Shown here in pieces: positions 1 to 64,000 of a DNA stretch of 64,000 nucleotides. Source of the stretch: Paracoccaceae bacterium (lineage in GTDB: Bacteria; Pseudomonadota; Alphaproteobacteria; Rhodobacterales; Rhodobacteraceae); contig OY282431.1 of assembly GCA_958296035.1 (NCBI GenBank), positions 1,243,001 to 1,307,000 on the forward strand, read 5' to 3'. The number at the start of each line of letters is the position of its first letter. The first letter of the stretch is position 1. Both the position numbers and the translations under genes were made by a program. The notes under the pieces are model-generated. The model had not been told where the DNA came from. It worked only from the letters and a program-made list of their open reading frames with translations, and ran no database searches.

Positions 1-132
1 AGGGCACAACAGTACCAACGATGGCTATCACTGCGCTGTTGCGTGCTACCCAAGCCCATAGGCTGTTCAAGACAGCCTCCTCATTTACGGATGCAACTGG
101 GAGAGGTGAGGATTGCAGCTGCCCATTGTCAG

Positions 133-399
133 TCATTTGGATCCCGACAGATAGTCCCAAAGATCCTTGGTCGCAAAGCCTGAATAAGACTTGCTGCATG
201 GAATTACTATTCCAGTCATGCCAGGCGAACCGCCGGCATCAGGAAATCCAACTGCGTTTGCAACGAATCTCGAATTTCCGGTTGATCGGGCACAATAAGT
301 TTGTGGCGATTGCGAAATGTAAGGTTCCGGGTCGAATTGTCTGATTTTGTCAAGGAAATCTGCCGGAGGATTGCCGAACGGAACAATTGCGTAAATCAT
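133..399 (-). CDS. Small hypothetical protein (88 aa)
   Basis: An 88-residue open frame beginning MIYAIVPFGNPPADFLDK and ending near GFATKDLWDYL. The glycine-rich middle (DAGGSPG, then GIVIP) and the aromatic C-terminal segment look like a real small globular protein rather than a shadow frame. I recognise the general pattern from unannotated small bacterial proteins but cannot name a family or function. There is no signal peptide or membrane segment. It reads in the same direction as the decayed small gene upstream at 531-693, so the two may once have been neighbours in one transcript. Confidence 0.5.
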   Translation of the reverse strand: MIYAIVPFGNPPADFLDKIRQFDPEPYISQSPQTYCARSTGNSRFVANAVGFPDAGGSPGMTGIVIPCSKSYSGFATKDLWDYLSGSK

Positions 400-530
400 G
401 GCCTGCTATAGGTCACCTGCGGGACAAGCCCATTGCAGTGCGGAAAATAAGGACATCTTGCCTACTATCAAGCATTCAGGTTAGGTGAGGCGATTCGTCC
501 GCCTAACCTGCTCCACTGAATTGCGGAAAC

Positions 531-693
531 TCAGGCGTTCAAGTCCGCCAAAGTATTCGCCTGGCTGAACGCAGCGCGAATTTCGTCCTCCGGCGAGGCT
601 TCGTTCCACATATTTTTCGAGCTCACGCTTGGTCGGCTGGTAGGTACCGGGCTTTACCCGCACCTCCGGGAGGACCTTGCATTTGTTCATCAC
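531..693 (-). pseudogene. Frameshifted small conserved protein
   Basis: The start encodes KVLPEVRVKPGTYQPTKRELE, typical of a small conserved bacterial protein of unknown function. After a run of five A on the coding strand (near 612-617) the frame is lost. Removing one A restores a sensible C-terminus, MWNEASPEDEIRAAF and then LADLNA, ending in TGA at 531-533. The uncorrected frame runs on to 481 with low-quality sequence. I read this as a one-base insertion in a homopolymer. A sequencing error is possible, but several neighbouring genes are also broken. Confidence 0.55.
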
Positions 694-1155
694 TGGTTGT
701 CCTTAGAACGCTTAATCGCTTCATGTACAATGCTGTTCCTTTCATCCACGTGTATCTGCAATCTGAATGGCACCACTGAAAGGTGGAGAATTGCAACACA
801 ATCTTCATGGATCGAACATCCATTCCATAGAGTAGAACCCCTTATCAAGAATAACAATAAATGCAGCAAACAAGTTGTCCACTTTACGCCTTGCCATCCT
901 GGCACCCTGTTCGGTCAAGTCATTACCTCGCCCTGAGTCGTGTCCGTAGGACTCGTCGCCAGGCCGGCTATGTCGGTGCTGCATTCTGGACGCGTGATCT
1001 TCCCGCGCCTCCGGATCTGCATCGCCCGGACAATTGCGCGGCACAGCGGCCCTGGAATTGTGTCCGTACGGCACCCTTGGCCTCGTTTCATGTGTACCAA
1101 CATTGTACCTCAAGCACGGATTCTGCCAAGGGTATACCTGGTCACAGGTGCATCA
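694..1155. other. No recognisable gene
   Basis: About 460 bases with several overlapping short frames on both strands, none with a recognisable protein pattern or a convincing ribosome-binding site. It lies between two broken genes and is probably eroded coding DNA. Confidence 0.4.
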
Positions 1156-2347
1156 ATTGACCTCAAGTACAGTTTGGTGAATTCCAGTCACCTCGTCATC
1201 CGCAACAGCATAATAGATGGCTCCAACGTCACCGTTGTGGTGAACACAGGCTGTCGAATATCCATGGTCAGGATTGGCAAGGCGGCTCTCAACCGGGTTG
1301 TCAGTGTCAAAGCTCTCTCCTTCGTCTGATGAGAGATACAGTCTGATCGAAATGGGCGGCAAGCTTCGCCCGACAATCAGCGCTAATCGACCGTCTGCCA
1401 GAAAAAGGAATCGGCAGGATTTTCTCCCCGACCAGGTGGCTCGGGTCTGGACCACGTTTTTGCAAGGTCGCTTGAATGCAGCTTGAATCGAGATCTTCTC
1501 CTCCATTCCCACAAATACAGGATTACATCTCCAGAACTTGCAACATGTCCGACGGGCTCCTCGAAATCCAGATCGACCTGCTCGGCAATCAAGGCAGGCC
1601 TGCTCCAGCTGGTACAACCGTTGAAAAACCTGATTCCGGAAACAGCGCGAGTTCGGGGCGCATCTCTCAAGGCCGGCAGTATCGAACCGTCAGGCTATCG
1701 CTGACCGCCGCACATTCCATAGTCTCCCTGAAAGGGTTCTATGTCGATGCGCTGGGCGCACGGAAAGGTTCGTCCGAAATCGCTTGAGAACCTGAGCCAC
1801 TGTTCGCCAGTTCCGCGGTACCAGGGGAATGAGCGCTTCACCTGTTCGCAGTCATGGGTCGACCACTGCCCAACATCCCGGGACTCGCGTTTTAACCTCG
1901 GAACGTCATCTGGTCCCTTTGTTACATCACCAACAAGTCCGGCACCAACAGCCGGGGCAGGGCACCTGTCAAAGCGTCACTGGTTCAGCATCAGTCCAGA
2001 GGGGCCAGGTGCTGTCAATTCTGCACACTCGGTGCAGGTCCAGCTAGAGTCAGGAATCGAGGTGGGCGGAGACCAGCTCATCCCTTCATTCTCCGAGCGC
2101 GTAATGTAGTTGGCGAACAGGGGGGGGCCTGTGGTGAATGCAAACCCTGGGCACGCCGGAGAGCATGATTGAATACGACAACCCAAGAACCGTCCTCGGC
2201 GACTGCCGCCTGTGGATGAGCGCAATAGAAATGCGCGTCCGAATAAAGGCACTCGTGACCTGCTATCCGAAATCCCTGTGACTCAACACCGATTGTCTTG
2301 ACTCTCTTGCTGAACCTGCTGGAGCGAAGTGGGTGTCGTCGGTCCAA
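1156..2347 (-). pseudogene. Asp-box (BNR) sialidase-like protein, shattered
   Basis: Pieces of one protein can be followed on the minus strand through at least three frame changes. The N-terminal piece reads VESQGFRIAGHECLYSDAHF and then AEDGSWVVVFNH. Four Asp-box motifs (S-x-D/N-x-G-x-[ST]-[WF] type) follow in order: SENEGMSW (near 2090), SSDFGRTF (near 1780), SSDLAKTW (near 1440) and SSDEGESF (near 1310). Repeated Asp boxes mark the beta-propeller of exo-sialidases and related glycosidases or lyases. No intact catalytic frame remains, so the gene is dead. Substrate specificity cannot be told; another Asp-box propeller enzyme is equally possible. Confidence 0.65.
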
Positions 2348-2541
2348 TCACCGTGCCAAGTTCGTACACAAGCCTTGAGTGCGAACGCAATTGGACTGGT
2401 GAGTGCCTGACCCCGACATTGGCTCCAGACTGTAGCGGATTGCTTCCAGGTTCAAGGCAGCAATAATTCAGAATTCACCCATCTCAACGGTACTATTGCG
2501 GCTTGGGAAGCCAGAGCTGCCAATGAACAATTCGGTTGGTG

Positions 2542-3903
2542 TCATAGCCAGATATCTGATGTGCAATCGCCCCCGGGATATCGTGTTTCGTGGCAACGGG
2601 ATGGACCGTCCGGTTCATTGCCGAAATTCACCATAAAGTCTGGATTAATCGACATTCCGCCAACTTCGGTATCGCAGTCTACCATCGCCAGTACACCGCC
2701 AGCATGTCGTATTTCGGGGTAAAATTGATTATCCCACGTGGAAAACAGTGACGTTGTAACGTAGAGCCGCTTGCCGTCGAGGCTCAGTTGAATCATCTGC
2801 GGCCCTCCGGCAATTTCGATACCATTGACAACGGGTGCCCGCCCCAACAATCCCCCCAGCCAAACTTGTCCAGTCAGCATCGGTTGATGCGGGTCGGTTA
2901 TGTCATACTGACGAATATCGCCGTGCAACCAGTTGCAAAAATACAGAAACCTGTCATCCATCGACACCAGGATGACGGTAATCATGCCCGGAAGCGGGAT
3001 TGGCCACTCGGGATGCCTTTGATTGGCGACGTCGATGATTTTCTCGACCAGCCAATCGTCGCCTTTGCGATACCAGTGAATTATGTTCGATGACAGCGCT
3101 GCCCCGACAAATCCATGAGAAGATGCGGGATCATGAAGAAACCTTACCTCAAGCGGTACCAGCCCGTCCTCACCGAGGTAAACCGTTTTTTTCACCGCCC
3201 GCTCGGCAAAGTCCCAGAAGTGTAATTCACGTCCGTATTTGAGGTGTCCAACGGCCTCCAGGTCGAACCCGGGAAGAAAGGTATTCGGCGCGGCCCACTC
3301 CGATGAGACCATGACGTTGTGGCGCGGTTGATACCAAAAGTCATAATTGAACTTCATGCCGGCCAGGTCGTTCTCCCACCGCCCTACGATTTCAAAGCTC
3401 TCGTCAAGGTGGAGGAAACCACCGGGAGCATTCCCGCGTGCGTCACCCAGCATCGAAATAATGATTTCCTTGCCGAAGCAGTGTACGGTATGCGGCGCGG
3501 ACAGATTGGTCTTTTCCTTAATTTCCTCTCCAGGGATGACCTTGTGCAGTCGCGGCTGGCATGGGTCGGAAGCGCAGTCGATGACATGAATATTCGACGT
3601 GCGGACGCCAGGAGCCAACAGGTACCGACGTGACGCTGTTGAATCGCCGAAGCAAGATGAGCAGGCATTCCAGCCAGTGTGGTGAAGCTCATCACCTACT
3701 TGCGGCATTGGGCACCGACTGATCACGGTCGAGTAAGTCGAACTGTCGGGATCGGCATCGATTGTGGCAAGGTAGTCGGGCTTGAGAATGCCTGTCCCGA
3801 CATTGATGGCAACCGTATAGAGGAGCTTCTCACGCGGCGCCCGCATTGCTGCTTCAGGAGAAGCATAACCCGGGCCACCGCAACACTCGTTCAATTCAAC
3901 CAT
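2542..3903 (-). CDS. SBP56 family selenium-binding protein / methanethiol oxidase
   Basis: 453 residues, near full length for the SBP56 family. Family hallmarks are GGPGYASPEAAM at the N-terminus, WNACSSCFGD, APHTVHC, YDFWYQPRHNVM, SSEWAAPNTF, IPLPGMITVILVSMDDRFLYF, GGPQMIQLSLDGKRLYVTTS and the C-terminal RYPGGDCTSDIWL. Bacterial members studied are methanethiol oxidases, turning CH3SH and O2 into formaldehyde, H2S and H2O2. The ATG at 3903 is preferred over an upstream TTG at 3915, because GAGGA abuts the TTG but lies 12 bases before the ATG. No in-frame TGA is present, so no selenocysteine is implied. It is divergent from the operon starting at 4308, which carries a DmdA-like demethylase; a shared role in methyl-sulfur metabolism is an inference. 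Confidence 0.9.
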   Translation of the reverse strand: MVELNECCGGPGYASPEAAMRAPREKLLYTVAINVGTGILKPDYLATIDADPDSSTYSTVISRCPMPQVGDELHHTGWNACSSCFGDSTASRRYLLAPGVRTSNIHVIDCASDPCQPRLHKVIPGEEIKEKTNLSAPHTVHCFGKEIIISMLGDARGNAPGGFLHLDESFEIVGRWENDLAGMKFNYDFWYQPRHNVMVSSEWAAPNTFLPGFDLEAVGHLKYGRELHFWDFAERAVKKTVYLGEDGLVPLEVRFLHDPASSHGFVGAALSSNIIHWYRKGDDWLVEKIIDVANQRHPEWPIPLPGMITVILVSMDDRFLYFCNWLHGDIRQYDITDPHQPMLTGQVWLGGLLGRAPVVNGIEIAGGPQMIQLSLDGKRLYVTTSLFSTWDNQFYPEIRHAGGVLAMVDCDTEVGGMSINPDFMVNFGNEPDGPSRCHETRYPGGDCTSDIWL

Positions 3904-4307
3904 GGCTGTTGTCAATCCTCACTTTGCAGCTGGAGTCGAAAGCAGGCATGTGCCCTGACAGGGCTACGCTTGGCAACCCCAAAGTCGATTGCAAACAGGA
4001 GACCTGCGGTCGAACAGGAAGCCGGCCGATCGACCCGGCAAACAGATTCTGCAGGGGCCCGAAGCCGCGGAGATCAAGGGGCTTCGGGGATTGACGAAGA
4101 CCATCGGTCAGGTGGCCACCTCTCTTTTCTCACTTGCAAAACCGCGGTGTGTCGACATACGCATGTTTGTCCCTGTTAACCAGGGGCTTGTGTTCAGGGC
4201 TGCAAAGAGAACGCCTGACTGGATTGTTGTTTGGCCAGCGCATTCTGCAGGGTGCCGGCTCGGTGCAATCGCGGCGTGATCGCGGTGATTGAAGGGAGTC
4301 ACAGACA
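3904..4307. other. Divergent intergenic region
   Basis: About 400 bases separate the divergent SBP56 gene and the hydroxyacid-oxidase operon. It should hold promoters for both, but I see no convincing -35/-10 pair. The only clear signal is the Shine-Dalgarno GAAGGGAG at 4291-4298 serving the rightward operon. Confidence 0.4.
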
Positions 4308-5474
4308 ATTATCTACGCTTACGACGATGTCCACCGGCTGGCAAAGGCCAGATTGCCGCGGCTGATTCATGACTTTGTCGACGGCGGCACAGGCAGGGAA
4401 CGGGCTTCGAAACGGAACTCTGAGGCTTGGGACCGCATCACGTTGCAACCGCGAATTCTCAAGAACATGGCGCACATCAACCTCCAGACCAGGTTGCTTG
4501 GCAGGACATACGGCCTGCCAGTCGGCTTTGCTCCCATGGGATTGTGCGGTCTCGCATGCGCTAATGCCGATAGGTTCATGGCATCGGTTGCAAGGGACAC
4601 TGACATACCGACTTGCCTGTCGACTGCTGGATCGATCTCGCTTGAGGATTTGGCTGAGCAGGCTCAGTCCCAGGCATGGTTTCAGTTCTACGGAACAGGC
4701 GACAGGGAATTTGCCGAGGCGCTGCTTGATCGTGCCGACAGGAGTGGCTACACAAACCTCGTTATTACGGTGGATGTGCCGGTATTGGCACGCCGTGTCA
4801 GAGACCTCCGCAACGGTCTTGTGTTTCCATTTCGACTTCGTCCCCGACACGTGCTTGATCTCGCCCGTCATCCTGGGTGGTTGATTCCAATTCTGCTTCA
4901 CGGAATTCCAGGTCCGGCAAACTATTCTGGAACGACGTTCGTGCGCGACCACAATCGATCTTATGTTGACTGGAGTTTTGTCGCCGCCATACGACAACGA
5001 TGGTCGGGAAACGTGATCGTCAAGGGGGTGATGCATGCAGGTGACGCCGAGCGGCTAGTCGATATGGGTATGGACGCCATATGGGTCTCGAATCACGGTG
5101 GGCGTCAACTCGACAGTGTGCCGGCAACTGCAGACGTGCTTCCGGGCATCCGGGAACGGATCGGCAACAAGGTTCCGATTATCGTAGACGGCGGGATTCA
5201 AACAGGAGATGACATTGTGACTGCACTGGCATTGGGAGCTAACTTTACAATGATTGGTCGCGCTGCATTCCTGGCCCTGGCTGCAGGCAGAAAACAGGGA
5301 CTTGAGCTATTTGTACAGTGCCTTGCCGCAGAGACCAGGACGGTCATGGCCCAGCTGGGAGCCCGCGGCATCGGCGAAATCGGACCTCGTTGCATTTTTT
5401 CACGAGGTGAGCATCGAAGCGTGCCGACAATTGGCGGGTCATCAAGGATCACAAAGCAGGAGCACGAAAAGTGA
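4308..5474 (+). CDS. FMN-dependent alpha-hydroxy-acid oxidase/dehydrogenase (LldD/glycolate-oxidase family)
   Basis: A TIM-barrel flavoenzyme expected to oxidise a 2-hydroxy acid to the 2-oxo acid. Visible family elements are LPRLIHDFVDGG, FAPMGLCGL, the FMN-site STAGS, WFQFYG, ITVDVPV with a following R-x-x-D-x-R-N-G, the lysine in VIVKGVMHAGDA, the catalytic histidine and arginine in SNHGGRQLD, and the phosphate site IIVDGGIQTGDDI. The frame contains YAYDDVHRLAKARLP before the first TTG (4353), and this matches the usual family N-terminus, so translation should start earlier. Upstream of it there is no ATG, GTG or TTG, only ATT at 4308 placed 9 bases after GGGAG. The start is therefore a rare ATT codon or a mutated ATG. 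The stop overlaps the next start by four bases. Confidence 0.88.
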   Translation: MIYAYDDVHRLAKARLPRLIHDFVDGGTGRERASKRNSEAWDRITLQPRILKNMAHINLQTRLLGRTYGLPVGFAPMGLCGLACANADRFMASVARDTDIPTCLSTAGSISLEDLAEQAQSQAWFQFYGTGDREFAEALLDRADRSGYTNLVITVDVPVLARRVRDLRNGLVFPFRLRPRHVLDLARHPGWLIPILLHGIPGPANYSGTTFVRDHNRSYVDWSFVAAIRQRWSGNVIVKGVMHAGDAERLVDMGMDAIWVSNHGGRQLDSVPATADVLPGIRERIGNKVPIIVDGGIQTGDDIVTALALGANFTMIGRAAFLALAAGRKQGLELFVQCLAAETRTVMAQLGARGIGEIGPRCIFSRGEHRSVPTIGGSSRITKQEHEK

Positions 5475-7198
5475 ATCAGGAATCGTCTGTCCGGGGCGGC
5501 GCCCTCCTGGCATTGGCACTCAAGGAAAAGGGGGTTCAACAGGTTTACACGCTTGCCGGTGGGTTCTGCAATCCGGCCCTGGAAGGGTTCATGCGGTGTC
5601 AGATCCCGGTCGTCAACTGCCCGCACGAGCAGATTGCCGGTCACCTTGCCGATGCCAATACGCGTATAACCCGCCAACCGACCGTATGCCTGATCGGTCC
5701 GGAAGGATTCGCCAATGCGGTGCCAGCCATGCTGGAAGCTTCCGGTGAAAGATCGCCCGTTATCTTTGTTTCCGGGTCGTCGACCCAGAAGCGGGTAGGC
5801 TCGGGCGGCTTCAAGGAAATTGACGATGTAGCGATATCCACACCGCTCGTAAAATATGCAGCCCGCATAACAGACGGTCGCCGCATACGCGAGTTTGTTG
5901 ATCGTGCCTGGATGAATGCAACGCAGGGCGCCTGTGGTCCGGTTCACCTCAGTCTGCCTGTCGACATCATGTTCTCCTCATTTCCTGTCGATTCCGGCTT
6001 TGAGGAAAGGCCTTTTTCGCGGGCAGGAAAGGGACTGCCGCAGCGTGCCCGCCCCGACGGGCATCTGGTTGTTCGTCTCATCGAAATGTTGGATGGGGCT
6101 CGGCGACCGATTATCATTGCCGGGCATGGCATCTGGTGGAGTGGAGCCGACAAGACACTGCACGACGTTGCCTTGCGCCTCGGAATTCCAGTCTTCAATG
6201 TGCCCTATCACCGCAAACTACTGGGCGGACCGGACTCGAACTACATTGGTTTGGCAGATATCCACCAGTACACACCGTTTCGCAAGGCACTCGAGCATGC
6301 GGATCTTGTCATGCTGATTGGTGGCAGGCTCGATAACCAGCTCAACTTTGGCAACCCGCCGTTGATTCCCGAAGCAGCCACGTTGGTAACCATTAACGGC
6401 AGTCACGAGGAACTGTTGCTCAACCACCGTGCAGACATGGGGCTGCTGGCAGACCCCGGGCTACTCTTGCAGGAGATGGCCAACGTCAACAGGAAGTGGA
6501 CGGCATGGCTCGAAACCCAGCTGCACTGGAGACAGAACTGGTTGGCGGAGTGGAAGCGTTATCTGGACGGGGAAGAAGGCGGCCAAAATCACAAGGGCAT
6601 GCACCCGCTTGCCATGGCACTGGCGATACAGGGATGTCTTGAACCGGATGACTGGCTTGTCTTCGATGGTGGTAACACCCACTTCTGGTCGGAGATTGCC
6701 TGCAATATTCATCTTGCTTCGGGAGCAGAATTCGCTGGCGTGCTGCATCCGGGAAATTACAGTTTACTCGGTGTTGGCGTTCCGCTGGCCGTTGCAGCAA
6801 AGTCGAATTCTCCTCAGTCAACGGTGGCACTGATTTCAGGAGATGGAGCCTTCTTGTCGGGCGGTTTCGCAATCGAAGTCGCCTTTCAGGAAAACCTGCC
6901 TATCATTGTGGTGATCGACAATAATGGTGGGTTGGACTGCATTTCCCAGCAACAGGAGCGAATGTTCGAGTCCGGCAGTCATTTCGCCACTGATTTTCGC
7001 GATATCCCGTTTCATTCCATGTTCGAGGGACTGGGGGGTTACGGGGAACTGGTTACCGATCAATCTGATCTTGCCGCAGCATTCGCCAGGGCGGTTGCCA
7101 GTCGACGCCCGGCCTGCATCAACGCCCGCTGCCGCGGAGTCATCAGTCCAATTGTGGCGGCGGCCTCGGACCGGCGTGAAAGGGCGACAATCGAATAA
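5471..7198 (+). CDS. Thiamine-diphosphate-dependent enzyme (acetolactate synthase / 2-oxoacid decarboxylase-like)
   Basis: 575 residues with the three-domain layout of the ALS/oxalyl-CoA decarboxylase family. The N-terminal PYR domain has the catalytic glutamate in NCPHEQIAGHLADA. A central Rossmann-like domain holds RPIIIAGHG and LVMLIGGRLD. The C-terminal PP domain has the ThDP/Mg motif GDGAFLSGG followed about 25 residues later by DNNGG. The GTG start at 5471 overlaps the stop of the oxidase gene. Placed directly behind a 2-hydroxyacid oxidase, it could decarboxylate or cleave the 2-oxo acid product; this is inference, and the exact substrate cannot be read from sequence. True acetolactate synthase is less likely because there is no regulatory subunit gene beside it. 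Confidence 0.85.
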   Translation: MNQESSVRGGALLALALKEKGVQQVYTLAGGFCNPALEGFMRCQIPVVNCPHEQIAGHLADANTRITRQPTVCLIGPEGFANAVPAMLEASGERSPVIFVSGSSTQKRVGSGGFKEIDDVAISTPLVKYAARITDGRRIREFVDRAWMNATQGACGPVHLSLPVDIMFSSFPVDSGFEERPFSRAGKGLPQRARPDGHLVVRLIEMLDGARRPIIIAGHGIWWSGADKTLHDVALRLGIPVFNVPYHRKLLGGPDSNYIGLADIHQYTPFRKALEHADLVMLIGGRLDNQLNFGNPPLIPEAATLVTINGSHEELLLNHRADMGLLADPGLLLQEMANVNRKWTAWLETQLHWRQNWLAEWKRYLDGEEGGQNHKGMHPLAMALAIQGCLEPDDWLVFDGGNTHFWSEIACNIHLASGAEFAGVLHPGNYSLLGVGVPLAVAAKSNSPQSTVALISGDGAFLSGGFAIEVAFQENLPIIVVIDNNGGLDCISQQQERMFESGSHFATDFRDIPFHSMFEGLGGYGELVTDQSDLAAAFARAVASRRPACINARCRGVISPIVAAASDRRERATIE

Positions 7199-7548
7199 TG
7201 ATCAGAATTACCTCACATGTGCTTGATGGTGTCACGGGAAGGCATGCCGCAGGCGTGGCTGTCTCGCTGCGAGATCGAAGGGGTCAGATCATTGCCGAGA
7301 ATTGCACCGATGCAGGTGGTCGCGTGGCCCTGGGTGTGCTGCCGAAACAGATTGCCATCGGTGACGAGTATCATCTTCACTTCAGGATAGCCGATTATCT
7401 GGCCACACTCGCCGGACTCATCGTTCGAGATGAGCGTGTCCTGGAAAGAGTGATCGTGCCGCTCAGGATTGGCGGTCCCGACTATCGGCTACATGCTCCG
7501 CTGATCATTTCGCACAATTCATGCACATTCTGGTACTCGGGGGACTGA
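7198..7548 (+). CDS. Transthyretin-like protein (5-hydroxyisourate hydrolase family)
   Basis: 116 residues, the usual length for bacterial transthyretin-like proteins. It begins ITSHVLDGVTGRHAAGVAV, keeping the family HVLD histidine and the first beta strands, and has TDAGGRV in the next loop. Active 5-hydroxyisourate hydrolases end in Y-R-G-[ST]. Here the end is YSGD, and the preceding strand reads RLHAPLIISHN. It may therefore act on a different ring or carbonyl substrate, or lack activity. The start overlaps the previous stop by one base, and it is the third gene of a tight four-gene operon with no other urate-pathway gene in view. Confidence 0.75.
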   Translation: MIRITSHVLDGVTGRHAAGVAVSLRDRRGQIIAENCTDAGGRVALGVLPKQIAIGDEYHLHFRIADYLATLAGLIVRDERVLERVIVPLRIGGPDYRLHAPLIISHNSCTFWYSGD

Positions 7549-7552
7549 ATAG

Positions 7553-8659
7553 GTGTCCGGGCTGCATTTCTCCTGCCGAATCAGGCGAACACCATACACG
7601 TCGCTTGCCGAGCAGTCCGGTGTTACCGGTTTTTCGGTTGTGAATCATATGCTCCTGCCGAAATCCTTCACGGAGAGTGTCGAGGATGACTATTGGCACC
7701 TGCGGGAATTTGTGCAGTTGTGGGATGTCTGCTGCCAGCGGCAGGTCGAAATCTCAGGCAGGGATGCATCTGAGCTCGTGCAATTGATTACACCGAGGGC
7801 CTTGCTGCGATCGGCTCCCAATCGGTGCTTGTACCTGCCCCTGATTGATCGCGACGCAGGCATTGTCAATGATCCTGTGGTGTTTCGAATAACAGACAAC
7901 CGGTTTCGCCTGTCCATAGCTGACAGTGATGCCGAATTGTTCGCCAGGGGAATTGCTGCCGGGCGAGGAATGTCGGTTCAGATCAGAGAGCTCGCCATTT
8001 GGCCATTGGCCGTACAGGGGCCACTTGCTGCTCAGGTGGTGGAGCGGGTGCTCGGACAATGCGATCACCTGGGTCACTTTGAATGGGATTGGTACGAGTT
8101 CAAGGGTAGCAAACTTGTCGTGTCGAGAACCGGATATTCAAGCCAGGATGGTTTCGAAATCTATCTGGAAGAGGATCGACTGGCGGAGGCTTTGTGGACG
8201 GCCTTGATGAAGCACGGCAAAACGTTCAACATCAGGCCAGGCTGCCCTAATCTAATCGACCGCATCGAAGCCGGGCTGCGCTCATACGGGAACGAAATGA
8301 CTATCCATTCGAACCCGATCGAAATGAGGATGGAGAATTTCTGCTGTCTGGACGGATCGATTGACTATCTGGGCTTCCAGACGTTGAAAGCCATCTGGCA
8401 GCAGGGAACCCGGTACGTATTTTCTGGCTTTACATTTGGAGGAGGCCCGTGTGGGGTTTGCTCGACACCTTGGCCTATTCTCATGGACGGTCAGCTGATC
8501 GGCAGGATTACCTCTGCTGCATGGTCTCCGAGGCGAGAGAGAAACGTTGCCCTTGGGGTCATTTCACGGCGTCACAGCGCGGTGGGAAATGAGGCAATCG
8601 TCAGGGACCAACGAGATATCTGTCGTCCGTTGACGAACGAACCAGTCCCGATTCCGTAG
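7553..8659 (+). CDS. GcvT/DmdA-like tetrahydrofolate-dependent demethylase
   Basis: 368 residues of the aminomethyltransferase fold. It is closer in pattern to DMSP demethylase (DmdA) than to glycine-cleavage T protein: RRTPYTSLAEQSGVTGF, VVNHMLLP, LREFVQLWDVCCQRQVEI, LITPR, GYSSQDGFEIYLE, IRPGCPNLIDRIEAGLRSYG and the C-terminal barrel with GGPCGVCSTPWPILMDG. Family members transfer a methyl or methylene group from a substrate to tetrahydrofolate. DMSP as substrate is only a possibility, because non-DMSP relatives share these motifs and dmdBCD are absent here. It starts at GTG, four bases after the previous stop, and is the last gene of the operon, ending 21 bases from the convergent ATPase gene. 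Confidence 0.82.
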   Translation: MSGLHFSCRIRRTPYTSLAEQSGVTGFSVVNHMLLPKSFTESVEDDYWHLREFVQLWDVCCQRQVEISGRDASELVQLITPRALLRSAPNRCLYLPLIDRDAGIVNDPVVFRITDNRFRLSIADSDAELFARGIAAGRGMSVQIRELAIWPLAVQGPLAAQVVERVLGQCDHLGHFEWDWYEFKGSKLVVSRTGYSSQDGFEIYLEEDRLAEALWTALMKHGKTFNIRPGCPNLIDRIEAGLRSYGNEMTIHSNPIEMRMENFCCLDGSIDYLGFQTLKAIWQQGTRYVFSGFTFGGGPCGVCSTPWPILMDGQLIGRITSAAWSPRRERNVALGVISRRHSAVGNEAIVRDQRDICRPLTNEPVPIP

Positions 8660-8680
8660 CCAAGATCCAGCGCTCTGGGG

Positions 8681-10714
8681 CTACGCAGCGTCTTCGACTT
8701 GCGCGCCGTGCAATTCTTCGATCGGAATGTGACAGCGTATGAAGTGTCGGTCTTCCGACTGCTGCCATGGAGGTTCCTGGTTGTCACACACGCTGCCTAG
8801 TCGACGCGGGCACCGGCGTTGGAATGGGCACCCCCTGGCTGGAGGAGATAATTCGACCACGTCCTCGGCCAGGAGTTTCGGAGCGACATCCGGGTCCGGT
8901 TCCAGTACGGCGCCCAGAAGCACTTCGGTATAGGGGTGTGATGGCAGGGCGTAGACCTGATCCGAGGGACCGATCTCGCACAGCCTTCCCTGGTACAGAA
9001 CTGCCACCCTGTCCGACAGGGCCCGCACGACTGCCAGGTCATGGGACACAAAAATAAAGTTTGTTCCGTGCTCCTTCTTGAGTTCGTTGAGCAAATCTAT
9101 GACGGCGGCCTGAACCGAAACATCGAGTGCCGAGGTAATTTCATCGCACAAAACCAACTCTGGATTGGCTGCAAATGCCCGGGCTATCGCCACACGTTGT
9201 TTTTCTCCTCCGGATAGCTGGCTCGGCAGGCGATCCATGTAGTGACCACCCAGGCGAACACGCCGCAAGATTTCAATACTTCTCGCTTCGCCTTCCTTGC
9301 CCCTGAGTCCAAAATACAGCCCCAGTGGTTGGCCGAGGATCTGGGCAACAGTGTGCCTGGGATTCAGACTCTCGTCTGGATTCTGGAATATCAACTGGAT
9401 GGATTGCAGTTGCCTTGATTCCCGATGTTCAACCCTGGGTGGCAATTCCTTGCCATCCCCGGTTTTCACTGACCCGGAGCGCAGCGGAAGCAAGCCGGCA
9501 ACGGTCTTGAGGATGGTCGACTTGCCGCTGCCCGATTCCCCGACCAGGCCCAGTGTTTCGCCCTTGGTGACCTTGACAGAGATGTCATCGACCGTGTTGG
9601 GTATTTCCTGCTTGGCGCCAAACAGGGAGTCGAAAAAAGAGGGGATGTGATAGGATATGGAAAGACTATCGAGGACCAGGGACATTTGGTCTGTTGCCTG
9701 GGCACGGGCCGGCTGCGCGCCGGTGCCTGTGATCGATATCCGTTCTGAATCCTTGTAGTGGTGACAGCGCAGCGTGCCGCCGGGTGTCGCCTGCATTTCG
9801 GGATGTTCCCTGTGGCAGCGATCACTTGCGATAGCGCAGCGTGAGACAAAGGCGCAGCCCTCTCCTGCCAGTCCTGGCGCCGGTGGTCGCCCATCCAGCG
9901 CTACCGGAAGGCGGGGGTCATTGAGTTTGGGAATTGAGGCCAGGAGGCCGCGCGCGTATGGGTGGAACGGGGAAGTCAATACCTGGCGGGTTGATCCCTC
10001 CAATATGGCTTCGCCTGCATACATGACCATGACGTTATCACATACTCGGGCGATGGCGCCGAGGTCATGGCTCACATAGGCCATTGCCATGTTGCGTTCG
10101 ATGGACAGGTCCCGGAGAAGTTCAAGAATATGCGCCTGAGTGGTAACGTCCAGCCCAGTGGTAGGTTCATCAAGAAGGAGTACGTCGGCGTCGCCGGCCA
10201 GCGCCATGGCAATGGCTGCACGCTGTTGCTGCCCCCCGGACAATTCATGCGGATATCGTTTGGCAATGGCCTCCGGGTCGGGGAGGCGCACAAGGCCAAG
10301 CAATTCTATGATCCGGTCCATGTACTGGTCGTTGGACAATCCGGTATGGAGCTTGAGGACCTCGGTCAATTGCGTGCCAATCTTCAAGGACGGCGTAAGT
10401 GACTGTCCAGAATTTTGGGGGATGAGAGCAATCTTGCCACCGCGGAGTTTCTCAAGCTCCTTTCCTGACAGTTCGAACATGTTGTTGCCATCGAAGCTGA
10501 CCGAACCGCTGATCAATTGCAGCCCATGTTTGAGGAAGCCCATGGCTGCCAGCACCACGGTGCTCTTGCCTGAGCCACTCTCTCCGACGATGCCAAGGGA
10601 TTGCCCCCTGGAAAGCTGCAGACTTACATCACGAAGTACGGGCAGTATCTGCCCGGTACTTGCCCTGAATCCGATGGAGATGCGGTCAATCTGTAGAAGT
10701 GGAGAATTGTTCAT
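8681..10714 (-). CDS. Fused Dpp/Opp-type ABC transporter ATPase (DppD-DppF in one chain)
   Basis: 677 residues holding two complete ABC ATPase domains. The first has Walker [10 protein letters not shown], signature LSGGQQQR and Walker [13 protein letters not shown]. The second has Walker [10 protein letters not shown], signature LSGGEKQR and [12 protein letters not shown]. Each ATPase domain is followed by the cysteine-bearing C-terminal extension typical of oligopeptide-family ATPases ([10 protein letters not shown] and [10 protein letters not shown]), which in relatives can bind an iron-sulfur cluster. The chain therefore replaces separate DppD and DppF subunits and would energise the two permeases encoded just upstream, two bases apart. 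Fused versions are common in this class. Confidence 0.93.
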
Positions 10715-10716
10715 TG

Positions 10717-11607
10717 CTAGACCGGCGCTTTCTGGGCGCGATCAATGCCGAGCGCCTTTGCTAGACCATCTGCGGTCAGATTAATTCCGATGATGAGTGA
10801 CGACAACAGGATCACCGGGCCCAGAGCTCCCCACGGTGCAAAAGTGAGATAGGCGCGGGTTTCCTTGATCATCAGTCCCCAATCAGGTGTTGGTGGTGAT
10901 ACGCCAAACCCGAGAAAGGAGAGTGATGAAAATGCCAGCAGCATCCAGGACCAGCGCATTGCTCCTTCGACCATCAGTGTATCCATGACGTTGGGAAGCA
11001 ATTCTCTGCTTATTATGGAAAATCTCGGGTGGCCACGAGCCTTGGCCGCTGAGACAAAGTCCCTGGCCACAACATCATGCGTGGCTGCTCGTGCAATACG
11101 GATAACCGGAATACCGTAAAAGAAAGCCAATGTAGGAATGAGGACGGCGTTTCCTGATCCAAAGGTCACGATCAGAACCAGCATCTTGAGTATCCAGGGA
11201 AGCGACAGGAAGGCATCGACAATTCTCATCAGAAATTCGTCGATACGACCACCAATCAATCCGAACAGAATACCGACGAATCCACCCCAGAGCACCGCGA
11301 TAGGGGTTGCAATTCCGGTAACGATTAACGCCTCTCTGCCACCGAGCATCATGCGACTGAAAATATCGCGCCCGAGGTCATCCGTACCAAACCAGTGAGC
11401 GGCAGACGGACCGGACAAAATGTTGAAGGCGTCGATTTCCCTGTAATCGTACGGCGTGATTAGCGGGCTCAGAACTGCTAGCAGAATGTGAAATGTGACG
11501 ATTGACAGGCCGATGGCACCTGATGGCCGCGCCCAGATATCCTTGAGGACGATCAGCCACCGCATTGAGGAGGCAGTTCGGGCAGGATTTACAGCTTGGT
11601 CAGCCAT
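10717..11607 (-). CDS. Dpp/Opp-type ABC transporter permease (DppC family)
   Basis: 296-residue inner-membrane permease with about six predicted membrane segments. The N-terminal region IGLSIVTFHILLAVLSPLI is followed by the DppC-type loop with WFGTDDLGRDIFSRMMLGGREAL. The cytoplasmic EAA loop, which docks on the ATPase, reads DFVSAAKARGHPRFSIISRE and then LLPN. It sits two bases from both neighbours in the dppB-dppC-dppDF order. Dpp/Opp family systems import peptides but also nickel and diverse small solutes, so the substrate is open. Confidence 0.92.
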   Translation of the reverse strand: MADQAVNPARTASSMRWLIVLKDIWARPSGAIGLSIVTFHILLAVLSPLITPYDYREIDAFNILSGPSAAHWFGTDDLGRDIFSRMMLGGREALIVTGIATPIAVLWGGFVGILFGLIGGRIDEFLMRIVDAFLSLPWILKMLVLIVTFGSGNAVLIPTLAFFYGIPVIRIARAATHDVVARDFVSAAKARGHPRFSIISRELLPNVMDTLMVEGAMRWSWMLLAFSSLSFLGFGVSPPTPDWGLMIKETRAYLTFAPWGALGPVILLSSLIIGINLTADGLAKALGIDRAQKAPV

Positions 11608-11609
11608 GC

Positions 11610-12563
11610 TTACCTCATCAATTGCGTGCGAAGACGGGGATTGGCAAACATCGTCAGGATGTCTGCAGCCAGGTTCACGCCAACATAAACAGTAGCCACG
11701 ATCAGCGCGATAGCCTGCACGGTCGGCAAGTCCTGATCGGCGATGGAATCAACCATCATGCGCCCAAGTCCCGGGTAATTGAACACCACCTCGATAACTA
11801 CCACGCCACCCAGCAGCCAGGCGATGGTCAGCGCAACAACATTGATTGCCGGGAGCAGCGCATTGGGAATGGCATGGCGAAAAACTATCTGCCAGTATGG
11901 CACACCCTTGAGTACCGCCATCTGAACATATTCGCCGGACATAACACTTATCACCGATGATCTGACCATACGCAGAATATGCGCCGTCATGACCATGGCC
12001 AGCACGATTACCGGCAAGAGAATCTCGGGAAAGAATTCGGCTACAGGTGCATCCGGTGGAGTCAGGACAATGCCTGGCAACAAGCCCAGCCAGACAGAAA
12101 AAATCAGTATGAGCACTGTAGCGGTTACGAATTCAGGAACAGTCATGGCAAATATAGCGGTTGTAGAGACAACCAGATCAATTGGCCGGTCCCGCCACAG
12201 GCCGGTAACCGCTCCGAGGAATATTGCCAGGGGAACTCCGGTGACAATGGCAGCGGCCGCCAATATCAACGAATTGGCCAGCCGGTCACCGACAAGTTCT
12301 GCAACCGACTGGTTGCCTCCGACAGACATGCCTAGATCGCCGGATACTGCGGCTCCAATCCATTCGAAGTAACGTATGTAGGCCGGCCGGTCGAGTCCCA
12401 GTCTTTCCTGGCAAGCCTCCAGTATTGGCCCCTCCGCATCTCTTTCCAAATACGCTGTGCAGGCATCTCCCGGAAGCACTTCCACCCCCGCGAAAATGAT
12501 AACCGACACCAGAATTACGGTAAGAACTCCGAGCGCCAGGCGCCTGGCCAGCAATCTCAGCAC
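11610..12563 (-). CDS. Dpp/Opp-type ABC transporter permease (DppB family)
   Basis: 317 residues, standard for DppB. It has an N-terminal membrane segment (LALGVLTVILVSVIIFAG), a periplasmic loop with LGLDRP and GDLGMSV, five further hydrophobic stretches, and the EAA loop EYVQMAVLKGVPYWQIVFRH. It follows the binding-protein gene after a 64-base spacer that contains a strong hairpin (12593-12618), the usual arrangement when more binding protein than permease is made. It would pair with the DppC-like subunit as the membrane pore. Confidence 0.92.
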   Translation of the reverse strand: MLRLLARRLALGVLTVILVSVIIFAGVEVLPGDACTAYLERDAEGPILEACQERLGLDRPAYIRYFEWIGAAVSGDLGMSVGGNQSVAELVGDRLANSLILAAAAIVTGVPLAIFLGAVTGLWRDRPIDLVVSTTAIFAMTVPEFVTATVLILIFSVWLGLLPGIVLTPPDAPVAEFFPEILLPVIVLAMVMTAHILRMVRSSVISVMSGEYVQMAVLKGVPYWQIVFRHAIPNALLPAINVVALTIAWLLGGVVVIEVVFNYPGLGRMMVDSIADQDLPTVQAIALIVATVYVGVNLAADILTMFANPRLRTQLMR

Positions 12564-12592
12564 TTCCTTCTCCTGTCTAGACTAGCCAAGTG

Positions 12593-12618
12593 AGTGAGGG
12601 CCCGACCGGGCCCTCACT
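12593..12618 (-). promoter_or_regulatory. Hairpin between binding-protein and permease genes
   Basis: A perfect 11-base stem (AGTGAGGGCCC against GGGCCCTCACT) with a four-base loop lies just after the stop codon of the binding-protein gene. No T-run follows in the direction of transcription. It is more likely a partial attenuator or a 3'-end stabiliser of the upstream message than a full terminator. Confidence 0.65.
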
Positions 12619-12627
12619 GACTGTAAT

Positions 12628-14112
12628 TTACTCGCTCAAGGAAACCAGATGCCAAAGCACGGCATCTTCCTTGGTGGCGGGGTAATGCTGAACCTTATTG
12701 GACAAGCCAACCAGATTGTTCACCGTGTACGGAATGAGAGTCCCGGTATTCTCAATCAGATAGTTCTGGGCATCAATATAGATCTTCTTGCGCGTTTCGA
12801 AATCAAGCTCGCGGCGTGCTGCGGCCAGCATGTTGTCGAATTCGGGATCATTAAAGAAACTTTCATTCCACTTGGCTCCGCTGAGATAGATTTCGTGTAG
12901 TGCCTGATCGATGGGACGCTCGAACCAGCGCGTCATGTAGGCATCTTTCACCATCCATCCTGTGTTCCAGTAGCCGTTGGGAGGCAAATTGGTCAGCTTC
13001 ACGTTAATGCCGACTTCAGCCGCCATTTGCTGGTAAGCCTGCCCAAGAGTTGGCCATGTCGGTTCCAGGGTGGAGAGATAGATCTCGACGTCCAGGCCAT
13101 CACCGTAACCGGCTTCCTCAAGCAACTGCCTGACCATTTCGTTGTCCTGTGGACAGGACTGTCCGTGGTGGTATTGGTCAGTGGGAGCTGTTGGCGAATC
13201 GCAGGCCACTTGTCCGCCTCCACTAAGCACCAGCTGCACGAGTGCCTCGCGATCCACAAGCAGGCGAAGGGCCTTGCGAACCTTGGGGTCGTTTGTTGGA
13301 GCTACGTCAGTTCGGAATACGATGCCGCGCCAACTGCCGGTAGGAACGTTTTGTACCTCGAAGCTGTCATTGGCCTCCAATATACGGGCCTGCTGCTGGC
13401 GAATACCGCGTTCCAGATCAATCTGTCCGGCAAGCAGAGCCTGGAAACGTGCCTGAGCATCGGGAATTCCGATCAGTTCGATTTGAGCGAGCTTCGGGAC
13501 GCCTTCGAAGTAATCCAGATTGGCTTCAAAGACGGTTGTTCCCTGCGGATCAAATCTTACGAGCCTGAATGGTCCGGTCCCTATTCCGGAAGTCGCTATT
13601 GTGTCACCGGAGTCGTTCGGGATGATGCGCAAACGATAATCCATGAGTTGCAGTGGCAAATCGGCGTAGGGTGTGTTCAGGGTTATTTCGACGGTGTGAT
13701 CATCTACCGCGCGGATACCCTCGATCATCTTGATAGCTGAACGAGCCGGGCTCCCCATTTCAGGGTCAAGTACGCGCTCGTATGTATACTTGACGTCACC
13801 GGCATCCAGATCTGTTCCATCGTGGAACTTTACGCCTTTGCGAAGGTTGAATGTCCAGACGGTTGCATCGTCACTTGCTGACCAGCTCTCGGCGAGGTCC
13901 GGTTGCGGAACTCCGTCAAGGCCCGGTCGAACCAGTCGATTCATGACCTTGTCTATCATCGCAAATACACGCCCCTGGCTGCTCGGGTCGAGGCTGGAGT
14001 TGGTGCCAAAGCCTAGATCATGGGCTTGCCGAAGTGTGCCACTCGGTTCTGCCAAGGCTGTACCCAAGGGCAAGAGCAGTGCGGCAACACCCACAGCGAT
14101 CAATTTCTTCAT
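12628..14112 (-). CDS. Dpp/Opp-type periplasmic substrate-binding protein (SBP family 5)
   Basis: 494 residues from the ATG at 14112, chosen over an in-frame upstream ATG at 14142. The later start gives a clean signal peptide (MKKLIAVGVAALLLPLGTALA, cleaved near ALA-EP) and has AAGGA upstream. Family-5 features follow: LAESWSASDDATVWTFNLRKG, VKFHDGTDLDAGDVKYTYERV, GTGPFRLVRF and a long C-terminal lobe. It delivers solute to the DppBC-like permease encoded downstream. The convergent DmdA-like operon suggests, without proving, that the solute could be its substrate. Confidence 0.92.
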   Translation of the reverse strand: MKKLIAVGVAALLLPLGTALAEPSGTLRQAHDLGFGTNSSLDPSSQGRVFAMIDKVMNRLVRPGLDGVPQPDLAESWSASDDATVWTFNLRKGVKFHDGTDLDAGDVKYTYERVLDPEMGSPARSAIKMIEGIRAVDDHTVEITLNTPYADLPLQLMDYRLRIIPNDSGDTIATSGIGTGPFRLVRFDPQGTTVFEANLDYFEGVPKLAQIELIGIPDAQARFQALLAGQIDLERGIRQQQARILEANDSFEVQNVPTGSWRGIVFRTDVAPTNDPKVRKALRLLVDREALVQLVLSGGGQVACDSPTAPTDQYHHGQSCPQDNEMVRQLLEEAGYGDGLDVEIYLSTLEPTWPTLGQAYQQMAAEVGINVKLTNLPPNGYWNTGWMVKDAYMTRWFERPIDQALHEIYLSGAKWNESFFNDPEFDNMLAAARRELDFETRKKIYIDAQNYLIENTGTLIPYTVNNLVGLSNKVQHYPATKEDAVLWHLVSLSE

Positions 14113-14879
14113 TGGACTTTTCCTTCTTGGTTCGCGTTCCAACGGTCGGCTGGTTTAAGGAATTGAGGCAGGCACGAAAAAATTAACCGTCTGCCACTTC
14201 ACGACATTTGCAGTGTTTTTTCGGGGGCCCGTGTAGACACCACGTCGCCGCCCCAATCGAGAAACCCTTAACACCGCTTTCTACAACGTCAGATTGATAC
14301 AAAGCAAGGGCAAGCTGGAGTTTGTGTTTATCAAGGTGTTGTTCAACAGCATATTCGGTTTGCGATACAGGCATGTGCCTGGGGTCTGATTCTCGAATTG
14401 CGACATTTTGGCACCCATGCAGGCCGGCAATCGGCTACTCTTATGAGGCTCTTGTCAACGCAACAAAGGCTTGGTCGTGGGTCACTCCCGCAGGGGGGCA
14501 ATCTCTCGAGCCTCAACCATAATTACTGTCTGCCTGGTGGCCACACCAGGCGCAACCGGCCTGCCTCTTGGCTTGCAGAGAGTTACTGTGCCAAATCTGA
14601 CACCTATCCTGGCGGTGCGCTTCTCCTGGCCAGGACGGGCTGGCAATTCATTACGGTGTTCTGCCTCGGACCAGCGCGGATTGACCTGGCAGTGCCGGTT
14701 CCGGGAGAATGTTGTTGCTGTCTCACCAGAATGATTCACTTTTCCGCAGTATTTCTATACATAGGCAGAACTGACGGCCTCATTGGGGCTCCAGAACAGG
14801 AAATGCGGATGCAATCGGTCGAGAATACCCTCAGTGCGACTGGGAGGTAGACATGCACCGACATGCCTGACAGCTGAGG
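14113..14879. other. Long gene-free spacer, possible transposase trace
   Basis: About 770 bases without an intact gene. On the minus strand near 14482-14739 the string KRTARIGVRF, then VTLCKPRGRP and VEAREIAP, faintly recalls the middle of IS4-family transposases, but the similarity is short and I cannot confirm it. The remainder is featureless. It probably also contains the promoter of the leftward transporter operon, close to 14113. Confidence 0.3.
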
Positions 14880-15231
14880 CTAATCGACGGGGAAGTTGTC
14901 ACGGTCCAGCTCGGCGAGTAGTTCCCGTACCGTCTGTAGTATTGCAGGGAGTTCCTTCACGGCTATCGTCCAGGCTCGACCCGGGTCCAAGGCGAAACAA
15001 CCATGGATCAACAGGTTACGAAAGACCACAACATCACGCAGGCCCTTGATTTGTCCGGAAATCTGCGGGTCAGCTTGATGGAGTTGATTCAAAGCTACGT
15101 TCGACCGCCTGCTGTTGCATCAAATTGCAGGCGTAGGCTTCATATCCGACACTCCTTACAATTCCGGTAATTTTCTCGGCAGCGCGCTCGACATCTTCCA
15201 GCAGGATTACGGGATCACGTCGTCTGCTCAT
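14880..15231 (-). pseudogene. hepT: HepT-like HEPN toxin, frameshifted
   Basis: The gene starts MSRRRDPVILLEDVERAAEKI at 15231, overlapping the end of the MntA-like gene. It reads to QQQAVERSF, then loses frame. The continuation is in another frame: ALNQLHQ, then FRNLLIHGCFALDP and a normal HepT C-terminus. The lost segment corresponds to the conserved FEIIGEA. A GCTTTGA string is at the joint, consistent with about 20 bases lost between short direct repeats. The RNase motif R-x4-H is present (R-NLLI-H), but the family tyrosine two residues after the histidine is cysteine, removing the site its antitoxin normally AMPylates. Confidence 0.72.
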
Positions 15232-15528
15232 AAACCACCTCGCGTGCCTCGTCGATCGCGACCAATAGGCACCTGCTGCGAATTGCCGACAGTTCAACAA
15301 GATCGACCTTTCGCCCCAAAAGACCACCCAGGTCCCTGGCAAGCCGGATATGACCGAAGACCGAAACACCGCTTTCTAGAAGACATTCCACCAAGAAGTC
15401 GGCATCGCTTGTTTCCGGATCGAAGTCAGTTCCGAGCGCAGAAGTGCCGAATACCTCCAGGCGTGCGACCTGGTAGCGGCGACAGATGCTGCAATCTCTT
15501 CTCGCCTTTCTGCAATCTGGGCGTGCAT
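15215..15528 (-). pseudogene. mntA: MntA-like nucleotidyltransferase antitoxin, frameshifted
   Basis: The core motif GTSALGTDFDPETSDADFLVE is the GSx10DxD nucleotidyltransferase signature of MntA antitoxins, with the first serine as threonine. The natural start is the ATG at 15528 (MHAQIAERREEIAA). One missing base near 15490 shifts it out of frame with ICRRYQVARLEVF and the catalytic motif. In intact pairs MntA adds AMP to the HepT tyrosine. Here both partners are broken, so the system is inactive. The stop overlaps the hepT start by 17 bases, as in functional operons. Confidence 0.72.
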
Positions 15529-16437
15529 CACCAGATACTCCTGTCAGGATATGGTGTCTGTTTCTGTCCAGTGTATTTTTCGTTCGCGGGAATTCCATGG
15601 CAGACAGGTGCGAGACCGGGCCCGTATGGAACCCGGAGAGGAAATTGCTTGTGCAATCGGTCGGGAGTGACCGCAGTCAGACGGCTTGCCCGCCAGGACC
15701 ATTCCCTTTGCAATAGGATGTACAACCTGAGCCGCCTGAAATACTCGTTCGAACAGGAGATTTCTTGCCTGATTACCGGCAATATTCGTCAATCAGGGCC
15801 CGGCCAGGGGATCGCCCCTCCAGCATATTAGTATGGACCACCAACCGTATGCGGAGGAAGCAACGCCGTGCCATTGCGTGAAGCACCCACAATTTGCTGG
15901 AACCGATATCAAGACCTGCTGTGTTTTTCGACGTGCCGACATTCCAGGTCTGCTGAGTGAAAACCATCAACGGCGGTCAGGCCCAAACGCAAGCGTGGCC
16001 GTTGGCCCATGGGCAATGAAAAGACACTCCTTTCATGACGAACGACAGGGAGATGTTGCATAAGGTAGGCTCTATCCGGGTGGCGATGACATCGGTCAGT
16101 CCTACGGTGAGTTAACGGTCTTCGATACAAGTGCGGTCGGGACGAGGTCGATATGCAATCGATTCTGGCAGCTGTTCACAACGTCGACCCTGGCATCTAT
16201 CCAGGTGCTTTCGATAACTGAGATAATCGGGCCCCCTTTCTTGCGGTAGAACAGGTCCCTCTTGCTGATGGCTCAAGGCAGATCTTCTGGCAGGCCAGGT
16301 TAAACAGTTTTACAGGTACTAATGACTACTAGCGGCGGCGACCATCGATTTAGAGAATCGCATGGTAAGGCATGCCGCAAGCATCTGGGTTGGAGCACCA
16401 AAATGGATCAGAAAAAACCTTGGTTGGAATTGCAGGA
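15529..16437. other. Gene-free spacer
   Basis: About 900 bases with only short overlapping frames and no recognisable protein. A small inverted repeat (CGATT, then AATCG) lies near 16345, ahead of the S51 peptidase gene. The region is probably eroded DNA. Confidence 0.35.
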
Positions 16438-17178
16438 ATGACCGGACTACCGGTGTTGTATGCCATCGGCGGCGGCGGCTTTACACATGACCAATTCACA
16501 GACCTGAACCTTGTCCCGCTGCAAGCCTGTGGTTCAAGGCCCAATATTGGGTTTCTGGGAACGGCCAGCAGGGATTGCGATGCAAGAATTTCCCGGTTCT
16601 ACAAGTGTTACAAGGGAAGGGCAGATGAACTGAGCCATTTGCCAATGACTGCAACTCGGGATCAGGCCGCCGAGTGGGTTCGCAAACTCGATTTGCTCTA
16701 TGTTGGCGGCGGAAATACCGCCCTTATGCTGGAAGTCTGGCAGCGCCAGGGTTGGAGTGATGTCCTGCGCAGTGCCGCATCAGGTGGACTTGTGCTGTCC
16801 GGTGTGAGCGCCGGTGCCATCTGCTGGTTTGACTGGTGCCTGTCCAACTACGGAGGACCGGATTTCAAGCCCCTGCGCGGTCTGGGTCTTTTTGCCGGCT
16901 CGGCATGCCCACACTACTGCTGCGAACCCGATCGAAGGCAGGCATTTCGAGGTATGATTGCCAACGGGGTAATGCCTCCGGGATACGGTTTCTCCGAAGG
17001 CTGTGCCGTCGAGATGCGCGGTGACACGGTATGCAACGAGCACTTGGTGGACTGTACTGAAAGAAGCTCTCGTGTCGAGAGAAATTCTGGCGGTGGATGG
17101 GTCGAGATTCCACTCGCGGAATTCAATCAAGAGCCGAGCCAGTGCAAGCCTCCGAAACCTGTCCGAGGCAACGATTGA
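16438..17178 (+). CDS. Peptidase S51 / dipeptidase E-like protein
   Basis: 246 residues from the ATG at 16438. An upstream in-frame ATG (16372) adds an unrelated leader, while the family normally opens as here, PVLYAIGGGGF. The class-I glutamine-amidotransferase-like fold is visible: LLYVGGGNTALML, then the nucleophile elbow GVSAGAICWF with serine in G-x-S-A-G, and CPHYCCEPDRR, which supplies the histidine region. Dipeptidase E relatives cleave N-terminal Asp-X dipeptides, but many homologues are uncharacterised. The gene stands alone between a long spacer and a convergent SnoaL-like gene. Confidence 0.82.
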   Translation: MTGLPVLYAIGGGGFTHDQFTDLNLVPLQACGSRPNIGFLGTASRDCDARISRFYKCYKGRADELSHLPMTATRDQAAEWVRKLDLLYVGGGNTALMLEVWQRQGWSDVLRSAASGGLVLSGVSAGAICWFDWCLSNYGGPDFKPLRGLGLFAGSACPHYCCEPDRRQAFRGMIANGVMPPGYGFSEGCAVEMRGDTVCNEHLVDCTERSSRVERNSGGGWVEIPLAEFNQEPSQCKPPKPVRGND

Positions 17179-17334
17179 AACCGGCCTGTGGCAAGCAAAG
17201 TGGAAACTGTCAGGAATTGCTGGCCAGCACCGGACGGCTATTGGGCCTGCCATCCAATCACTTCAATTGTGAATATGCGGCTGGCGCAACATTTTCACAT
17301 CCACCGAATGGTCAGCAGGCCGCCTTAACCTGCG

Positions 17335-18336
17335 TCATGTTCGCAGGATGTTCTGCATGCGACCCAGGATGTTGATGTCTTGCTGGGCAAAGAGGTAGAG
17401 CAAATCAATGAAGATCCAGTTTTCTGCGAGAAATTGTCCGTCGCGGCGATAGATATCGACAACCCGCATGTCGACCGTCCTGTCCGATGCCGGGAATCCC
17501 ATGAACCCGCCGGTTGTTTTCATGGTGAGATTGGGCCAACCAAAAAAGCCGCCGAACCGGCCTTCCGAAAATCTGCAGATGTGTCCGTTGAACACGATGT
17601 CCCCCAACCCCTTGCGGAAAGGGCCTTGGTGCTGTTGCTGGTAACGTTCCCGGGTATAGGTGGCACCGATGCCAGCAGGACCGAACCAGATCATGTCCTC
17701 GTGCCAGGTTCTTGCAAGTTCGTCCTGCGGTGACTCCATGCCTGAACCGGTAAGATCATCTATCATTCGGTTGATCAGGTCCATGGTTTTGCGCGAGGAT
17801 GCCGGATTCTGGGCAGCATAAAGAAGGCCATCATGAGTCCTTGGACCGGGTGTTATGAACCACTGGCCTGTTTCTGGAGGAAAGGGGTTGATTCCCGACT
17901 GGCGCATGAGTGCAGGAATGTCAAAGAAGTGCGCAGTCTGGCTAATTTGTCCGCCAGAGACCTCGTGAAATTCCACGAAGCGAAAGAAAATCATCTTCCC
18001 CGAGGCCGGAATACCGAGCCAGTCATGGTCAAACAGACCAAGCAGATGGCCCATGCAGCAAACCCACTCACCACCATGGGGTTCGATGTCATTGAGCCCA
18101 GCCATGAATACATCCGGGCGTCGCTGGATAGGACGGATCGACTTGAGCAGCGGCTCCCAGAACTCCTCAGCCACGTCTTCCGCACTGTCAAGCTCGTTGA
18201 AGGGGTACATCCCAAACCAGCTGTAATCCGGTGCCATAAAGTTGTGTAGAACGGTCGCAACAGAACCAGCTGGAGCAGCATCCAGTGCTGCATAGTAATC
18301 CAGCACAACTTTCTTGTTTTCCTGGAAATTGTGCAT
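17335..18336 (-). CDS. Tandem SnoaL-like (NTF2 fold) protein, two domains
   Basis: 333 residues from the ATG at 18336, which lies eight bases after GGAGG; another ATG two codons earlier is too close to it. Two SnoaL-type domains follow each other. The first (about 1-180) ends GIPASGKMIFFRFVEFHE, then ISQTAHFFDIPALMRQSG. The second (about 195-333) has WHEDMIWFGPAGIG and GFPASDRTVDMRVVDIY, then LAENWIFIDLLYLFAQQ. SnoaL folds act as cyclases, hydrolases or isomerases with few conserved catalytic residues, so the reaction cannot be named. Related domains occur in the genes at 24502 and 28933, suggesting a shared pathway. Confidence 0.8.
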   Translation of the reverse strand: MHNFQENKKVVLDYYAALDAAPAGSVATVLHNFMAPDYSWFGMYPFNELDSAEDVAEEFWEPLLKSIRPIQRRPDVFMAGLNDIEPHGGEWVCCMGHLLGLFDHDWLGIPASGKMIFFRFVEFHEVSGGQISQTAHFFDIPALMRQSGINPFPPETGQWFITPGPRTHDGLLYAAQNPASSRKTMDLINRMIDDLTGSGMESPQDELARTWHEDMIWFGPAGIGATYTRERYQQQHQGPFRKGLGDIVFNGHICRFSEGRFGGFFGWPNLTMKTTGGFMGFPASDRTVDMRVVDIYRRDGQFLAENWIFIDLLYLFAQQDINILGRMQNILRT

Positions 18337-18704
18337 CGTCATTGCCTCCGAGACTAAGAAAAACTTGCCAGATTGCCGTGTATTTGGAAGGCTGGCTGTC
18401 CGGCACCTTATTTCAGTGCCATGCTGCATGCCACAGGCCCAGCCGCTGATAATTTCTGCCATTCCCCGGTGAACAGGAATCTCAAACGCGGAAGTCCCGC
18501 CGGGTAGGGCAGGCAAGGTGCGACTTGCCTTGCCAGCAGCACAGGTCATCACAAAATGCGGCAAGATTCCTGTCGGTGCATGGCGTGCTTGCAATTACCG
18601 ATAAGAACCAGGAATGGTAGGAGGCAGGAAGACAGATTGACAGGAGCCGGCAACCGCCGCAGTGAAGTGGTCAAGTCCCAGCAAATCTTGGAGTAATTGA
18701 AACC
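18337..18704. other. Divergent intergenic region
   Basis: About 370 bases between divergent SnoaL-like and RidA genes. An open frame continues upstream of the SnoaL gene on the minus strand but has no family similarity there. Promoters for both genes are expected; no clear box was found. Confidence 0.4.
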
Positions 18705-19061
18705 ATGAAGGAAACCATAGGAACAGTAACGCACATTCCTCTTTCTCCAGCCATCAAGACCAAGACTCTCGTGTTTGTGTCTGGTCAGGTTCCAACTGAC
18801 GATGAAGGTTGTATTGTCGAAGGAATCGAGGCTCAGACCCGACTGGTTCTCGACAAGATCAAGGATCTTGTGGAGGCAGCCGGAAGTTCGCTCGACAAAG
18901 TAGTCAAGACAACGGTTTTCTTGACGAATACGGAAGACTTTGCAGCAATGAATGCCGTCTACGCCGAGTACTTTCCGGATTCACCCCCAACGCGTTCGAC
19001 GCTCCGCTGTGAATTGATGATCGACATCAAGGTCGAGATTGAGGCAATTGCCTTGTGCTGA
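18705..19061 (+). CDS. RidA family enamine/imine deaminase
   Basis: 118 residues, full length. It has the RidA pattern FVSGQVPTDDEG, then QTRLVLDKIKDLVEAAGSSLDKVVKTTVFL, DFAAMNAVYAEYF and the C-terminal PPTRSTLRCELM-IDIKVEIEAIA. The arginine in STLR is at the position of the substrate-binding Arg105 of the E. coli enzyme. RidA trimers hydrolyse reactive 2-aminoacrylate and related imines; relatives inside catabolic clusters act on pathway imines or enamines. Its placement among SnoaL, dehydrogenase and importer genes suggests a pathway-specific role, which is inference. Confidence 0.88.
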   Translation: MKETIGTVTHIPLSPAIKTKTLVFVSGQVPTDDEGCIVEGIEAQTRLVLDKIKDLVEAAGSSLDKVVKTTVFLTNTEDFAAMNAVYAEYFPDSPPTRSTLRCELMIDIKVEIEAIALC

Positions 19062-19632
19062 CCAAATGGCAGGCACGGAATCGGTGCCTTGTCATGGTTT
19101 CGGTTTCGGGCATCGGATGAACGAACACTGCGCGACCTGCACAAGACCTGGCAGGTGCCGCCGAGGCAACCATTCGGGTAACGTCTTTTCCCCGGCGACG
19201 GGAGTGGCCGAGATCATTGTGTAGTGCGGGTGCAGAACTCCTGTGAGCCTTGGCGGCAACAGAAGAGCGGGGGTTAGGCAGGTCTCGTACTTCGAATCCG
19301 GGCCGCCATAGATTGACGCAGGTAGCTTTTCCATGCGAGCCTTGATCTGCAAGGCTACTTATTCCGAAAAAACCAGGAAGGGTGGAGGATTCCGCCGTGC
19401 AGCCACCATGACGGGAAAAAACCCTTGAACGGTAGAAGGCACCATTTAGGTTGCCGGCGGTGTGGTATTCCTACCATTTGTGAGTCGACCCGGGGATTGT
19501 CGGCTCGCTAGAGATTCAGGCGTTGATGATCAGGTTGGCAACTGGCCCCGGCTGCACCGGCAATTACCCTACGCGAGCCCGGTTCGTTCGCGCCGAGTAT
19601 TCTTTTAGTGCTCCGGCAATGAACCGAAGGTT
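19062..19632. other. Gene-free spacer before mobile block
   Basis: About 570 bases with no recognisable gene. It separates ridA from a chain of transposase remnants. Short frames on both strands carry no family pattern. Confidence 0.4.
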
Positions 19633-19915
19633 GTGAGGCCGCAGGAAACCCCAGTTATAGAAGCATATGCCCTGTGCACCGCCGGCACCAACATGCTCTG
19701 CAACCGTCCCGACCTCGACCCGGCACAGATCATCGCCATCTTCGTGCGACGCTGGCAGATCGAAGTCACCTTCCAGGAAGCACGCGCCCATCCCGGCGTT
19801 GAAACCCGGCGCCAGTGGTCCGATGCCGCCATCGACTGCACCACCCCGGCACTCCTCGGCTTCTACAGCCTAATCTGCCTGTGGGCCGGCGATGTCCTCG
19901 CCAGGGCCGCGAAAA
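19633..19915 (+). pseudogene. IS4-type transposase, C-terminal fragment
   Basis: The reading frame contains IIAIFVRRWQIEVTFQEARA, then GVETRRQWSDAAI and TTPALLGFYSLICLWA. This is the region around the catalytic glutamate of IS4-type DDE transposases (Y/R-R-W-x-I-E). The first two thirds of the protein are missing, and the end runs directly into an IS982 remnant. It is a dead fragment, probably cut by the later insertion. Confidence 0.72.
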
Positions 19916-20240
19916 GACCGGCACATATAGCATCGACAGCACCAGGCTGGCGGTCTGCCACAACGCCGGCGTGCCAGGCGTCATCGGGTGTTCAAGGGGC
20001 TTGCCGCCCGTGGTCGAACCGCAATGGGGTGGTTCTACGGCTTCAGGATGCATGGGGTCATCAACAGCAAGGGCCAGCTGATGACCGTGCAGTTCTCACC
20101 CGGCAACACCCTCATGCCCATGGCCGACAGGATGCTGCTGCGCCAGCGCTTCACCATTGAGACCCTGTTCGGGACCCTGAAGCGAGATATGGAACTTGAG
20201 CATACAAGGCACCGTTCAGTCGACAACGCCTTTCTGCACA
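19910..20240 (+). pseudogene. IS982-family transposase, 5' remnant
   Basis: Starts abruptly at TGTYSIDSTRLAVCHN, the segment around the first catalytic aspartate of IS982 transposases, so roughly the first 100 residues are gone. One base is missing near 19978, where CGTCATCGG follows GGC, and the protein resumes in another frame as FKGLAARGRTAMGWFYGFRMH. After SPGNT an internal stretch is absent, and the text jumps to LRQRFTIETLFGTLKR and HTRHRSVDNAFLH. The frame is then interrupted at 20240 by the group II intron, with the rest at 22243. It was broken in at least three ways besides the intron. Confidence 0.78.
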
Positions 20241-22242
20241 GTGCGCCGTGTTAAGGCGCGTTTATCCAGCGGGTGCGAATCCCGCGCAACAATTGTCGCT
20301 TCGGTTGGTAGCAGCCAGGGCGGTTTACGGAGGTAACGATGTAGATTGAAGCACTCTGGTGGCAAAGGGCTGCGTTAGGCAGCTCAGCGACCACGCAGGC
20401 CGGAACGTGAGTGAACGCCGAGCAGGCCTCGAAAAAGCGTGATGCAAGAGCCGACCCTACTGTGTTGAGGGGAAGGCCGATGGCGGATCGGGAAGCAAGC
20501 GACAAGGGCACCGGTTCGTACTCGCCGGGGTAATGGCGCTGGCATGTGTGGAAGAGGATAGACATCGCAACACGGGAAGCCCTGTCTGGCGGTTGTGCAC
20601 AGACCAAACCGGCGCCCCGCGAGGGGAAGGCCGGGCCGGCAGGGTGGCGGACAGGCCCGTAGTACCGGAGAAGCCGGGTAATGCCGGTGGAGGGAAGGGG
20701 CTTGACTTCGAGAGAGAGTAGACAAGGAGGCAAGGCATGACCACTGGTGAAAACCTAGCAGGGTCACAACGGGTTCGGAAACTCCAGACTGCTCTACATG
20801 CGAGCGCTACGGCGGATCCCGAGCGGCGCTTTCACGCCTTGATCGACAAGGTCTGGCGGATGGACTTTCTTCATGAGGCCTATAACCGGGTCCGCCGCAA
20901 TGGCGGTGTGTCGGGGGTTGATGGTGAGAGTTTCGAAGCCATCGAGGAGATCGGTGTGGAAGGTTGGCTTGAGGAGTTGTCGAGCGAGCTTCGGGACGGG
21001 ACCTATGTGCCGCGTGCGGTCCGTCGTGTTCTGATTCCGAAGAAGCAACCCGGAAAGTTCCGGCCCTTGGGCATTCCGTGCATCCGTGATCGGGTCGTCC
21101 AGACCTCGGCTTTGTTGGTAATGGAGCCGATCTTCGAGGCGGATCTGCGAGCGGAGCAGTATGCTTACAGGCCGGGGCGCAGTGCGCTGGATGCGGTGAA
21201 CCGTGTCCATCGTCTGTTGAACACGGGGCATAGAGAGATCGTAGATGGCGACTTGTCCAACTATTTCGGCGAGATACCGCATGCCGAGCTCATGAAGAGC
21301 GTGGCCCGTCGCATAAGCGACGGGCGGCTGCTTGGACTGATCAAGGCGTGGCTGGAGATGCCGGTAGAAGAGGATGACGGCGAGGGCGGCACGTGCCGCA
21401 CGAGGCGGGCTCGCAAGGAGAAGAAGGGAACCCCGCAAGGGGCGCCGATCTCTCCACTTCTAAGTAACATCTATATGCGCCGTTTCATACTGGGTTGGCA
21501 GGCGCTGGGCCATGCCTGGCGCTATAGTGCGGAGATCGTGAACTATGCGGATGATTTCTGCATCGTGGGTTGTGCACCGGCGGCAGAGATGCTGGCGGCG
21601 GCGGAGCGGCTGATGGTCAAGCTGAAGCTGGCGATCAATCCGCACAAGACGCGATGCCTGCGGTGTCCCGAGGACTCATTTGTGTTTCTGGGCTACCGCA
21701 TTGGGCGCAACTATCGTCCCAACGGCAGGGGGGCTTACATTGGCACCCGGCCGAGCAAGGCGAGCGTCCAGGGCATCTGCAGTCGGATCAGTGCGCAGAC
21801 GCATCGGCGTCATGTGGGACAGGATGCTGAAGAGATGGTGGAGCGGCTGAACCGGATGTTGTCCGGCTGGTCGCAGTATTTCCGTCTTGGACAGGTCAGT
21901 CCGTCCTACAGGGCGATAGATGCGCATGCCGCCGGGCGGCTGCGACGGTGGCTGTGTCGCAAGCACAAGGTACAGACCGGGAAGTATGTGCGCTTTTCGG
22001 AGCAGCAGTTGTGGGATCACTATGGTTTGCTGCGCCTTGTGCCGAAGACGAAGATGCTGCCGGGAGCGAAAGCATGTTCTCGTCGGAAAGCCGGATGCGG
22101 GAAAACTGCACGTCCGGTTTGATGAGCGGGGGTGAGGAAACGTATCTACGGTTCGGAACTGAGGCACTGGCACAGGGCGAAAGCTGCCAGCGAACGGCTA
22201 CTCCCCGGACCTGCGGATGGGCGCGCCTCCCCTCGACTCTAC
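20241..22242 (+). mobile_element. Group II intron inserted in IS982 transposase
   Basis: The 5' end GTGCGCCGTGTTAAGGCGCG matches the GUGYG class start. Domain V is at 22088-22120, with the AGC triad at 22089-22091, a GAAA-type loop and a CG bulge before TCCGGTT. A domain VI region follows, and the intron ends in AC at 22242 after CTCGACTCT. The boundaries are fixed by the host gene: exon 1 ends in codons for AFLH plus one base, and exon 2 begins TCCTGTCCTGC, giving AFLHILSCLVAYTLG when joined. That is the expected IS982 continuation. Length is 2002 bases. It encodes one reverse transcriptase, and all visible parts look functional. Confidence 0.88.
20737..22122 (+). CDS. ltrA: Group II intron reverse transcriptase/maturase
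   Basis: 461 residues with AAGGAGG upstream. The reverse-transcriptase blocks include RRVLIPKKQPGKFRPLGIP, VDGDLSNYFGEIPH with the first catalytic aspartate, GTPQGAPISPLLSNIY (231-246) and the YADD box at 270-273. The thumb/maturase domain follows, with LSGWSQYFRLG. No H-N-H endonuclease domain is present, so mobility would use priming from nascent DNA strands. Unusually, the frame continues through domain V of its own intron (last codons at 22088-22119) and stops at its end, giving a basic, cysteine-rich tail. The protein would splice and spread the surrounding intron. Confidence 0.93.
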   Translation: MTTGENLAGSQRVRKLQTALHASATADPERRFHALIDKVWRMDFLHEAYNRVRRNGGVSGVDGESFEAIEEIGVEGWLEELSSELRDGTYVPRAVRRVLIPKKQPGKFRPLGIPCIRDRVVQTSALLVMEPIFEADLRAEQYAYRPGRSALDAVNRVHRLLNTGHREIVDGDLSNYFGEIPHAELMKSVARRISDGRLLGLIKAWLEMPVEEDDGEGGTCRTRRARKEKKGTPQGAPISPLLSNIYMRRFILGWQALGHAWRYSAEIVNYADDFCIVGCAPAAEMLAAAERLMVKLKLAINPHKTRCLRCPEDSFVFLGYRIGRNYRPNGRGAYIGTRPSKASVQGICSRISAQTHRRHVGQDAEEMVERLNRMLSGWSQYFRLGQVSPSYRAIDAHAAGRLRRWLCRKHKVQTGKYVRFSEQQLWDHYGLLRLVPKTKMLPGAKACSRRKAGCGKTARPV

Positions 22243-22382
22243 TCCTGTCCTGCCTGGTCGCCTACACGCTGGGCAAGCCAGGCATCGCCAGCACAGCCGA
22301 CACCTCCGAGTGGGCCATGCCATGCCACCTGCTCTGTCCAGTCTGGTCACCTGCAGTTTGCACAAACCGGGCATCAAGGTGA
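22243..22382 (+). pseudogene. IS982-family transposase, 3' exon
   Basis: Continuation of the transposase after the intron: LSCLVAYTLGKPGIAS is typical of the IS982 C-terminus. The frame then reads through non-family sequence to a stop at 22382. Together with 19910-20240 it forms one dead transposase gene. Confidence 0.7.
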
Positions 22383-22851
22383 AAAATAGACCCGCTTATC
22401 CAGAATTCGGGTTTGACAGGCTCAAGGTGCCACCCGAACGGATCAAACGCATGGTTGAAACACTATGTCTTGCGACATAAGCGTACCAAATCGGGCTCAG
22501 GCGACAGAATGCGTCTCCAGTAAGGGTCCCGGCAAGGCCGATGGAAAGATGTCGGTGACATGGGCGGCCTCGTGCTTCGGCTTGACGAAGCCCTCGATAA
22601 CTCGCCAATACCGACACCTTCTGGACGTGGAACCGAGCGAGAAAATGTGCAAAGTCGAGCTGACGCCACGGCATCCTGGTGATGACTGCCGAGCGGATGT
22701 TGCAACTGGCGGAACCCGCCTGAGCTGCGGGCGTCACCAGACACCATTGGACATCAATCGAGCGGGCACCGTCCCCATTTCGAGGACGGTGCGACCACGT
22801 ACGCCTCCTTGGCAGGGACATTGGTGGGAAAAGGAGGCAAACCCGCGGTTA
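22383..22851. other. Gene-free spacer between mobile elements
   Basis: About 470 bases with a long minus-strand frame (22396-22821) that shows no family pattern, no ribosome-binding site and many rare-looking residues. I read it as non-coding or eroded. Confidence 0.35.
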
Positions 22852-24156
22852 GGGCTCGTTGCGAAACAGGCGAATCATTTAATCATTGAGGGATTCCCTT
22901 TGGATGCGAAGTATGATTCACTGGCGGCATGGATACGATTGAAAACATCCGGCAGCGTTTCGAGGCTTTGGCGCCGCATCTGGATGAGAGGAGCCTCCGT
23001 TTGTTTGTTGCCTCCGAAACGCTGCCCCTTGGCCATGGCGGGGTGACACTGGTTTCGAGAGCGACAGGGTTGGCGCGTTCGACCATTTACCGCGGCGTTG
23101 CCGAGCTTGGGGAGGCATCGGCGCCATCGGGCCGGGTGCGGCGTCCCGGCGGCGGTCGCAAGCCTGCGGTCGAGGTCCAGGACGGTCTTGAGGCGGCACT
23201 TGATGCGCTTGTGGAGCCGGTTGTTCGTGGTGATCCCGAGCGGCCGCTGCGGTGGGTGTCGAAGAGCCTGCGTCATATGTCCGAGGCGCTTTCTGCGCAG
23301 GGCTTCTCGGTGTCCCATACGCTTGTGGGTCGGCTTCTGAAGCAGCAAGGATACACGCTTCAAGGGAATTTGAAGACCGGCGAGGGTACGGAGAATCCGG
23401 ATCGGGATGCACAGTTCCACCCCATCAACGATCAGGTGATTGCGTATGCGTTGGCCGGGCTGCCTGTGATCTCCGTGGACACCAGGAAGAAGGAGCTGGT
23501 GGGGGATTTCAAGAATGCGGGCCGCGAGTGGCGACCGCAAGGGTCCCCCGAGGAAGTCCGTGTCCATGACCTTGTGGACAAGAAGCTGGGCAAAGCGATC
23601 CCTTACGGGGTCTATGACGTGATCAACAATGTCGGCTGGGTCAATGTCGGGATCAGTGCCGATACGTCCGCCTTTGCGGTCGAGAGCATCCGGCGGTGGT
23701 GGGAGCACCTGGGCAAGGCGCGCGACCCCGAGGCCCGAAAGCTGCTCATCACCGCCGACTGCGGCGGCTCCAACGGGAGCCGGGTCCGGTTGTGGAAGGT
23801 CGAACTGCAGAAGCTCGCATGCGAGCTTGGCATCGAGATCAGCGTGTGTCACCTGCCGCCGGGGACCAGCAAATGGAACCGGATAGAGCACAAGCTCTTT
23901 TCCTTCATCAGCCAGAACTGGCGCCGCAAACCCCTGTACAGCCTCACCACCATAATCAAACTGATCGGCGCCACCACGACCAGGACGGGGCTGAAGGTCT
24001 ATTGTGACCAAGACACGAACGTGTACCCGACCGGCATCAAGATCAGCAAAGCGGAGATGGCGGCACTGAATATCCGGCGCGCCGCCTTCCACGGCGAATG
24101 GAACTACACCTTTCTTCCAACCCCCGACACTGTTGCTGTTGTTTCGTGACAGACCC
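22852..24156 (+). mobile_element. Complete ISAzo13-family insertion sequence
   Basis: Terminal inverted repeats flank one transposase gene. The left end GGGCTCGTTGCGAAACA (22852-22868) and the complement of the right end, GGGTCTGTCACGAAACA (24140-24156), agree at 12 of 17 bases. Both sides carry TTA (22849-22851 and 24157-24159), which fits a three-base target duplication. The element is 1305 bases long and intact, unlike the other mobile elements here. Confidence 0.75.
22929..24149 (+). CDS. ISAzo13-family DDE transposase
   Basis: 406 residues. An N-terminal helix-turn-helix region (GVTLVSRATGLARSTIYRGV) and a basic linker (GRVRRPGGGRKPAVE) precede the DDE domain. Catalytic residues are visible as D184 in VISVDTRKKELVGDFKN, D277 in LLITADCGGSNGSR and E320 in WNRIEHKLFSFIS. 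The C-terminal NIRRAAFHGEWNYTF is usual for the family. The frame is uninterrupted and reaches into the right inverted repeat, so the element may still move. Confidence 0.93.
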   Translation: MDTIENIRQRFEALAPHLDERSLRLFVASETLPLGHGGVTLVSRATGLARSTIYRGVAELGEASAPSGRVRRPGGGRKPAVEVQDGLEAALDALVEPVVRGDPERPLRWVSKSLRHMSEALSAQGFSVSHTLVGRLLKQQGYTLQGNLKTGEGTENPDRDAQFHPINDQVIAYALAGLPVISVDTRKKELVGDFKNAGREWRPQGSPEEVRVHDLVDKKLGKAIPYGVYDVINNVGWVNVGISADTSAFAVESIRRWWEHLGKARDPEARKLLITADCGGSNGSRVRLWKVELQKLACELGIEISVCHLPPGTSKWNRIEHKLFSFISQNWRRKPLYSLTTIIKLIGATTTRTGLKVYCDQDTNVYPTGIKISKAEMAALNIRRAAFHGEWNYTFLPTPDTVAVVS

Positions 24157-24501
24157 TTAGCAGGTGCAAATCACTGAAAGACGACCGCCGGCCGCCGAAG
24201 GTGATACAATTGCCGCCATTATGATGCCGCAACGGTCTCGCATGTAGAATTGCTGCAACATTCAAGGGATACGACTTGTATTGCCCATGTCTGCATCGCC
24301 TTTGGCAACGGCGGTTGCTGGTCCACTGACGGTTCGTACTGTTGCACAGGCAGGCCATTTGTGGAATGCTTGACCGAGCCAGCCTCAGTGGCGATTATTG
24401 GACGGTACAGGGAGGTAACAGCCTGGGCCAAGGTATTTGCCACTAAGCAGACTTATTTTCCCGTTAGATGAATTTGAAACAACCGTACAGGAAGATGCAC
24501 A
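24157..24501. other. Spacer after insertion sequence
   Basis: About 345 bases with no recognisable gene. It should contain the promoter for the rightward SnoaL-transporter operon that starts at 24502; no clear box was found. Confidence 0.4.
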
Positions 24502-25665
24502 ATGGCTGGTGAACCGGCAACCACATCCGAGACGACTTCTGCAGCCGGAATTGCCAAGCGGCACGAAGTACTTCTTCCCGCACACATGCCGACCGATTTT
24601 TCGATTTCACTGGATGCCTACAGGCGCGGTGGAACCGATTTGTTTCTTGCTGGCGATTTCGGCGGTGAGCCCCGACAATCCATGCAGGGTTTCGAACCGA
24701 CATACGTCGATATTGTCGACTACATCGTGCGCATCACGCACCGCATATGGGAAGAGAAGGACATCGGTTACATCTATGATACCTACAGCCACGATTGCCG
24801 TGTTTGGGACGACGTAGGCCTGCAATATGGCAGAGACAAGATCGTAGCCGATACAGTTCACACCAATAATGCCTTTCCGGACATAAGGCTTGTAGCCGAC
24901 GAGGTCATCTGGGCCGGAGATGACAGGGTCGGTTTTCACACTTCGCACCGCACCATGATTCTGGGCACAAACACGGGTTACAGCAGGTTCGGTGTCCCTA
25001 CCGGCAAATCGGTAAGACTGTTTTGCATCGCAAATTGCGTCTCGCGGCACAACGAAATCTTCCTGGAGCACGTACTCTACGATACAGGAGCCATGCTTGT
25101 GCAACTGGGACTGGACCCAGTGGAATGCGCAAGAGAGGCGGCGGCAGCTCGACGGGAGGGACCGATTGCCCCGAATTTCATGGCCAGCGAACCGCGCCGG
25201 ATGAAGGGGCAGGCGAAGCCACCCGTAAGGACGGTTCCATTGCCATCAGACGATATTGATGGATTTGTTCGCGCCGCCTTCCACACAGTCTGGAATCGGC
25301 GCAACCTGTCCGTTCTGGATCGGATCTACGATCCATCCATAGTCTGCGAGGGGGCGACTGGCAGGGTATATGAGGGAGTAGGCCAGATCAGGTCGTTCAT
25401 TCTGTCAATGCTGGCAATGTTCCCCAACATAGCCATCACCGTCGATGACCTTTACTGGATGGGAAATTCCCGTGACGGATTCCTGGTCAGTGCGAGGTGG
25501 GGCGCCACGGGTTCTCATAGAGGTCATGGTCCCTACGGTGCGCCGACCGGTCGAGAAGTCAACCTCTGGGGAATTACCCAATGGCAGATACAGGACAATC
25601 GCGTCCACAGGGAGTGGACAATCTTTAACGAGTTTGGAGTGTTGATGCAGATTTTGCGTCCGTAA
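24502..25665 (+). CDS. Tandem SnoaL-like (NTF2 fold) protein, two domains
   Basis: 387 residues with AGGAAG seven bases before the ATG. After an N-terminal arm of about 70 residues, the first domain shows THRIWEEKDIGYIYDTYSHD and GVPTGKSVRLFCIANCV, then FLEHVLYDTGAMLVQLG. The second has VWNRRNLSVLDRIYDPSI, GAPTGREVNLWGITQW and HREWTIFNEFGVLMQIL. Both carry the G-x-P-T-G ... E ... L-x-Q pattern of ester-cyclase-like SnoaL proteins. It precedes an Msm-type importer in the same direction. The reaction is unknown; a cyclase, hydratase or isomerase step on an imported compound is a reasonable guess. Confidence 0.8.
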   Translation: MAGEPATTSETTSAAGIAKRHEVLLPAHMPTDFSISLDAYRRGGTDLFLAGDFGGEPRQSMQGFEPTYVDIVDYIVRITHRIWEEKDIGYIYDTYSHDCRVWDDVGLQYGRDKIVADTVHTNNAFPDIRLVADEVIWAGDDRVGFHTSHRTMILGTNTGYSRFGVPTGKSVRLFCIANCVSRHNEIFLEHVLYDTGAMLVQLGLDPVECAREAAAARREGPIAPNFMASEPRRMKGQAKPPVRTVPLPSDDIDGFVRAAFHTVWNRRNLSVLDRIYDPSIVCEGATGRVYEGVGQIRSFILSMLAMFPNIAITVDDLYWMGNSRDGFLVSARWGATGSHRGHGPYGAPTGREVNLWGITQWQIQDNRVHREWTIFNEFGVLMQILRP

Positions 25666-25698
25666 TTCCAACCAGAACCACCCAAAGAGGAGAAATAC

Positions 25699-26934
25699 AT
25701 GTGACTCAAGAGACTTCTATTGGCGGCTGTGTTGGCAGTTCTGCCTGTCACTGCAAGTGCTGATTGCGGCATTGAAGATGCCGGCGAAGTAAATATCCTG
25801 ACCAATTTCTTCGATGTGCTGGAATTGCTGGCCAACGAGATGAAGGAATGCGAAAGCGACGCGCTTACGGTCGATGTCAAGCTCACGACCACACACAAGG
25901 AAGAACGCGAGCGAGCATTCGAGGCGTCATCGTCACCCTATGACGGTTCTGCGGTGGCCAACAGCTCCATTACGGCATTGCAGGCCAAAGGACAGTTAAT
26001 GCGCCTCAATGATCTGGTCGACAAGTATCGCGACGAGTACCAGATCGAGGATCAGATGCTTATCCGCTTCGGCGATGATGTGTCGGCAATCGCATTCATG
26101 GCCAATGCCCAGCACTTTTTCTATCGAACCGACCTGTTCGAAAAGCACGGACTTGCGGTTCCCCAAACCTATGGCGAGCTACTGGCTGCAGCCGAGGTAT
26201 TGAAATCGGAGGAGTCCATATCCTATCCATTTGGTGCAGCCTTTGGCGGCAGCGGTGGCTGGGAGGTCGCCAACGAATTTGTCAATCTGCTCCTTGCCAA
26301 TGGCGGTCAGCTCTTTGATCCCGCGACCTCTGAACCCGCTTTTGACAGCCAGGCTGGAGTCGAGGCTCTGGAAACGATGGGCAAGCTGTCCGAGTACATG
26401 TCGCCAAATGCACTTGCGCTCGATTTTCTTGACGTCAAGCGTCAGTTGCAGCAGGGCGAGGTGGCAATGGCCATACTGTGGGGCAACGAAGCGAATGGTA
26501 TGGATAACGCCAGCGAAAGCGTTGTTGTCGACAAGGTCGCATTCGCACCTGCCCCTGCGATGGTCGACGGCGGACCGCCCGCAACCACGTTTTGGTGGGA
26601 TGGCTATGTCATTCCCAGGAATCTCGACGGTGATCCGGACCTTACATTCAGGCTCATCATGCATGCCACAAGGCCGGAAGTGGTCGCCAAGAACAATGAT
26701 GCGGCCCTATGGATCAGATCCAACTATGTCCCCACCAAGTACGCGGCGGCTGTGGCTGCAAGCGTAGAGGCCAATGCGCCGCCCTATCCGATGAATCCGC
26801 AGGCCGAGATCGCTCACGGCGCGCTCGGCAATAATATCAGCGATTTCCTGGCCGGAAAAGAATCGGCAGCCCAGTCCCTAATGGATGCGGCAGCCGACTA
26901 TCGGTCGGCGGCAGAGGATGCCGGTCTGCTGTAG
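25699..26934 (+). CDS. Sugar-type ABC transporter substrate-binding protein (SBP family 1), stop at codon 2
   Basis: A strong Shine-Dalgarno (AGAGGAGA) stands before ATG 25699, but codon 2 is TGA (25702-25704). The frame then continues L-K-R-L-L-L-A-A-V-L-A-V-L-P-V-T-A-S-A, an ideal signal peptide. CGA (Arg) mutated to TGA would explain it. From codon 3 on the frame is clean to the end, with family-1 features such as FYRTDLFEKHGL, VPQTYGELLAAAEVL, GGWEVANEFVNLLLANGG and WWDGYVIP. A TTG at 25720 could rescue translation but loses the basic signal-peptide start. The gene is therefore recently disabled, poorly expressed or read through. Permease genes follow. Confidence 0.78.
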
Positions 26935-26945
26935 TGATCATCCGT

Positions 26946-27028
26946 TTTGGTTTCGGGTGTAGCCACGGAAGTGGCAAGACCCGGGTAACCAAACCGATTG
27001 GTGCCTGCCAGCCCATGGGCTGGCAGGC
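26946..27028 (+). promoter_or_regulatory. Two-hairpin RNA element between SBP and permease genes
   Basis: The 94-base spacer folds almost completely. Hairpin one (26946-26993) has an outer stem TTTGGTT/AACCAAA, a middle stem CGGGT/ACCCG, and an inner stem GCCAC/GTGGC capped by the GNRA tetraloop GGAA. Hairpin two is a perfect 26-base palindrome at 27003-27028, centred on CCATGG, and it touches the GTG start of the permease. It occupies the place of the ribosome-binding site, so it could limit permease translation or protect the upstream message. Confidence 0.7.
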
Positions 27029-28087
27029 GTGGCGGCCTTTTTGAAACTCCGTACATTTCTCGCCTTTGTGGCGCCATCTGTTGCGGTGATGGTGATTCTG
27101 ATCGCCGTTCCGCTGGTCGGCATTGTCTACTTGTCGCTCTACCAGTCGCATACCAAGACCGAGCTTGTCGAACTTACGGTGGAGGTGCCGACCTTCGGTG
27201 GCAAGACGCGCAAGGATACAAGGCTTTCGCCCCAGCCAGTGCTCGACGAAAACGGAGAGCCGGTGCGTGTGTGGAAATTTGTCGGAACCCAGAATCTTGC
27301 CAAGGCAACTGACCTGAAACAGCTAACACAGGCCATCACTGATCCAGGCGATGCGTCCGGGCGAGGTTTCCTGGGGCGTATGTATCAGGAGGTCGTCAAC
27401 ATAGAGTTCTGGGCAGCACTGGAATTCACACTTCTCTACACGTTCCTGACAACCCCGGCCATGCTGATGGTTGGGCTTGGTCTGGCCCTGGCCGTAAACA
27501 GTGTAACCCGGCAAATGCGAGGTACGCTTGTCTTTGCCACGCTGCTGCCGATGATCGTGACGCCAATCGTTTCGTCGCTGGCTGTTTACTGGCTGTTTCT
27601 AGACAATTCCCTCGTATCGACGCTGATGGAATACCTGGGTTTCGGACGCTTTTATTTCCTGGCTGACAAGGTCACGACGCGCACGCTCATCATCCTCTAC
27701 GGGGTTTGGTTTGCGGCCCCGTTTGCCTTCATCATCCTCTACGCCGGGCTTCAGACACTGCCTCTGGAACCGCTTGAATCGGCCATGATCGACGGAGCCA
27801 ACGAGTGGCAGCGCCTTCGCTATATAATCATTCCTCATCTGTCTCCTCTGATCACGGTAATCGCGCTGATTCACATTATGGACGCATACCGTGTATTCGA
27901 GCCGATCCTGGTGTTCAGTTCCGATGTCTATGCCAGTTCGGTTCAGTTTCTGACCTACTTCGTTCTCTCCTATGAGGACAACATCCACAGGGCTGCTGCC
28001 TATTCACTGCTGACCATTGTCGGCGTGATTCTCTTGCTGATTCCGGTCCTGCGGCAAAGTTTCCGAGAGCGCCAGGTAGAGACGTGA
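27029..28087 (+). CDS. Sugar-type ABC transporter permease (MalF/MsmF-like)
   Basis: 352-residue permease starting at GTG directly behind a palindrome, with no visible Shine-Dalgarno. The first membrane segment (FLAFVAPSVAVMVILIAVPL) is followed by a periplasmic domain of about 110 residues that is longer than usual and rich in charged residues. Five further segments follow, and the EAA loop reads PLESAMIDGANEWQRLRYIIIP. It overlaps the next permease start by four bases and would form the heterodimeric channel with it. Confidence 0.9.
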   Translation: MAAFLKLRTFLAFVAPSVAVMVILIAVPLVGIVYLSLYQSHTKTELVELTVEVPTFGGKTRKDTRLSPQPVLDENGEPVRVWKFVGTQNLAKATDLKQLTQAITDPGDASGRGFLGRMYQEVVNIEFWAALEFTLLYTFLTTPAMLMVGLGLALAVNSVTRQMRGTLVFATLLPMIVTPIVSSLAVYWLFLDNSLVSTLMEYLGFGRFYFLADKVTTRTLIILYGVWFAAPFAFIILYAGLQTLPLEPLESAMIDGANEWQRLRYIIIPHLSPLITVIALIHIMDAYRVFEPILVFSSDVYASSVQFLTYFVLSYEDNIHRAAAYSLLTIVGVILLLIPVLRQSFRERQVET

Positions 28088-28920
28088 GCCGACGAAGGCC
28101 CATTTGGCTACGTAGCCTGACCGTCTCCAGCCTGTTGGTGTGGACGGTCCTGGCGGTATTTCCCTTTCTGTGGATGTTCTTGATTTCGTTCCGTGCCCCC
28201 GTCGACGCCTTCTCGTCCTCCCCCAAGCTGCTGGCACCGATAACATTTGCCAATTTTTACCAGATCTGGGTGGTCGACGAATTCTGGCGCTTTGCGATCA
28301 ACACCACGATTGTCACGCTGGCGACCGTTGCAGTATCCTTGACGATAGGTTGCCTGGCTGGCTACGCCCTGGCCAGGTACCGGGGCTCGCTGGGTTTCTG
28401 GCTGCTTGTTGCTGCGCTGGTGTTTCGGGCGCTGCCACATGTCGTCCTTTTGACCGCCTACAAGCCCGCCTTCTTCCAGATGGGCATTTGGAGCCGGTAC
28501 GAGACGCTTGTCCTTGTCCTGGTCGCCATCAATCAGCCGTTCACGATCTGGATGCTGCGGGCATTCTTCATCAATATCCCCCACGAGCTAGACGAGGCTG
28601 CGATGATCGACGGATGTTCACGCTGGAAGGCCTTCCGCCTTGTGATTATTCCTGTGATGTGGCCGGGAGTCATCACTGCCGGGCTGTTTTCATTCCTGCT
28701 GGCCTACAACGATTTTCTCATCGCCAGCCAGTTGATGAACGGTGAAATGACAACCATGACCGCAGCACTAGGCAATTACATGGGACAGAATACAAGCCTG
28801 TCCAAGGTTATGTTTGGCGTCGCAGGCGCCGTCACCGTGACAATACCGATCGTGGTCTTGATATACGCCTTTCAAAAGCAAATCGTCGCCGGACTGACGG
28901 CCGGTGCAGTCAAGGGGTAG
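28084..28920 (+). CDS. Sugar-type ABC transporter permease (MalG/MsmG-like)
   Basis: 278 residues, standard for MalG-type subunits. It has six hydrophobic stretches and the EAA loop HELDEAAMIDGCSRWKAFRL, then VIIP, which contacts the ATPase. The start overlaps the previous gene. No ATPase gene follows; the next genes encode a SnoaL-like protein and a dehydrogenase. The importer must borrow an MsmX/UgpC-type ATPase encoded elsewhere, or the ATPase gene has been lost. Confidence 0.92.
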   Translation: MSRRRPIWLRSLTVSSLLVWTVLAVFPFLWMFLISFRAPVDAFSSSPKLLAPITFANFYQIWVVDEFWRFAINTTIVTLATVAVSLTIGCLAGYALARYRGSLGFWLLVAALVFRALPHVVLLTAYKPAFFQMGIWSRYETLVLVLVAINQPFTIWMLRAFFINIPHELDEAAMIDGCSRWKAFRLVIIPVMWPGVITAGLFSFLLAYNDFLIASQLMNGEMTTMTAALGNYMGQNTSLSKVMFGVAGAVTVTIPIVVLIYAFQKQIVAGLTAGAVKG

Positions 28921-28932
28921 TGTAGGAAAATT

Positions 28933-29373
28933 ATGTCGGCACAAAGCAATCTGAAACTTGTCCAGGAAATGTATGAGGCCCTGAATTCTCAGGACATTGA
29001 TGCACATGATCGCTTCTGGCATGAGAACATGAGCTGGCACGGGCCGCCAGGTTTTGGATCAATTCACGGACTGACGGCATTCAAGAACGACTTGTTGCGG
29101 CCCTTCTACAAGGCGTTTCCGGATTACCATGCCGTGAATGACATAGAATTCGCTGATGACAACTGGGTTGCAGCTACCGGATTTGTAACCGGCACCCAGA
29201 AGGGGCCCTATCTGGGATTTCCTCCGACAGGAAGGAAGATGCGCATGCGGTTTTCCGACTTCTGGAGCGTAAGGGACGGCAAGTTCAGCGAGAACTGGGT
29301 CATGATCGATCACATTGATGTCTTTCGCCAGCTTGGTCACGACATGATGGCCTTGCTCCCCCGGTTACGATAG
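28933..29373 (+). CDS. SnoaL-like (NTF2 fold) protein, single domain
   Basis: 146 residues, AGGA six bases before the ATG, 12 bases behind the permease stop. The single SnoaL domain begins NLKLVQEMYEALNSQDIDAHDRFWHENMSWHGP and has GFPPTGRKMRMRFSDFW, then FSENWVMIDHIDVFRQLG. The pattern is that of soluble ester-cyclase-type members. It shares the C-terminal P-x-G ... E-N-W ... D pattern with the two-domain proteins at 17335 and 24502, so these probably descend from one family expanded in this pathway. Confidence 0.85.
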   Translation: MSAQSNLKLVQEMYEALNSQDIDAHDRFWHENMSWHGPPGFGSIHGLTAFKNDLLRPFYKAFPDYHAVNDIEFADDNWVAATGFVTGTQKGPYLGFPPTGRKMRMRFSDFWSVRDGKFSENWVMIDHIDVFRQLGHDMMALLPRLR

Positions 29374-29407
29374 CAGACCGCCAGCGGTATTCGAAAAAAT
29401 CAATGGT

Positions 29408-30568
29408 GTGACAAGGATGAAACTGGAACTGCCAATTCGTTACGGAATGGTCGGTGGTGGACTGACAGGAAAAATTGGAGCGATTCATCGAGCTGCGGCG
29501 CGATTGCATGGTCATTTTCGGCTTGATGCCGGCGCTTTCTCGTCCGACCCCGGGATCGCGCATGCTTCTGCTTCTGCCCTTGGTGTTGCATCCGAACGAA
29601 GCTACGAGTCGTATCAGAAAATGGCAGAATCAGAGGCAGCACGGGAAGATGGCATCGAAGCCGTGGTCATTGTGACGCCGAACCATTTACATGCCGGGCC
29701 ATGCAAAGCCTTTCTCGAAGCCGGCATGCACATTATTTGCGACAAGCCACTGACTTCTACGCTTGCCGATGCCGAAAGACTTCACGACGCTGTGTCGCAA
29801 TCGGACCGCATATTCATGCTGACGCATTGTTACACGGGTTATCCTCTGGTGCGCGAAGCACGTCATCGAATTCAGGCTGGAGAAATTGGAAGAATAAGGC
29901 TGGTTCATGTCGAGTACCCCCAGGGTTGGGCTGCTGGCCCCATTGAGCGTTCCGGCCTTAAATTCGCCGAATGGAGGGCTGATCCTGAGCGCTCGGGCAT
30001 GGGAGGCTGCGTTGCAGATATCGGCACGCATGCCTTTCACCTGGCGCGATTTGTTAGCGGATTGCAGGTTGAGGAGATTTCGGCACAGCTGACGTCATTC
30101 GTCGAGCACCGAATGCTGGACGACGATGTGCAGGTCTTGATGCGCTTCGAAAATGGCGGCCGGGGCATTCTGTGGACTTCCCAGGTGGCGTGGGCACAGG
30201 AGAATGGACTGTCATTTCGCGTTTTCGGAGATCGCGGTAGCCTAGAGTGGTCCCATGTCGACCCCAATCGCCTTTGTCACGCAAACGAGAAGCAGGAACA
30301 TTGTGTCATCACCAGGGCCGGTCCCGCAGCATCACCTCGATCAGCCCGGCTCTCACTTTCTCCGGCCGGACATCCGGAAGGTTACGTGGAAGCATTTGCC
30401 ACGTTGTATACCGAAACCGCGACGGCTATCCGCGCCATGCGAAATAGTCGCAAGCGACCCAAAGGCCTGGAGTTTCCGGGTATTGACGATGGATTGGAGG
30501 GCATGAAGTTCATACACGCCTGCATCGACAGTAGTGCCGCAAATGGCCAGTGGACGCGCCTCAACTGA
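29408..30568 (+). CDS. Gfo/Idh/MocA family oxidoreductase
   Basis: 386 residues from GTG 29408; ATG 29417 is an equally possible start. The N-terminal Rossmann fold has YGMVGGGLTGKIGAIH for NAD(P) binding and VVIVTPNHLH. The lysine in ICDKPLT is the usual catalytic residue (E/D-K-P). The C-terminal domain has GGCVADIGTHAFHL, where aspartate and histidine complete the active site. Such enzymes oxidise or reduce hydroxyls of sugars and inositols. As the last gene behind an Msm-type importer, it fits sugar or polyol catabolism. Confidence 0.9.
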   Translation: MTRMKLELPIRYGMVGGGLTGKIGAIHRAAARLHGHFRLDAGAFSSDPGIAHASASALGVASERSYESYQKMAESEAAREDGIEAVVIVTPNHLHAGPCKAFLEAGMHIICDKPLTSTLADAERLHDAVSQSDRIFMLTHCYTGYPLVREARHRIQAGEIGRIRLVHVEYPQGWAAGPIERSGLKFAEWRADPERSGMGGCVADIGTHAFHLARFVSGLQVEEISAQLTSFVEHRMLDDDVQVLMRFENGGRGILWTSQVAWAQENGLSFRVFGDRGSLEWSHVDPNRLCHANEKQEHCVITRAGPAASPRSARLSLSPAGHPEGYVEAFATLYTETATAIRAMRNSRKRPKGLEFPGIDDGLEGMKFIHACIDSSAANGQWTRLN

Positions 30569-30795
30569 AGGTCGGGCAGGGTACGGGGCTCCAGCTTGCT
30601 GCCCATTTTCGTTCGGGCGGAGCTCTTTTGGCAACCCGAAGAACTGATGATTTGGTCGAGCAAGATGGATGCTGGCCTCTGTAGGGGTCAGGAAGAGAGG
30701 TTTCGATCGATTGCCACGCGGTTTGGATGGCCGTGATTGGCCGAGCACATGCCTGACCGCTACTTGCTGACCAGGTCGGGTGAATCTTGCGCGAA

Positions 30796-32709
30796 TCAGG
30801 CTGACGCCGACAAGGTGCTTGATACGTTGAGGGCCTGCAATACCCTGGTCACTATATGGGGTGCGCTAAGTCCAGCTTGTTCAACTTGTCGCTGGGGTTG
30901 ATCGTGATCGAGAAACCGGTCAGGCATGAACATTGATCTCAACCTGACCGGAAAGTCCAGCAGGCCGCTGTCCGACATTAAGTGCGCTACCTGGGCTGAA
31001 AACCCTCCGATTGAAGCTTCTTCCACGGTGATCAGCAACTCGTGATCTCGGGCCAGTTGTTCAATCAGATCCTTGTCCAGTGGCTTGGCAAAGCGGGCAT
31101 CGGCGACCGTCGTTGATATGCCAAGTGCTTCGAGGTTGCGCCGTGCAGCCAGACAGTCGGCCAATCTGCTGCCGATCGAAAGAATGGCCACCTGTCGACC
31201 TTCCCTGACGACCCGCCCTTCGCCGATCTCCAGTCTCCGTGCCTCGGTCGGCAATTGAACGCCTGTACCGGCCCCTCGGGGGTACCTGAATGCAATCGGG
31301 CCCTCGTCATGCTCGACGGCTGTTTTCACCATGTGCACCAGTTCTGCCTCGTCGGAAGGGGCCATCACCACAAAGCCTGGGAGACAGCACAGATAGGTAA
31401 GGTCAAATGCTCCACAGTGGGTCTGCCCATCGGCGCCAACATAGCCGGCGCGATCGATGGCAAAGCGAACGGGCAACTCCTGAATTGCAACATCGTGAAC
31501 GATCTGGTCGAAGGCACGCTGGAGGAAGGTCGAATAGATGGCCGCGAAAGGCCGTAATCCTTCAGCTGAAAGTCCGGCGGCAAATGTCACGGCATGCTGT
31601 TCGGCAAGACCGACGTCAAAAGTGCGTTCGGGAAACTCGGCTGCAAACCGGTCAAGCCCGGTGCCGCTAGGCATGGCTGCTGTTATCGCAACAATGCGGT
31701 TGTCCTTGCGAGCTGCCCGGATCAGGCTGGCAGCGAATACGCTCGTATAGCTTGGCGCTGTCTGCGGGCTCTTGTGCAATGTGCCTGTCTTGGCATCGAA
31801 CTTGCCGATACCGTGATACTTGTCATGTGAAGACTCTGCTGGTGGAAAGCCCTTGCCTTTGCGCGTCAGCGCATGCACGATGATCGGTCCTTCCGCAATA
31901 TCGTCACGGACATTCCGCAATATCGTCACGAGAGACGAAATGTCATGGCCATCAATTGGCCCGACATAGAAGAAGCCCAATTGCTCGAAAATTGTCCCTC
32001 CCGAGAGGATGCTGCGGGCGTATTCGTCGGCCCGTCTAGCAGCTAGTTTCATCGGTTGTGGAAAGCGCTCGGCCATGTGAATGCCAAGCTCGCGTATCGA
32101 GCGAAACGAACGCGACGATATCAGCGTGGACAGGTAGCGTGCCATCGCGCCAACCGGAGGAGCGATTGACATCTCGTTGTCATTCAGGACGACAACCAGT
32201 TTGTTGCACATTGCGCCAGCATTGTTGAGACCCTCAAAAGCCATGCCGCCAGTCATGGCCCCGTCGCCTATGACTGCCACGACCTTGTTTGAACCCCCTT
32301 TCAGGTCACGGGCGACCGCAAATCCGAGAGCAGCCGATATTGAGGTCGATGCATGGGCCGCACCAAAGGGGTCGTAGACGCTTTCCGAGCGCTTGCTGAA
32401 GCCAGATAGTCCGCCACCTTTGCGCAGGCTACGAATACGGTCACGTCTCCCGGTGAGAATCTTGTGCGGGTAGACCTGGTGACCGACATCCCACACAATC
32501 TTGTCGTCTGGTGCATCGAAAACGTGATGAATTGCCACAGTAAGCTCGACAACGCCGAGACTCGCTCCCAAATGGCCGCCGGTTTCGGCAACGGCATCAA
32601 TCACTTCGGCTCGTAACTCGCCAGCCAGCTGCTGCAATTGGTGGATGCCTAGATTCTTGAGGTCTGCAGGCTGCGTAACCCGGTCAAGCAAGGGTGTTCG
32701 TGGTGGCAC
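30796..32709 (-). CDS. dxs: 1-deoxy-D-xylulose-5-phosphate synthase
   Basis: 637 residues, full length, from a GTG start. It condenses pyruvate and glyceraldehyde 3-phosphate in the first step of the MEP isoprenoid pathway and also feeds thiamine and pyridoxal synthesis. Visible signatures are [36 protein letters not shown], the ThDP motif [18 protein letters not shown] followed by NDNEMSI, and the transketolase-like C-terminal blocks [14 protein letters not shown] and [15 protein letters not shown]. The gene is intact and stands alone, convergent with the oxidoreductase. Confidence 0.96.
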
Positions 32710-32960
32710 GGCGTTAGCCCAACTGCGTCATCGCCCAACGGGCTCATGGTCATGAAATGCGTTGGTCAGATACCGAACTCTCCGCAGCTGGTCCAACATC
32801 GCCCGGCGCAAATGGTTCGGCCTGAGGCGTGTTGCCCGCTTCGAATTGCCCGGCTGAATTGTCAGTGTCATAGTTTGCCCCCAGGGGAAACAACAGTGCG
32901 TTGTCGAAGATTCGGCCGACGCCGAGTTCGGCATCATAGCGGCATAAGTGATAAGCCTCA

Positions 32961-33572
32961 TCAGTGCCGAGGCACCAGTTTGTCATAGGCGGCAACAATA
33001 GTCGATGCAACTCTTGCCACGTCTCTCAGGGTTCGGCCGGGTTGGTACAATTCGCTTCCAATTCCGAATCCGGTGGCCCCGGCCTCCTTCCATGGTGCAA
33101 GACAGGAAGGAGTCACGCCACCGACGGCGTAGGTCTTGGTGCCGGTCGGCAGTACCGCCTTGAAAGCCCTCAGGCCTTTGGGACCAACCAGATGAGCAGG
33201 AAACACCTTCAGAGCATCGGCGCCGTGAGCCAGTGCCGTGAAGCATTCTGTTGGCGTCATAACGCCTGGTATCGAAGTCATTCCGGCTACTTTGGTGGCA
33301 GCAATGACATCGGCTCGACAATTGGGTGAGACAACCATCTGCCCTCCTGCTGCGGCGACGTGACCAACCTGTTGGGTCGTCAATACAGTTCCTGCTCCGA
33401 CCACTGCCTGACCGCCATGTTCGGAGGCCAGTGCCGCAATACTGTCAATGGCTGCAGGAGAGTTAAGTGGGACCTCGAGCATCGATATTCCCTCATGCAG
33501 CAGTACCTCTGCCACCGGTAGAACTTCCTTGGGCGTGATGCCTCGCAGAATGGCAATGATCGCTCGCTGGAT
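32961..33572 (-). CDS. dgoA: 2-dehydro-3-deoxy-6-phosphogalactonate (KDPGal/KDPG-type) aldolase
   Basis: 203 residues when read from the ATC at 33572. The N-terminal strand IIAILRGITPKEVLPVAEVL belongs to the family but lies upstream of the first ordinary start (GTG 33515). An in-frame TGA at 33576-33578 leaves no ATG, GTG or TTG before it. AAGGAG (33580-33585) is seven bases before ATC 33572, so this is a rare start or a mutated ATG. Catalytic residues are the glutamate in MLEVPLNSP and the Schiff-base lysine in ALKVFPA. VPLNSP and GFGIGSELYQPG favour the KDPGal (DgoA) branch over KDPG. It splits the phosphorylated keto-deoxy acid into pyruvate and glyceraldehyde 3-phosphate. Confidence 0.85.
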   Translation of the reverse strand: MQRAIIAILRGITPKEVLPVAEVLLHEGISMLEVPLNSPAAIDSIAALASEHGGQAVVGAGTVLTTQQVGHVAAAGGQMVVSPNCRADVIAATKVAGMTSIPGVMTPTECFTALAHGADALKVFPAHLVGPKGLRAFKAVLPTGTKTYAVGGVTPSCLAPWKEAGATGFGIGSELYQPGRTLRDVARVASTIVAAYDKLVPRH

Positions 33573-33983
33573 AGTTCAACTCCTTACAAATCCATGCGCA
33601 TCTTCTCCCGATGCAGGGTAATCCTTCTGGCACATTTCAGTCGGTTCGCAAGCGACAGGGCGGATTCCAATTCAATACTTGTCGCAAACTGTGCTGCCAC
33701 TTCTATCGAACTGCCTGTATTCGAAGATGAACCACGAACCAAACCCCCGGGCGTTGCCAGGCAGAAATCTCAATCGCCGGCAATATGTTGTCGACTGCGC
33801 AACTCTTGTCATTTCCCGCCGCCTCAAGCAGAGTGTAGTTCCTCCACCGATAAGGATATTACATGGTAGGCTGCCAGTTGCCAGTCTGGTTGTCGATTCA
33901 CAGTAGCGCCACGTAACCTGCCACTTCGAACCAGATTCCAGGGACACGGCATACAAGCACTGGAAGTCCTGTTGTCGAGTCAC
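33573..33983. other. Divergent intergenic region
   Basis: About 410 bases between the leftward aldolase gene and the tRNA-Trp promoter. It holds the aldolase Shine-Dalgarno at 33580-33585; nothing else is recognised. This is the border between the eroded accessory half and the intact core half of the window. Confidence 0.45.
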
Positions 33984-34012
33984 TTGCCAAATTGTCTCGG
34001 CAAGCCTACTCT
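33984..34012 (+). promoter_or_regulatory. Likely promoter of tRNA-Trp
   Basis: TTGCCA (33984-33989) resembles the -35 box in five of six positions. After 17 bases comes TACTCT (34007-34012) as a weak -10. The tRNA begins 13 bases further, giving a start site very close to the mature 5' end. Confidence 0.5.
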
Positions 34013-34024
34013 AGATTGAAACAA

Positions 34025-34100
34025 AGGGGTGTAGCTCAGTCGGAAGAGCATCGGTCTCCAAAACCGAGGGTCGGGGGTTCGAGCCCCTCCACCCCTGCCA
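34025..34100 (+). tRNA. trnW: tRNA-Trp (CCA anticodon)
   Basis: A 76-base cloverleaf with acceptor stem AGGGGTG/CACCCCT, discriminator G, and encoded CCA at 34098-34100. The anticodon stem TCGGT/ACCGA encloses CTCCAAA, with anticodon CCA at 34058-34060. The T arm contains GGTTCGAGCC. A tRNA-Trp upstream of secE is a conserved arrangement in this class. The ordinary CCA anticodon argues against TGA being read as tryptophan in this genome. Confidence 0.97.
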
Positions 34101-35079
34101 TTTCATGTCGATAGGCATTCAGCCGGAATCGTAGAGGTGCTGGCACTACGTCGGGGGTGTCCTGCCCGGAAGGCGAAGGTCACCAGCCCATGCCGATTTC
34201 TGTAGCATCAATTGACTTGCAGGGGCCAATATCGGGGCTGCCCGTAAATGGACTGCCAATGGCAGGCAAACCGTATGCGGCTTCAGCTCGCCAATTCCGG
34301 TTTGTATTCCTGGAGACCAGAGGCTGGGATGCTGCATCCAGCTGAAGGCATTCGAAACTTCAGTCAAACTGGCGGAAGGTAAGTGACGGGCCAACTTCAG
34401 TAGCCGGGTCTGGATCAAAGGAGAATGACACGGCAAGAGAGTGGTTGTTCGATCCGCTTGATCCGTGAACCAGAACTGTTCAGCCATCAAGACCCGGCGC
34501 CAAGCCAATTGCCCTGTTTTGCTGACGGCCGCCGTCGACCTCCAGACCCACACCAGACCCGGCGTCGCCTCCCGGACTGCAAATCACGGTTGTCTGTCCT
34601 GTCAGGGATGTGCGTGCCGCGGTTCCACGCCGCACCGGTCAGGTGCTGAAGCCCCGAGGACACTACAAGACGTTGATGCCGGCGAGGTGTGTTCGACTGC
34701 CAAGCCCGTACAAGTGAAGTTCAGAAAGGGACGCGCAGTACAGCCTCGGGCGACCTCCCTGTGCCATGTCGTCGGGACCATCCAATCGTTGCTGCCTATT
34801 GCCAATTTTCACCTCCGGTCAATAACGGGCAACCAATTGCCGCCTCGATATCTATTGCCAGACAACTCGGAAACCGCCTGCCATCCTCATGGTTCGAAGT
34901 TCACCGGGTTGTCGGGGGTTGATCGGCAAGGCCCGATAGAAATGGTTCACAAAGCCATTCGCGGTTGACAAGGTCAGCACAATCACTGGATTATCATGAC
35001 CATGTACGGACGATGGTTGGGCTTGACAAAGCCGCTATACGCCATTATCTGCAGCGTCCTTCCCGTCAACGAGCCCGGT
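34101..35079. other. Unassigned 980-base spacer between tRNA-Trp and secE
   Basis: Frames exist on both strands (34146-34553 minus, 34465-34968 plus) but neither resembles a known protein or has a good ribosome-binding site. Such a long spacer is unusual between trnW and secE, which normally lie close together. It may hold an eroded gene or a long leader; I see no clear terminator. Confidence 0.35.
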
Positions 35080-35274
35080 ATGCCCAAAACGTCTCCGCTA
35101 CAGTTTGTTCAGCAGGTCCGCAACGAGGTGTCCAAGATCATTTGGACCGGTCGCCGCGACCTCCTGGTCACGACAGCCTGGGTATTTCTGATGGCAACCC
35201 TGGCGTCCATTTTCTTTTTTCTGATTGACCAGGTAATTCGTCTCGGGCTGGCCGGACTGCTTGGCCTGTTTTGA
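35080..35274 (+). CDS. secE: Preprotein translocase subunit SecE
   Basis: 64 residues from ATG 35080, chosen because MPKTSPLQFVQQVRNEVSKI is the usual alphaproteobacterial SecE start, whereas the upstream frame has no family match. A short amphipathic helix with the conserved V-R-x-E-x-x-K-I-x-W region (here KIIWTGRRDLL) precedes one membrane segment (VFLMATLASIFFFLIDQVI). SecE clamps SecY in the SecYEG channel. It heads the usual secE-nusG-rplKA order. Confidence 0.9.
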   Translation: MPKTSPLQFVQQVRNEVSKIIWTGRRDLLVTTAWVFLMATLASIFFFLIDQVIRLGLAGLLGLF

Positions 35275-35448
35275 GTGTACTCCAGCCTAATCTGAAAACT
35301 GCTATTGACAAAACCGATTTCTGGGTTAGTTAAAGGTGCCTCATTTGGCACGCATGGACATGCGGCCTCCGCGCGCGTTAATCCATGGCACCTCTTCCCA
35401 TCTTGGCAGTCGGGCAATTGAATTGTGTGGGAAACCGAGACACACGAG

Positions 35449-35982
35449 ATGACGAAGAAGTGGTACGCGATCAGTGTTTTTTCGAACTTCGAAAACAAGG
35501 TCGCGGAGCAAATCCGCGCCGCCGTCGACAGAGCCGGCATGAAGGACCAGATCGAAAGCGTGGTGGTACCAGTTGAGCAGGTCTTCGAAATTCGTCGCGG
35601 CAAGCAAATCTCCCGCGAGCAGCGCTTTTTGCCGGGCTACATCCTGATCAAGATGGAAATGACCGACCAAGCCTTCTACCTTGTCAACAGCATAAACCGC
35701 GTTGCCGGGTTTCTTGGGCCGCCGGGTCAGCCGACACCTCTGAGTGAGGACGAAGTCCAAGAGGTTCTCAGTCGCGCCGATGCAGGAAAAACCAAGCCGA
35801 GAGTGTTGATCCACTTCCAGGTTGGCGATGAAGTCATGGTGACCGATGGTCCGTTCGAAGGATGGAACGGGATGGTCGAGGAGGTGGACGCGGATAATTC
35901 CCGAGTGGTTATCGGCGTGTCAATTTTCGGTCGCGTGACGCAGACCGAACTTGGTTTCGATCAGGTTTCCAAGAGCGGCTAA
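35449..35982 (+). CDS. nusG: Transcription termination/antitermination factor NusG
   Basis: 177 residues from ATG 35449. The NGN domain (KKWYAISVFSNFENKVAEQI ... RFLPGYILIKMEM ... VAGFLGPPGQPTPLSEDEV) is followed by a KOW domain with GDEVMVTDGPFEGWNGMVEEVD. NusG binds the RpoC clamp helices and RpoB gate loop to suppress pausing and links RNA polymerase to Rho or to ribosomal S10. It is of interest here because its partner polymerase is so enlarged; NusG itself looks ordinary. Confidence 0.96.
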   Translation: MTKKWYAISVFSNFENKVAEQIRAAVDRAGMKDQIESVVVPVEQVFEIRRGKQISREQRFLPGYILIKMEMTDQAFYLVNSINRVAGFLGPPGQPTPLSEDEVQEVLSRADAGKTKPRVLIHFQVGDEVMVTDGPFEGWNGMVEEVDADNSRVVIGVSIFGRVTQTELGFDQVSKSG

Positions 35983-36027
35983 GCATTGATTCTTCCCCAT
36001 TCACACATCAACTGAGAGTAGGTTCTC

Positions 36028-36456
36028 ATGGCCAAGAAAGTCGATGGACGGTTGAAGTTGCAGGTACCCGCCGGAACTGCAAGTCCGGCCCCACCAGTCG
36101 GGCCAGCGTTGGGGCAACGCGGCCTCAATATCATGGAATTCTGCAAGGCGTTTAATGCCCGAACTGCCGAAATGGAGGCCGGAATACCGTGTCCGACGAT
36201 CATTACCTATTTTAGCGACAGGTCGTTTTCGATGGATATCAAGACGCCCCCGGCGTCCTACTATCTGAAAAAGGCTGCGGCGCTCGAATCCGGTTCTGAA
36301 ACACCGGGACGGGAGATCGCAGGCTCGGTCACCGCCAGACAGGTAAGGGAAATAGCCGAACTCAAGATGAAGGATCTCAACGCCAACAACCTTGAAGGCG
36401 CTGTCAAGATCATCGCGGGCTCCGCCCGGTCCATCGGCATCGAAGTGAAGGGATAG
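36028..36456 (+). CDS. rplK: Ribosomal protein L11
   Basis: 142 residues, standard length. It shows [21 protein letters not shown], the proline-rich N-domain that touches EF-G and release factors, and the C-terminal rRNA-binding domain with [18 protein letters not shown]. It is four bases ahead of rplA. L11 and L10/L12 build the factor-binding stalk of the large subunit. Confidence 0.97.
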
Positions 36457-36460
36457 CGTC

Positions 36461-37156
36461 ATGGCCAAGCGAGGGAAACGCATCCGCAATGCCCGTGAAA
36501 GTATTGCCGGGAGTGGACCATTCCCACTCGAACAGGCAGTGAAGGGGGTCAAGGAGCATGCAACCGCCAGGTTCACCGAGTCGGTTGAGATTGCAATGAA
36601 CCTGACCGTTGATCCGCGGCATGGGGACCAGGTCGTGCGCGGCAAGGCGGTACTGCCAAATGGGACCGGCAAGAAGATCCGCGTGGCAGTGTTTGCTAGT
36701 GGTGACAAGGCAGCGGAAGCACGTGCTGCAGGTGCAGATATTGTCGGTGCCGAGGATCTGATGGAAACGATCAGCGGGGGCAGGATCGAATTTGATCGCT
36801 GCATTGCGACGCCTAACATGATGCGCTTTGTTGGACGCCTCGGCAGGATTCTAGGTCCCCGGAATCTGATGCCCAATCCTAAACTTGGCACGGTTACCAT
36901 GGACGTTGCAGGTGCGGTCCAAACTGCCAAGTCAGAAGTCTATTTCCGTACCAAGGGCGCAGGTGTCGTTCATGGCGGCATCGGAAGCACCAGGTTTATG
37001 GATGAACAGATCGTCGACAATTTCAAGGCCTTTGTCGATGCGGTGGTCGGCGCTCGGCCAGCAGGAGCCAAGGGCACCTACGTGAAGAAGATATACCTGA
37101 GTTCGACGATGGGACCGGGAATCGAGGTAGACCTGGCATCTGTTGACGTATTTTGA
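36461..37156 (+). CDS. rplA: Ribosomal protein L1
   Basis: 231 residues, standard. The family block [20 protein letters not shown] is present, as are the two-domain ends [20 protein letters not shown] and [19 protein letters not shown]1 binds the mobile L1 stalk of 23S rRNA and in many bacteria represses its own rplKA message. It follows rplK after four bases and is separated from rplJ by a structured leader. Confidence 0.97.
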
Positions 37157-37412
37157 ACAAATTCGGCTGCCTGACAGGCAGCGGAACAAGGCGGTCGATC
37201 GCGACCGCCTCTCTGTCCGAGACGGTGGGTATGCCCGGAGTCGCAGCTTCGGGCAGGAAATCCTGCCTGAGATGGGAAACAGTGGAATCAGTTCGAGGGA
37301 TTGCCTTTCGGATGGTGTCGTGTTGCCCAATAGTCAAGGACATCACCGCCGGGTCATGACCCGGTAACTTGTAGACGGAGGGGCGTGCCCCTCCCGGGAC
37401 TGGAGCAAAACT
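37157..37412 (+). promoter_or_regulatory. Structured leader upstream of rplJL (probable L10 leader)
   Basis: A 256-base spacer rich in inverted repeats. There is a perfect 16-base palindrome CCGGGTCATGACCCGG at 37349-37364, and an eight-base stem GGAGGGGC/GCCCCTCC at 37377-37394 that ends 18 bases before the GTG of rplJ. In many bacteria this spacer binds L10-L12 to repress rplJ translation. The kink-turn motif itself was not identified, so the assignment rests on position and folding. Confidence 0.5.
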
Positions 37413-37928
37413 GTGGATAGAGCCCGAAAAGAACAGGTGGTCGCTGAGCTCGACCAGATCTTTGAGAGCTCCGGCGTCATTGTTGTGGCGCGTTATGCCG
37501 GTTTGACGGTGGCGGACATGCAGAAATTCCGGCGCAGCATGCGCGAGGCCGGAGGTTCGGTACGGGTTGCCAAGAACAGGCTGTCCAAGATTGCACTGGT
37601 CGGCAAGCGCTGCGAGGGCATTGCCGACTTCATGCGCGGCATGACGCTGCTGGCCTATTCGGAGGACGCAGTGACTGCCGCCAAGGTGGTGGACGAATAT
37701 GCCTCGGGAAATTCGAAGCTGGTCATTGTCGGCGGTAGCGTCGGCAGCAGCCTCCTTGATGCGGACGGTGTCAGGGCCGTGGCCAGAATGCCTTCGAGGG
37801 AGGAGATGCTTTCGATTCTCGTCAGTTGCATCCTTTCGCCGGCAGCCAGCATCGCCAGTGCAGTCGGGGCGCCAGCCTCAAACATCGCCTCTATATTGTC
37901 TGAGGTGGAAGAAAGGGCGGCGGCGTAA
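37413..37928 (+). CDS. rplJ: Ribosomal protein L10
   Basis: 171 residues from a GTG start with GGAG seven bases upstream. The N-terminal RNA-binding domain reads [30 protein letters not shown], and the C-terminal helix that carries L12 dimers ends EVEERAAA. L10 anchors the L12 stalk and usually autoregulates through the leader just upstream. Confidence 0.96.
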
Positions 37929-38002
37929 GCATTTCGAGCCGGGGCCGTTGCAAACGGTCGTGGCGTGACGTCGAGACACGACAACTGGAAAGTGGAGAGC
38001 AA

Positions 38003-38386
38003 ATGGCAGACCTGAACAAGCTTGCCGAGGAAATTGTCGGACTGACGCTGTTGGAGGCGCAGGAACTAAAGACAATTCTGAAGGATAAATACGGCATTGA
38101 ACCCGCCGCCGGCGGTGCCGTCATGATGGCCGGTCCGGCCGGATTGGGAGAAGGTGCCCAGGAAGAGGAGGAGCAAACCGAGTTTTCGGTGATCCTCAGG
38201 GCAGCCGGGCCGCAAAAGGTTCCGGCAATCAAGGCGGTCCGGGAAATTACCGGATTGACGCTGCGCGAGGCCAAGGCGCTGGCCGACGCCGGAGACAGAG
38301 CAGTCAAGGAGGGAATACCAATGGCTGAAGCTGAAGAAATCAAGGCAAAACTGGAGGCCGTGGGCGCCGAAGTTGAAATCAAGTAG
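38003..38386 (+). CDS. rplL: Ribosomal protein L7/L12
   Basis: 127 residues, standard. The N-terminal dimerisation domain ([20 protein letters not shown]) joins through a short hinge with AAGGAVMM and glutamates to the C-terminal factor-binding domain ([20 protein letters not shown] ... [14 protein letters not shown]). It recruits translational GTPases such as the EF-G and EF-Tu encoded downstream. Confidence 0.96.
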
Positions 38387-38514
38387 TTCGACTGCCCAAA
38401 GTTTGTCGGAGGCGCCGGTTGGCGCCACCGAAGGTCGGCCATTGCGCCGGCCTGGCCTGGGAAAAAGCCCGGTGACGGGCCTCCTGCAGCCGGCCGATTC
38501 GGACTCCAATGCTC

Positions 38515-38539
38515 GCGGGCCGCTTTCGAAGCGGTCCGC
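38515..38539 (+). promoter_or_regulatory. Hairpin between rplL and rpoB
   Basis: An 11-base-pair stem with a TCG loop (GCGGGCCGCTT against AAGCGGTCCGC, one G-U pair) lies 43 bases before rpoB, in a 195-base spacer that also holds GGCGCC-GGTT-GGCGCC near 38411. No T-run follows. In E. coli the same spacer carries a partial attenuator and an RNase III site, and a comparable role is plausible. Confidence 0.5.
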
Positions 38540-38581
38540 CGCGCCAACCCATTCACGATCATAGAACAAGGACTGGCTTGA

Positions 38582-41500
38582 ATGACTGAGAATGCCGCCG
38601 GACGAAAACGGTTTCGAAGATCCTACCGCAAGATTCCTGAGGTTATCGAGATGCCGAACCTCATTGAAATCCAGAAGGTGTCATATGAAAGGTTTCTGAG
38701 GTCCGGAACAGGGCCCGAACCAACCGATGGCGAGGGTATTCAAGGCGTATTCCAGTCGGTCTTTCCGATCAGAGATCCGAATGGCCTTTCCGAGTTGCAT
38801 TTTCTCGGCTACGAACTCGAACCACCACAGTTCGATGTTGACGAGTGTCAGCGGCGTGATGTGAGCTTTGCTGCCCCTCTCAAGGTCAATCTTCGTTTGA
38901 CGGTTTTCGACGTCGACAACGATTCCGGAGCACGGCAGATTCGCAATGTCAAGGAAAGGCGTGTCTATCTCGGCGATATACCTCTGATGACCGACAACGG
39001 AACGTTCATCATCAATGGCACCGAGCGCGTGGTTGTCTCGCAAATGCATCGGTCGCCCGGCGTATTCTTCAACTACTCGACGCACCAGTCGGGGAAGCGC
39101 CTGTACAATTGCCGGATTCTGCCTGGCCGCGGGGCCTGGATCGATTTCGAATTCAATCTGCGCAAGGACCGGGAACTTGGCGAGATTGAGTTCATCAATG
39201 TCCGCATCGATCGCAAACGCAAGCTGCTGGCCACAACATTGCTTTTTGCTCTCGGCATGGACCAGGAAGAAATCATGTCTTCCTTCTACCATTCCTCGAC
39301 ATTTCGGGCCGAGATCAGCAGCCAGGCCTGGGAATTCACGTTCCGCAGGCAACATTGGATGAACCGCACACCGATCGACGATCTAATCCTGGTGTCGTCC
39401 GGAGAGGTCGTGGCACCGGCTGGCCGGACGTTGACCGCAAGCTTGTTGGCAGACATAGATTTCGACGGCAAACTGGTCAGGATAGATCATTCGCCGAAAT
39501 TGAATCCGACAAGCCTGGCGCCCGACATGCCGGACCTGGTTCCAAACAATCCATTCGTGCAAGGATCGGTGCGCGAGAGCCGGCGCATTTCTGAGGATGG
39601 GCGTTACCTCGTCGAGGACCTGATTCCTGCTCGCTGGAACCGGGTGACGCCACGGTTCGACCTGTTCGATGCCCACAGCAATGCATTGCTCGCGGCGAAA
39701 GGGAAAAAGCTTACCCCAGCCAAGTTCAGAAAAGTCGAGAATCTTGACAACTGGGAGCTCTGGATTCCTCTCAACCCATTGTTGCGCCAAATGGCTCCGA
39801 AGGAAGGCCAGGAGGATCAGGACGAAAGCTTCAAGTTGCTGGCCGTCAATCGAGAAGCGCCCGTTTCAACGAGAAAGGTCTCGGCCGATGGCAAGTTTCT
39901 GGTCGACGAGTTCGTGGCCGACCGGTGGCAACTGTCAACACCCAAATACGACATTGTGGAGGGTGACACCGGTAAGAAGCTGGTCAGGGCAGGCAAGAAG
40001 GTTACCCGAAAACAGTATGCAGCCCTGTGCGAACGCGAGGGGTGGCAGTTGTGCTTCCCGATGGAGATGTTCTCATTCCAGACGACCAAGACCGATGACG
40101 GCAGCAATAGGTCATCTTCGGTCACCCTGACCCTCCAGGAGACTATCGAGGTCGATTCAGGTGAAAGCCTGACCAAGAACGGGAAGTATCTCCTCCAGTC
40201 TTTCGAAAGCAACAGTTGGCAGCAAACGGTGCCAACCCTGCCTATCATCCAGCACGAGACCGATGCGGTAGTCTGTCCGGCGAATCGAAAAATTACTGCT
40301 CACCGGCTGAGAATGCTCGAAAAGTACGTTGGATGGATCCTGTGCCGCCCCGTTGATCCGGTTCTCAGGATGTTGACTGAAGAGGATTACCTGGATCCCG
40401 AAACAGAGTCCGAAGCACTGAGGCTCGTGGCTGAGAGTGGCCAGATCTACGTGCAACCCGAGCAGAACATCGGTGCCGGTGAGTTCCTGGCCTCGGGGCG
40501 GGGAGCAGCTGGCAGGGTCTTGCCTGGCGGCGACCTTCTCTCGGTCGAAATGCAACGAAGAGTGTGGCGGTTTCGAAAGCCGAGCTTTGACATCATTGAT
40601 CCCGACAACAGAAAGATCGTCATCACGGTCGGTGAGGAAATCAATCTCAACCGGAACCGCTCGCTTGGTATCCATGACGGTACCCAGCCCTACTGCTTCA
40701 ACTATGACCAGCTTCTTCATGGTCTGATCGAACCAGATGAGGTGGCTGACAAGAGCCATTCGCAACTAACCAAGAAAGTCGCAGCAGATCCCGGCTATGA
40801 CCTGAACATGGTTACAGGACTGGGCGAGCGTTGCAGTATTTGCGCCTGCTCGGAGGGCGTAAGCCTTGTGGCCAACCATGTCGCCGGCAGGACCCGGTGG
40901 GTTGCTGATTATTCCTACGAGGACAAGGCCGGAACGGTCACCCAGGACAACCTCATTGATCGCCACACCGGCGAGCAGGTGCTGACCAAGGGCGCCCGCA
41001 TCTCGAGGCGCTTGATCGAACGCTGGAAGCAGGCAGGACGCCTGCTGGATTTTGAAACCTCAACCACCAACATAATTGGCCGGTTCATTGCCCGTGACCT
41101 TATCGACGAGGAAAACGGGGTGGTTCTTGCCGAGGCAGGTGACGAGATCACCGGTAGCGCCGACGCCAATGAAAATCCCGTCGACGGACTTCTGAAGACT
41201 CTGATCGACCACGGATACACAGAAATTCCGGTGCTTGATATCGACTACGTCAATGTCGGTCCCTACATGCGGGATACGATGGTCCTTGATCGCAGCTACA
41301 ATCGTGAGACCGGGCTGCTCGAAGTCTATCGCGTAATACGGCCGGGCGATCCGCCTGTGCTGGAGAATGCACTGGAATTGTTCAACCAGATGCTCCACGA
41401 CCCCGAACGCTATGATCTTTCGGCTGTGGGCAGGGTCAAGATGAACGAGCGACTGGCACTTGATGTCAGCGACTCGGTACGAGTTCTTCGCAAGGAAGAC

Positions 41501-44317
41501 ATCGTTGCCTGCCTGCAGACGCTGCTGGCCCTGCGCAACGGGGACGGTGAAATCGACGACATCGATCACCTCGGCAATCGGCGCGTCCGCTCCGTAGGCG
41601 AGCTGATGGAAGATCAGTGTCGTATCGGTCTGGTACGCATGGAACGGGCCGTACGGGAGCGAATGGCTACGGTTGAAATCGACAAGATGATGCCACAGGA
41701 CCTGATCAACGCCAGGCCGGTCTTTGGAGCGGTTCGAGAGTTTTTTGGATCCTCCCAACTTTCCCAGTTCATGGACCAGACCAACCCGCTTTCGGAAATC
41801 ACCCACAAGCGCCGTCTTTCTGCACTTGGCCCGGGTGGATTAACCCGGGAGAGAGCCGGTTTTGAGGTCCGGGACGTTCATCCCACGCATTACGGTCGCA
41901 TTTGCCCCGTCGAGACGCCGGAAGGCCAGAATATCGGGCTTATCAACTCTCTGGCCACGTTTTCCAAAGTGAACAGGTACGGGTTCATCGAGACACCCTA
42001 TCGCATGGTGCATGACGGCAAGCTGAGTGACGACGTCCTGTATGTGTCGGCGATGGAGGAGGCTAACAAGGTCATTGCGCAGGCGAACGCCCGCGTCGAC
42101 GAGGACGGGAATTTTGTCAATGAACTGATTTCAACTCGTTCGGCCGGCGAATTCAAGATGAACCTCAAGAATACCGTCGACATGATCGATGTATCGCCAA
42201 TGCAACTGGTTTCGGTTGCAGCATCACTGATTCCGTTTCTGGAAAACGATGATGCCAACCGGGCACTCATGGGTTCAAACATGCAGCGCCAGGCGGTTCC
42301 CTTGATAAAGGCCGAGGCTCCCTTCGTCGGGACTGGTATCGAATCGGTGGTCGCCAAGGATTCAGGAGCGGCAATTGTGGCGCGCCGCGGCGGAATAGTC
42401 GACCAGGTCGATGCCAACCGGATAGTCATCAGTGCTCACCAGACAGAGAGCATTGGTGATCCGGGAGTGGACACATATCGGCTGCGCAAGTTCCAGAGGT
42501 CCAACCAGAACACCTGCATCAACCAGCACCCGCTGGTCAAGGTCGGTGATGTCGTTTCTGCCAACGAAGTCATTGCGGACGGTCCATCGACGGACTTGGG
42601 TGAATTGGCGCTTGGCAGGAACATCCTGGTCGCGTTTATGCCGTGGAACGGCTACAACTTCGAAGACTCGGTTCTCGTCTCGGAGCGCCTGGTCATCGAC
42701 GATGTGTTCACCTCTGTTCACATAGAGGAACACAGCGTATCGGCCCGCGACACCAAGCTGGGACCGGAAGAGATTACCCGCGACATACCCAACCTGGGCG
42801 AGGAAGCACTTCGCAACCTGGACGAAGCCGGTGTCATATATCTTGGCGCTGAAGTGGCGGGGGGCGACATACTGGTTGGCAAGATCACGCCGAAGGGCGA
42901 GACGCCGATGACCCCGGAGGAGAAACTGCTTCGGGCCATCTTCGGTGAAAAGGCCTCAGATGTACGGGATACGTCGCTCCGATTACCTCCCGGGGATTCC
43001 GGTACCGTGGTCGAGGTTCGGATCTTCAACCGTCATGGTATTGCCAAGTGTGACCGGACCCTGCAAATCGAGAGCGAGGAAATTGCCCGGCTGCAGCAGA
43101 ACCTCGTGGACGAACTGGCGATCCTGAGTCGCACGATTTACAACCGTCTGCACAACCAGCTTTTGGGTCAGACCGTCGCCAGGGCTCCCAAGCCCCTCAA
43201 GCGCGGTACGCAAATCACACCGGACGGGCTCGCCTCGCTGGAAAGGCATTTGTGGTGGCGTATTGCCGTTAGCGACGACCAGGCCGCCAAGGCGCGGGAA
43301 CAGCTTGAAGCGCAGTATACAGCTCAGAGAGAGGCTCTTGAGGCACGCTGCAAGGACAAGATCGAGAAGGCGAAGCGAGGCGATGACCTTCCGCCAGGAG
43401 TTCTCCGGATCGTCAAAGTATATGTTGCGGTCAAGCGCAAGTTGCAGGCCGGAGACAAGATGGCCGGTCGCCATGGCAATAAGGGCGTCGTATCCAAGGT
43501 TGTTCCGATTGAGGACATGCCGTTCCTGGCCGACGGAACGCCAGTGGATATCGTTCTCAACCCGCTCGGTGTTCCCTCACGCATGAATATCGGGCAAATT
43601 CTGGAAACTCACATGGGTTGGGCATCGCGCGGCCTGGCAAGACCCATCGACGATGCCCTTCGTGCACTGGAGCACAATGGCGCATCGGCGCAGATTGACG
43701 AACAAATCCGGAACGCAATGCGACATGCCTACGGCGACGAGGCGTATGCGAGCAATTTCGCCGCGATGAGCGGTGATGCAATCGTTGCCTCCGCTGCCAG
43801 CGTGCGCCACGGAGTGCCGATCGAGACGCCGGTTTTCGACGGAGTCGAGGAAGCTGAAATCGACGAAGCCCTCTTGCGAGCCGGATTCGATGAGACTGGG
43901 CAATCGGAACTGTATGATGGGCTGACCGGCGAAAAATTCGCCCGCCCTGTTACTGTAGGCATAAAGTACATGCTCAAGCTTCATCACCTGGTAGATGACA
44001 AGATCCATGCTCGGTCGACCGGACCCTATTCGCTGGTTACCCAGCAGCCACTAGGTGGCAAGGCCCAGTTCGGCGGACAGCGATTTGGGGAAATGGAGGT
44101 CTGGGCATTGGAGGCCTATGGCGCTGCCCACATCTTGCAGGAGATGCTGACAGTGAAGGCCGATGACGTGGCGGGCCGAACCAAGGTTTACGATGCCATC
44201 GTCAAGGGTGAAAATACCTGCGAGACGGGTATTCCGGAGAGCTTCAATGTACTGGTCAGGGAAGTGCGCGGGCTATGCCTGAACATGGAACTCAGGCAAT
44301 CGCATACCGGTAAATAG
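38582..44317 (+). CDS. rpoB: RNA polymerase beta subunit with greatly expanded lobe
   Basis: 1911 residues, about 550 more than usual alphaproteobacterial RpoB. Residues 1-250 and 885-1911 follow the normal plan: [19 protein letters not shown], the rifampicin region [20 protein letters not shown] near 1054, KVFVAVKRKL-type core blocks and [20 protein letters not shown] at the C-terminus. The excess is between about 259 and 830. The lobe module that occurs once in E. coli SI1 (RGETASFDI ... GRRITARHIRQL) recurs with leading tryptophans at 259, 352, 449, 546, 662 and 773, each followed by a P-x-[FY]-D-[IL]-like strand, an A-G-K-K-[IVL]-T-like turn and a helix. A cysteine group C-x2-C-x-C is at 751-756. 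The frame is intact, so this is a real protein feature. Confidence 0.97.
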
Positions 44318-44333
44318 CCGGGCGGAGGAAACG

Positions 44334-49163
<4,830 letters not shown>

Positions 49164-49655
49164 AGTGAACGGTCACGATAAAGCTGCCAACCCTGATTTC
49201 GCTGGATTCCGGCGCGTGGCTGGCCGCCGTCGTCAGTAAGGGGCAGAAACAGGTCTTGAAACAGGCCCATTGACGGAATCGAGACGGTTGCCGGGATCCC
49301 GGTGTGCGGTTTTCGGGCTGCAATGACGTGCCCGGGAGGTCGCAGAGCCTGGTACGCCCTGGCGCTGTCTTGCGGATTGCAAGACCTGCGGCGGCCGGCC
49401 CGCGGGCATTGGCACGTGGGCCGGATGGAGAAAGAACATTGTCGGGTCGAGTAAGCGGCGGTTTCGAGGCAGCTTTCGAACCAACGCCTTGCCTGGGTCT
49501 GTTAACCAGGCAAAGCCGGTCACGAACCATACTTTCCCGACAGCCAACCCGTCAGGAGCATTTCCCGCTGCGGTCGATAACACGTCCGTAACCAAAGTTG
49601 AACTCTTGTACCGAAGGCGGTATGTGCACGCGGTGCAAGCTTGCGGGGACCATTG
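49164..49655. other. Spacer between rpoC and the DUF3035 gene
   Basis: About 490 bases with no recognised gene. A 12-base palindrome CCGGGATCCCGG is at 49291-49302, without a T-run. The spacer probably separates the rpo transcript from the lipoprotein-peptidase unit. Confidence 0.4.
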
Positions 49656-50192
49656 ATGAGTAGCCTTTTAAGACCAACATGTGCAGTGTTGACCATGCTG
49701 GTCATTGCAGCCGGCTGTTCTCGCGACGATGAAATGCCGGATCTCGTGCAGTATCGCTCTGTTTCTGGGCCCGATGAATTCAGTGTCGTTGTACATCCGC
49801 CCGTCGTCAAACCGACCGAGCGGACAGCAACACTTCCGCAACCGACTCCGGGTGCACCAGATCCCAGGCTTGTGGATCCAGGCAACCGCGCTGTGGCATT
49901 GCTGGGGGGCATTCCGCAAGACAAGGTCAATCCAGGTATCGCCGTGGAGCATGCGCCATTGATGACTCATATTGCCACTTTGGGCATGGAACCCGGCATC
50001 AGGGAGACATTGGCAAGCGAGGACCTGGCTTTTCGTCAGGGAAAAGGTGCCCGTCTTGTCGAACGAATGTTCTCCTACAGCACCTATTTCAGGGCTTACA
50101 GGCCAATGTTTCTTGACCCAGTGACGGAGTCCCGACGCCTGAGCAGCGCCGGTATCAACTCGACGCGCATACCCGGTTCGGGCGCCCGGTAG
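49656..50192 (+). CDS. DUF3035 lipoprotein
   Basis: 178 residues from ATG 49656. The N-terminal MSSLLRPTCAVLTMLVIAAGC is a lipoprotein signal with lipobox V-I-A-A-G-C, so the mature protein is acylated and anchored in a membrane. The remainder (PDLVQYRSVSGPDEFSVVVHPPV ... LP-x-P-T-P-G-A-P ... NRAVALLGG) matches the alphaproteobacterial DUF3035 family of unknown function. DUF3035 genes commonly sit beside two M16 peptidase genes, as here, which suggests envelope protein processing or quality control. Confidence 0.8.
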   Translation: MSSLLRPTCAVLTMLVIAAGCSRDDEMPDLVQYRSVSGPDEFSVVVHPPVVKPTERTATLPQPTPGAPDPRLVDPGNRAVALLGGIPQDKVNPGIAVEHAPLMTHIATLGMEPGIRETLASEDLAFRQGKGARLVERMFSYSTYFRAYRPMFLDPVTESRRLSSAGINSTRIPGSGAR

Positions 50193-50250
50193 TCAAGGGC
50201 GACTCAAGACGCAAGAGCGTACAGATGTGTTTTTCACACAGGGGAAATTC

Positions 50251-51759
50251 ATGACAAGTCACGAGTCGGTTTCGCGCCTGCCGACCTTCAACTGGAGTTC
50301 CAAACTGGAAATGTCTCCGTGCCGACGACGGCGCCCGCCAACTGTTCCGGCTTCTCGAACCAGGAATTCTCCTGCTTGCGGATCGGTTGTAGCTGATGTT
50401 TGTGCATTATTGCGCAGCTGGATGTTCAGTCTGACGATAAGTGCGACAGTACTTTTCTGGACCGGGCCGCTGCAGGCGCAACTGGCCGAAAACGTAACTG
50501 AATTCTATCTCGGCAACGGGATGCAAGTCGTCGTCATCGAAGACCACCGTGCGCCTGTTGTCAATCATACATTGTGGTACCGGGTCGGCTCGATCGACGA
50601 CCCGCCGGGCAAGTCCGGTCTGGCCCACTTTCTTGAGCACCTCATGTTCAAGAGCACCGAGGCGGTTGCGGCCGGTGAGTTTGAGCGACGCATTCGCATG
50701 CGTGGTGGCAGATCCGGGGCTTCGACTTCCCATGATTATTCGATGTACCGCGCACGCATTTTCAAGGACCATCTGGAAGAGATCATGCGGCTGGAGGCGG
50801 ACCGCATGCAAGGTCTGGTTCTGACCCAGGCCGAAATTAATACAGAGCGTGAAGTCATACTTGAGGAACGCAACCAGCGAATTGATTCCGACCCTACGAG
50901 TTTGCTGTATGAACAGATTGCGGCGGCGCTCTTCATGAATCACCCCTTCGGCAGGCCGGTGATTGGCTGGCGGCACGAAATGGAGGGACTTGGCCTTGAC
51001 GACGTGTTAAGTTTCTATCGCCGATACTACCGACCCGACAATGCCATTCTGGTTATCAGCGGCGATGTTACGGTAGAGCAGGTCCGAGAGCTCGCAGAAA
51101 GGCACTACGGCGTCCTTGAGGCCCCGGAAGGTCGCACGAAGCGGATGATTACCACGGAGCCGCCACACATTGCGGAGCGCCGTCTGACTATCAGGGACAG
51201 CAGGGTATCCAACCCATTTGTTATCCGTTCTTACCTTGCTCCCGAGGATTATCAGGGAGATCAGCACAAATTGGCTTCAATGGCAGTACTTGCCAATATT
51301 CTCGGTGGTTCGGGCATTACTTCTATTCTGGGCAAGACTCTGCAACTGGAACAGCAACTGGCGGCCTTCACAGGTGCCTATTACTCGGGCAGCGAGACGC
51401 GGCCCATAAGACTGGTGCTGTATGTAGTCCCGCAACCGGAACATTCACTGTCCGAGGCCGAGGAAGCGCTGGATGGAGTGCTTGAGGCATTGCTGGAGGA
51501 GGGAATTGACGAGGACCACCTCCGGCGCATCAAGGTTCAGTTACGTTACAGCGAGATCTATGAGCTCGACGAATCCATGAACAGCGCCCTGAAGTTTGGC
51601 CGGGGCCTCGTGCAAGGAATTCCCGTGGAACAGATACTTTCATGGCCCGAGGCGCTGCAGAAGGTTGAGACACAGGATGTTCTGGAGGCCGCACAGTTGC
51701 TTTTGGATCGCCGGCGTTCGGTGACCGCCAGGCTGCTCGACGATAAGATGGAATCATGA
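50251..51759 (+). CDS. M16 family zinc metallopeptidase, catalytic partner
   Basis: 502 residues from ATG 50251, seven bases after AGGGGA. A hydrophobic stretch at about 57-75 (WMFSLTISATVLFW) is probably a signal or anchor, preceded by an unusually long basic leader. An internal start at ATG 50422 would give a shorter signal. The inverted zinc motif H-x-x-E-H is present as H126-F-L-E129-H130 in LAHFLEHLMFKST, with the downstream glutamates in EREVILEERNQR. The C-terminal M16 domain follows. It should form a heterodimer with the next gene product, degrading peptides in the periplasm. Confidence 0.9.
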   Translation: MTSHESVSRLPTFNWSSKLEMSPCRRRRPPTVPASRTRNSPACGSVVADVCALLRSWMFSLTISATVLFWTGPLQAQLAENVTEFYLGNGMQVVVIEDHRAPVVNHTLWYRVGSIDDPPGKSGLAHFLEHLMFKSTEAVAAGEFERRIRMRGGRSGASTSHDYSMYRARIFKDHLEEIMRLEADRMQGLVLTQAEINTEREVILEERNQRIDSDPTSLLYEQIAAALFMNHPFGRPVIGWRHEMEGLGLDDVLSFYRRYYRPDNAILVISGDVTVEQVRELAERHYGVLEAPEGRTKRMITTEPPHIAERRLTIRDSRVSNPFVIRSYLAPEDYQGDQHKLASMAVLANILGGSGITSILGKTLQLEQQLAAFTGAYYSGSETRPIRLVLYVVPQPEHSLSEAEEALDGVLEALLEEGIDEDHLRRIKVQLRYSEIYELDESMNSALKFGRGLVQGIPVEQILSWPEALQKVETQDVLEAAQLLLDRRRSVTARLLDDKMES

Positions 51760-53057
51760 CTATGAGACTACTGTGGTGGTCGGCAATTCTGTTCCTCTGG
51801 ATACAGGGTGCACTGGCGGCAATTGACATACAGGAGTTCGAGACCCCGGAGGGCACTTCGGGATGGCTCGTCGAGGACCACTCGATTCCGTTTGTAGCCA
51901 TTGAGCTTCGATTTCGGGGGGGCGCGGCCGGTGATCCGGACACGGAAGCCGGCGCGACACATCTCATGATGGCGCTTCTGGAAGAAGGGGCTGCCGAAAT
52001 GGATGCGGTCGAATTCAGCGAACGGTCTGAAACGCTGGGGGCGCGGTTCGACTTCGACACCCAGGTTGAATCGGTTTCGGTTGGCGCGCAGATTCTCACC
52101 GAAAACCGGGATGAGTCCCTGGCCCTCTTGCGGGCCGCTCTGCACCAGCCCCGCTTCGACGCGGTTGCAGTGGAGCGGGTTCGCAAGCAGGTTGAGGCGA
52201 TCATTGCGGCCAATTTGAAGGATCCGGAGGAAATTGCCGATGCGGAGTTTCGGCAAATCCTGTTTGGTGACCACATCTATGCGCGCGGGATTGAGGGCAC
52301 CTCTGAGACAGTAGCGGGCCTAAACGCCGAAGTTCTGCGCAGGTCTCACCGGCGAGCACTGACCCGAGACAGAGTTGTCGTCGGCGCGGCCGGTGACATA
52401 ACGGTCGATGAATTGGCCACGGTTGTCGACTACCTGCTGCAGGGTTTCCCCGGCACCGCGCACGACATGCCTGCTGCCCCCGCGATCCGGACCATTGCCG
52501 GGCGGACACATGTCGAGTTTCCATCGCCTCAGTCCGAGGTTGTGTTCGGACATGAAGGGATTCGCTTCAACGACGACGATTTCCTGGCTGCCTACGTTGT
52601 GAACCAGGTTCTTGGCGGCTCGGGATTCCGGGCCCGCCTGCAACGCTCGGTGCGTGTTGAGCGAGGACTGACCTACGGCATTTATTCTGGATTGCGGACA
52701 CTTCTGAACGCTGGCATCGTGTGGGGACAGTTTGCCAGCAGCAACGAAACAGCCGGGGAAGCCATTGCGGTCGTGCAGGACGAATGGCGCCGCATTGCCA
52801 GGAGTGGTATAACGCAGGAGGAACTTGATCATATCAAGCTGTATCTGATCGGTTCCTATCCTCTGCGCTTCGATGGCAACGCAACGATCGCCAGGATACT
52901 CGCAAACATGCAGTATTTCGACATGCCGGCTTCATATGTCGCACAGCGCAACAGCCTGGTGGAGGCACTGACACTGGTAGAAGTCAACAGAGTGGCGCGC
53001 GAGCTTTATGATCCCGAACGACTCTACTTCGTGTCCGTAGGCCAGCAGGTGGAATAG
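51756..53057 (+). CDS. M16 family protein, non-catalytic partner
   Basis: 433 residues with a signal peptide (MRLLWWSAILFLWIQGALA). It has the M16 fold, but at the zinc site reads GATHLMMALLEEG instead of H-x-x-E-H, so it cannot hold the metal. The R-x-Y pair used for substrate binding is present in VERGLTYGIYSG. Catalytic/non-catalytic M16 pairs are common, with the second subunit completing the chamber. The start overlaps the first M16 gene by four bases (ATGA), indicating coupled translation. Confidence 0.9.
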   Translation: MTMRLLWWSAILFLWIQGALAAIDIQEFETPEGTSGWLVEDHSIPFVAIELRFRGGAAGDPDTEAGATHLMMALLEEGAAEMDAVEFSERSETLGARFDFDTQVESVSVGAQILTENRDESLALLRAALHQPRFDAVAVERVRKQVEAIIAANLKDPEEIADAEFRQILFGDHIYARGIEGTSETVAGLNAEVLRRSHRRALTRDRVVVGAAGDITVDELATVVDYLLQGFPGTAHDMPAAPAIRTIAGRTHVEFPSPQSEVVFGHEGIRFNDDDFLAAYVVNQVLGGSGFRARLQRSVRVERGLTYGIYSGLRTLLNAGIVWGQFASSNETAGEAIAVVQDEWRRIARSGITQEELDHIKLYLIGSYPLRFDGNATIARILANMQYFDMPASYVAQRNSLVEALTLVEVNRVARELYDPERLYFVSVGQQVE

Positions 53058-53417
53058 CCAGTACCCTGTCCCTGGAATCATTGTTGCAGTCGGTTCACCA
53101 GCCGGCAGATTGAATCAAAGTTGGGATCTTCAGGCCCAGGCTAGCAACGGCTGGCAGCAAATGACGCGTAAATGAGCGTTCTCCCGGTGTTACAACGGGA
53201 CTTGCAGTTGACTTGTTACCTCCGGTTGACTATGTAGAGCGACCCCTGAAGCCGATTTCCCGGTTACGGGCAAGAACGTCACTTTAATCTCTAATCAAGA
53301 TCCTGGAATCTTTTCCACGATCCTCTGAAACCCGCGTCGCCGATCGGCGGCAATCCACTTTTTGTTGCCCAGCAATGGCGCGCGCCTTGCGATGACTGGA
53401 ACGGACGGAAAATCACG
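53058..53417. other. Spacer upstream of rpsL
   Basis: About 360 bases without a gene, containing the likely promoter of the rpsL-rpsG-fusA-tuf operon (53208-53236) and its leader. Confidence 0.5.
53208..53236 (+). promoter_or_regulatory. Possible promoter of the rpsL operon
   Basis: TTGACT (53208-53213), 17-base spacer, then TATGTA (53231-53236). The -35 is good and the -10 weak. It would give a leader of about 175 bases before rpsL. A second TTGACT at 53225 has no matching -10. Confidence 0.35.
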
Positions 53418-53789
53418 ATGCCAACAATTCAACAGCTTATCCGAAAGCCACGAAAGCCGAAGGTAAGGCGTCAGAAGTCAATGCATCTGCTTGGTTGTCC
53501 CCAGCGTCGAGGCGTGTGTACAAGGGTCTATACGACAACGCCCAAGAAGCCGAATTCGGCGATGCGCAAGGTTGCGAAGGTCAGGTTGACCAGCGGATTT
53601 GAGGTCATCTCGTATATTCCCGGCGAAGCACACAATCTGCAGGAGCACTCGGTGGTTCTGATAAGAGGCGGACGGGTCAAGGACCTGCCTGGCGTCCGGT
53701 ATCACATCCTGCGCGGCGTGCGCGATACGGAAGGTGTCAGGGACCGCAGACAACGGCGCTCGAAATACGGCGCCAAACGACCAAAGTGA
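53418..53789 (+). CDS. rpsL: Ribosomal protein S12
   Basis: 123 residues, standard. [15 protein letters not shown], the loop [19 protein letters not shown] and [13 protein letters not shown] are all of the ordinary form, including the lysines whose replacement gives streptomycin resistance. S12 sits at the decoding centre. First gene of the str cluster. Confidence 0.97.
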
Positions 53790-53800
53790 GGAGTTGAGAC

Positions 53801-54271
53801 ATGTCTCGCCGCCGCCGAGCCGAGATTCGGCCAGTTCTACCCGATGCCAAGTATGGCGATGAACTCCTGACCAAGTTCATGAACAATCTGATGCATGACG
53901 GCAAGAAGGCAGTCGCAGAGGGCATCGTGTATCGCGCCCTTGAGGAAGTCGAGGAGCGATTGCGACGCGATCCGGTTGTCGCATTTCACGAGGCCCTTGA
54001 AAATGTCCGTCCATCGATCGAGGTCAGATCAAGGCGGGTCGGGGGTTCGACCTACCAGATCCCGGTGGAGGTTCGACCGGTTCGACAACAGGCTCTGGCA
54101 ATTCGCTGGCTGATCGCTGCGGCTCGAAAGCGTACCGAGTACACTATGGAGCGACGCCTGGCCGGTGAGTTGATAGATGCCGTGAACAAACGGGGCGCGG
54201 CTGTCAAGAGGCGGGAAGATACCCACAAGATGGCTGAGGCCAACCGTGCCTTCAGCCATTATCGCTGGTAA
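53801..54271 (+). CDS. rpsG: Ribosomal protein S7
   Basis: 156 residues, GAGGAG seven bases upstream. Family blocks are [42 protein letters not shown]-type and [21 protein letters not shown]. It binds the 3' major domain of 16S rRNA and nucleates head assembly; in several bacteria it represses the str operon. Confidence 0.97.
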
Positions 54272-54294
54272 CTTCAGTTTTTGGAGCTGGAACG

Positions 54295-56412
54295 ATGGCC
54301 CGTGAATTCCCGCTTTCCCGGTACCGGAACTTTGGAATCATGGCGCATATCGACGCCGGAAAGACAACGACAACCGAACGGGTGCTCTATTACACGGGGA
54401 AGTCCCACAAGATTGGCGAAGTTCATGACGGCGCCGCCACCATGGACTGGATGGAACAGGAGCAGGAACGCGGGATCACGATAACGTCGGCCGCAACCAC
54501 GACCTTGTGGGCCCGCACCGAGGAAGGCAAGTCACCGCAATCGGAGTTGTTCAGATTCAATATCATCGACACGCCGGGCCATGTTGACTTTACCATCGAG
54601 GTAGAGCGCTCACTGGCCGTACTCGACGGCGCCATTTGCGTACTGGATGCCAATGCGGGCATCGAACCGCAAACCGAAACGGTGTGGAGGCAGGCTGACC
54701 GCTACAAGGTCCCCCGTTTTGTATTCGTCAACAAAATGGACAAGATTGGCGCCGATTTCTTCAATTGCGTCGGCATGATCCGGCGCCGCACCGGCGCCGT
54801 GCCGCTCGTCATTCAACTGCCGATCGGTGCCGAAAACAGTTTCGAAGGCATAATCGATCTGGTGACCATGCGCCAGTGGACATGGTCGGGAGAAGACCTC
54901 GGGGCAAGCTGGAAAGTCGAGGAAATCCGCCCGCAATATGCAGACAGTGCCGCCGAATGGCGAGCGCGTATGGTCGAGACAGCTGTCGAGTTGGATGATC
55001 AGGCCGTTGAGCGTTATCTGGACGGCGAAGAGCCGGATCAGCAAACGTTGAGAAGCCTGATTCGCAAGGGGACACTTGACATGTGCTTTGTCCCGGTGCT
55101 GGCTGGCTCGGCCTTCAAGAACAAGGGCGTCCAACCCTTGCTCAACGCCGTAATCGACTATCTGCCTGGTCCGCTCGACGTGCCGCCCTATGTCGGTTTT
55201 CTGCCTGGCGACAAGACTGAAACACGCAACATCAAGCGCACCGCTGATGACAACCAGCCGCTGTCAGCGCTGGCATTCAAGGTGATGAATGATCCATTCG
55301 TCGGCTCTCTGACCTTTGCCCGTGTCTATTCGGGGACCATCAGGAGAGGCGAGCAGATGCTGAACTCGACCAAGAGCCGAAGGGAACGCATAGGCCGCAT
55401 GGTCATGATGCATTCCAACAACCGCGAGGAGATCAACGAAGCGTTTGCGGGCGACATCATCGCTTTGGCCGGACTGAAGATGACGACAACCGGTGATACG
55501 CTGTGCAGTGCAACCGAACCGGTTGTGCTGGAAACCATGACCTTTCCGGAATCTGTCATAGAAATTGCAGTCGAGCCAAAGACCAGGCTGGATCAGGAAA
55601 AGATGGGGCAGGCGCTTCAGCGTCTGGCAGCGGAAGATCCGTCATTCCGTGTCGAGTCCGACCCCGAGTCCGGTCAGACAATCATGAAGGGAATGGGCGA
55701 GTTACATCTCGACATCCTGATTGACCGCATGAAACGTGAATTCAAGGTCGAGGCAAATATCGGTGCCCCGCAAGTGGGTTATCGGGAAACAGTCTCCCGT
55801 CTTGCCCGGGTCGACCATACACACAAGAAACAGACCGGCGGTGCCGGCCAGTTCGCGCGCGTGAAGTTACTGGTTGAACCGACCGAAACGGGGCAGGGCT
55901 TCAGTTTCGAATCACTGGTTGTCGGTGGATCAATTCCCAAGGAATACATCCCAGGCGTCGAAAAGGGCGTTCAATCTGTAATGGAGTCGGGTCCGGTGGC
56001 GGGATTTCCGGTGATAGACGTCAGCGTCAAGCTGCTGGACGGTGCCTACCACGAGGTTGATTCGTCGGTTATGGCGTTTGAATTGGCCGGGCGCGCTGCC
56101 ATGCGCGAGGGTCTTCAGCGAGCCGGCGCCAGGTTGCTTGAACCTGTCATGAAGGTGGAGGTCGTCACGCCGGCGCAGTACACAGGTGGCGTCAATGGTG
56201 ATTTGACCAAACGCCGCGGCCAGGTACAGGGCCAGGAGCCGCGCGGGGCAATTACCGCCATCTACGCCCTCGTACCGCTCGCCAACATGTTTGGCTATAT
56301 TAACAATCTGCGCTCACTGACATCGGGGCGCGCCAGTTTCACAATGCAATTCTCACACTATGAATCGGTTCCACGCACTATTTCCGAGGAAATTCAGGCG
56401 AGATATGCCTGA
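54295..56412 (+). CDS. fusA: Elongation factor G
   Basis: 705 residues, about ten more than average. GTPase motifs are [19 protein letters not shown] (G1), ITITSAATT (G2), DTPGHVDF (G3) and [10 protein letters not shown] (G4). Domains II-V follow, with [11 protein letters not shown] in domain IV. It drives translocation of tRNA and mRNA on the ribosome. GGAG is eight bases before the ATG. Confidence 0.97.
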
Positions 56413-56458
56413 CATCTCTTCCGGGGAGAAAGACGAGTTACGCTGAAAGGAAATCCGG

Positions 56459-57634
56459 ATGGCCAAAGCAAAGTTTGAACGCACAAAACCTCATGTCAAC
56501 GTTGGTACGATTGGGCACGTGGATCACGGCAAGACGACATTGACGGCAGCGATCACGAAACATTACGGCGAGTTCCAGTCGTATGACAAGATTGACAAGG
56601 CGCCCGAAGAGAAGGCACGCGGCATTACAATTTCCACTGCCCATGTCGAATACGAAACGGAGGCTCGGCACTATGCCCATGTCGACTGTCCGGGGCACGC
56701 CGACTATATCAAGAACATGATCACCGGAGCCGCGCAGATGGATGGCGCAATCCTTGTGGTCAGCGCGGCCGATGGCCCGATGCCGCAGACACGCGAGCAC
56801 ATTCTCCTGGCCCGACAGGTCGGTGTGCCAGCACTCGTCGTTTACATGAACAAGGTTGATCAGGTTGATGACGAAGATTTGCTTGAACTGGTTGAGATCG
56901 AGATTCGCGAATTGCTCAGCGAGTACGAGTTCCCCGGCGACGATATCCCGATCGTCATGGGTTCGGCCTTGCACGCCATGGAAGGCACCAACGAGGAAAT
57001 CGGCCGCCAGAGTATTGATGCGCTGATGGAGGTTGTCGACGAGTCAATTCCGACGCCGGACCGACCGATGGATCAACCATTCCTGATGCCGATTGAGGAT
57101 GTATTTTCGATATCCGGCCGCGGCACCGTAGCCACCGGACGCGTCGAACGAGGGGTCCTGAAGGTTGGTGACGAGGTCGAGATCGTTGGCATTCGTCCGA
57201 CGTCGAAGACAACCTGTACAGGCGTGGAGATGTTCCGCAAGATCCTTGATCGCGGTGAGGCAGGCGACAATGTCGGCGCCTTGTTGAGAGGCGTCGGGCG
57301 TGACGGTGTCGAGAGAGGCCAGGTGCTGTGCAAGCCCAAATCCGTGACGCCGCACACCGAGTTCGAATGCGAGGTCTATGTGCTGACCAAGGCCGAGGGC
57401 GGCAGGCACACGCCTTTCTTTACGAACTATCGACCACAGTTCTTTTTTCGTACCACCGATGTGACAGGAACCGTCGAGTTGCCCGCTGATACCGAGATGG
57501 TCATGCCCGGCGACAACACGAGCTTCCTCGTCAGGCTGATCAACCCGATTGCGATGGAAGAAAAGCTGCGTTTCGCAATCCGTGAAGGCAGACGGACGGT
57601 GGGTGCCGGCGTAGTAACCAGGATTATTGAGTAA
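56459..57634 (+). CDS. tuf: Elongation factor Tu
   Basis: 391 residues. The P-loop [19 protein letters not shown], switch I with [38 protein letters not shown] and [11 protein letters not shown] are all present, followed by domains II and III ending in [15 protein letters not shown]. It delivers aminoacyl-tRNA. It is the last gene before an intrinsic terminator. Confidence 0.97.
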
Positions 57635-57640
57635 AGGAGG

Positions 57641-57676
57641 CGGGCGCGCAGACTGGCTGCAGCGCCCGTTTTCTTG
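57641..57676 (+). terminator. Intrinsic terminator between tuf and rpsJ
   Basis: Stem CGGGCGC (57641-57647) pairs with GCGCCCG (57662-57668), extended inside by GCAG/CTGC around an ACTGG loop with one bulged A. TTTTCTTGTT follows directly. It lies only 22 bases before the rpsJ start, so either it leaks to let the str transcript reach the S10 genes, or S10 transcription starts inside tuf. Confidence 0.78.
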
Positions 57677-57697
57677 TTCTAACACGGAGATAACGGA

Positions 57698-58000
57698 ATG
57701 GCTTCCATCCGGATAAAGCTGAAGGCGTTCGATTACAGGGTGCTAGATGCATGCGTGCAGGAACTGGTGCAGACCGCAAAGAATACCGGTGCCCAGGTGC
57801 GCGGGCCGATCCCGCTTCCGAACAAGATCGAAAAATATACTGTGCTGCGCGGGCCGCACATCGACAAGAAGTCGCGCGAGCAGATGGAGATACGTACCCA
57901 CAAACGTGTCATCGACATCATCGACCCGTCCATGCAAACGGTTGACGCGCTGATGAAGCTTGACCTTGCTGCCGGTGTCGCAGTCGAATTGAAACTGTAG
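57698..58000 (+). CDS. rpsJ: Ribosomal protein S10 / NusE
   Basis: 100 residues, slightly shorter than the typical 102-105. [48 protein letters not shown] and [10 protein letters not shown] are normal. S10 is also the NusE transcription partner that joins NusG on RNA polymerase. First gene of the S10 cluster, just after the terminator. Confidence 0.96.
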
Positions 58001-58014
58001 GGGGAGTGTCCGCA

Positions 58015-58758
58015 ATGCGTTCCGGAATAATTGCCAGAAAGCTAGGCATGACCAGATTGTTCAAGGCGGATGGTCGGCAGGTGCCAGCCACTGTCCTGCA
58101 GCTCGAGAATGTTACGGTTGTAGCGCACAGGACCGCCTCTCGAGACGGCTATACAGCGGTTCAGCTGGGAGCCGGGCAAGCTAGCCGCCGTCTCAGCCGT
58201 CCAATGCGCAGTCATTTTGCAAAGGCAGGAGTGGCGCCGCGTCGCAAACTGGTTGAGTTCAGAGTGTCACCGGAAAACCTGATCGAGGTCGGTGCCGAAA
58301 TAATCGCCGATCACTTCCTCCCGGGCCAGCGCGTGGATGTAACCGGGATCTCAATTGGCAAGGGTTTTGCAGGTAGCATGAAGCGCCATAACTTTAGCGG
58401 GCTGGGCGCTTCCCATGGCGTGTCCATCAGTCATCGATCGCATGGTTCAACAGGACAGTGCCAGGACCCCGGAAAGGTATTCAAGGGAAAGAAGATGGCC
58501 GGGCATATGGGCAATGTGCAGGTCACGACACAGAATCTGGAAGTCGTCAAGACCGACTCCGAACGAGGGTTGGTCCTTGTCAAGGGCGCCGTCCCCGGGG
58601 CTCGCGGTGGCTGGGTTACCGTCCGGGACGCGCTCAAGAAACAGCTTCCGGACAATGTCCCATTCCCGGCGGCAATAAGGAAGCAATCCGGATTTGAGGA
58701 CGATCGGTCCGGTGCCACGAGTGCCGTGACCGACAGCCCAGCGGCAGGAGCAAGCTAG
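58015..58758 (+). CDS. rplC: Ribosomal protein L3
   Basis: 247 residues from ATG 58015, which has GGGGAG upstream; a start three codons earlier is less well placed. [32 protein letters not shown], then [14 protein letters not shown] are typical. A C-terminal tail of about 30 residues rich in serine and alanine exceeds the usual end. L3 is an early assembly protein next to the peptidyl-transferase centre. Confidence 0.96.
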
Positions 58759-59378
58759 TGCAGGTGCGATTAATTGATCTTCAGGTCGAGGAAACCGGTC
58801 AGTATGAACTGCCCGACGAGATTTTTGGCCTGTGTCCGCGGGCGGACATCTTGCACCGAGTGGTCAATTGGCAGCGTGCCAAGAGCCGGCAGGGCACCCA
58901 CAAGGCCAAGACACGCTCCGAGGGAAGCTACTCGGGGCGCAAGATCTGGGTACAGAAGAAAACCGGCCGAGCCCGCCACGGCGACCGCAATGCGCCGCTG
59001 TTCCGCAAGGGTGGAGTCTATGCTGGTCCGGTCCCGAGGAGTCACGCCCACAAGTTACCGAAGAAAGTCCGCAGACTGGGCCTCAGGCATGCACTTTCTG
59101 ACAAGGCGCGCGAGAAGCGCCTCTACGTACTGACAGAGGCCAGGGTTGAAAGCCCGAAGACAAGGAATCTTAGCAGACTCCTGCATGGACGCGGCCTCTC
59201 CCGCACACTGATTATCGACGGCAATCAGGTCGACAAGAATTTTTCCCGTGCCGCCCGCAACATACCCGATCTGGATATATTGCCGGCAGCCGGCGCCAAT
59301 GTACTGGACATTATGCGCTGCAGAAGACTGCTGATAACAAGGGAAGGCGTCGAACGCCTCATGGAGCGACTGTCATGA
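58758..59378 (+). CDS. rplD: Ribosomal protein L4
   Basis: 206 residues from a GTG start that overlaps the rplC stop. [22 protein letters not shown]-like and [21 protein letters not shown] form the extended tunnel loop. L4 lines the exit tunnel and in enteric bacteria controls S10-operon attenuation. Confidence 0.95.
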
Positions 59379-59671
59379 AGCCGACTGTCAAGCATTTCGA
59401 TCTCATCGAAGGGCCTGTGATTACCGAAAAGTCCACGGCGGCCTCGGAAGGCAATACGGTCGTGTTCAAGGTGCGGAAGGATGCAACGAAACCGGCCATC
59501 AAGGCGGCTGTCGAGGCAATATTCGGTGTTGATGTCGTCAAGGTAAACACGCTCTTGCTCAAGGGAAAGGTCAAGCGGACGCGTGGCATCAGCGGACGCC
59601 GCAAGACGATCAAGAAGGCCTATGTACGCCTTGCCGAAGGCAGCAGTATTGATATTTCGAGGCGCGCATGA
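59375..59671 (+). CDS. rplW: Ribosomal protein L23
   Basis: 98 residues, ATG overlapping the rplD stop by four bases. [14 protein letters not shown] is typical, as are [20 protein letters not shown], then [21 protein letters not shown]23 is at the tunnel exit and docks trigger factor and SRP. Confidence 0.95.
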
Positions 59672-59749
59672 TTGAGATTGCCGCCGGCCGGGCGACACGC
59701 ATGATCTGGTTGCAGCCGGCGCCAGGCAACATTTACGGGGGGCGAGCGC

Positions 59750-60589
59750 ATGGCGCTTAAGTCATACAATCCGACAACGCCCGGCCAGAGAGGGCTGGTA
59801 CTGGTTGACCGGTCCCATCTATGGAAGGGGCGGCCGGTAAAGTCCCTTACCGAAGGACTGTCGTCAACGGGCGGACGAAACAATGCTGGACGCATGACAG
59901 TCCGCCATCGCGGCGGTGGCGCAAAGCGACTCTATCGCAAGATTGATTTCCGGCGCAGCAAGACAGACATGCCGGCTCGTGTCGAACGTCTTGAGTACGA
60001 CCCAAATCGTTCTGCCTTTATCGCACTCCTGCGCTACGAGGACGGCGAACTGTCATATATCGTGGCACCGCAGCGACTGGCCGTGGGCGATCAGGTGATT
60101 TCATCAGACAGGGCGGATATCAAGCCTGGCAACGCCATGCCGTTCTCGCGCATGCCAGTAGGCACGATCGTCCACAACGTCGAAATGAAGCCAGGCAAGG
60201 GAGGCCAGCTGGCGCGAGCTGCCGGTGCCTATGCCCAGTTCCTGGGACGAGACGGCGGTTATGCGCAACTCAGGTTGTCGTCTGGCGAAGTACGAATGGT
60301 CCGCCAGGAATGCCGGGCGACGGTTGGCGCCGTTTCAAATCCGGACAACTCGAACATCAATCTGGGAAAGGCCGGGCGCAGTAGATACCGCGGTCGTCGA
60401 CCAACTGTTCGGGGAGTCGTGATGAACCCGGTCGATCATCCACACGGCGGAGGCGAGGGCAAGTCGAGCGGCGGGCGTCACCCGGTAACGCCATGGGGCA
60501 AGCCAACGAAGGGCATGCGCACGCGACGCCGTCAGCCCTCCGACCGATTGATATTGCGGCGGCGCAACGCTCGCAGGAAGGGACGCTAG
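59750..60589 (+). CDS. rplB: Ribosomal protein L2
   Basis: 279 residues, standard. [41 protein letters not shown] and the C-terminal [19 protein letters not shown], with the conserved histidine region near the peptidyl-transferase centre, are present. A 78-base spacer precedes it, the longest within this half of the S10 cluster. Confidence 0.97.
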
Positions 60590-60592
60590 AGC

Positions 60593-60871
60593 ATGGGAAG
60601 ATCAGCTTGGAAGGGACCTTTTGTGGACATGTATGTCCTCAAGAAAGCCGAAAGGGCAAGAGAGTCAGGGCGCAAGGAAGTGATCAAGATCTGGTCGCGG
60701 CGCTCGACCATACTGCCCCAGTTCGTAGGTCTTACATTCGGCGTGCATAATGGCCGCAAGCACATTCCGGTATATGTGACCGAGGACATGATTGGTCAGA
60801 AATTCGGTGAGTATGCCCCGACCAGAACATGGTACGGACATACGGCTGACAAGAAGGCGAGGCGAAAATAA
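60593..60871 (+). CDS. rpsS: Ribosomal protein S19
   Basis: 92 residues, three bases after rpl[42 protein letters not shown] and [21 protein letters not shown] are the usual blocks. S19 pairs with S13 in the small-subunit head. Confidence 0.96.
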
Positions 60872-60873
60872 CC

Positions 60874-61248
60874 ATGGCTCGGAGACCAAGATGGCGCCGC
60901 GAACCAGAGGCACGGGCTGTTTGCCGCCGACTGCGGGTTTCACCGCAGAAACTCAACCTGGTAGCTGCCCTGATACGCGGCAAGCCGGTTCAGGAGGCAG
61001 TCGCACAGTTGCAGTTCTGCAAACGTCGGATTGCCGATGACGTGCTCAAGGTCCTGAATTCGGCAATTGCCAATGCCGAAGAAAACGAAGGAATGGATGT
61101 TGATCGACTGTATGTTGCAGAATCCCATGTGGGCAAGAACCTCGTGATGAAACGCATTCGTGCTCGCGCCAGAGGGCGGGCGTTTCGCATCAACAAACCC
61201 TTCTCACAAATTACGATCATTGTTCGCGAGATGGGAGAAAGGGCCTAA
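60874..61248 (+). CDS. rplV: Ribosomal protein L22
   Basis: 124 residues. The family pattern [21 protein letters not shown], then [19 protein letters not shown] and the tunnel beta-hairpin [20 protein letters not shown] are seen. The stop overlaps the rpsC start by one base. Confidence 0.96.
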
Positions 61249-61946
61249 TGGGACAGAAAGTAAGCCCAATTGCGATGCGTCTTCAGGTCAACCGGACCTG
61301 GGACAGTCGCTGGTATGCAAACAGGCCCGAGTTTGGCGAACTGTTGCAGGAAGACCTGAAAATACGGCAGTTCATCAAGAAGGAATGTGCACATGCGGGA
61401 ATCAGTCGCGTTGTCATCGAAAGACCCCACAAGAAGTGTCACGTGACCGTGCACTCGGCGCGCCCGGGTGCAGTCATTGGCCGCAAGGGAGCTGAGATCC
61501 AGCCTCTCAAGGCGAAACTCGAGAAACTCACCAAGTCGCAGCTGATCTTCAATATCGCCGAGGTCAAGCGCCCTGAAACCGACGCTGTTCTGGTGGCCGA
61601 GTCGGTGGCCCATCAGATCGAGCGGCGGGTGGCATTCCGCCGCGCCATGAAACGCTCGGTGCAGAGCGCCATGCGGATGGGTGCCCTGGGCATGCGCATT
61701 AATGTGGCCGGACGCCTGGGAGGAGCCGAAATCGCCCGCACGGAATGGTACCGGGAAGGCCAGGTTCCGTTGCATACGTTGCGTGCCAACATCGATTACG
61801 GCCAAGCCAAGGCGTCGACTCCCTACGGGATCATCGGCATCAAGGTCTGGATCTTCAAGGGCGAGATCATGGAGCACGATCCTTCCGCCCGAGATCGTCG
61901 GGAACAGGAACTGCGGGACCGCAGCTACACGCCCAAACGCAGATAG
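61248..61946 (+). CDS. rpsC: Ribosomal protein S3
   Basis: 232 residues. The N-terminal [21 protein letters not shown] and KH motif [19 protein letters not shown] are followed by the C-terminal domain [21 protein letters not shown]3 helps form the mRNA entry channel. Confidence 0.97.
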
Positions 61947-61961
61947 ATCGGGAATTCAGAC

Positions 61962-62375
61962 ATGTTGCAACCAAAACGACCTCGCTACCGCAAACAGCAC
62001 AAGGGACGTATTCATGGGCGTGCCAAAGGTGGTACGGACCTGAATTTCGGATCATACGGACTCAAGGCCATCGAGCCCCAGCGCGTGACGGCACGCCAGA
62101 TAGAAGCGGCGCGTCGCGCCATGACACGTCAGATGAAAAGGCAGGGCAGGGTCTGGATCAGGATATTTCCTGATGTTCCGGTCTCCAAGAAGCCAACCGA
62201 AGTTCGCATGGGCAAGGGCAAGGGTTCGGTTGAATTCTGGGCTGCAAAGGTCAAGCCGGGCAGGATCATGTTTGAAATTGACGGCGTACAGGGCAGTGTA
62301 GCTCGAGAAGCTCTGCGACTGGCAGCCATGAAACTGCCTCTCAAGACGCGGGTCGTTCAGCGCGAAGACTGGTAG
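61962..62375 (+). CDS. rplP: Ribosomal protein L16
   Basis: 137 residues, standard. [41 protein letters not shown] and [20 protein letters not shown] are typical. L16 lies by the A-site tRNA elbow. Confidence 0.97.
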
Positions 62376-62413
62376 CACCGGTCGCCAGTGCTCGAGAACA
62401 GAGGAATAGGAAC

Positions 62414-62605
62414 ATGTTGGATGCCGCCGAACTTCGCAACAAGACCGTGGACGAGTTGACGGACGAGTTGCTCAAGCTCAAGCGCGAGGCCTTCAACCTG
62501 CGCTTTCAGGTTGCAGATGGCAGCTTCAAGAATACCGCTCGCGTCCGTGAGGTGCGACGGGATGTAGCGCGGATCAAGACGGTTCTGCGCCAAATGCAAG
62601 GTTAA
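62414..62605 (+). CDS. rpmC: Ribosomal protein L29
   Basis: 63 residues, two helices. [20 protein letters not shown] and [20 protein letters not shown] are clear family blocks. It stands near the tunnel exit beside L23. Confidence 0.94.
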
Positions 62606-62621
62606 CAGGGACTTGGAATTC

Positions 62622-62864
62622 ATGCCGCGAAGAGTATTGACGGGACGCGTGATCAGCGACCGCAGTGACAAGACCATCGCCGTACTTGTTGAGCGCCGCT
62701 TCAGGCATCCGCTGATGAAGAAGACGGTCCGCGAGTCGAAACGATACCAGGTTCATGATGTCGGAAACACTGCACACACTGGCGACATTGTTCGCATCAG
62801 GGAATGTGCTCCGGTTTCAAAGACCAAGAGTTGGGAATTGCTGGAGGTTGCAACCGCCCGCTAG
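62622..62864 (+). CDS. rpsQ: Ribosomal protein S17
   Basis: 80 residues from ATG 62622; an in-frame TTG nine bases earlier is not needed. [20 protein letters not shown], then [20 protein letters not shown] and [20 protein letters not shown]. It is an OB-fold primary 16S rRNA binder. Confidence 0.95.
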
Positions 62865-62933
62865 GGCAGAGGGGCGACCTGCACGAAACCGTGGGGCCAA
62901 GAGTATCGGTCCCCAAGGGTCGGGAGATGAACA

Positions 62934-63302
62934 ATGATCCAGATGCAGACCAATCTGGATGTGGCGGACAATTCCGGTGGCCGCCGTGTACAGTGTATCA
63001 AGGTTCTCGGGGGGTCGAAGCGCAGGACGGCCTCCGTGGGTGACATCATAATTGTCACTGTCAAGGATGCCATACCGAGAGGCCGGGTCAAGAAGGGTGA
63101 TGTCCGGCGCGCTGTGATCGTTCGTACTGCCAAGGAAGTGCGACGCAGCGACGGCACGGCGATCAGATTCGATCGCAATGCGGCGGTCATTCTCAACAAC
63201 AATGACGAGCCGATTGGTACCCGCATATTCGGTCCGGTTGTACGAGAGCTGCGCGGCCGTAAGTTCATGAAAATCATTTCTCTTGCACCGGAGGTACTCT
63301 GA
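62934..63302 (+). CDS. rplN: Ribosomal protein L14
   Basis: 122 residues, standard. [40 protein letters not shown] and [20 protein letters not shown] are the usual blocks. The stop overlaps the rplX start by one base. Confidence 0.97.
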
Positions 63303-63616
63303 TGGCTGCCAAGATCAGGACCGGAGATACCGTGATAGCCATTGCCGGACGCGAGTTTGGCCAGACCGGCGTTGTAGAGAGCGTCGATACGGGGACCGGC
63401 CGTGCCGTGGTTACCGGTTTGAACATATCAATCCGGCACCAGCGGCAGACACAGGATCAACCGGGAGGTCGGCTAGCCAAGAACATGCCGATCGACATGT
63501 CCAATCTGGCAATTGTCGACCCCGAGGACCACAAGCCGACCCGAGTCGGCTTTCGCGTCGAGAATGGCAAGAAAATCCGGTACTCGAAGCGGACGGGGGC
63601 ACGCATTGATGGCTAG
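63302..63616 (+). CDS. rplX: Ribosomal protein L24
   Basis: 104 residues. [20 protein letters not shown] is the KOW motif, followed by [20 protein letters not shown] and a basic C-terminus. It initiates large-subunit assembly. It overlaps rplE by eight bases. Confidence 0.95.
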
Positions 63617-64000
63617 CACGAAGCCGCGCCTGAGGGCGCTTTACGAAAACGAAATCAAGCCGGTGCTGAAAGAGCAATACGGATTTCGCAACGACATGAT
63701 GATTCCCCGGCTTGAGAAGATCGTTCTCAACATGGGGGTTGGCGAGGCGGTCAAGGATTCAAAGAAGGCGCGGGCAGCAGCCGAGGATCTGTCAACCATC
63801 GCCGGCCAGAAAGCGGTTCCAACCAGGGCCCGGAAGTCCCTGGCCCGCTACAGGTTGCGCGAGGGAATGATCATCGGCGCCAAGGTGACAATACGAAGCG
63901 ATCGCATGTATGAATTTCTTGACCGACTGGTAACTGTGGCGTTGCCCAGGGTCCGTGACTTTCGAGGGCTGTCTGCCAAGTCATTTGACGGCAATGGCAA
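63609..64000 (+). CDS. rplE: Ribosomal protein L5, partial
   Basis: The reading frame starts at ATG 63609 inside the end of rplX and runs off the window after about 130 codons. It reads [20 protein letters not shown], then [20 protein letters not shown] and [20 protein letters not shown], the normal L5 N-terminal half. It binds 5S rRNA. The rest of the S10/spc cluster presumably continues beyond the edge. Confidence 0.94.

Follow-up and report, generated by a model that had tools for sequence, protein, structure and literature searches.

Multiplied Modules in the Beta Lobe, Beta' SI3 and Sigma70 of RNA Polymerase, with DksA Undetected, in One Genus of Rhodobacteraceae

One genus of Rhodobacteraceae carries enlarged inserts in three subunits of its RNA polymerase holoenzyme. 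The window, a stretch of 64,000 nucleotides from a Paracoccaceae bacterium, encodes the beta and beta' subunits, and comparison with other genomes of the genus indicates that three surface inserts grew through repeated duplication of the modules they contain, over two or more steps: bracket 1 of beta from one copy to four to six, SBHM of beta' SI3 from two to three to four, and NCR of sigma70 from one to four to five. The modules can be identified and counted, they occur together in the same genomes, they are under constraint, and no DksA is detected. We are nearly certain of the anatomy of the beta, SI3 and sigma expansions as described here, and consider it highly probable that DksA was lost in the genus.

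Anatomy of the beta array

The open frame of rpoB in the window has no internal stops, and Rpb2 domains 1, 2, 3, 45, 6 and 7 of its product were all above the Pfam cut-off. A sequence-only reading of this DNA had reported an RpoB of 1911 residues with repeats between residues 259 and 830 (exactly positions 39356-41071), and this was borne out by the open frame, by Smith-Waterman shuffles and by an independent bracket-1 HMM. It had also described six SI1-like modules. Six copies were recovered with the HMM, but the unit is not a whole SI1; it is one BBM2 (approximately 60 aa, half an SI1) plus a variable linker of approximately 35-50 aa. Likewise, the leading tryptophans are at residues 259, 352, 449, 546, 662 and 773 as reported, but W773 is out of register with the other five and aligns with an earlier in-strand tryptophan (W250 of module 1). 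Ordinary RpoB, said to carry one or two such units, has one bracket 1 and one bracket 2. The array occupies the position in the beta2 lobe that corresponds to E. coli residues 225-343. Ordinary relatives gave matches to residues 1 to approximately 295 and then from 772 on, with none for 296-772. The coordinates of all features are listed in Table 1.

Table 1. Features of rpoB and rpoC in the window
Feature	Residues	Positions	Strand	Remarks
rpoB, RNA polymerase beta subunit with expanded beta-i4/SI1		38582..44317	+	1911 aa; one open frame
Bracket-1 (BBM2) module 1	250-301	39329..39484	+	ordinary bracket-1 HMM, 11.0 bits
Bracket-1 module 2	344-390	39611..39751	+	bracket-1 HMM, 24.0 bits
Bracket-1 module 3	441-484	39902..40033	+	25.6 bits; window and G003; by alignment not in L151, L154, L157, L158, L159
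Bracket-1 module 4	539-582	40196..40327	+	16.3 bits; window and G003; by alignment not in L151, L154, L157, L158, L159
Bracket-1 module 5	654-696	40541..40669	+	8.2 bits; structure model low-confidence
Bracket-1 module 6	773-825	40898..41056	+	14.8 bits; adjoins ordinary bracket 2 downstream
Bracket 2, ordinary second half of beta-i4	829-890	41066..41251	+	bracket-2 HMM, 58.8 bits
RpoB stretch without counterpart in ordinary RpoB of the family	296-772	39467..40897	+	comparison and alignment with relatives
rpoC, beta' with expanded SI3		44334..49163	+	1609 aa; single open frame
Extra SI3 stretch	1070-1249	47541..48080	+	180 residues not in L163 or ordinary relatives
Extra SBHM copy A in SI3	1088-1147	47595..47774	+	SBHM1 HMM, 18.0 bits
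Extra SBHM copy B in SI3 (window, G003)	1196-1236	47919..48041	+	SBHM1 HMM, 9.7 bits

The HMMs were trained on bracket 1 (53-60 aa) and bracket 2 (49-62 aa) cut from 100 non-genus proteobacterial RpoBs; no genus sequence was included, and one genome, G022, was counted twice (L014, L160). Duplicate genus loci (L002, L005-L009) were excluded from the profile tests. The six bracket-1 matches in the window RpoB scored 8.2-25.6 bits, and the best of 200 shuffled inserts scored 2.7. The bracket-2 HMM gave 58.8 bits compared to 1.8 for the best of 200 shuffles, and the bracket-1 HMM also cross-matched bracket 2 (7.2 bits). At a threshold of at least 8 bits, the bracket-1 profile found 1 match in 35 and 2 matches in 65 of the 100 ordinary RpoBs, which are also its training set with one genome present twice, and never more than 2; the second match in those 65 is taken to be bracket 2. 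The window RpoB has seven BBM2 in total, six of the bracket-1 type and bracket 2.

Smith-Waterman comparison of the six units drawn by the sequence-only reading gave 15 pairs, and for 9 of them no more than 1 of 500 shuffles reached the score. The strongest were 2/4, 2/3, 3/4 and 3/5 (z 13-17). Scores of pairs 1/6, 3/6 and 5/6 were reached by 3 or 4 shuffles; the weak pairs were 2/6 (11 shuffles), 1/5 (28) and 4/6 (152). Bracket-1 copies inside the window RpoB were 12-29% identical. This bears on the idea of a multivalent docking array, in which each extra bracket 1 would bind a beta-i4 factor, as UvrD and CedA do in E. coli, so that one polymerase could carry a repair or regulatory factor in several copies at once. 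With copies this divergent, a common docking surface is not obviously kept, and such an array would leave SI3, sigma70 and DksA unexplained; we consider it improbable. The TGD/E motif reported in RNAP-beta BEAN domains (PMC11515920) occurs as TGE in module 6, SGE in module 1 and TGK in module 3, with none in modules 2, 4 and 5 or bracket 2.

In the predicted structure, modules 1, 2, 3 and 6 have the same order of strand, helix, strands, helix and strand, and module 4 has it less completely. Block pLDDT was 76-96 for module 1, 80-85 for module 2, 46-73 for module 3, 56-76 for module 4, 29-52 for module 5 and 80-92 for module 6. The linkers between modules were predicted with pLDDT below 50, so the array may be a flexible string and not a rigid arm. 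Searching the insert against solved structures with phmmer gave a single match with E below 0.001, covering the last module together with bracket 2. Foldseek and VIA searches were dominated by entire lobes and jaws from known RNA polymerases.

Distribution and growth of the array within the genus

The expansion was common to six other genomes of the genus, with six copies in G003 and three copies by profile plus one by position in the others. With starts trimmed, RpoB was 1911 aa in the window, 1745 aa in G002, G007 and G008, 1742 aa in G006 and 1752 aa in G004. The RpoB of G003 is split over two contigs, yet it aligns throughout to the six-module layout, and its core is 89% identical to that of the window. 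The rpoB of G005 lacks the middle part and that of G001 is in two broken pieces; truncated RpoBs were excluded from the length counts. These genomes bear on whether the array could be an artefact of assembly or binning, or a repeat due to chance; we give this next to no probability. The window genome, 95% complete and 3.7% contaminated, does look like a metagenome assembly, which we take it to be; however, the window is on a single 3.64 Mb contig, and an artefact is refuted because independent genomes, the six with a full or nearly full rpoB, carry the expansion. Purifying selection at the codon level also argues against it, and shuffle tests on the beta, SI3 and NCR modules rule out a chance repeat. 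Foreign DNA in the insert was rejected as well, GC being 0.560 in the module region, 0.574 in the rest of rpoB and 0.564 in the window.

Long RpoBs were sought elsewhere, as the sequence-only reading had recommended, and the expansion was found in the genus as above but in none of 100 RpoBs outside it (1342-1451 aa). In a family sample, the N-terminal part of RpoB was matched in 270 of 295 genomes; the longest non-genus open frames among the matches listed (G275, 1602; G022, 1550; G302, 1503) come to 1377-1380 aa once properly started. RpoB was matched in 147 of 153 genomes of a class sample, and no extra bracket 1 was found in the four longest frames listed besides that of the window (G357, 1734; G413, 1604; G362, 1571; G415, 1502). 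G357 was rejected as an expanded RpoB, since its length comes from an upstream reading frame ahead of an ordinary RpoB, and the other three have enlargements of other kinds. In a phylum sample, RpoB was matched in 153 of 160 genomes, and among the matches listed none exceeded 1466 except those of the window genome and G357.

For phylogeny, 52 rows of the C-terminal core of RpoB were placed in a tree by a quick method, with no bootstrap and with long branches, including that of G005. The nine genus rows formed one clade (SH-aLRT 99) on a long branch, in which the window paired with G003 (SH-aLRT 100). The sister of the genus was G022 (SH-aLRT 98), with an ordinary RpoB of 1377 aa and RpoC of 1410 aa, and the genus and G022 nested in a group with Shimia, Celeribacter, Sulfitobacter and Fluviibacterium. 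Alignments A1 (59 sequences) and A2 (42 sequences) were hand-picked from those available.

By positional alignment, the five shorter genus RpoBs have modules 1, 2, 5 and 6 only, and modules 3 and 4 (residues approximately 424-626) are extra in the window and G003. Outside G003, window modules 1, 2, 5 and 6 were closest to their positional counterparts in G007 or G004 (41, 52, 41 and 31% identity, respectively), and module 3 was closest to module 2 of G007 (39%). The module 5 counterpart in the five shorter RpoBs scored -3.8 to 1.2 bits, under the best shuffle of 2.7, and was placed by alignment (41% identity in G007); modules 4 and 5 of G003 were weak, at 3.6 and 5.0 bits. We read these alignments as pointing to stepwise tandem duplication within rpoB. 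Profile and alignment evidence thus favors what had been proposed from the sequence alone, that SI1-type modules on the beta lobe were duplicated serially. The alternative is that modules 3 and 4 were lost in the other members of the genus.

In two close pairs (G007 compared to G008 or G002; dS 0.18-0.25), dN/dS was 0.15 and 0.17 for the module region and 0.03-0.04 for the core. Six pairs of other bacteria, two genomes being used twice, gave 0.13, 0.13, 0.17, 0.21, 0.22 and 0.35 for ordinary beta-i4, with cores at 0.00-0.11. The values are similar; therefore, the extra modules are kept about as strictly as an ordinary beta-i4. For the window and G003, dS was approximately 1.6, with synonymous sites near saturation, and dN/dS of this pair is not closely readable. 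The dN/dS evidence shows only that the folds are kept. Taken together, the Pfam domains, purifying selection and conservation in the clade agree with the earlier judgment that the core is intact and the protein probably functional. The beta modules are among the fastest-evolving parts, with 60% identity between the window and G003 compared to 88-90% in the core.

These rates also bear on whether the inserts could be a shield against TraR-like factors or phage-encoded inhibitors of the polymerase, whose targets are SI1, SI3 and the secondary channel. TraR is described as working through SI1 and SI3 (PMC6970531), and phage TraR homologues are reported to reprogram host transcription (PMC9239242). 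However, diversifying selection was not seen, dN/dS of the module region being 0.15-0.17, and we consider a shield very unlikely.

SI3, sigma70 and the absence of DksA

Rpb1 domains 1-5 of the window RpoC were above the Pfam cut-off. The sequence-only reading had made no remark on this enlarged beta', and the changes in sigma70 and DksA could not be seen from the window on which it was based. The extra residues of this protein are inside SI3, flanked by conserved sequence, and SI3 is the trigger-loop insert, situated between the trigger loop halves. The compared SI3 region was 453-471 residues in 73 non-genus RpoCs, 565-575 in G002 and G004-G008, 638 in G003 and 641 in the window. An SBHM1 HMM was built from those 73 ordinary RpoCs (best of 200 shuffles, 2.5 bits). 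It found one extra SBHM in G002, G004, G005, G006, G007 and G008 (25.3-32.0 bits) and two in the window (18.0 and 9.7 bits) and in G003 (21.2 and 9.4 bits). The extra SI3 modules were predicted to be strand-rich, with block pLDDT of 70-95 in a model with a mean of 80.9.

The primary sigma70, RpoD, was enlarged as well. Open frames with an unbroken match were 1565-1812 aa in 8 of 9 genus genomes, compared to 650-803 aa in 15 of 16 others, the 16th being broken; the corresponding proteins were 1562-1792 aa in the eight and 659-675 aa in five family members. RpoD of the window genome is 1758 aa from the first ATG (L172:714-5990), and its regions 1.1, 1.2, 2, 3 and 4 were all above the Pfam cut-offs. 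In the RpoD of L178, region 1.1 was under the cut-off (16.2 compared to 22.5) and the other regions above it. RpoD matched TIGR02393 with 385.8 bits. An NCR profile built from the five family RpoDs (best of 200 shuffles, 2.1 bits) recovered the domain five times in the window genome, G003 and G005, and four times in G002, G004, G006, G007 and G008. The weakest copies scored 9.2 bits in the window genome, 7.7 in G006 and 1.2 for the third copy of G003, which is below the shuffles, so that the G003 count rests on position. One NCR copy of the genus RpoD is between regions 1.1 and 1.2. In two genus RpoDs, Pfam Sigma70_ner matched 3 stretches apiece, compared to 1 in a family RpoD. In two pairs, dN/dS of the extra NCR copies was 0.07-0.26. 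Net charges were small, at -5 for beta residues 296-772, +5 for the extra SI3 and +16 for sigma residues 540-1530.

DksA, sought with the zinc-finger family PF01258 and the full model TIGR02420, had no match in any of the 9 genus genomes (completeness 79-98%) and was above cut-off in all 16 non-genus genomes. All 9 genus genomes had GreA above cut-off, with open frames of 157-170 aa in 7 of them, 277 aa in G000 and 260 aa in G005. SpoT/RelA was matched in 9 of 9, 8 being above cut-off, and SpoT was 743-772 aa in seven unbroken genus genes compared to 695-801 aa outside. The 8 genus genomes listing a second sigma70-family protein, presumably RpoH, had it at 300-325 aa, and EF-G was 705 aa. Two ORFs precede rpoB, 231 and 171 aa long, which we take to be ribosomal proteins L1 and L10, respectively. 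General protein inflation was rejected on the sizes of these few proteins (second sigma, SpoT, GreA, EF-G, L1 and L10).

Copies of bracket 1, SBHM and NCR numbered 6, 4 and 5 in the window and G003, and 4, 3 and 4 in G002, G004, G006, G007 and G008. G005 is out of step, with five NCR copies and three SBHM (one extra). By these counts the three genes grew within one lineage but did not keep strict pace with one another. The window subunits (1911, 1609 and 1758 aa) compared to those of relatives (1377, 1412 and 659 aa) come to approximately 1,830 extra residues per holoenzyme.

A neutral ratchet could account for much of this: DksA would have been lost first, its surfaces freed of constraint, and duplications in SI1, SI3 and sigma tolerated and then impossible to shed, leaving arms with no function beyond folding. 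The fast evolution of the beta modules, the long branch of the genus in the core tree and the imperfect step of the three genes seen in G005 fit this account, and E. coli is described as tolerating deletion of beta-i4, with growth defects (PMC2939025). However, three separate genes grew in one lineage and did so a second time in the branch that holds the window and G003; dN/dS is far under 1, at values also seen in ordinary beta-i4; and the extra residues are a cost. We consider a ratchet unlikely, with enough in its favor to be kept in mind.

A proposed clasp and comparison with known systems

In E. coli, beta-i4 and SI3 lie beside the downstream-DNA and secondary channels and give TraR (and DksA) a grip for swinging the lobe. 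Lobe-SI1 and SI3 border the downstream channel; TraR engages SI3 and turns lobe-SI1 by approximately 18 degrees, and little of its activating effect is left when SI1 is deleted (PMC6970531). CedA is reported to join beta-i4 to sigma70 region 1.2, tying the lobe to sigma, stabilizing open complexes and opposing DksA (PMC10803263). In cyanobacteria, a multi-SBHM SI3 and sigma are described as forming an arch that stabilizes open complexes (PMC10120043), and a preprint describes this SI3 as covering the Gre/DksA site, with Gre/DksA absent there (PMC10802570).

Because of the TraR, CedA and cyanobacterial SI3 precedents, we infer physical contact between the enlarged parts, an effect on open complexes, and the cause and order of the changes. 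The beta-i4 arm and the domains of SI3 and sigma70 would meet over the cleft, and a built-in clasp, like that of CedA or like the SI3-sigma arch, would hold open complexes without DksA and would cover or replace the DksA site. By analogy, such a clasp between lobe, SI3 and sigma is a tentative proposal, with somewhat less than an even chance of being right. Three module expansions plus the missing DksA, joined by the clasp mechanism, is the best explanation overall, and we hold its chances to be about even. GreA is kept, and since it too works through the secondary channel, the channel cannot be wholly shut. The uneven growth in G005, the weak module copies, the possible flexibility of the beta array and the small net charges also weigh against this explanation. 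A wider reading, which we hold to be doubtful while allowing it a real minority chance, is that the genus rebuilt its housekeeping initiation: beta lobe, trigger-loop insert and sigma70 would form an intramolecular clasp that made DksA-type control obsolete, as a second, independent and differently built solution compared to that of cyanobacteria. Our results suggest that the control of gene reading was rebuilt in this genus.

Lineage-specific inserts of RNA polymerase are usually treated singly and as fixed features of large lineages. Here, one kind of process altered three large inserts within a single genus, its steps can be mapped onto a tree, and a factor that uses two of the inserts is missing. 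It offers a natural experiment on the roles of SI1, SI3 and the sigma NCR, a long-open question, and the trade-off between large inserts and secondary-channel factors proposed for cyanobacteria (PMC10802570) becomes testable elsewhere. In a literature search of titles and beginnings of abstracts, in which subscription papers were poorly covered, we found no genus described with multiplied beta, beta' and sigma70 inserts and DksA gone.

The sequence-only reading had known of no described RpoB with this architecture, which does not hold: beta-i4 was predicted with one to six tandem BBM2 repeats (Iyer; Lane and Darst, cited in Opalka et al. 2010, PMC2939025), and a "type 4*" RNAP-beta with additional multidomain insertions has been described in Armatimonadetes (Alvarez-Carreno et al. 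2024, PMC11515920). We rate the beta array itself as of an already predicted kind, and the change of the whole holoenzyme as the surprising part. The seven BBM2 counted in the window sequence would be slightly beyond the predicted range. Tandem lobe modules are common to these systems and the genus, but here the expansion is in one genus only among the samples taken, in a family whose RpoB is otherwise ordinary, and comes with changes in SI3, sigma70 and DksA. The window RpoB fits the wording of type 4* (a type 4 BEAN with multidomain insertions), as compared by description only. With beta-i4/SI1 of E. coli (beta dispensable region 1; BBM2 pair; BEAN domain, PDB 3lti) it shares the beta2 lobe site, homology and, where the model is confident, the order of elements; however, E. 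coli has two BBM2, and the window RpoB seven with long linkers.

The NCR copies of the genus match the ordinary NCR domain (Sigma70_ner, PF04546), which is present once in ordinary RpoD and four or five times in the genus. The proposed outcome resembles the CedA clasp of E. coli, with the lobe tied to sigma and DksA countered; CedA, however, is a separate small protein, whereas the link in the genus would be built into the subunits. Cyanobacterial SI3 and the SI3 of the genus each have several SBHM, and a secondary-channel factor is missing in both. The cyanobacterial SI3 has 8 or 9 SBHM and contacts sigma, with no Gre/DksA. In contrast, the genus has 4 SBHM in the window, keeps GreA, and has beta-i4 and sigma70 enlarged as well.

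Evolutionary rate of the RpoB core

The branch leading to the genus (the window genome and the relatives sharing its expanded RpoB, RpoC and RpoD) was long in the RpoB core tree, at 0.39 changes per column, indicating that the RpoB core of the genus is also fast-evolving.

Enlarged or unusual subunits outside the genus

In two other alphaproteobacteria the RpoB open frame was 1604 aa (L169, genome G413) and 1571 aa (L170, genome G362) long; both seemed enlarged near the lobe, and each had a single bracket 1, the first half of the ordinary lobe insert. Their enlargement seems to be of another kind than the genus expansion. The RpoB of L171 (G415), of the same class, had an open frame of 1502 aa and carried a long insertion ahead of the lobe, within its N-terminal part. 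A second, divergent RpoB-like open frame (1096 aa, 34% identity) was observed in another class genome (G366:C103:29315-29806) and is perhaps contamination. RpoC of Marichromatium gracile (L100) was 1506 aa after trimming despite an ordinary SI3 (trigger-loop insert) region of 463 residues; therefore, this RpoC is either enlarged elsewhere or mis-trimmed.

Mobile element and gene order in the window

The window also encodes a group II intron reverse transcriptase/maturase.

Coordinates of additional features in the window
Feature	Position	Basis
Group II intron reverse transcriptase/maturase	20737-22122	Pfam RVT_1 and GIIM
M16-peptidase gene 1	50227-51759	Pfam
M16-peptidase gene 2	51756-53057	Pfam
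EF-G gene	54295-56412	-

A small ORF and the two M16-peptidase genes (together 49641-53057) were located between rpoC and the EF-G gene. In the usual arrangement, ribosomal-protein genes directly follow rpoC.
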